The notes under the pieces: model-generated
The model's input: the letters and a program-made list of their open reading frames with translations, nothing else
Databases searched by the model: none
Told to the model about the DNA's origin: nothing
Translations under genes and position numbers: made by a program
DNA from: an uncultured Dysosmobacter sp.
GTDB lineage: Bacteria; Bacillota; Clostridia; Oscillospirales; Oscillospiraceae
Length of the DNA: 24,045 nucleotides
Reading direction: 5' to 3'
Assembly (NCBI GenBank): GCA_934504065.1
Contig: CAKSVQ010000021.1
Coordinates: 1-24,045, forward strand
Shown: piece by piece, positions 1-24,045 of the stretch
How positions within the stretch are numbered: the stretch's first letter is position 1
How the letters are laid out: every line of letters begins with the position of its first letter

Positions 1-1
1 G

Positions 2-703
2 GCCGAGGATGTGATCCATGCCGATTATGCCATTATGGGCGAGTGTCGGTATGAAAATGTGGCCGTGGGGTTCCGGGGACGTTACAGCTTTGAGGTCACT
101 GTCTACGGTCAGACCGCCCATGCCAGCCACTATCCGGCGGTGGGCGAGAATGCCCTGATCTCCGGCTGGCGGCTGGCGGCGGCCATTGAGGCGCTGCCCA
201 CGCTTCTCCATCCGCACCTCAAGCATGGCACATGGTGCGTGCGGTATATGGAGGGCGGCAATCCCGGCACGCTGGTGGTGCCGGAGAAATGTTATCTCTT
301 TGTTGACCGCTATGTGGTTCCCGGCGAAACGGATGAGACCTGTATTGCCCAGATCATGGGTGCGGCGGAGGAACTGGGGCTTGCCGGAAAGGTGGAGGTG
401 CGGCTCAAGCCCCGCAATTCCCCTTATATGCAGTCCTTTGCACTGGAAGAGACGCATCCGCTGGTGCGCATTTTGCAGGAGGAGTTCTACTCCGTCACCG
501 GAAAGGACCTGCCCTGCGCTTATGACGCCTCGGTGTGTGACTCCAACATTCTGGCCGTTTCGTTGGGCATCCCTGTTGTGACCTTTGGTCCCTCCGGCGG
601 CAATATGCATGGCGATAATGAATACGGCTATGCGTGGCAGGTGAAAAACTGCGGCGAGATCTATCGCCGCACAGTGGGCCGGCTGCTCAGCAGCGAAAAT
701 TGA
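2..703 (+). CDS. M20-family metallopeptidase/deacylase, 3' part
   Basis: This gene is cut by the left edge of the window; the frame is open from base 2. The visible 233 residues carry the lid (dimerisation) domain of the M20 family, with the typical stretch GFRGRYSFEV followed by GQTAHASHYP. The end of the catalytic domain follows, with MHGDNEYG supplying the usual C-terminal metal-binding His. Family members (ArgE, DapE, YgeY-like) are cytoplasmic zinc enzymes that hydrolyse N-acyl amino acids or small peptides; the substrate cannot be told here. The N-terminal HxD metal site lies outside the window. An ATG or GTG near the left edge would give a truncated protein and is not the real start. 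A strong hairpin follows the stop codon. The family is confident, the exact activity is not. Confidence 0.85.
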   Translation, partial: AEDVIHADYAIMGECRYENVAVGFRGRYSFEVTVYGQTAHASHYPAVGENALISGWRLAAAIEALPTLLHPHLKHGTWCVRYMEGGNPGTLVVPEKCYLFVDRYVVPGETDETCIAQIMGAAEELGLAGKVEVRLKPRNSPYMQSFALEETHPLVRILQEEFYSVTGKDLPCAYDASVCDSNILAVSLGIPVVTFGPSGGNMHGDNEYGYAWQVKNCGEIYRRTVGRLLSSEN

Positions 704-720
704 AAAACGGAAGACATATG

Positions 721-761
721 AAAAGGAAGCTGCACGGGATATTCCCGCGCAGCTTCCTTTT
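721..761. terminator. Hairpin terminator between convergent genes
   Basis: A 13-bp perfect stem (721-733 with 749-761) extends inward through a further short GC stem to a 3-base loop. One arm ends in TTTT and the other begins with AAAA, so it can stop transcription from both sides. It sits between the M20 gene (+) and the exonuclease gene (-). Confidence 0.8.
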
Positions 762-862
762 CGATTTGTTATAGATTGTTTTCTGCCGATACGGATCAGG
801 GATGGCGGGAGTGGGATTTCCGGTTCTGCCGCCGGACCAGCGCCAATAGCTGTATGACCTCC

Positions 863-1549
863 TCAATCCAAATCTCCCTGCTCATACAGGGGGACTGTTC
901 TCCGGTAGGACTGGGGGCGGTATGTCACCGAGGCGATCCGCCGTCCGTTCACGCCGTATCTGGGGTGTGTGCCGAACAGGTCGATGTACCGCGTGAGGTC
1001 GTCCCGCTCCGCCGCCATGGCCTCCAGCAGCTGCACGGTGGCCCGGGCATCGTCCACAGCCCGGTGGCTGTTCACCGCGTCGGTCAGGCCGTAGGCTTCA
1101 ATGGCGTTGCACAGCTTATGGGGATAGTCCCTTCGGTCACGGTAGACCGTCAGCGCGTCCAGAAAGCGGGGCTTTTTCAGCGTGCCCACCAGCCCCAGCG
1201 GTTGCAGAAGCCAGAACATGAAGTTCAGGTCAAACTGGGCGTTGTAAGCCACCAGCAGCGGCTGCTCCGCCCCGTCCAACAGGGCGCAGAACGTTTTTGC
1301 GGCTTCCTCCGGTTCCACGCCGCAGCAATGGAGCTGCTCGTCGGTGATCCCGGTCAGCTCCACGATGAAGGGCGGCAGGCGCTGGCCCTCCGGCAGGCGG
1401 ATCAGGCAGTCCATGCTGTTCACCTCGCCACCAGCTTCCAGCGCCACCGCGCCCAGCTCAATGATCCGGTCCCTACCGAACGTGATCCCGGTGGTCTCCG
1501 TGTCAAAAACCACCAGACGGTCGAATTGCTTGAAAAGGCTTTCCATCAT
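863..1549 (-). CDS. DnaQ-like DEDDh 3'-5' exonuclease
   Basis: The 228-residue protein has all the elements of a DEDDh exonuclease: FDTETTG (D16, E18) for Exo I, NAQFDLNF (D107) for Exo II and HRAVDDA (H162, D167) for Exo III. The fold is that of the proofreading subunit epsilon of DNA polymerase III and of the exonuclease domain of PolC. It is a stand-alone domain, so the role could be DNA repair, proofreading or RNA trimming; the sequence does not decide. The first of two adjacent ATGs is chosen because GGAGA lies 7 bases upstream. The start overlaps the stop of the upstream nuclease gene by ATGA, so the two are probably translationally coupled. Confidence 0.85.
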   Translation of the reverse strand: MMESLFKQFDRLVVFDTETTGITFGRDRIIELGAVALEAGGEVNSMDCLIRLPEGQRLPPFIVELTGITDEQLHCCGVEPEEAAKTFCALLDGAEQPLLVAYNAQFDLNFMFWLLQPLGLVGTLKKPRFLDALTVYRDRRDYPHKLCNAIEAYGLTDAVNSHRAVDDARATVQLLEAMAAERDDLTRYIDLFGTHPRYGVNGRRIASVTYRPQSYRRTVPLYEQGDLD

Positions 1550-2277
1550 GCCGCATTCTCCGCAAGGGCGCTCTCTCCGGTGGCATAGTCGATCTCCACA
1601 CCGGGCTGCACGTTGTAGCAGAACACGTCAAAGCACACACCCTCGCCGCCGTCCTCCACGGAATAGGCCTCCATTTCCACGCCACGGGCCACCAGATCGG
1701 TGCCCTCAAACACCGGGGTCACCCGGTAGAGCACGTGATTGCCCGTCTCCTGCACATAGTCCGCTACTTCGTTTTCAAAGGGAAGCATCCCCACCACGTT
1801 GAGGTAGCGGGTCCCGGTGATGAGGTTCCGCTCGTTGGCATTTTCCCCGGTCAGCTGATAGCCGATCAGGTGGCAGCGGTTATAAAGATATTTGCCGTCC
1901 ACCACGTCATAGCGGACGGTGTGCCATCCGGTGGGCTTGACCATGCCGATGGCGCCCCGCTCCTCCGTGGGCATCAGATCCTGCCCCACGCAGGCATACG
2001 CCGTGCCGCAGCGGCCTAGCCAGTCCAGCTCGGCATAGGTCTCCCATGAGGAGGTGTCCTGCTTTTCTTCGTCGGTAAAGGAGGGGCCGTCCAGCGTGAC
2101 ATAGGGGCTGCCGGAATATGACGGCAGGTCGTCCAGCGTGGCCGTGGTCTGCGCGGCGGGCCATTCCGGCAGGGGAAGGCCGCAGTAGTGCCAGATCCCC
2201 GCCCCCACGATCCACAGCGCCGCGATCAGGGCCGCAAGACCGCTTGCTTTTTTCTGCTTCTTTCTTCGCTTTGCCAT
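1546..2277 (-). CDS. Membrane-anchored DNA/RNA non-specific endonuclease
   Basis: The 243-residue protein begins with a very basic tail (KRRKKQKK) and one hydrophobic segment (about 13-29), so it is probably anchored in the membrane with the enzyme outside. The domain at about 90-225 resembles the Endonuclea_NS_2 group of beta-beta-alpha-metal nucleases. It contains YNRCHLIGYQL, with H136 as the expected general base, followed by ENANERNLITGTRYLN. Relatives include DNA-entry and secreted nucleases of streptococci. It likely degrades nucleic acid at the cell surface, for defence, nutrition or DNA uptake. A strong promoter lies upstream and GGGAG precedes the ATG. It is the first gene of a two-gene operon with the exonuclease. 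Confidence 0.82.
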   Translation of the reverse strand: MAKRRKKQKKASGLAALIAALWIVGAGIWHYCGLPLPEWPAAQTTATLDDLPSYSGSPYVTLDGPSFTDEEKQDTSSWETYAELDWLGRCGTAYACVGQDLMPTEERGAIGMVKPTGWHTVRYDVVDGKYLYNRCHLIGYQLTGENANERNLITGTRYLNVVGMLPFENEVADYVQETGNHVLYRVTPVFEGTDLVARGVEMEAYSVEDGGEGVCFDVFCYNVQPGVEIDYATGESALAENAA

Positions 2278-2307
2278 CTCTTTTTCTCCCTGTTTCAGAT
2301 GTTCCCC

Positions 2308-2336
2308 ATCATAGCAGGTTTTGTCTGCCTTTTCAA
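2308..2336 (-). promoter_or_regulatory. Sigma-A promoter of the nuclease-exonuclease operon
   Basis: Read on the minus strand there is TTGAAA, a 17-base spacer, then TATGAT preceded by TGC (extended -10). The leader before the nuclease ATG is about 25 bases. Confidence 0.7.
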
Positions 2337-2340
2337 GGCT

Positions 2341-2369
2341 GCATGAAGGCGGGATTTCCGGGAATCCTA
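2341..2369 (+). promoter_or_regulatory. Possible sigma-G-type sporulation promoter of pdaA
   Basis: GCATG at 2341-2345 fits the Bacillus sigma-G -35 pattern (GnATR). AATCCTA at 2363-2369 fits the -10 pattern (CATnnTA) at all but the first position. The spacing is 17 bases. In B. subtilis pdaA is transcribed by sigma-G, so the match is meaningful, but the motif is short and degenerate. Confidence 0.35.
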
Positions 2370-2400
2370 AGCGGGATCACGAATAAGGAGGTCCTATTTC

Positions 2401-3216
2401 ATGCACCGTTGCCTTCGCACGTTTTTTGCCCTGTTTCTGCCCTGCGCCTTTTTGACCGGGGCGCTGTATGTGCAGGGACGCTTTGCCGCCTCGCCTGCCG
2501 CGTCCGCCGCCGCCATTCCCGCCGCCGCGGTGAACTGGGGACTGTCGTTTCCCACGCCGGGCGAATCCCCGGTGGGCAATGCCACGGTAGAGGACCTGGC
2601 GCAGTATGACGCCTGGTATCTGGGCGACACCTCGAAAAAGGTCATTTACCTCACCTTTGACTGCGGCTATGAAAACGGATATACCGACTCGATTCTGGAT
2701 ACCCTGCAAAAGCACCATGCCCCCGCCGCCTTTTTCGTGGTGGGGAACATGGTGTCCACCGCGCCGGATGTGGTGCGCCGGATGGCGGCGGAGGGGCATA
2801 TCGTGGGCAACCACACCTATCACCACCCGGATATGTCCGCCATCAGCGCCCAGACGGCCTTTCAAAAGGAATTGGACGAGTTGGCGCAGCTCTATCAGCA
2901 GACGACCGGGCAGCCCCTTTCCCATTACTACCGCCCGCCGCAGGGAAAATACAGTGTGGAAAACCTGAAGCAGGCACAGGCGCTGGGCTACCGGACGGTT
3001 TTTTGGAGCCTTGCGTATGTGGACTGGTATGTGGATGATCAGCCCACGGCGGAGCAGGCCTATGGAAAACTGCTGCCCCGCATCCACAACGGGGCCATCG
3101 TGCTGCTGCACTCCACCTCCCGGACAAATGCCGCCATTCTGGATGACCTGCTGACAAAGTGGGAGGAGATGGGATTTACCTTTGCGTCGCTGGATGAACT
3201 GCCGGATCGTGCTTGA
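2401..3216 (+). CDS. pdaA: PdaA-type polysaccharide deacetylase (muramic delta-lactam synthesis)
   Basis: The 271-residue protein has an N-terminal signal or anchor segment (about 7-24) and a NodB deacetylase domain (about 75-265). Key motifs are YLTFDCGYENGYT (85-95 core), GNHTYHHPD with metal ligands H138 and H142, YYRPPQGKYS (RPP at 178-180) and LLHSTS with H237. The wording around the first motif matches B. subtilis PdaA, which removes the acetyl group from N-acetylmuramic acid in spore peptidoglycan as a step to muramic delta-lactam, needed for germination. The residue after the catalytic Asp is Cys88, where PdaA usually has Asn and other deacetylases have Asp. AAGGAGGT at 2385-2392 fixes the start. 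This gene is the main evidence that the organism sporulates. Confidence 0.87.
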   Translation: MHRCLRTFFALFLPCAFLTGALYVQGRFAASPAASAAAIPAAAVNWGLSFPTPGESPVGNATVEDLAQYDAWYLGDTSKKVIYLTFDCGYENGYTDSILDTLQKHHAPAAFFVVGNMVSTAPDVVRRMAAEGHIVGNHTYHHPDMSAISAQTAFQKELDELAQLYQQTTGQPLSHYYRPPQGKYSVENLKQAQALGYRTVFWSLAYVDWYVDDQPTAEQAYGKLLPRIHNGAIVLLHSTSRTNAAILDDLLTKWEEMGFTFASLDELPDRA

Positions 3217-3241
3217 AATTTTCACAAAATTCCTCTAAACT
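3213..3241 (+). promoter_or_regulatory. Sigma-A-like promoter of the RNA methyltransferase gene
   Basis: TTGAAA at 3213-3218 overlaps the pdaA stop codon. A 17-base spacer separates it from TAAACT at 3236-3241. The -10 falls inside a tandem repeat. Confidence 0.5.
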
Positions 3242-3259
3242 GGTCAGGTAAACTGGTCA
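3236..3259 (+). repeat. Two direct 11-bp repeats over the promoter
   Basis: TAAACTGGTCA occurs at 3236-3246 and again at 3249-3259, exactly 13 bases apart. The first copy covers the predicted -10 box and the second the expected transcription start. It could be an operator bound by a repressor or a simple local duplication. Confidence 0.7.
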
Positions 3260-3272
3260 TGGAGGGATCGCT

Positions 3273-4100
3273 ATGCCGCACATCATGGAAGTCACCGACC
3301 TGCGCCAACCGGAGCTGGACGTGTTCGCCCGACTGACGGAGGCCCAGCTGCGCCAGCCGTTGGAGGCGGAACGGGGCATTTTCATTGCCGAAAGCCCCAA
3401 GGTCATTGCCCGGGCGCTGGATGCGGGGTATCAGCCGATCTCCCTTTTGATGGAGCGGCGGCTGCTGGAGGGGCCGGGCGGCGAGGTCGCCCGCCGCTGC
3501 GGGGATGTGCCCGTCTACATGGCGGAGCGGGAGGTTTTGACGGAGCTCACCGGATATCCCCTGACCCGGGGCGTGCTGTGCGCCATGCGCCGCCGGGCGC
3601 TTCCCGGTGTGGAAGCCCTGTGCGCTGCGGCCCATCGGGTGGCCGTGCTGGAGGGGATCGTGGACTCCACCAATATCGGCGCCATCTTCCGCTCTGCAGC
3701 GGCGCTGGGGGTGGACGCGGTGCTGGTCACGCCCACCTGCGGCGACCCGCTGTACCGCAGGGCCGTCCGGGTCAGCATGGGGACGGTGTTTCAGGTGCCG
3801 TGGACGCGCATCGGCGCACAGCCATCCGACTGGCCGGAGCAGGGGCTTTCCCGGCTGCGTGTGCTGGGCTTTCAGACCGCGGCCATGGCGCTGCGGGATA
3901 ATTCCCTGCCGCTGGGCGACCCCCGGCTGAACGCCATCGACCGCCTTGCCATCGTGCTGGGCACGGAGGGCGACGGTCTGGCGGGGGACACCATTGCCCG
4001 GTGCGACTATACCGTCCGCATTCCCATGGCCCACGGCGTAGATTCTTTGAATGTGGCGGCGGCCAGCGCCGTGGCCTTCTGGGAGCTGCGCCAGCGCTGA
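3273..4100 (+). CDS. SpoU/TrmH-family RNA 2'-O-methyltransferase
   Basis: The 275-residue protein has the three SPOUT signatures of the TrmH class: NIGAIFRSAAALG (134-146, with the invariant Asn and Arg), AIVLGTEGDGL (226-236) and VRIPMAHGVDSLNVAAAS (248-265), which form the knotted SAM-binding site. An N-terminal domain (about 10-110) of the kind that recognises substrate RNA precedes it. The product methylates a ribose in tRNA or rRNA; which nucleotide cannot be told. GGAGGG lies just before the ATG. The next gene starts 31 bases downstream, so the two may share a transcript. Confidence 0.88.
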   Translation: MPHIMEVTDLRQPELDVFARLTEAQLRQPLEAERGIFIAESPKVIARALDAGYQPISLLMERRLLEGPGGEVARRCGDVPVYMAEREVLTELTGYPLTRGVLCAMRRRALPGVEALCAAAHRVAVLEGIVDSTNIGAIFRSAAALGVDAVLVTPTCGDPLYRRAVRVSMGTVFQVPWTRIGAQPSDWPEQGLSRLRVLGFQTAAMALRDNSLPLGDPRLNAIDRLAIVLGTEGDGLAGDTIARCDYTVRIPMAHGVDSLNVAAASAVAFWELRQR

Positions 4101-4131
4101 AAAGCTGAATTTTTCCAAAAGGAGTGTACTT

Positions 4132-5445
4132 ATGACCCCGACTGTCAGCATCATTGTCCCGGTCTATAACGCGGAGGGCACGGTGGGGCGCTGCATTGAA
4201 AGCATCCTGAATCAGGAGTATGCCGATTTTGAACTGCTGCTGGTGGATGACGGCAGCAGGGATGCCTCCGGCAGCATCTGCGACCGCTATGCGGAAAAGG
4301 ATGTCCGGGTGCGGGTCATCCACAAGGAAAACGGTGGTGTTTCCGCCGCCCGGAACACCGCGCTGGATGAGGCCCGGGGCGTTTATCTGCAATTTCTGGA
4401 CAGTGATGACTGGATCACGCCGGACGCCACCAGTTCGCTGGTGCGGGCGGCGGAGAGCGGCGGATGCGACCTGGTGGTTTCCGACTTTTACCGGGTGGTG
4501 GGCGAGCGGGTCTCCCAGAAGGGTGACATTGACGACGACGGCGTGATGACCCGGGAGGAATACGCCGCCCACATGATGGAAAACCCCGCAGATTTTTATT
4601 ACGGCGTTTTGTGGAATAAGCTCTACCGCCGCGCCATCGTGGAGCGCTACCACCTGCGGATGGACCCGGAGATTAGTTGGTGCGAGGATTTCATGTTCAA
4701 TCTGGAATACATCCGCTATGCCACCATGTTCCGGGCGCTGCAAATTCCCATCTATTATTATGTGAAAACCAAAGGCTCGCTGGCAAACCAGAGCCTGACC
4801 ATCGGCAAGACCGTGAAAATGAAGCTGACGGTCTTTGAATATTACCAGCGCTTTTTCAAAACCGTGCTGGATGAGGACGAGTATGAGAAAAGCCGCCTGA
4901 AGGTCTACCGCTTCCTGCTGGACGCGGCTTCTGACGGCTCGGTGCCGCCCCTGCCCGGAACGCGCAGGCTGGGGGACGAGCGGGTGCAGGCCTCGCCGCA
5001 GGCGCTGCGGGGCGAGGGCGCGCTGTATGATGCGTTCCGGGAGCGTAAGCTGTTGGAGCGGTATCTGGAAACAGCGGCCCTGAAAAACGACCTACCCCTT
5101 GCGGAGGCCAAGCTGCTGTTGCTGCTGGAAAGCCTGCGCTTCCAGCCCACCCGCCGGGAACTGGCTGACCTCACCGGATTTCCCCGCAGCACGCTGACGC
5201 TGGCGCTGCAGCGCCTGATGGCCCGGGGCCTCGTCCGCCTGACGGATGTCCGCCTTCCCGGCGAGACGGAAAAGCGGCTGGATGTGACGTTCCCGGAGGA
5301 GGCCCACAGTGTTTTGCAGGACCTGCTCACCGCGCAGGCGGACTTTGCCGCTGCCCGCCGCTCAGCCCTCACTGCGGAAGAGGCGGCGCAGTTCCATGGA
5401 CTGAATCAGAAGATCCAGTCCCACATTCAGGATATTTTAGACTGA
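4132..5445 (+). CDS. Family-2 glycosyltransferase fused to a MarR-like winged helix
   Basis: The 437-residue protein opens with a GT-A glycosyltransferase domain (1 to about 265): TVSIIVPVYNAEGTVG, VDDGS (38-42), NGGVSAARNTALD, the DSDD metal motif (90-93) and WCEDFMF with the likely catalytic Asp186. After a linker, residues about 300-437 read as a complete MarR-type winged helix: a leading helix, TRRELADLTGFPRSTLTL (340-357) as helix-turn-helix, GLVRLTD leading into a wing, then a long helix with LTAEEAAQFHGL. GT2 enzymes transfer a sugar to a surface polymer or lipid; MarR domains bind DNA. Both halves are in one uninterrupted frame with similar codon use. The start at 4132 is chosen over an in-frame upstream ATG at 4051 because AAAAGGAG lies 7 bases before it and the fold begins there. 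Confidence 0.8.
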   Translation: MTPTVSIIVPVYNAEGTVGRCIESILNQEYADFELLLVDDGSRDASGSICDRYAEKDVRVRVIHKENGGVSAARNTALDEARGVYLQFLDSDDWITPDATSSLVRAAESGGCDLVVSDFYRVVGERVSQKGDIDDDGVMTREEYAAHMMENPADFYYGVLWNKLYRRAIVERYHLRMDPEISWCEDFMFNLEYIRYATMFRALQIPIYYYVKTKGSLANQSLTIGKTVKMKLTVFEYYQRFFKTVLDEDEYEKSRLKVYRFLLDAASDGSVPPLPGTRRLGDERVQASPQALRGEGALYDAFRERKLLERYLETAALKNDLPLAEAKLLLLLESLRFQPTRRELADLTGFPRSTLTLALQRLMARGLVRLTDVRLPGETEKRLDVTFPEEAHSVLQDLLTAQADFAAARRSALTAEEAAQFHGLNQKIQSHIQDILD

Positions 5446-5451
5446 AAAGAC

Positions 5452-5486
5452 GCTCCCCTCTGCGGTCATCTGCCGCAGAGGGGAGC
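5452..5486. terminator. Shared terminator of convergent genes
   Basis: A perfect 14-bp GC-rich stem (5452-5465 with 5473-5486) has a 7-base loop. On the minus strand it is followed by a TCTTTT tract, so it best serves the protease gene. The plus-strand tail is only weakly T-rich. Confidence 0.8.
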
Positions 5487-5500
5487 ATTGCATTTACTGT

Positions 5501-6220
5501 TTATACGGGGGTGTCGGTTGCGGATTCCCGCTTCAAAAGCCGGAACACCCATGTGTACATCAGTACCACGAATATCAAAAACACGATGGTGGACACCGTG
5601 GTGCCGACCATGGCGCAGGTATCATAAAATCCGTGGAGAAACACCGCCACCAGATACCCGGCTGTCAGATTGTGCCGGACGCCCCGGCGGTAATCATAGG
5701 CTTCGCAGAGCTTGGCCCGTCCGTAGAAAAGCCCCATGAACACCGCAAAGGACATATGTCCCGGCACGGCCAGCAGCGCCCGGGGCAGCGCCACGGAAAG
5801 CCCGTAGTGCAGCACATACTGGATGTTTTCAAAGGCGGCAAAGCCCAGCGACACGAACACCGCGTAAACGATGCCATCGAAGCGGTAGTTAAAGGCGGGG
5901 TGGTACCACGTTGTCCGCTTGAGAAGGACAAACTTCATTCCCTCCTCCACCAGCGCCACCACGAAAAAGGCCAGCACCACGGTGTAAATGGGGCTGCCGG
6001 GATCGATCAGGGCGTTGAGCACGGTCTCGCCCAGCGTTTCCAGCACGCCGGAGGCCAACGCCGCGAAAACGCCCATCAACAGCAGCCGCGCAAGCAGTCC
6101 GGGGGGCTCCTGCTCCACGGTGTCCGTTTTGTAGACATACCGCAGCAGGACCGCCGCCGGAAGCACGGCGGCAAAAATATAAATGCCAAGGATCGGCAAA
6201 AACGGCATGATAAAGAACAT
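5501..6220 (-). CDS. PrsW-family intramembrane metalloprotease
   Basis: The 239-residue protein is mostly hydrophobic, with about seven membrane helices. It carries the PrsW family motifs: VEEGMKF (E92, E93), a long FDGIVYAVFVSLGFAAFENIQY-like region (E131), VPGHMSF (H155) and HGFYD (H196, D200). The His and Glu residues are expected to bind zinc inside the membrane. In Bacillus, PrsW makes the first cut in the anti-sigma factor RsiW. Here the ATG lies 12 bases after the stop of the barstar gene, so it is most likely the third gene of the barnase-barstar operon. Its substrate is unknown. An AGGAGA ribosome site precedes the start. Candidate substrates, by inference only, are the anti-sigma proteins in this window or the membrane-linked barnase. 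Confidence 0.85.
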   Translation of the reverse strand: MFFIMPFLPILGIYIFAAVLPAAVLLRYVYKTDTVEQEPPGLLARLLLMGVFAALASGVLETLGETVLNALIDPGSPIYTVVLAFFVVALVEEGMKFVLLKRTTWYHPAFNYRFDGIVYAVFVSLGFAAFENIQYVLHYGLSVALPRALLAVPGHMSFAVFMGLFYGRAKLCEAYDYRRGVRHNLTAGYLVAVFLHGFYDTCAMVGTTVSTIVFLIFVVLMYTWVFRLLKRESATDTPV

Positions 6221-6232
6221 GTTTGATCTCTC

Positions 6233-6505
6233 CTATTCTTCGCCGGATTCCACATGGAACCGGGGATTTTCCCGGGCGGCGTCCTGCAAAACGCGGAAAA
6301 AAGCCCGGGCATAGCCGCCAAGAGCCTGTTTCAGCGCCGCCGGATGCTCCAAAACCAGCGTGGTCTCCTGGGGCAGGCTGGTCAGGCAGTCATACAGCGC
6401 GTCCAGATTCCGGCCATAGTAGTCCGGCAGGCGCAGAAGGGAAGCGAGCGTGGTGTGCAGCGTCTCCCGGTCGGGGATGGCCGCGCCGTTTAACGTCAGC
6501 TTCAT
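6233..6505 (-). CDS. Barstar-family ribonuclease inhibitor
   Basis: The 90-residue protein matches barstar over its whole length. LPDYYGRNLDALYDCLTS (26-43) contains the counterparts of the barnase-contact residues Tyr29, Asp35 and Asp39. Trp38 of the classical protein is Tyr here, and Glu76 aligns with Asp75. Barstar is a cytoplasmic protein that plugs the active site of barnase and protects the producer before export. Its ATG overlaps the stop codon of the barnase gene (ATGA, 6502-6505), so toxin and inhibitor should be made together by coupled translation. The protease gene follows after 12 bases. Confidence 0.88.
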   Translation of the reverse strand: MKLTLNGAAIPDRETLHTTLASLLRLPDYYGRNLDALYDCLTSLPQETTLVLEHPAALKQALGGYARAFFRVLQDAARENPRFHVESGEE

Positions 6506-7059
6506 GGCGTGTCCTCCCCATAGAGCAGTTCAAAGGTCTCATAGTGGTCGGCGGTGTAGTAGATCAGGCCGTCGTTGGAAAAGACGATGCGTTTGGCGCC
6601 CCGTTTTTCCGCCCCCAGCGTGTCCACGTCACACTCGGTATAGACCCGGCCTTCGGCCTCCGGCAGCGCGCCTTCGTAATTGCCGAAGCGGCTGCCGCCG
6701 ATGCACATTCCCGGGGCGTAGGGCTCCAGCGACCCGCCGGGCCAGCCCAGCGCCTCGGCTTCCTTCTTGGTCAGGAAGTTGTCCGGCAGGTGTCCATAGA
6801 GGTGTATATATAGCGCCAGATCATCCTTTGAGGTGTATGCTCCGTCCTCGGCAATGTCCGGCGCGTCCTGCGCTGGGGTATCTTCCGGTGCAGCCACATC
6901 TTCCGGCGCAGGTGTATCCTCCGGCAGCGCGGCTTCCTGCGTGTGCTCCACCTCTGGGGCGGGGGCCTGCTGGGGCGGGAGGGCCTGCGCGCAGCCTGCC
7001 AGCAGCAGGGAAAGCAGCACGGCCAGCAGCACCGCGCCCTGTCTTTTCATGCGTTTCAT
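6502..7059 (-). CDS. Lipid-anchored barnase-like ribonuclease
   Basis: The 185-residue protein starts with a lipoprotein signal (LLLAGC, Cys23). A Pro/Ala/Glu-rich spacer of about 45 residues leads to a complete barnase domain (about 73-181). Conserved barnase landmarks include GHLPDNFLTKKEAEALGW, APGMCIGG, GRVYTECDV and YTADHYETF. Catalytic counterparts are Lys98 (K27), Glu142 (E73), Arg157 (R87) and His172 (H102), all present, so the enzyme should cut RNA. Arg59 of barnase is replaced by Tyr128. Classical barnase is freely secreted; here the lipobox implies attachment to the outer face of the membrane. The start at 7059 is chosen over an upstream in-frame ATG at 7200 because AAAGGA precedes it and the signal peptide begins there. 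A strong promoter lies about 40 bases upstream. Confidence 0.88.
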   Translation of the reverse strand: MKRMKRQGAVLLAVLLSLLLAGCAQALPPQQAPAPEVEHTQEAALPEDTPAPEDVAAPEDTPAQDAPDIAEDGAYTSKDDLALYIHLYGHLPDNFLTKKEAEALGWPGGSLEPYAPGMCIGGSRFGNYEGALPEAEGRVYTECDVDTLGAEKRGAKRIVFSNDGLIYYTADHYETFELLYGEDTP

Positions 7060-7100
7060 AAGCGTTCCTTTCGTCTGTATCTCTCTGAAATGATGGACAC

Positions 7101-7129
7101 AGTATAGCGCGAAAGCGGACGCTTGACAA
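7101..7129 (-). promoter_or_regulatory. Sigma-A promoter of the barnase-barstar-protease operon
   Basis: On the minus strand TTGTCA (7124-7129) is separated by exactly 17 bases from TATACT (7101-7106). The predicted start site gives a leader of about 35 bases before the barnase ATG. It also excludes the longer ORF start at 7200, which lies upstream of the promoter. Confidence 0.7.
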
Positions 7130-7200
7130 TCCGTTTGGGCGAAAAAGCGCAGTTTCTGCTGTTGAATCAGTTCTAGGTTTGGAAACCGCATTGTGGACAT

Positions 7201-7230
7201 GGAAAAACCGCCCTTTGGGGCGGTTTTTCC
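7201..7230. terminator. Terminator downstream of the small membrane protein gene
   Basis: A perfect 12-bp inverted repeat (7201-7212 with 7219-7230) with a 6-base loop has A5 on one arm and T5 on the other. It ends transcription of the minus-strand gene at 7288-7743 before the barnase promoter. Confidence 0.8.
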
Positions 7231-7287
7231 GAGTCGGCTAAAAAGCCTCGCAGGGTTTCGCGTCCGAAGCCGCTTGATGGAGGAACT

Positions 7288-7743
7288 TCAGATTGCGCGC
7301 TTTTTGCTGCGGGAGGCTCCGGCGGAGCGTCTGCCGCGCTTTTGCATGGCGCAGACGCCTGTGCCGATCCCGATGCCGGCCAGCGCCCCGTCACACAGCA
7401 GCAGGAGGAACAGCAGGGCAAAGGCCACGCTCTCCGGGGCATACTGCCCAGTCAGGCGGGCGAAAAGCTGCACTGGGACGCGAAGATTGCCAAGGCCCGC
7501 GCACAGCAGCAATATCAGCGCCAGCAGGACCGCCCCAGCGGGCCAGACCCGCTTGCCGCGCCCTTTCAGCAGGCGGATCAGGGCGGCGGTGCAGACGGTG
7601 GAGACGAAGAAAACGGCGGAAAGGCACACGGCTGTGCCCAGAGGCTGCAAAAGCTGGGCAGACAGCCACGCCGCAAGGGGGATGATGGCGGCGGTGAGAC
7701 AGGCGACGTGAAGTTCAAAGGGAGTCCAGCGGTTCTTTTTCAT
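7288..7743 (-). CDS. Small four-helix membrane protein, unknown
   Basis: I do not recognise this 151-residue protein. It has four hydrophobic helices (roughly residues 11-34, 36-60, 67-87 and 104-131), a basic loop (KGRGKR) between helices 2 and 3, and a strongly basic tail rich in Lys, Arg and Ser. This is the layout of a small integral membrane protein with both ends inside. GGAGGT lies 7 bases before the ATG at 7743, which is preferred over an in-frame ATG 7 codons upstream. It is transcribed alone, with its own terminator, and lies back to back with the small ORF at 7966. Confidence 0.65.
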   Translation of the reverse strand: MKKNRWTPFELHVACLTAAIIPLAAWLSAQLLQPLGTAVCLSAVFFVSTVCTAALIRLLKGRGKRVWPAGAVLLALILLLCAGLGNLRVPVQLFARLTGQYAPESVAFALLFLLLLCDGALAGIGIGTGVCAMQKRGRRSAGASRSKKRAI

Positions 7744-7830
7744 AAAGGGCACCTCCATTGCCATGGTGTTTTGCGTGATACGCTTCTATACTATAAGACG
7801 TAAGAAACGGCGAAAATGAGACACCAAATT

Positions 7831-7857
7831 CGAAAAAAATCGAAAAAAATTTTTTTC
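7831..7857. repeat. A/T tract with tandem 10-bp repeat
   Basis: CGAAAAAAAT is repeated twice head to tail (7831-7850) and runs straight into a T7 tract. This very AT-rich patch stands out from the GC-rich surroundings. It lies in the divergent region between 7743 and 7966, and may be bent DNA or an UP-like element. A TATAAA at 7892-7897 could be a -10 box for the next ORF, but I see no good -35. Confidence 0.6.
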
Positions 7858-7965
7858 AGAGAAACTGTCCCATTCGAAGCGGGCGGAGCGTTATAAAGAG
7901 TAGACAACACCAAAGGCCGCGGACAGCAGCGAAATTTCAAATTTTCTGATTTGAGGTGGACAGAT

Positions 7966-8121
7966 ATGGAAGCTTCTCCTTTTATCGTGTGGGTGGACGC
8001 CAAGCAGAAGATCGCGTCGTTTTCTGAAGAGCAGGGTTACGCCAGAATGGCCTTTGCACAGCATGACTACTTTATCGCCTATCTCATCGAGCTGGGGGAT
8101 AAGTGGTTCAAGTTCAAATGA
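7966..8121 (+). CDS. Small protein of 51 residues, unknown
   Basis: An ATG at 7966 with GAGGTGG 6 bases upstream opens a 51-codon frame ending in TGA. The product begins MEASPFIVWVDAKQKIASFS and ends in YLIELGDKWFKFK. It is soluble, mildly aromatic and mixed in charge, without a signal peptide, metal motif or membrane helix. Codon choice resembles the neighbouring genes. It lies 107 bases before the ECF sigma gene, which has its own promoter in between, so it could be a separate transcript or part of a longer one. I do not know the family; confidence rests on the ribosome site and codon use. Confidence 0.55.
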   Translation: MEASPFIVWVDAKQKIASFSEEQGYARMAFAQHDYFIAYLIELGDKWFKFK

Positions 8122-8145
8122 CTGCCTGAAACAGGGGAAAGGTGG

Positions 8146-8174
8146 TTGCCATCCGGGCGGCCATCTGATAAAAT
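8146..8174 (+). promoter_or_regulatory. Sigma-A promoter of the first ECF sigma operon
   Basis: TTGCCA (8146-8151), a 17-base spacer and TAAAAT (8169-8174) preceded by TGA (extended -10). The leader of about 48 bases contains a small GGCGG-ATA-CCGCC hairpin at 8192-8204 just before the ribosome site. Confidence 0.6.
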
Positions 8175-8228
8175 CGACTCATCGACGCACGGGCGGATAC
8201 CGCCGATGCGGGTATGAGGTGATTTTTC

Positions 8229-8750
8229 GTGATCGTCTATACGCAGATGATCGAAGATCCGGACAGCCGGACGAAGTTTGAAAAGATATATGTGCAATAC
8301 CGCGGCGTGATGTACCACGTCGCGTATCAGGTCCTGCGCAACGAGCAGGACGCCGAGGACGCCGTGCAGCAGGCCTTTTTGTCCATCCTGAAGAATCTGG
8401 ACAAGGTGCGCCGGGTGGACGGCCCGGAGACCCGGGCCTATGTGACCATCATTACCGAGCACAAGGCGGTGGACATGATCCGCCAGCGCCAACGGCTGAC
8501 CACGGTGGAATTTGAAGAGGGTGTCTACGGCATCGCGTTCCAGCCGCCGGGGGACCATGGCATCGGCGACGCCATGGCAGGTCTTCCCGCGCAGTATCGG
8601 GAGGCGCTGCTGCTGCGCCATGCGCAGGGGTACACCACGCAGGAGGTGGCGGAAATTCTGGAGCTATCGTATGAAGCGGCCCGGAAGCTGCTGTATCGGG
8701 CGAAGGAAGCGCTGAAAAAACAGTTGGGAAAGGAGGGTATTTCCATATGA
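8229..8750 (+). CDS. ECF-type RNA polymerase sigma factor
   Basis: The 173-residue protein has region 2 at about 16-90 (YRGVMYHVAYQVLRNEQDAE, then AVQQAFLSILKNL) and region 4 at about 118-165 (LPAQYREALLLRHAQGYTTQ, then EVAEILELSYEAARKLLYRA), with no other domain. It therefore directs RNA polymerase to a small set of promoters, usually envelope-stress or surface genes. The start is a GTG at 8229 with GAGGTGAT 5 bases before it; no ATG fits. Its last codons overlap the next ATG by four bases (ATGA), the normal arrangement for a sigma factor and its membrane-bound inhibitor. Its target promoters are unknown. Confidence 0.9.
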   Translation: MIVYTQMIEDPDSRTKFEKIYVQYRGVMYHVAYQVLRNEQDAEDAVQQAFLSILKNLDKVRRVDGPETRAYVTIITEHKAVDMIRQRQRLTTVEFEEGVYGIAFQPPGDHGIGDAMAGLPAQYREALLLRHAQGYTTQEVAEILELSYEAARKLLYRAKEALKKQLGKEGISI

Positions 8751-10189
8751 GTCAGGAGCCTTTTGCCAACGGTTTTCACGATTTTTCGGATGAAGCGCTG
8801 GATGCCGCCGCGAAGAGCGCGCTGGGCGCGATGATGGCATCAATGCCGGAGGAGCCGGAGGACCACGATTTTTCCCTTGCGTTTCAGGCGAAGATGGAAA
8901 AGCTCTGCGTACGGGAGCGGCGGCGCGTACGGTTGCGCCGGGTCTCGAGACGTGCGGCCATGGTGGCGCTGGTGTGCGTGGCCACGCTGGGCGTGTGGAT
9001 CGCGGCGGACACGGATGCCAAGGCGTCGTTTTCCCGCTGGTTCCGGGAAAAATATGAGAGCTACGTCTCCTATTCCTTCCGGGGCGACATTGAGGAGGAC
9101 GCGGAGCTGATGCTCCCGCAGGAGGAATTTGAGCCTGCCCGGCTGCCAAAGGGCTACCACTGGCAGGAGAGCGGCACCACCAACAACGAGACCGTCATCC
9201 TCTATCAAAATGACAGCGGGGAACAGATGGAGTTTGGCTATGCGTGGCAGGCCGCGGAATACGGACGGACAGCCGAGGACTGGGACGTGGAGCTGGCAGG
9301 CAAGACCCGCAGCAGTGTTCCGGTGGGCGAATACGCGGGCGAGCTGTTCACCGGAACAGAGGAAAATATTTTGATGTGGACGGCCCGGGACACAGCGTTT
9401 TACATCGGGGCGTCCCTGTCGGAGGAGGAACTTTTCCGCATTGCCGAAAGCGTGCACATTTCCAACCGGGACGCGCTCCCCACACCGGACGGATACCGCC
9501 TGAGCATCCTGCCGGAGGGCTATGCACTCTCTGATGAGGAGACGGTCGGCGGTGTGACCACCCGGACCTACCGGAACGCACAGGGCCGCGAGGTGACGTT
9601 TACCTACGGTGCCAAGCTTCGCGGGGAAGACCTCTTCCCCAAGTCTGCCGGAAAGGTGGAGTGTGGCACGGTGAACGGATGCAAGGCCCAGCTGCTGCGC
9701 GCCAAAGCGCCGGGGGAGACCAGCGCGGTGCTGTGGACGGATGAGAGCGGCGGGATGCTGTGCCTTTCCGGTCCGCTGGAGGAAGAAGAGCTGCTCCGCG
9801 TGGCGGAAAACGCCGTCCCGGTCTACCGTGCGCTGTATGCCCCTGCGTGGGTGCCGGAAGGCTATGCGCTGGACCCGCTGGGAACGATGGGCGGCGCCGA
9901 TTCCTGCATGACCAGTTATGTCAGCGCGGATTCCAGCGATGTGCTGGTGTTCGATTGCTTCTATATCCACTCCGGCCTTGGCATGGCCCTCTCCGCCGAG
10001 GAGGAGACGTGCACCCGGGAGGATGTGACGGTGAACGGGCTTTCCGGCGACTTCTACCAAAGCAGCCGCGAAGACGATTCCAACGCGCTGATCTGGTTCG
10101 ACGAGGACGCGGGTGTTTCTTTCTATCTGGGAGGAGAGCTGGATAAGGACACTCTGCTGAAAATCGCGGAAAGCGTGGCGCATAAGTAA
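8747..10189 (+). CDS. Membrane anti-sigma-like protein with three DUF4367-like repeats
   Basis: The 480-residue protein has a cytoplasmic part of about 68 residues (no zinc-binding HxxxCxxC motif seen), a basic stretch, one membrane helix (about 69-87) and a long outer region. The outer region contains three copies of one domain: 133-236, 255-357 and 369-478. Each opens with LPKGYHW, LPEGYAL or VPEGYAL. Each closes with an EEELFRIAESV-like helix, preceded by an ILMW or VLW strand and a short beta-rich core. This is the DUF4367 pattern common in clostridial anti-sigma proteins. Coupling to the sigma gene by ATGA overlap supports the role: the inner part would hold the sigma factor while the repeats sense an outside signal. 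The ligand is unknown. Confidence 0.78.
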   Translation: MSQEPFANGFHDFSDEALDAAAKSALGAMMASMPEEPEDHDFSLAFQAKMEKLCVRERRRVRLRRVSRRAAMVALVCVATLGVWIAADTDAKASFSRWFREKYESYVSYSFRGDIEEDAELMLPQEEFEPARLPKGYHWQESGTTNNETVILYQNDSGEQMEFGYAWQAAEYGRTAEDWDVELAGKTRSSVPVGEYAGELFTGTEENILMWTARDTAFYIGASLSEEELFRIAESVHISNRDALPTPDGYRLSILPEGYALSDEETVGGVTTRTYRNAQGREVTFTYGAKLRGEDLFPKSAGKVECGTVNGCKAQLLRAKAPGETSAVLWTDESGGMLCLSGPLEEEELLRVAENAVPVYRALYAPAWVPEGYALDPLGTMGGADSCMTSYVSADSSDVLVFDCFYIHSGLGMALSAEEETCTREDVTVNGLSGDFYQSSREDDSNALIWFDEDAGVSFYLGGELDKDTLLKIAESVAHK

Positions 10190-10193
10190 GATT

Positions 10194-10229
10194 CTTTCGA
10201 AAAAGTGGCAAAGCCACTCCTCCGAAAGT
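10194..10229. repeat. Dispersed palindromic repeat, copy A
   Basis: A 36-bp imperfect palindrome built on AAGTGGC-AAA-GCCACT with outer arms CTTTCG/CGAAAG. It is identical at 28 of 36 positions to the element at 14449-14484. Both lie directly behind a gene end. Confidence 0.6.
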
Positions 10230-10231
10230 CT

Positions 10232-10263
10232 AAAGTCCGCCGGGCATTTGCCCGGCGGACTTT
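10232..10263 (+). terminator. Terminator of the first sigma/anti-sigma operon
   Basis: A perfect 14-bp GC-rich stem (10232-10245 with 10250-10263) with loop ATTT runs into TTTT and lies 42 bases after the anti-sigma stop codon. Confidence 0.85.
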
Positions 10264-10290
10264 TCCTATAAGGGGACGCAAAAATCGGAA

Positions 10291-10319
10291 TTGCGCTTTA
10301 GGGCAGTTCATGGTATAAT
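10291..10319 (+). promoter_or_regulatory. Sigma-A promoter of trpS
   Basis: TTGCGC (10291-10296), a 17-base spacer and a perfect TATAAT (10314-10319) with extended -10 TGG. The leader is about 45 bases and holds only a 6-bp hairpin (10333-10349), too short for a T-box riboswitch. Confidence 0.75.
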
Positions 10320-10371
10320 ACATAAATTAAATTACCGCCCTGTGCGGTATGGAACAATGAGGTGCCATTTT

Positions 10372-11373
10372 ATGGAAAACGAGACTCGGAAAAAGAGAAT
10401 TTTCAGCGGGATCCAGCCGAGTGGCGAGCTGACCCTTGGTTCTTACATGGGTGCGATCAAAAACTGGGTGCAGCTTCAGGATGAATATGACTGCATTTAC
10501 TGCATTGTCGATATGCACGCGATCACTGTCCGGCAGGACCCTGCGCAGCTGCGCCGCCGCTCCGTGGCCCAGCTGGCCCAGTATATCGCCTGCGGCCTTG
10601 ACCCGCAGAAGAACATCATGTTCATCCAGAGCCATGTGCCCCAGCACGCGGAGCTGAGCTGGATATTGGGCTGCTACACCCAGTTCGGCGAGCTTAGCCG
10701 CATGACCCAGTTCAAGCAGAAGTCCCAGCAGCACGCGGACAATATCACGGCGGGCCTTTTCACCTATCCCGTGCTGATGGCGGCGGACATCCTGCTCTAT
10801 CAGGCGGATCTTGTGCCCGTGGGCGAGGACCAGCGCCAGCACGTGGAGCTGACGCGGGACATTGCACAGCGCTTCAACGGCGTGTACAGCGACACCTTTA
10901 CTCTGCCGGAGGCGTTCATCCCCAAGATGGGCGCGCGGATCATGAGCCTTGGCAACCCTGCCAATAAGATGAGCAAGTCTGACCCCGAGGGGTGCGTATA
11001 CCTGCTGGACAAGCCCGAGGACATCCGGCGTAAGTTCAAGCGCGCCGTGACCGACAGCGAGACGGCCGTGCGCTTTGACAAGGAGAATAAGCCCGGCGTT
11101 TCCAACCTGCTCTCCATTTACTGCGCCGCCACCGGAAAGACCATGGAGCAGGCCGAGCAGGACTTTGCCGGGCAGGGCTATGGCGTGTTCAAGCCCGCTG
11201 TGGCCGACGCCGTGATCGAAATGGCCCGTCCCATCCGGGAAGAGTCCGAGCGCCTGATGGCCGACAAGGCCTATCTGGAGGGCATTTACCGCGAGGGCGC
11301 CCAGCGCGCGCAGTACCTTGCGAACAAGACGCTTTCCAAGGTGCACAGAAAGGTTGGCTTCGTCGCCCGTTGA
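10372..11373 (+). CDS. trpS: Tryptophanyl-tRNA synthetase
   Basis: The 333-residue protein is a class I aminoacyl-tRNA synthetase of normal bacterial TrpRS length. GIQPSGELTLGSYMGA (13-28) is the TrpRS form of the HIGH motif and NKMSKSDP (198-205) is the KMSKS loop. DMHAIT, TYPVLMAADILLY and VGEDQRQHVELTRDIA are typical TrpRS segments that form the tryptophan and ATP pocket. It charges tRNA-Trp with tryptophan. The ATG at 10372 is chosen because GAGGTG lies 5 bases upstream; an earlier in-frame start would lie before the promoter start site. The next gene begins 12 bases after the stop, so trpS probably heads an operon with the wall-sugar genes. Confidence 0.95.
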   Translation: MENETRKKRIFSGIQPSGELTLGSYMGAIKNWVQLQDEYDCIYCIVDMHAITVRQDPAQLRRRSVAQLAQYIACGLDPQKNIMFIQSHVPQHAELSWILGCYTQFGELSRMTQFKQKSQQHADNITAGLFTYPVLMAADILLYQADLVPVGEDQRQHVELTRDIAQRFNGVYSDTFTLPEAFIPKMGARIMSLGNPANKMSKSDPEGCVYLLDKPEDIRRKFKRAVTDSETAVRFDKENKPGVSNLLSIYCAATGKTMEQAEQDFAGQGYGVFKPAVADAVIEMARPIREESERLMADKAYLEGIYREGAQRAQYLANKTLSKVHRKVGFVAR

Positions 11374-11385
11374 TGGAGGATGGAC

Positions 11386-12510
11386 ATGATCGTGGATAAT
11401 CAGCTGATCGCCTATGTGGTGCTTGCGCTGCTGGTGGCGCTGGTAATCAGCTTTCTGATGACGCCGGTGGTGAAGACCTTTGCCTATAAGGTCGGCGCCA
11501 TCGATGTGCCGAAGGACGCCCGGCGGATGCACAAGGTCCCCATTCCCCGGCTGGGCGGACTGGCCATTTTCATCGGCTTTATCGTCAGCATCCTGCTGTT
11601 CGTGAAGATCACGCCGGAGATGAAGAGCATTCTGCTGGGCGCGGTCATCATCGTGGTGCTGGGCGTGGTGGACGATATTATGGCCCTGCCCGCGCTTTTG
11701 AAGTTCGGCGTGCAGATCGTGGCGGCGCTGTTTCCGGCGCTGGGCGGCGTGCAGATTTTGGCCTTTTCCAACCCGAATATTTTTTCGGACAACCTGTATT
11801 GGGTGCTGGGCAATTTGTCCATTCCCTTTACGGTGCTGTGGATCGTGGCCATTACCAACTCCGTGAACCTGATCGACGGGCTGGACGGCCTTGCCAACGG
11901 CGTGTCCGCCATTTCCGCCACCACCATGCTGGTGATCGCACTGGTGGGCGGGCAGAGTCAGGTGGCCATCGTGCTGGCGGCGCTGGTGGGGGCCTGCGTG
12001 GGCTTTATGCCTTATAATATCAACCCGGCGAAAATGTTCATGGGCGACACGGGCGCCACGTTTTTGGGCTATATTTTGGCGACGATGTCCATTCAGGGCC
12101 TGTTCAAGTATTACGCGGTGATCTCGTTCGTGGTGCCGTTTTTGATCTTGGGCTTGCCCATTTTTGACACGGCCTTTGCTTTCATCCGCCGCATCGCCCA
12201 CGGTCAGAGCCCCATGCACGCCGACCGCAGCCACATCCATCACCGCCTGATCGACATGGGCTTGAACCAGAAGCAGGCTGTGGCCACGCTGTATGTCATC
12301 TCCGCCATCCTTGGCCTGAGCGCCGTGGTGCTGACGACGGGCGGTGAGCAGAAGGCCATGCTGCTGTTTTTGACGCTGTGCATCGTGGCCATTGTGGCGG
12401 CCCGGGTGGTCTTCCCCAGAGAGGTGCGGGAAGAGCTGCATGAGGAGCTGGAAGAGCTGAAGGAACACAACCACCACACGGAAGGAAAGAAGGACGGCGA
12501 AAATGAGTAA
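11386..12510 (+). CDS. tagO: TagO/WecA-type undecaprenyl-phosphate GlcNAc-1-phosphate transferase
   Basis: The 374-residue membrane protein has about ten or eleven helices and the signature motifs of the MraY/WecA superfamily: VVDDIMAL (94-101), NSVNLIDGLDGLANG (158-172), FMGDTGAT (218-225) and HADRSHIHHRL (278-288). The last His-rich motif marks the WecA/TagO branch rather than MraY. The enzyme moves a sugar phosphate, usually GlcNAc-1-P, from UDP onto undecaprenyl phosphate. This is the first lipid step of teichoic acid, teichuronic acid or other surface glycan synthesis. The second of two ATGs is chosen because GGAGG lies 6 bases before it. The acidic, His-containing C-terminal tail is likely cytoplasmic. 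The end overlaps the epimerase gene by 8 bases, which supports a joint pathway. Confidence 0.88.
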   Translation: MIVDNQLIAYVVLALLVALVISFLMTPVVKTFAYKVGAIDVPKDARRMHKVPIPRLGGLAIFIGFIVSILLFVKITPEMKSILLGAVIIVVLGVVDDIMALPALLKFGVQIVAALFPALGGVQILAFSNPNIFSDNLYWVLGNLSIPFTVLWIVAITNSVNLIDGLDGLANGVSAISATTMLVIALVGGQSQVAIVLAALVGACVGFMPYNINPAKMFMGDTGATFLGYILATMSIQGLFKYYAVISFVVPFLILGLPIFDTAFAFIRRIAHGQSPMHADRSHIHHRLIDMGLNQKQAVATLYVISAILGLSAVVLTTGGEQKAMLLFLTLCIVAIVAARVVFPREVREELHEELEELKEHNHHTEGKKDGENE

Positions 12511-13648
12511 GCTTCGTATCATGAGCGTGTTCGGCACCCGGCCGGAGGCCATTAAAATGTGCCCGCTAGTAAAGGAGCTGGCCTCCCGGCCGGAGATCGA
12601 GAGCCTTTGCTGCGTCACTGCCCAGCACCGCCAGATGCTGGACAGCGTGCTGGAGGTGTTCGGCCTGAAGCCGGACTGGGACTTGGACATTATGACCCCC
12701 CGGCAGACCCTTTCCACCATCACCAGCAAGTGCCTTTTGGGGATGGACGAGGCCATCGACGCGCTGAAGCCGGATATGATCCTGGTGCACGGCGATACCT
12801 CTACCACCTTTGCCGGGGCGCTGTCCGCCTTTTACCATCAGGTGAAGGTGGGCCATGTGGAGGCGGGACTGCGGACTTATGATAAATATTCCCCGTTCCC
12901 GGAGGAGATGAACCGCAAGCTGGTCTCCTCCATTGCGGACCTTTATTTCTGCCCCACGGTGAATAACCGCAATAACCTTTTGAAAGAAAACATCACGCAG
13001 GGTCTGTTCGTCACCGGGAACACGGTGATCGATGCGCTGAAAACCACCGTCCGGCAGGACTACTGCTTCTCCACGGAGGAGCTCAACACCCTGCCCTACG
13101 GGGAAAAGAAGATCATCCTTGTCACCTGCCACCGCCGGGAAAATTACGGTCAGCCTATGCGGCAGATCATGCTGGCGCTGCGGCAGGTCGCTGAGCAGCA
13201 TGAGGATGTGGAGCTGGTCTATCCCGTCCACCTCAGCCCGGTGGTGCGGGAAGCGGTGGACAAGTATCTGCGGGGTGCGCCCCGGGTGCACTTGATCGAC
13301 CCCCTGCCTGCCGACGAGATGCACAATCTCATGGCGCGCTGCTACATGGTCATGACGGATTCCGGCGGCTTGCAGGAGGAGGCCCCGGCGCTGGGCAAGC
13401 CCGTGCTGGTGCTGCGCCGGGAAACGGAGCGGCCTGAGGCAGTGGAGGCCGGAACGGTGAAGCTGTGTGGCGTGGTGCAGGACGACATCGTCACCATGGC
13501 CGAGCGGCTGATCTGCGACAAGAGCGCCTATGCCGCCATGGCCCATGCTGTCAATCCTTATGGCGACGGTCACGCCTGCCGCCGGATCGTAGACGCGATC
13601 TTGTGGCATTTTGGCCGGGGCGACAAGCCGGAGGATTATTTGGCCTGA
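12503..13648 (+). CDS. mnaA: UDP-N-acetylglucosamine 2-epimerase (non-hydrolysing)
   Basis: The 381-residue cytoplasmic enzyme has the full set of family motifs: FGTRPEAIKM near the N-terminus, HGDTSTTFAGA, GHVEAGLRTYDKYSPFPEE, CHRREN, DSGGLQEEAPALGKP and RPEAVEAGT. It interconverts UDP-GlcNAc and UDP-ManNAc. ManNAc is the second sugar of the wall teichoic acid linkage unit in Firmicutes, so pairing with the TagO gene just upstream fits a wall polymer route. The genes overlap by 8 bases, and AAGGA sits about 10 bases before the ATG. The same enzyme is also called WecB. Length and motifs are normal and nothing looks damaged. Confidence 0.93.
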   Translation: MSKLRIMSVFGTRPEAIKMCPLVKELASRPEIESLCCVTAQHRQMLDSVLEVFGLKPDWDLDIMTPRQTLSTITSKCLLGMDEAIDALKPDMILVHGDTSTTFAGALSAFYHQVKVGHVEAGLRTYDKYSPFPEEMNRKLVSSIADLYFCPTVNNRNNLLKENITQGLFVTGNTVIDALKTTVRQDYCFSTEELNTLPYGEKKIILVTCHRRENYGQPMRQIMLALRQVAEQHEDVELVYPVHLSPVVREAVDKYLRGAPRVHLIDPLPADEMHNLMARCYMVMTDSGGLQEEAPALGKPVLVLRRETERPEAVEAGTVKLCGVVQDDIVTMAERLICDKSAYAAMAHAVNPYGDGHACRRIVDAILWHFGRGDKPEDYLA

Positions 13649-13668
13649 GCCTTGGAAGGAGCGGAGAC

Positions 13669-14412
13669 GTGGAGAAGCAGAAACTCAAGTGGCTCACGTG
13701 GGGCGTGGCGCTTTTCATGGTGCTGGCGGTGGGCGTGATGCTCAGCGGCACCTTGCACCGCAGCGCTCACATCACGCTTCCGCCGCCGGAGGATGGCCAG
13801 AGCACTCCGGGGGATACCACCGGCGGCAGCATGCTGACGCTGGTGGAGGTCACGCCGGACACGGTGCAGGCGGCAGTGGAAACACTGGCAAGGCCCGCGG
13901 CCTATCGGCGTACGGTTACGGTGGAGCAGTTCTGGGACGGCGGCTCCGGTTCCTATGAGGTCTCCGCCGCTGTGGACGGTCTGTGGACGCGGACGGACCG
14001 CACCATGCCCGATGGCCGCGTCCGCCACACGCTGACCGGGCCGGAGCGGGTGTATATCTGGTACAACAGTGAAAAGACCATTTACTCCAGTCCCGTGGGC
14101 GCGGTGAACGCCGATGTGGAGCAGTCCATCCCCACCTATGAGGATATTCTTGCCCTGCCGGAGGAGAGTATCACCGCGGCGGACGAGCGGGTGGTCTCCG
14201 GGCTGCACTGCATCTATGTGGAAACGGCCCGGGATGAGCAGGGGTATTCGCTGCGCTACTGGGTCAGTTTGGATACTGGGCTTTTGGTGATGGCGGAAAA
14301 ACTGGAAAACGACACCACCGTCTACCGGATGGCCGCCCTCACCATGGAAGAGGGCGGCGGGGACGCGGACAATTTCCGTCTGCCGGACGGGACCTCCGTG
14401 CTGGCTGAATAA
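13669..14412 (+). CDS. Membrane-anchored LolA-like protein
   Basis: The start is a GTG at 13669 with AAGGAG 8 bases upstream, 20 bases after the epimerase stop. The 247-residue product has one N-terminal membrane helix (about 9-29) followed by a low-complexity Pro/Gly/Thr linker and an outer domain. The outer part is a run of beta strands with YRRTVTVEQFWDG, RVYIWYNSEKTIYSSP and YWVSLDTGLLVMAEKLEN. This resembles the half-barrel of LolA, RseB and sporulation lipoprotein YdcC, folds that hold lipids or lipid-linked molecules. No catalytic residues are evident. As last gene of the trpS-tagO-mnaA run it may act on envelope material, but that is inference. A strong terminator follows. Confidence 0.6.
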   Translation: MEKQKLKWLTWGVALFMVLAVGVMLSGTLHRSAHITLPPPEDGQSTPGDTTGGSMLTLVEVTPDTVQAAVETLARPAAYRRTVTVEQFWDGGSGSYEVSAAVDGLWTRTDRTMPDGRVRHTLTGPERVYIWYNSEKTIYSSPVGAVNADVEQSIPTYEDILALPEESITAADERVVSGLHCIYVETARDEQGYSLRYWVSLDTGLLVMAEKLENDTTVYRMAALTMEEGGGDADNFRLPDGTSVLAE

Positions 14413-14417
14413 GAATA

Positions 14418-14447
14418 AAAAACACACGTGGAAACACGTGTGTTTTT
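14418..14447. terminator. Bidirectional terminator
   Basis: A perfect 13-bp stem (14418-14430 with 14435-14447) closes on a GAAA loop, with A5 on one side and T5 on the other. It serves the convergent genes ending at 14412 (+) and 14485 (-). Confidence 0.85.
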
Positions 14448-14448
14448 G

Positions 14449-14484
14449 CTTTCAAAGAAGTGGCATTGCCACTTCTTTGAAGGT
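14449..14484. repeat. Dispersed palindromic repeat, copy B
   Basis: TCAAAGAAGTGGCA (14452-14465) and its exact reverse complement (14467-14480) flank a single base, inside a 36-bp unit similar to copy A at 10194-10229. It abuts the stop codon of the minus-strand gene. Confidence 0.65.
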
Positions 14485-14766
14485 TTATAAGATCAATAGC
14501 AGTCCCAGCGCCACCAGCAGCTCCTCGTCGGCGTCTTCTTTGAATAGAAAGAATAAGATGGCGAGGAGCAGCAGGTCCCCGGTGTCCACCCGGTCCAGAT
14601 GGAACTGATCCAGCAGGTGGCGCAGAAGCCCAGTCAGGCCGTCCGTCCCGCCAGGCGGCGGGGGAGGGGGCGGAGGGGACGCATCTTCCTGCGGCGGCGG
14701 AGCGGTGTCCTCCTGTGGGATGCGGGAATAGACGCCATTGTCGTTGCGGACGTATCGGTTATACAT
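14485..14766 (-). CDS. Small polyproline protein with acidic-hydrophobic tail, unknown
   Basis: The 93-residue protein starts MYNRYVRNDNGVYSRIPQ, contains a run of eight prolines (31-38), then a short helical part. It ends with two hydrophobic stretches (DLLLLAILFFLF and LLVALGLLLIL) separated by an acidic loop (KEDADEE). The tail looks like a short membrane hairpin. Its ATG directly follows the TAA of the upstream gene (TAAATG), so the two must be co-translated. I cannot assign a family with certainty; similar small proteins with this kind of tail occur in sporulating Clostridia, which makes a spore-surface role possible but unproven. Confidence 0.65.
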   Translation of the reverse strand: MYNRYVRNDNGVYSRIPQEDTAPPPQEDASPPPPPPPPGGTDGLTGLLRHLLDQFHLDRVDTGDLLLLAILFFLFKEDADEELLVALGLLLIL

Positions 14767-15147
14767 TTACCGCTCCTCCCATCCCGCAAGAAATTTCCTG
14801 CCCAGATGGAACAGCCGGGCAAGCTGCAAGGCCCGTTCCATTTTTTCCTGCCGTTCCGGTTTGAGATAGGGCCGCAGCGCGCTCAGCAGCTGACGGGCGT
14901 TGGTGTCGCTCTGACTGCCCAGCTCCTGCACCAGCGGCAAAAGCCGCGCCAGCATGGCGGGGTCGATGCTGCTGGCGAGGGAGGAAAGGGACGACAGCGG
15001 GTTTTCGCCGCTTGGCGGCGGTGGAGGCGGGGGCGGCGCGGACTGGGTTGACTGCGGGCCGGAAAGGGACTGCGCCAGCTGCATGATCTGCGCCATGGCG
15101 TCCGGGTTGGACAGGAGGCTGTTCAGCTTTTCGTCAAATTCCGCCAT
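14767..15147 (-). CDS. Small helical polyproline protein, unknown
   Basis: The 126-residue protein has an N-terminal helical segment (EFDEKLNSLLSNPDAMAQIM), a linker with eight prolines (38-45), and a helical C-terminal part with PAMLARLLPLVQELG and LLSALRPYLKPERQEKMERA. No membrane segment or catalytic motif is visible. The N-terminal NPDAM pattern recalls the neighbouring 85-residue protein (SNPAQLQALMQS), so the two may share an origin. GAGGGGA precedes the ATG. It is the middle gene of a three-gene unit and its stop touches the next start. The function is unknown; I suspect a spore or cell-surface assembly protein. Confidence 0.65.
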   Translation of the reverse strand: MAEFDEKLNSLLSNPDAMAQIMQLAQSLSGPQSTQSAPPPPPPPPSGENPLSSLSSLASSIDPAMLARLLPLVQELGSQSDTNARQLLSALRPYLKPERQEKMERALQLARLFHLGRKFLAGWEER

Positions 15148-15171
15148 AGGTGCCGTCCCCTCGCTTTCCGG

Positions 15172-15429
15172 TTATTTTTGCATGGCCTGCTGGATGCGCT
15201 GCATCAGCTCCGCGCCGCCGGGGTTCTGCATGGCCTGCTCCACCAGCCGCGCCATGATGGATGGGTCGCCCTTGGCTGCGGAGCGGATGGCCTGCTGCAA
15301 TCCGGCGCCGCGGTCTCTGGCGGTGAGCAGGTGCATGAGCGCCTGCCCGTCCCGGGACTGCATCAGCGCTTGCAGCTGCGCGGGGTTGGACTTGAGTTGT
15401 TCTATCATGCGGGCGGTATTTTCGTCCAT
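15172..15429 (-). CDS. Small helical protein, first of the trio, unknown
   Basis: The 85-residue protein is entirely helical and Gln/Ala/Met-rich: MIEQLKSNPAQLQALMQS at the start and ELMQRIQQAMQK at the end. AAGGAGG lies 6 bases before the ATG, one of the best ribosome sites in the window. The SNP-x-x-L/M repeat unit appears twice (NPAQLQALM, NPGGAELMQ), as in the next gene. There is no signal peptide or known catalytic motif. It leads a tight three-gene unit on the minus strand, and a possible sporulation-type promoter lies about 34 bases upstream of its ATG. Confidence 0.65.
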   Translation of the reverse strand: MDENTARMIEQLKSNPAQLQALMQSRDGQALMHLLTARDRGAGLQQAIRSAAKGDPSIMARLVEQAMQNPGGAELMQRIQQAMQK

Positions 15430-15462
15430 AAGCGTCCTCCTTGCAAATAGGAATCTTCGTGC

Positions 15463-15490
15463 CAGTATATGAGGGAACGCTCAAAAACGT
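15463..15490 (-). promoter_or_regulatory. Possible sigma-K-like promoter of the small-protein trio
   Basis: On the minus strand AC, a 17-base gap and CATATACTG resemble the B. subtilis mother-cell sigma-K pattern (AC, 16-17 bases, CATAnnnTA) with one mismatch. No sigma-A -35 is seen at the right distance. The motif is short, so this is a weak call. Confidence 0.25.
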
Positions 15491-15520
15491 GCCTTTTGAA
15501 TTTTTCAGGCGGCAGAATGC

Positions 15521-15564
15521 GTCTCGCAGAGCTTCGCGCCAGCGGGCGCAATGCTCTGCGAGAC
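15521..15564. repeat. Long inverted repeat between minus-strand genes
   Basis: GTCTCGCAGAGC (15521-15532) and its exact reverse complement (15553-15564) enclose an inner 5-bp GC stem. There is no T tract directly after it on either strand, so it is a poor classical terminator for the PPOX gene. It may instead be a mobile palindrome or a transcript-stabilising structure. Confidence 0.6.
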
Positions 15565-15586
15565 AGTTCCATCCGTGATTTTAAAA

Positions 15587-16093
15587 TCAGTGCAGATCGG
15601 CGGCGCGGTCAGCAGGGGTCAGGGAGCCGGGGAGGTTTTTCTTTCCGTAAATTTCATGCAGAACGATCTTCCCAACGAGCAGATGCTGCAACCCCGCGCA
15701 GCGGTCAAGCGGATATGCGGAATATCCGTAGTGCTCTGTGAGCAGGTTCATTCCATGAAGAATTTCTTCCGGTTCAGAAACAAAGGTGCATTCGCCAAAG
15801 CCGATGACGCTTTCATACCGGGCCGTGATCCCGTGCGCCGTTTTTTCGATCTGCCTGAAAATTTCTCCCTCCACACAGACGTGGGGATTTGCCTGAAGCA
15901 GCTGGATTTTTGTTCCGCTCCGCGCGCAGTGAAAATAAAGGATTACCCGATCTTCTATCATTTCCGTGCCAAAAGAAACCGGAACGACGTAAGGATAGAC
16001 ATCCCCATGCATGGCGATTTTCACCGTGCTGCACCGTTTTAGAATGTCATAAATTTCTTCCTGGTTTTCCACTTCTCTGTCTTTGCGCCGCAT
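15587..16093 (-). CDS. PPOX-fold flavoprotein (pyridoxamine phosphate oxidase/NimA-like)
   Basis: The 168-residue protein starts MRRKDREVENQEEIYDILKR and continues VYPYVVPVSFGTE, ILYFHCARSGTKIQLLQANP and CVEGE. This is the common pattern of small split-barrel flavin-binding proteins annotated as pyridoxamine 5'-phosphate oxidase family or nitroimidazole reductase-like. Such proteins bind FMN, or sometimes F420 or haem, and reduce small molecules; the substrate is unknown. AGGAG lies 7 bases before the chosen start at 16093; the ATG six codons upstream has no ribosome site. Base composition is visibly less GC-rich than in neighbouring genes, which may hint at transfer. It lies 64 bases behind nth and may be cotranscribed with it. 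Confidence 0.8.
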   Translation of the reverse strand: MRRKDREVENQEEIYDILKRCSTVKIAMHGDVYPYVVPVSFGTEMIEDRVILYFHCARSGTKIQLLQANPHVCVEGEIFRQIEKTAHGITARYESVIGFGECTFVSEPEEILHGMNLLTEHYGYSAYPLDRCAGLQHLLVGKIVLHEIYGKKNLPGSLTPADRAADLH

Positions 16094-16157
16094 ATGTTGT
16101 CTCCTGTTCATAAAAATATGCCGGAATGCCGGAGGGATGGTTCTTCTCCCGCGGGGG

Positions 16158-16793
16158 TTACTGTTTTTTGGCGAAAGAGCAGTCCTTTGTCAGCGGACAG
16201 CCGCCGCATTTGGGGCTGCGGGCGGTGCAGGTATCCCGGCCGAAGAGCACCATGCGGTGGCAGAAATCGCTGGATTCCCTGGGCGGGATGCACTGGCGGA
16301 GCTGCCGCTCCACCTGCAGGGGGTCCTTTGAGCCGTCCGTAATGCCCAGCCGCCCGGTGATGCGGATGCAGTGGGTGTCGCACACATAGCCCTCCTGCCC
16401 GAAAATGTCGCCAAGGATCAGGTTGGCGGTCTTGCGCCCCACCCCCGGCAGGGCGGTCAGCTCTTCCATGGTGCCGGGCACCTTGCCGCCGTGCTTTTCC
16501 AGCAGCTGCCGGGCGCAGGCCACCAGATCCCGGGATTTTCCATTGTAAAAGCCGCAGGAGTGGATGTATTCGCCCACCTCGGCAGGATCGGCCTGCGCGA
16601 AGCTTTCCAGCGTGGGAAAGCGGGCAAACAGCGCGGGCGTGACCTTGTTCACCCGCTCGTCCGTGCACTGGGCGGAAAGCCGCACGGCAAACAGCAGCTC
16701 ATAGTCCTTTTGATATTGCAGGGAGCAAAGCGCGTCGGGATAGATACCTTTCAGCGTTTCAATGATCCGCTTGACGGCGGCTTTTGATTTCAT
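16158..16793 (-). CDS. nth: Endonuclease III (DNA glycosylase/AP lyase)
   Basis: The 211-residue protein is a standard endonuclease III. The helix-hairpin-helix PGVGRKTANLIL carries the catalytic Lys121. CDTHCIRITGRLG provides the catalytic Asp139. The C-terminal cysteines C189, C196, C199 and C205 in the spacing C-x6-C-x2-C-x5-C bind a 4Fe-4S cluster. The enzyme removes oxidised pyrimidines and cuts the DNA backbone at abasic sites in base-excision repair. The start at 16793 is preferred over an in-frame ATG 14 codons upstream because GAGGTGAT lies 5 bases before it. It is divergent from the pcrA helicase, so two DNA repair genes share an intergenic region. Confidence 0.94.
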   Translation of the reverse strand: MKSKAAVKRIIETLKGIYPDALCSLQYQKDYELLFAVRLSAQCTDERVNKVTPALFARFPTLESFAQADPAEVGEYIHSCGFYNGKSRDLVACARQLLEKHGGKVPGTMEELTALPGVGRKTANLILGDIFGQEGYVCDTHCIRITGRLGITDGSKDPLQVERQLRQCIPPRESSDFCHRMVLFGRDTCTARSPKCGGCPLTKDCSFAKKQ

Positions 16794-16813
16794 GTCGATC
16801 ACCTCATGGTGCC

Positions 16814-16822
16814 AGCATACCA
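16814..16822 (-). promoter_or_regulatory. Possible extended -10 promoter of nth
   Basis: On the minus strand TGGTATGCT is a good extended -10 box about 21 bases from the nth ATG. No convincing -35 is visible, so this is a tentative call. Confidence 0.3.
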
Positions 16823-16891
16823 CAGTTTTCGGCAAAATGCCAGAAAAAACGGCGGGCAGGAACGGCCGCTGGACGCGGGGAAAAACCGTGG

Positions 16892-16920
16892 TTGACCCCG
16901 CCGGAAATTTGTCCTAAAAT
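16892..16920 (+). promoter_or_regulatory. Sigma-A promoter of pcrA
   Basis: TTGACC (16892-16897), a 17-base spacer and TAAAAT (16915-16920). The predicted transcription start falls near 16927, which makes the GTG at 16926 unlikely as a translation start. Confidence 0.7.
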
Positions 16921-16952
16921 GGAGCGTGAAATACAGGAAAACAGGTGAACAT

Positions 16953-19436
16953 ATGTCAGATTTTCAACAACGCTTTCTTGCCGCCCGCCGCGCTGTGATC
17001 GCCCGGGATCTGGCGAGACTGAACCCCATGCAGCGGCAGGCTGCCATGACCACCGAGGGGCCGCTGCTGCTGCTGGCAGGCGCGGGCTCCGGCAAGACCA
17101 CCGTCCTGATCCAGCGAATTTATAACCTCCTGACCTACGGGTGCGGCAGCGATTCCGACGTGGTGCCGGAGCAGGCCACGGAGGAGGACCTTGCCTTTTT
17201 GGAAAATTTCCCTCAGCAGCCGGATGCGCAGGACATATTCCGCGCCCGGCGGCTGTGCGCCGTGGATGTGCCCCGCCCGTGGGAGATCATTGCCATCACC
17301 TTTACCAACAAGGCGGCGGGGGAGCTGAAGGACCGCCTTGCCGCCCGACTCGGCCCCACGGCCAACGACGTGTGGGCTTCCACGTTCCACTCCGCCTGCG
17401 TGCGCATCCTGCGGCGGGATATTGACCGCATCGGTTTTGACAAGGACTTTACCATTTACGACACCGACGATTCTAAGCGGGTGGTCAAGGACGTTTTGAA
17501 GGAACTGAATCTGGACGAAAAGGCATTTCCCCTGCGCAGTGTGCTCAGCGTGATCAGCAGCGCCAAGGACGCCTATGAGGGCCCGGAGGCATTCGCGGCG
17601 GCCCACGGCAACGAGGCAGACTGGAAAATGTCCCGCATCGCCAAGATCTATGCCCGGTACGCGCAGAAGCTGCGGTCGGCCAACGCACTGGACTTTGACG
17701 ACATCATTTACCATACCGTCACGCTCCTGCAGCAGGAGCCGGAGGTGCTGCGCTATTATCAGGAAAAATTCCGCTATGTGTTGGTGGACGAGTATCAGGA
17801 CACCAACCATTTGCAGTACCTGCTGACCAGTCTCTTGGCCGGGGGGCGGAAGAACCTCTGCGTGGTGGGTGACGATGACCAGTCGATCTATCGCTTCCGG
17901 GGGGCCAACATCGAAAATATCCTGAACTTTGAAAAGCAGTATCCCAACGCCCGCACCATCCGCCTTGAGCAGAACTACCGCTCCACCCAGAACATTCTGG
18001 ATGCCGCCAACGCCGTCATTAAAAATAATCTGGGCCGGAAGGGTAAGACCCTTTGGACGGACAACGGCAGCGGCGATGTGGTGACGGTGAAGACCACCTT
18101 CAATGAAAGCGACGAGGCAAACTACGTGGTGGGCGACATCCTGATGGGGGTGAACCGGGGCCGCTCCTTCCGGGACACGGCGGTGCTTTACCGGATGAAC
18201 GCCCAGTCCAACGCGCTGGAATACGCCATGAAGCGCAACGGCGTGCCCTATAAGGTGGTGGGCGGCATGAAGTTCTTTGACCGCGCTGAGGTCAAGGACA
18301 TGCTGGCGTATCTGTGCGTGCTGAATAACCCGCTGGACGACCTGCGGCTGCGGCGCGTTATCAACGTGCCCGCCCGGGGCATCGGCGCCACCACGCTGGA
18401 CAAGGTGGCGGCGCTGGCGCAGGGGCAGGGGGCCAGCCTGTATGAGATCATCCGCAACGCCGACCTCTTCCCGGAGCTGAAGAGCGCCAGCGCCAAGCTG
18501 CTGAAATTTGCCGACCTCATCGACGGGCTGCGCCGACAGGGCGCGGAGCTGGCCCTGCCGGAATTTTACGACGCGGTGTGCGACCAGACGGGCTATGTCA
18601 AGGCGCTGGAGGAGAAAAACGACATCGAGAGCCGTGGCCGCATCGAAAACGTGCAGGAGCTCAAGTCCAACATTCTGGGCTTTCTGGAGCAAAGCCCGGA
18701 GGACGCCACCCTCTCCGGCTTCCTCAATGAGATCGCCCTGTACACCGATCTGGACAGTGTGAACGACGAAAACTGCGTGACCATGATGACCATTCACTCG
18801 GCCAAGGGACTGGAGTTTCCGGTGGTGTATGTGGTGGGCATGGAGGAGGGCATCTTCCCCGGCTCCTCCGCCCAGTATAACGAGGAGGAACTGGAAGAGG
18901 AGCGGCGGCTTTGCTATGTGGCTATGACCCGGGCCAAGGAAAAGCTGACGATGACCAACTGCCGCCAGCGGATGCTCTATGGCCGCACCAGCGCCAACAA
19001 GTCCTCCCGCTTCCTTGATGAAATTCCGGAAAAGAATCTGCGCTGGGAGAGCAGGCCTCAGCCCCGCTTCGGCGGCATGGAATTTGACGATACCTTTGGC
19101 GGCGATCGGTACGAGGGCGCGTCCTTCGGCAGTGCGCAGCGCCCGGCCCGGCCCACGGCCTCGTCGTGGAGCAGCGGCGGCGTGCACAGCTATCGCCAGT
19201 CGGCAAAGCCGGAGCCGCGGCCCCTGCGCTCGGCGGACCGAAACGCCGGAGTAAGCGCGCCGGGGCTGATGCAGTTGCATCAGGGCGATATGGTGGAGCA
19301 CACTGCTTTCGGAAAGGGCATGGTGCTCTCTGTCCGTCCCATGGGCGGCGACGCGCTGGTGGAGGTGGCCTTCGATCAGGTGGGCGCGAAAAAACTGATG
19401 CTCAAATCCGCCGGAAGCCACATGAAAAAGCTGTAA
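16953..19436 (+). CDS. pcrA: ATP-dependent DNA helicase PcrA/UvrD
   Basis: The 827-residue protein has all superfamily 1A helicase motifs: AGAGSGKTT (motif I, 42-50), AITFTNKAAGEL (Ia), VDEYQDTN (II, near 278), GDDDQSIYRFRGA (III), LEQNYRST (IV), TIHSAKGLEFPVVYVVG (V) and LCYVAMTRAKEKL (VI). The C-terminal GDMVEHTAFGKGMVLSV is the tudor-like domain with which PcrA binds RNA polymerase. It unwinds DNA in repair, replication restart and removal of stalled complexes. Between motifs I and Ia there are roughly 40 extra residues (about 61-107), rich in acidic and Gln residues, compared with the classical protein. ATG 16953 is chosen because AGGTGA precedes it and the promoter lies just upstream. 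Confidence 0.95.
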   Translation: MSDFQQRFLAARRAVIARDLARLNPMQRQAAMTTEGPLLLLAGAGSGKTTVLIQRIYNLLTYGCGSDSDVVPEQATEEDLAFLENFPQQPDAQDIFRARRLCAVDVPRPWEIIAITFTNKAAGELKDRLAARLGPTANDVWASTFHSACVRILRRDIDRIGFDKDFTIYDTDDSKRVVKDVLKELNLDEKAFPLRSVLSVISSAKDAYEGPEAFAAAHGNEADWKMSRIAKIYARYAQKLRSANALDFDDIIYHTVTLLQQEPEVLRYYQEKFRYVLVDEYQDTNHLQYLLTSLLAGGRKNLCVVGDDDQSIYRFRGANIENILNFEKQYPNARTIRLEQNYRSTQNILDAANAVIKNNLGRKGKTLWTDNGSGDVVTVKTTFNESDEANYVVGDILMGVNRGRSFRDTAVLYRMNAQSNALEYAMKRNGVPYKVVGGMKFFDRAEVKDMLAYLCVLNNPLDDLRLRRVINVPARGIGATTLDKVAALAQGQGASLYEIIRNADLFPELKSASAKLLKFADLIDGLRRQGAELALPEFYDAVCDQTGYVKALEEKNDIESRGRIENVQELKSNILGFLEQSPEDATLSGFLNEIALYTDLDSVNDENCVTMMTIHSAKGLEFPVVYVVGMEEGIFPGSSAQYNEEELEEERRLCYVAMTRAKEKLTMTNCRQRMLYGRTSANKSSRFLDEIPEKNLRWESRPQPRFGGMEFDDTFGGDRYEGASFGSAQRPARPTASSWSSGGVHSYRQSAKPEPRPLRSADRNAGVSAPGLMQLHQGDMVEHTAFGKGMVLSVRPMGGDALVEVAFDQVGAKKLMLKSAGSHMKKL

Positions 19437-19437
19437 G

Positions 19438-19461
19438 GGCCAGCCGACAATTTTGCTGGCC
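19438..19461 (+). other. Hairpin between pcrA and the second sigma gene
   Basis: GGCCAGC (19438-19444) and GCTGGCC (19455-19461) form a 7-bp stem with a 10-base loop that contains four Ts. There is no T tract after the stem, so it may be an attenuating or processing structure rather than a clean terminator. No clear sigma-A promoter was found for the next operon. Confidence 0.45.
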
Positions 19462-19491
19462 GCATCGTATCATAATAAGGGAGGTGAAGCC

Positions 19492-19962
19492 GTGCAGGGG
19501 GATTTTGAAGCGTTTTACCTGCGGCATTTCCGGGCCATTTACCGCGTTTGCTATGCCTTTATGAAAAATGCGCAGGATGCCGAGGACTGCACGGAGGACA
19601 CCTTCGTCAAGGCGATGACCAGCGATGTTTCTTTTGAAAACGAACGTCATGAGCGCTCATGGCTTACGACCACGGCTATGAACCTCTGCAAGGACCGCCT
19701 GAAACACTGGTGGCGGCAGAAGGTGACGCCCATTGATGAAGAAACGGAACAGGCCGCCGGACCGGACGAAAAGCGGGAGGTCGTGGAGGCCGTGATGGCG
19801 CTGCCTGTGAAGTATAAGGAAGTCGTCTGGCTGCACTATTACGAGGGCTATCAGACGGACGAGATCGCGGCCATGCTGTGTAGGCCGCCGTCCACTGTGC
19901 GCAACCAGCTGCGCGATGCCCGCGCAAAGCTGAAGCTGACCTTGAGAGGGGAGGGCCTATGA
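19492..19962 (+). CDS. ECF-type RNA polymerase sigma factor (second)
   Basis: The 156-residue protein has region 2 at about 4-75 (FEAFYLRHFRAIYRVCYAFM, then DAEDCTEDTFVKAM and SWLTTTAMNLCKDRLKHWWR) and region 4 at about 100-150 (LPVKYKEVVWLHYYEGYQTD, then EIAAMLCRPPSTVRNQLRDA). Translation starts at GTG 19492, fixed by GGGAGGTGA just upstream; the earlier in-frame ATG at 19453 has no ribosome site. The end overlaps the next ATG by four bases. Together with the next gene it forms a second sigma/membrane-inhibitor module of the same design as that at 8229-10189, though the two sigma factors are clearly different in sequence. Confidence 0.9.
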   Translation: MQGDFEAFYLRHFRAIYRVCYAFMKNAQDAEDCTEDTFVKAMTSDVSFENERHERSWLTTTAMNLCKDRLKHWWRQKVTPIDEETEQAAGPDEKREVVEAVMALPVKYKEVVWLHYYEGYQTDEIAAMLCRPPSTVRNQLRDARAKLKLTLRGEGL

Positions 19963-20618
19963 GCGAAAACGAAGTGAAAGAAGCATTTGACGCAGTGGAG
20001 CCGATCCCCGGCGCACAGGATCGGATGTACGCCAATATCCTGAAAAAGGCTGCGGCGCAGACGAGCGCGCATGCGGACGGCGCTTCCCGTGTGCGGGAGT
20101 TTCCCCAGAAGCGGCGCACAGCTCCGGTCTGGCGGCGCTGGGGAACCGTAGCGGCCTGCCTTGCGCTGGTGGTGGCGCTTGGCGCTCTCGCGCCGCTGGA
20201 TGCGCGGCGGGACGAGGGAAGCACCCCCCCGGTCATGGGCGGCTCGCCCTTTGAGGATGTGGCCGGGGCGGAGGACTTTTCCAAGCTGGGCTTCACCATT
20301 GATGCGCCGGAGGGTGCGGAGGACCGCACTTACTGCATTTTTGACGGCGAGATCGCCCGGGTGGACTTTGCGCTGGACGGCCATGAATATACCTATGAGG
20401 CTGCGCAGCTGGAGGGCAACTTCTCCCGGGCGGAGGGGGAGCCCGTGGACAGCACCGTGCTGAACGCGGCGCACGGCGCGGTGCTGGACCGCCTGCCGTC
20501 CGACGCATGGCGGGCCCACTGGACAGATGGCGGCGTCAGCTATTATCTGACGAATTTTGACGGCGCAGAGGAAGCGGACATCACTGCCGTGGCAGGCGAA
20601 TTGATCGGGACCGATTGA
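19959..20618 (+). CDS. Putative membrane anti-sigma factor
   Basis: The 219-residue protein has a cytoplasmic part of about 60 residues, one membrane helix (about 62-80) and an outer domain. The outer domain has DFSKLGFTIDAPEGAEDRTY near its start and VSYYLTNFDGAEEADITAVA near its end, and seems to be a single DUF4367-like unit. Genes for sigma factor and this protein overlap by ATGA. By position and architecture it should bind and silence the sigma factor until an envelope signal arrives. I see no zinc-binding anti-sigma motif. It is much shorter than the three-repeat protein of the first module. A strong terminator follows. Confidence 0.7.
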   Translation: MSENEVKEAFDAVEPIPGAQDRMYANILKKAAAQTSAHADGASRVREFPQKRRTAPVWRRWGTVAACLALVVALGALAPLDARRDEGSTPPVMGGSPFEDVAGAEDFSKLGFTIDAPEGAEDRTYCIFDGEIARVDFALDGHEYTYEAAQLEGNFSRAEGEPVDSTVLNAAHGAVLDRLPSDAWRAHWTDGGVSYYLTNFDGAEEADITAVAGELIGTD

Positions 20619-20625
20619 ACTGTGG

Positions 20626-20663
20626 AAAATTTCGGAGAGTTTTCACTCTCCGAAATTTTTTTT
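20626..20663 (+). terminator. Terminator of the second sigma operon
   Basis: A perfect 15-bp stem (20626-20640 with 20645-20659), a TTTC loop and a following TTTT, starting 7 bases after the anti-sigma stop codon. Confidence 0.9.
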
Positions 20664-20786
20664 CACCCCTGCCGACATTTTCTGCCGCTCCTTCGTATGG
20701 ATAGATGGAAAGGCAAGTGCACGGTGTTTCCGGAGACGCCGCGCTGCCCTCCGCAAACCATTTTGAAACAGAAGGAGCAGATACTT

Positions 20787-21443
20787 ATGAAACAGATCCT
20801 GACTTTGGCGCTGGCGCTTGCCATGGCGCTTTCTCTCGCGGCCTGCGGCAGCAAAGCGGAGGATAAAAAGGATCACGGGAGTGCCGACGCAGAGGTAACC
20901 ATGACCGCGCAGGAGATCATGGACACATTAAAAGAGAAGCTGGGAGACAGCTTCGACTGCGACACCGCCGCATCCGAGGACAATATCAGCGGCTATTGGG
21001 GGCTGGATATGGACAAGGTGGAAAGCTGGGCCTCCATGAGCAATTCCAATTCCAGCCTGAACCCCAGCACCGCCGTCATCGTCAAGGTGAAGGACGGCTG
21101 CGCGCAGGATGCCGCCGCGCTGCTGCAATCCGGCTATGAGCAGATGCTGGGCTATTCCCGGATGTACAACATGGACCTGCAAAAGGTCTTGCAGGCACGG
21201 CTGTTCGTAAACGGAAACTATGTGGCTCTGCTCATTCTCGGCGAACAGGGAGACTGGGAGCTGAGCGACGAAGAGCAGGCCCGGTTTGCCGCCGACGGGG
21301 CCGCCAAGGTGGACGAGGTGTGGAGCGGTATTTTCGGTTCAGCCGACAACACTATTGTGATCCCGGAAGACGACGGCAATAGCGGCTTTTTCGATATGAG
21401 CGGCGACGAACTGCCCGAGGGCGAGACCGTAGTCGGCGGCTGA
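20787..21443 (+). CDS. DUF4358-like lipoprotein
   Basis: The 218-residue protein begins with a lipoprotein signal (MKQILTLALA then LSLAAC, Cys20), so it is probably anchored to the outer face of the membrane. The mature part contains MTAQEIMDTLKEKLGD, a patch of Ser/Asn residues and VIVKVKDGCAQDAAALLQSG. The arrangement resembles the DUF4358 family, small clostridial lipoproteins often encoded beside MBOAT and DHHW genes, which is the case here. The biochemical role is unknown; an accessory part of a surface acylation machine is the reasonable guess. AAGGAG at 20772-20777 sets the start; a longer in-frame ORF from 20622 lacks this. No convincing promoter was found in the 120 bases upstream. 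Confidence 0.7.
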   Translation: MKQILTLALALAMALSLAACGSKAEDKKDHGSADAEVTMTAQEIMDTLKEKLGDSFDCDTAASEDNISGYWGLDMDKVESWASMSNSNSSLNPSTAVIVKVKDGCAQDAAALLQSGYEQMLGYSRMYNMDLQKVLQARLFVNGNYVALLILGEQGDWELSDEEQARFAADGAAKVDEVWSGIFGSADNTIVIPEDDGNSGFFDMSGDELPEGETVVGG

Positions 21444-21444
21444 T

Positions 21445-22836
21445 ATGGTCTTTTCCAGCCTGACCTTTCTGCAATGCTTTTTGCCGCTGTGCCTGCTTTT
21501 GTACTTCCTCGTCCCGGGAAGCTGGCGCAATGGGGTGCTGTTCCTGTTCAGTCTGCTGTTTTACGCATGGGGCGAGCCTGTTTATGTGGTGCTGATGCTG
21601 TTTTCCACTGCGCTGGACTTTACCTGCGGACAAATGGTAGAGCGGCACCGGGGACAGCGGGGAGCAAAGATCGCGCTGCTGGTGTCGGTTTGCGTGAACC
21701 TCGGTCTATTGGGCGTATTCAAATACAGCGACTTCCTTATCGGTACGATCAATTCCGTGTTCGGTACGGCTATCCCCCAGCCGAACCTGCCGCTGCCGAT
21801 CGGCATCAGCTTCTACACCTTTCAGACCATGAGCTATACCATTGATGTCTATCGTGGTGAAGCAAAAGCGCAGAAAAACATCATCCATTTCGGCGCGTAT
21901 GTGACCCTTTTTCCCCAGCTCATCGCAGGCCCCATCGTCCGCTACCAGACGGTAGCGGACGAGCTGGAGCACCGGGACTGCACGGCTGATCTCTTTGCCG
22001 ATGGTGTGAAACGCTTCGCCTGCGGCATGGGAAAAAAGGTGCTGCTGGCCAACAACATTGGACTTCTCTGGAACGAGGTGTCCGCCCAGACCGCCCCCAC
22101 GGTGCTGGCGGCGTGGCTGGGGGTCATCGCCTACGGATTTCAGATTTATTTCGACTTTTCCGGCTATTCCGACATGGCCATCGGCCTTGGGCGGATGCTG
22201 GGGTTCCGCTTTTTGGAAAACTTCAACTATCCGTTTCTTGCCGACAGCATCACTGATTTCTGGCGGCGCTGGCACATCTCCATGGGGACGTGGTTCCGGG
22301 ACTATGTGTACATCCCCATGAGCGGCAACAAGGGGGGCCTTGTAAAGCAGCTGCGCAATGTTGCCATCGTCTGGCTGCTGACGGGCTTCTGGCACGGGGC
22401 AAGCTGGAATTTTGTTCTATGGGGTGCGTATTTCGGCGCGCTGCTGGTGGCGGAAAAACTGTTTTTGCTGCGGCTTCTCCAAAAGCTGCCTGCCGCAGTG
22501 CGGCACCTTTACGCACTGGTACTGGTGACCGTCAGCTGGACGCTTTTTGCCTTCACGGATATTGCCAAAGGTTTCGCATGGTGCAGGGCCATGTTCTCCG
22601 GTGCGCTGTACGACAGCGGCAGCTTGTATTTGCTGTTGACCTACGGACCGATGCTGGCGCTCTGCGCGCTGGCCGCTGTGCCGCTGGGCAGGCGCTTTTA
22701 TGAAGAGCTGGGTGCGCGGCTGGGGCAGCGGGCGCTGACCGTGGTTGACTGCGGCGGTCTGCTCTGTGTGCTGGCAATGTCCGCAGCCTATCTTGCCAGC
22801 GGCAGCTATAATCCGTTCCTGTATTTCCGATTCTGA
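21445..22836 (+). CDS. MBOAT-family O-acyltransferase (AlgI/DltB-like)
   Basis: The 463-residue protein has many membrane helices and the MBOAT core: LPIGISFYTFQTMSYTIDVY, FPQLIAGPIVRY, IYFDFSGYSDMAIGLGRMLG, FWRRWHISMGTWFRDYVYIP (with H277) and WLLTGFWHGASWNFVLWG. In the last, H317 is the expected catalytic His. Such proteins pass acyl groups across the membrane onto extracellular polymers, as AlgI does for alginate and DltB for teichoic acid. Here the partner is the DHHW protein encoded 10 bases downstream. The ATG lies one base after the upstream stop with no clear ribosome site, so translation probably depends on coupling to the lipoprotein gene. Confidence 0.92.
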   Translation: MVFSSLTFLQCFLPLCLLLYFLVPGSWRNGVLFLFSLLFYAWGEPVYVVLMLFSTALDFTCGQMVERHRGQRGAKIALLVSVCVNLGLLGVFKYSDFLIGTINSVFGTAIPQPNLPLPIGISFYTFQTMSYTIDVYRGEAKAQKNIIHFGAYVTLFPQLIAGPIVRYQTVADELEHRDCTADLFADGVKRFACGMGKKVLLANNIGLLWNEVSAQTAPTVLAAWLGVIAYGFQIYFDFSGYSDMAIGLGRMLGFRFLENFNYPFLADSITDFWRRWHISMGTWFRDYVYIPMSGNKGGLVKQLRNVAIVWLLTGFWHGASWNFVLWGAYFGALLVAEKLFLLRLLQKLPAAVRHLYALVLVTVSWTLFAFTDIAKGFAWCRAMFSGALYDSGSLYLLLTYGPMLALCALAAVPLGRRFYEELGARLGQRALTVVDCGGLLCVLAMSAAYLASGSYNPFLYFRF

Positions 22837-22846
22837 GGTGAGTAAA

Positions 22847-23938
22847 ATGCGCAATAAGATCATAACCTCTTTTTTCTGTCTGCTGCTGGCGGTATCCGCA
22901 CTGGCTGGGCTCATCATGCCGGACCGCTATTACTCAGAGCGGGAAAAGCGCACCCTGACGCAGAAGCCCCAGTTCACCGCCGCCGACTTTATCTCCGGCG
23001 AGTTTAGTGATGAACTGGAAAAGTATCTTACCGATCAAGTTCCCCTGCGGGATGGCTGGGTCATGATGAAAACCTGTCTGGAACTGGCCGTCGGCAAGCA
23101 GGAAAGCGGCGGTGTCTATATTTGCAAGGACAACTACCTGATGGATAAATTCACCGCATACAGCAAAAAGCAGCTCGTGGCCAACGCAAAGGCGCTGGCG
23201 GAGCTGCAAAAGAAGCTGGCGGTGGAAGGCATCCCCGTGGACACCATCCTTGTCCCTGCGGCGGCGCAGGTGCTGACAGACAAGCTGCCCACTTTTGCCC
23301 CCGTGGCGGATTATGACGCCATCCTTGGGGCGCTGACCGACGCGGGGGTGGATACGGTGGATGTGCGCTCCGCCCTCGCGGCCCACAGCGGCGAGAACAT
23401 CTACTACCGCACCGACCACCATTGGACCAGCCTTGGCGCTTACTATGCCTATTGCGCGTGGCGGGGCATCGAGCCCTCGGCGGAGGAGTGGACACAGGAG
23501 ATTCTCTGTGATGACTTCCGCGGCACAACTTGGAATAAGGTCCCACTGCCTTCCGTTCCCGCTGAAGAGATCACCGCATGGTACAAATGCGCAGTGAGAA
23601 GCGTCTCCTATAACGGCGGCCAATACGAAACGGACAGTATCTACGAGCGCAAGTATCTCTCCGGTCATGACCAGTACGCCGTGTTTTTAAACTCCAATCA
23701 GGCCCAGACTGTCATTTCCGGCAGCGGAAAGAGCGGGAAGCTCCTGCTCATCAAGGATTCCTACGGCAATACCTTTTCCCAGTTCCCTGTGGAGGAGTAT
23801 GCCGAGGTCCATGTCTTCGACCTGCGGTTTTTCAAGGGTGATGTGGTGGAATATGCTAAAGAAAACAGCATTACCGATGTGCTGGTGCTCTACGGTGTGC
23901 AGAACTTTGTGAAAGACATAAACATTGCACGCGGATAA
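22847..23938 (+). CDS. DHHW-family protein (AlgX/SGNH-like surface acyl transfer)
   Basis: The 363-residue protein has an N-terminal signal anchor (about 5-23) and an outer domain with the family hallmark DHHW in YYRTDHHWTSLGAYYAY (190-193). LLIKDSYGN (300-308) follows, with Ser305 in the position of an SGNH hydrolase nucleophile. These features liken it to AlgJ and AlgX, which take acetyl groups from the membrane acyltransferase and place them on a polysaccharide. It overlaps no gene; the ATG at 22847 follows GAGGTGA. Together with the MBOAT protein and the lipoprotein it forms an apparent operon. The end of the protein (QNFVKDINIARG) seems complete, although an insertion sequence starts only about 24 bases further on. 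Confidence 0.88.
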   Translation: MRNKIITSFFCLLLAVSALAGLIMPDRYYSEREKRTLTQKPQFTAADFISGEFSDELEKYLTDQVPLRDGWVMMKTCLELAVGKQESGGVYICKDNYLMDKFTAYSKKQLVANAKALAELQKKLAVEGIPVDTILVPAAAQVLTDKLPTFAPVADYDAILGALTDAGVDTVDVRSALAAHSGENIYYRTDHHWTSLGAYYAYCAWRGIEPSAEEWTQEILCDDFRGTTWNKVPLPSVPAEEITAWYKCAVRSVSYNGGQYETDSIYERKYLSGHDQYAVFLNSNQAQTVISGSGKSGKLLLIKDSYGNTFSQFPVEEYAEVHVFDLRFFKGDVVEYAKENSITDVLVLYGVQNFVKDINIARG

Positions 23939-23969
23939 ACGCAAAAATCCCCGTCGGATCAATGAACAG

Positions 23970-24020
23970 CACCCCATTTGTTAGACAGTATGATATACTA
24001 TTTAACAAGTGGGGTGTTTT
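23970..24020 (+). terminator. Hairpin with T tract at the insertion-sequence end
   Basis: CACCCCATTTGTTA (23970-23983) pairs with TAACAAGTGGGGTG (24003-24016) over 14 positions, one as a G-U pair in RNA. Inside is a second stem, AGTAT with ATACT, and TTTT follows. It has the form of an intrinsic terminator and would block transcripts entering the transposase gene from the operon upstream. Confidence 0.55.
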
Positions 24021-24023
24021 GCT

Positions 24024-24045
24024 ATGCCAAAAGGAGTACCAAACA
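24024..24045 (+). CDS. Transposase OrfA-like protein, first 7 codons
   Basis: ATG at 24024 opens a frame reading MPKGVPN before the window ends. The position just inside a predicted IS end supports a transposase helix-turn-helix protein. Seven codons are not enough to prove it. Confidence 0.4.

Follow-up and report, generated by a model that had tools for sequence, protein, structure and literature searches.

A barnase-type ribonuclease, a barstar-type inhibitor and a PrsW-type intramembrane protease, encoded in series by an uncultured Dysosmobacter sp., constitute a real and conserved variant of the barnase–barstar system, in which the ribonuclease is predicted to be tethered to the membrane and functional coupling to the protease is likely; direct cleavage by PrsW is unproven. 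The three genes occupy the minus strand between positions 7129 and 5450 of contig CAKSVQ010000021.1, within the 24,045-nt stretch of DNA that was analysed as a whole (the window). Gene identities, active-site residues, the lipobox, tight spacing and gene order are the elements that the sequence supports.

Layout of the locus and its three proteins

Re-analysis and Pfam profiles agreed with the identities and coordinates that a preliminary description of this DNA had given for the three genes, and all three proteins score far above the Pfam cut-offs. The features are as follows.

7195–7235, minus strand: hairpin followed by a T run, closing the upstream unit (−27.2 kcal/mol on folding; read from the sequence, not in the terminator scan output)
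7101–7129, minus strand: promoter-like site of sigma-70 type, TTGTCA-17-TATACT (10 of 12 matches)
6502–7059, minus strand: barnase-type RNase lipoprotein, 185 residues (PF00545, E 4e-19)
6233–6505, minus strand: barstar-type inhibitor, 90 residues (PF01337, E 3.4e-23)
5501–6220, minus strand: PrsW-type intramembrane protease, 239 residues (PF13367, E 2.1e-35)
5450–5488, minus strand: terminator-like hairpin of 16 pairs (5500–5445 folds at −34.1 kcal/mol)
4132–5445, plus strand: convergent glycosyltransferase gene (PF00535, E 3e-39)

Barnase and barstar overlap by 4 bases, and 12 bases separate barstar from PrsW. The expectation that one promoter leads through the three genes to a shared terminator was borne out in the sequence: the first hairpin, just upstream of the promoter-like site, parts the unit from a gene for a 158-residue protein (7764–7288), and the last also scored on the plus strand, for the convergent glycosyltransferase gene, as a common terminator. 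The promoter match alone is weak evidence, since the scan returned three promoter-like sites in 4 kb against 1.0 in shuffled sequences. Judged by this layout, barnase, barstar and PrsW are probably co-transcribed as a single unit.

The barnase begins with a signal peptide and a lipobox (LAGC, with Cys23, as read from the sequence), as expected of a bacterial lipoprotein, and continues with an acidic, proline-rich stalk of about 50 residues that reaches to about residue 72, with the catalytic domain starting at about residue 73–78. The stalk is mostly disordered in an AlphaFold2 model (pLDDT below 50 at residues 30–44, 46–51 and 53–64), in agreement with the lipobox and flexible spacer that had been attributed to this protein beforehand. 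Export of the RNase and its anchoring in the membrane are predicted from this lipobox-bearing sequence. The protein matches barnase relatives in the PDB at 89.8 bits as well as the PF00545 profile, and its E142, R157 and H172 align with the catalytic E73, R87 and H102 of barnase. In the numbering of classical barnase (K27, E73, R59, R83, R87 and H102) and barstar (D35, D39 and E76), the enzyme keeps residues matching K27, E73, R83, R87 and H102 and has Tyr at the R59 position, and the inhibitor, besides matching PF01337, keeps the interface residues D35 and D39 and has Asp at the E76 position. The two substitutions may be linked, since R59 contacts E76 in the classical complex. The barstar would be expected to inhibit the barnase beside it.

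In the protease, E92, E93, H155 and H196 are invariant in 17 sequences, and the protein combines the PF13367 (M82) profile, the Glu pair and the His residues with several membrane helices, features that it shares with Bacillus subtilis PrsW, the site-1 protease of RsiW. Unlike that protein, it has no conserved sigma/anti-sigma neighbour (see below) and falls short of the NCBIfam PrsW equivalog cut-off (NF033739; 129.7 against 225 bits). The best fold matches of its model are APH-1 chains (probability 0.99–1.00, TM about 0.5, E 0.07–0.2), in line with the kinship of PrsW, CPBP and APH-1 set out in a published passage on these proteases (PMC3482391).

As a whole, the unit resembles Bacillus barnase–barstar (PF00545, PF01337) in its folds, its key residues and the order of enzyme gene then inhibitor gene, whereas it differs in having a lipobox and stalk instead of free secretion, in the substitutions at R59 and E76, and in PrsW as a third gene.

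Conservation of the gene order

Adjacency of barnase and PrsW is the norm where both occur in two genera. One genus, represented here by 86 genomes, has PrsW in 31, barnase in 41, both in 19 and the two adjacent in 16; the other, with 18 genomes, has PrsW in 13, barnase in 14, both in 12 and adjacent in 12. Barnase and an orthologous PrsW are thus neighbours in 28 of 31 co-occurring genomes. Barstar lies between them in 27 of the 28 (one only as a fragment), and of 27 measured modules, the window's among them, 24 place the PrsW start −4 to 39 nt beyond the stop codon of barstar. No promoter-like site was found between barnase and PrsW in 28 of 29 modules, that is, in the window and 27 of 28 related ones; a single relative (L035) has one. 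The preliminary description had named two observations that would speak against a linked operon, a gene order lost in relatives and a separate promoter for the protease gene, and both came out in favour of linkage. One-off chance adjacency, which it had left open, is rejected: the arrangement recurs in 28 other genomes, and with 28 of 31 adjacent and no separate PrsW promoter such a coincidence is unlikely.

Across the family the arrangement is less common. In a sample of 400 genomes from the larger group, whose completeness is not given, so that an absent gene may be absent sequence, barnase occurs in 140, operon-type PrsW (E < 1e-70) in 17, both in 10 and the two adjacent in 5; PrsW is therefore adjacent in 5 of 140 barnase genomes. 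In two genomes (G001 and G006) a CYTH/DUF1653 gene is inserted between barstar and PrsW.

We also compared nine other genes of the window with 65 fetched PrsW loci (417 kb in pieces that overlap and have short flanks). The glycosyltransferase has relatives in 17 of the 65 loci and is the sole gene of the nine to recur widely; the genes downstream of PrsW differ in the other genus. Counts of downstream neighbours overstate PrsW, since the gene itself was the route by which many loci were retrieved.

Thirteen genomes from the two genera, all of them drafts, have PrsW with no barnase detected; in some of them (G217 and G469) less than 300 nt of contig remains upstream of PrsW. At least 6 of the 13 (G217, G441, G460, G469, G442 and G409) have PrsW beside the same glycosyltransferase, with other genes upstream. 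In G441 and G460 a pair of genes for small membrane proteins, one with DUF2752, precedes PrsW, which ends such a run in barnase-less relatives (L242 and L244); these upstream genes are a possible other partner of PrsW. Barnase–barstar and PrsW can each exist alone. In G217 a plausible promoter, read by eye, directly precedes PrsW. 5S rRNA genes lie near the barnase–barstar–PrsW unit in three genomes (L256:5931–6042, L009:8314–8429 and L024:10303–10418), and the cut contig ends upstream of PrsW in G217 and G469 resemble a 5S end by eye, without Rfam confirmation.

These loci bear on the reading that PrsW is a bystander, in which a barnase–barstar pair was inserted ahead of a PrsW gene already present and the arrangement was then inherited with no joint function. 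The six or more genomes that keep PrsW beside the glycosyltransferase with other genes upstream are what such a history would leave behind. The PrsW tree, in which adjacency needs 11 changes, at least 3 of them forced, with gain and loss not separable, also fits it, as does the fact that one origin of the PrsW-linked modules is not rejected: a single clade has an AU p of 0.288 (0.405 without L035). In the module tree the PrsW-adjacency label needs 10 changes, of which well-supported branches force only 1, and barnase pairs may have been recruited to PrsW once or several times independently. Against the bystander reading, tight spacing persists although the upstream genes differ, two genera share the order despite unlike genes downstream, and co-occurrence extends to PrsW relatives unlinked to barnase (below). 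On balance we regard an idle PrsW as rather improbable.

Anchoring and co-occurrence beyond the operon

Related barnases are numerous and appear to be tethered as a rule. In the barnase protein search at least 7,996 of 8,000 scored candidates passed, 120 of the 7,996 being listed (the other protein search listed 120 of 4,017 matches), and a genome scan confirmed barnase in at least 582 of 594 stretches. Among the best 80 of these stretches, which come mostly from records titled Oscillospiraceae, Ruminococcaceae, Lachnospiraceae, Oscillibacter or Clostridia, barstar lies beside barnase in 76 and PrsW downstream in 6; most barnase–barstar pairs have neighbours other than PrsW. By a pattern rule, 118 of 137 distinct barnase modules carry a lipobox, as do all 25 PrsW-adjacent barnases with an assessable N-terminus. 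Stalks across the 137 modules span 29–131 residues and are rich in Glu, Ala, Pro, Thr and Asp. Lipoboxes at this frequency suggest that tethering is general among related barnases and no peculiarity of the window. Ten of the 137 scored a membrane helix or signal without a lipobox, and 9 could not be judged. One of the ten (L146) probably has a lipobox with a truncated start; the others (L040, L042, L046, L048, L060, L063, L075, L132 and L143) have an N-terminal membrane helix or signal and may keep their anchoring by different means.

A very large set of gut and rumen Clostridia barnases thus seems to be membrane-tethered, as against the secreted barnase of textbooks, and tethering alters the purpose that such an RNase may serve, which could be killing on contact, feeding at the surface or regulated shedding. 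TraA and TraB are the machinery of outer membrane exchange. The myxobacterial SitA toxins are likewise presented as lipoproteins, but are delivered by outer membrane exchange, and the titles and abstract openings of the SitA papers mention no PrsW partner (PMC5562445, PMC8546572). The Amoebophilus APD1/APD2 effectors share a lipobox ahead of the effector domain and an inferred surface anchoring; they differ in being host-directed and in their prodomains, and the passage that treats them mentions no barstar or PrsW partner (PMC3482391).

Presence of PrsW and presence of barnase also go together outside the operon. With PrsW relatives taken up to E 1e-30 in the 400 genomes, and phylogeny ignored, 56 of 86 PrsW genomes have barnase against 30 expected; PrsW of the non-operon type alone gives 46 of 69 against 24 expected under the same conditions. 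Conversely, 84 of 140 barnase genomes have no PrsW at E 1e-30. As a control we used an endonuclease gene of the window (1546–2277, minus strand; DNA/RNA non-specific, PF13930, with an N-terminal hydrophobic segment), which is found in 112 of the 400 genomes and shows no excess, 29 of the 112 having barnase against 39 expected. A second control gene (20787–21443) matched 0 of 80 genomes and was uninformative.

Shared descent was addressed with a TrpRS tree, in which 150 of 367 matching genomes were placed, with a lean towards closer relatives. Among independent pairs differing in PrsW, barnase differed in the same direction in 6.8 and in the opposite direction in 0.4 (median p 0.03, range 0.004–0.45); from the barnase side the figures were 6.7 to 0.5, and restricting PrsW to the non-operon type left 5.6 to 0.3 (median p 0.06). 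For the control endonuclease the count was 2.6 to 3.9, that is, no association with barnase, and a smaller pairs test, before extension to 150 genomes, had given 7.5 to 0.3 (median p 0.016). A likelihood test gave the control endonuclease a p of 0.002 alongside the 2e-6 for PrsW and barnase; it was too liberal and was not used. PrsW and barnase presence therefore track each other modestly beyond phylogeny, in a pairs test based on a single gene tree and a single usable control, with genomes whose completeness is not given. That result is the best sign, if a modest one, of a coupling that is functional and not merely positional.

The same control bears on the possibility that the tethered enzyme serves chiefly in nutrition, breaking down RNA from outside at the cell surface. 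Such a role agrees with classical barnase, which works outside the cell and is paired with barstar to protect the producer, and a gene for a HAD-type phosphatase follows PrsW in three genomes (G002, G003 and G386), two of which (G003 and G386) also have a membrane-protein gene there that we took for a putative transporter. Against it, the endonuclease, found together with barnase in 29 of the 400 genomes where 39 were expected, does not co-occur with barnase. We consider feeding unlikely to be the main role; it concerns the RNase and is compatible with either reading of PrsW, so that the probabilities expressed here do not sum to one.

Possible substrates of PrsW

Our preferred reading, which we hold tentatively and at somewhat short of even chances, is that the three-gene unit makes a surface-displayed guanyl-type RNase and that PrsW acts in its pathway, with the RNase itself as the most likely target. 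Barstar would block the RNase in the cytosol until export; the lipobox would then hold the exported enzyme on the outside of the membrane by its long disordered stalk; and PrsW, made alongside it, would cleave the tethered protein, or the precursor, close to the membrane, so that it is shed or cleared. Coupling between the two is supported by adjacency in the two genera, tight spacing, the lack of a promoter between the genes, the lipobox on every assessable PrsW-adjacent barnase, co-occurrence and the pairs test. The step in which barnase serves as the PrsW substrate is the weakest of the mechanism. A mature lipoprotein has no transmembrane segment to offer a PrsW-type protease, whose known substrates have a membrane helix; this weakens the case for release, and the uncleaved precursor does have such a helix. 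Release is weakened further by the rarity of adjacency across the family, by the barnase genomes without PrsW, by the 13 PrsW-only genomes and by the CYTH-type insertions. The controlled release of the toxin that the preliminary description had proposed is plausible, and as a mechanism unproven.

A precedent for release exists in predicted PrsW-dependent polymorphic toxins, where PrsW is the proposed releasing peptidase of a nuclease toxin; in those, one protein carries PrsW on the N-terminal side of the toxin, whereas here PrsW has a gene of its own, and the passage describing those fusions does not give Tox-Barnase with PrsW (PMC3482391). The literature searched on PrsW, barnase, barstar and lipoproteins, mostly titles and the starts of abstracts, yielded no description of an anchored barnase–barstar–PrsW arrangement.

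PrsW may instead be co-regulated with the surface RNase and cleave another target, such as an anti-sigma factor or a membrane protein of the same response. The characterised substrate named in a published passage on PrsW is the anti-sigma factor RsiW (PMC3482391), the PrsW genes without a detected barnase make other substrates possible, and the window itself holds two sigma/anti-sigma modules. These consist of ECF sigma genes on the plus strand (8229–10189 and 19453–20618), each overlapping a putative anti-sigma gene; the first putative anti-sigma protein has three DUF4367 stretches. Nevertheless, a tblastn search with the four sigma/anti-sigma proteins found 0 relatives in the 65 PrsW loci (the short-flanked, overlapping 417 kb described above), and the nearer anti-sigma has a relative in 1 of 32 PrsW-bearing genomes (7 of 80 genomes tested overall). 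We therefore reject the local modules as conserved partners of PrsW; of the suggestion that they are alternative substrates, what survives is that they may be cleaved in the window's species alone. A different target for PrsW strikes us as unlikely, if well short of negligible.

If PrsW does cut the RNase, the family gains a substrate outside the anti-sigma pathway, and the operon becomes a trans version of the predicted PrsW–toxin fusions. A broader extension, which we regard as speculative and doubtful, is a split PrsW–toxin system in which PrsW-type proteases would govern in trans the shedding of the anchored barnases widespread in gut and rumen Clostridia; some lineages would encode the protease within the operon and others at a separate locus.

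Variants of both toxin and inhibitor turned up among the relatives. Ten exported proteins carry two barnase domains (P0003, P0004, P0007, P0012, P0015, P0017, P0019, P0032, P0038 and P0116), and in 9 of the 10 one domain has Arg, Leu, Tyr, Asp or Asn at the catalytic His position, which looks like an inactive domain retained next to an active one. Barstar shares one open frame with unrelated downstream proteins at L013:6608–7642, L007:6625–7506, L032:6435–7469, L041:6352–7485, L124:1428–2921 and L040:6492–8402, the partners being a metallo-beta-lactamase fold, DUF1349, a HAD hydrolase, DUF169, a PLP enzyme and one protein without assignment; the HAD type of these frames occurs as a separate gene after PrsW in L009 and L024.
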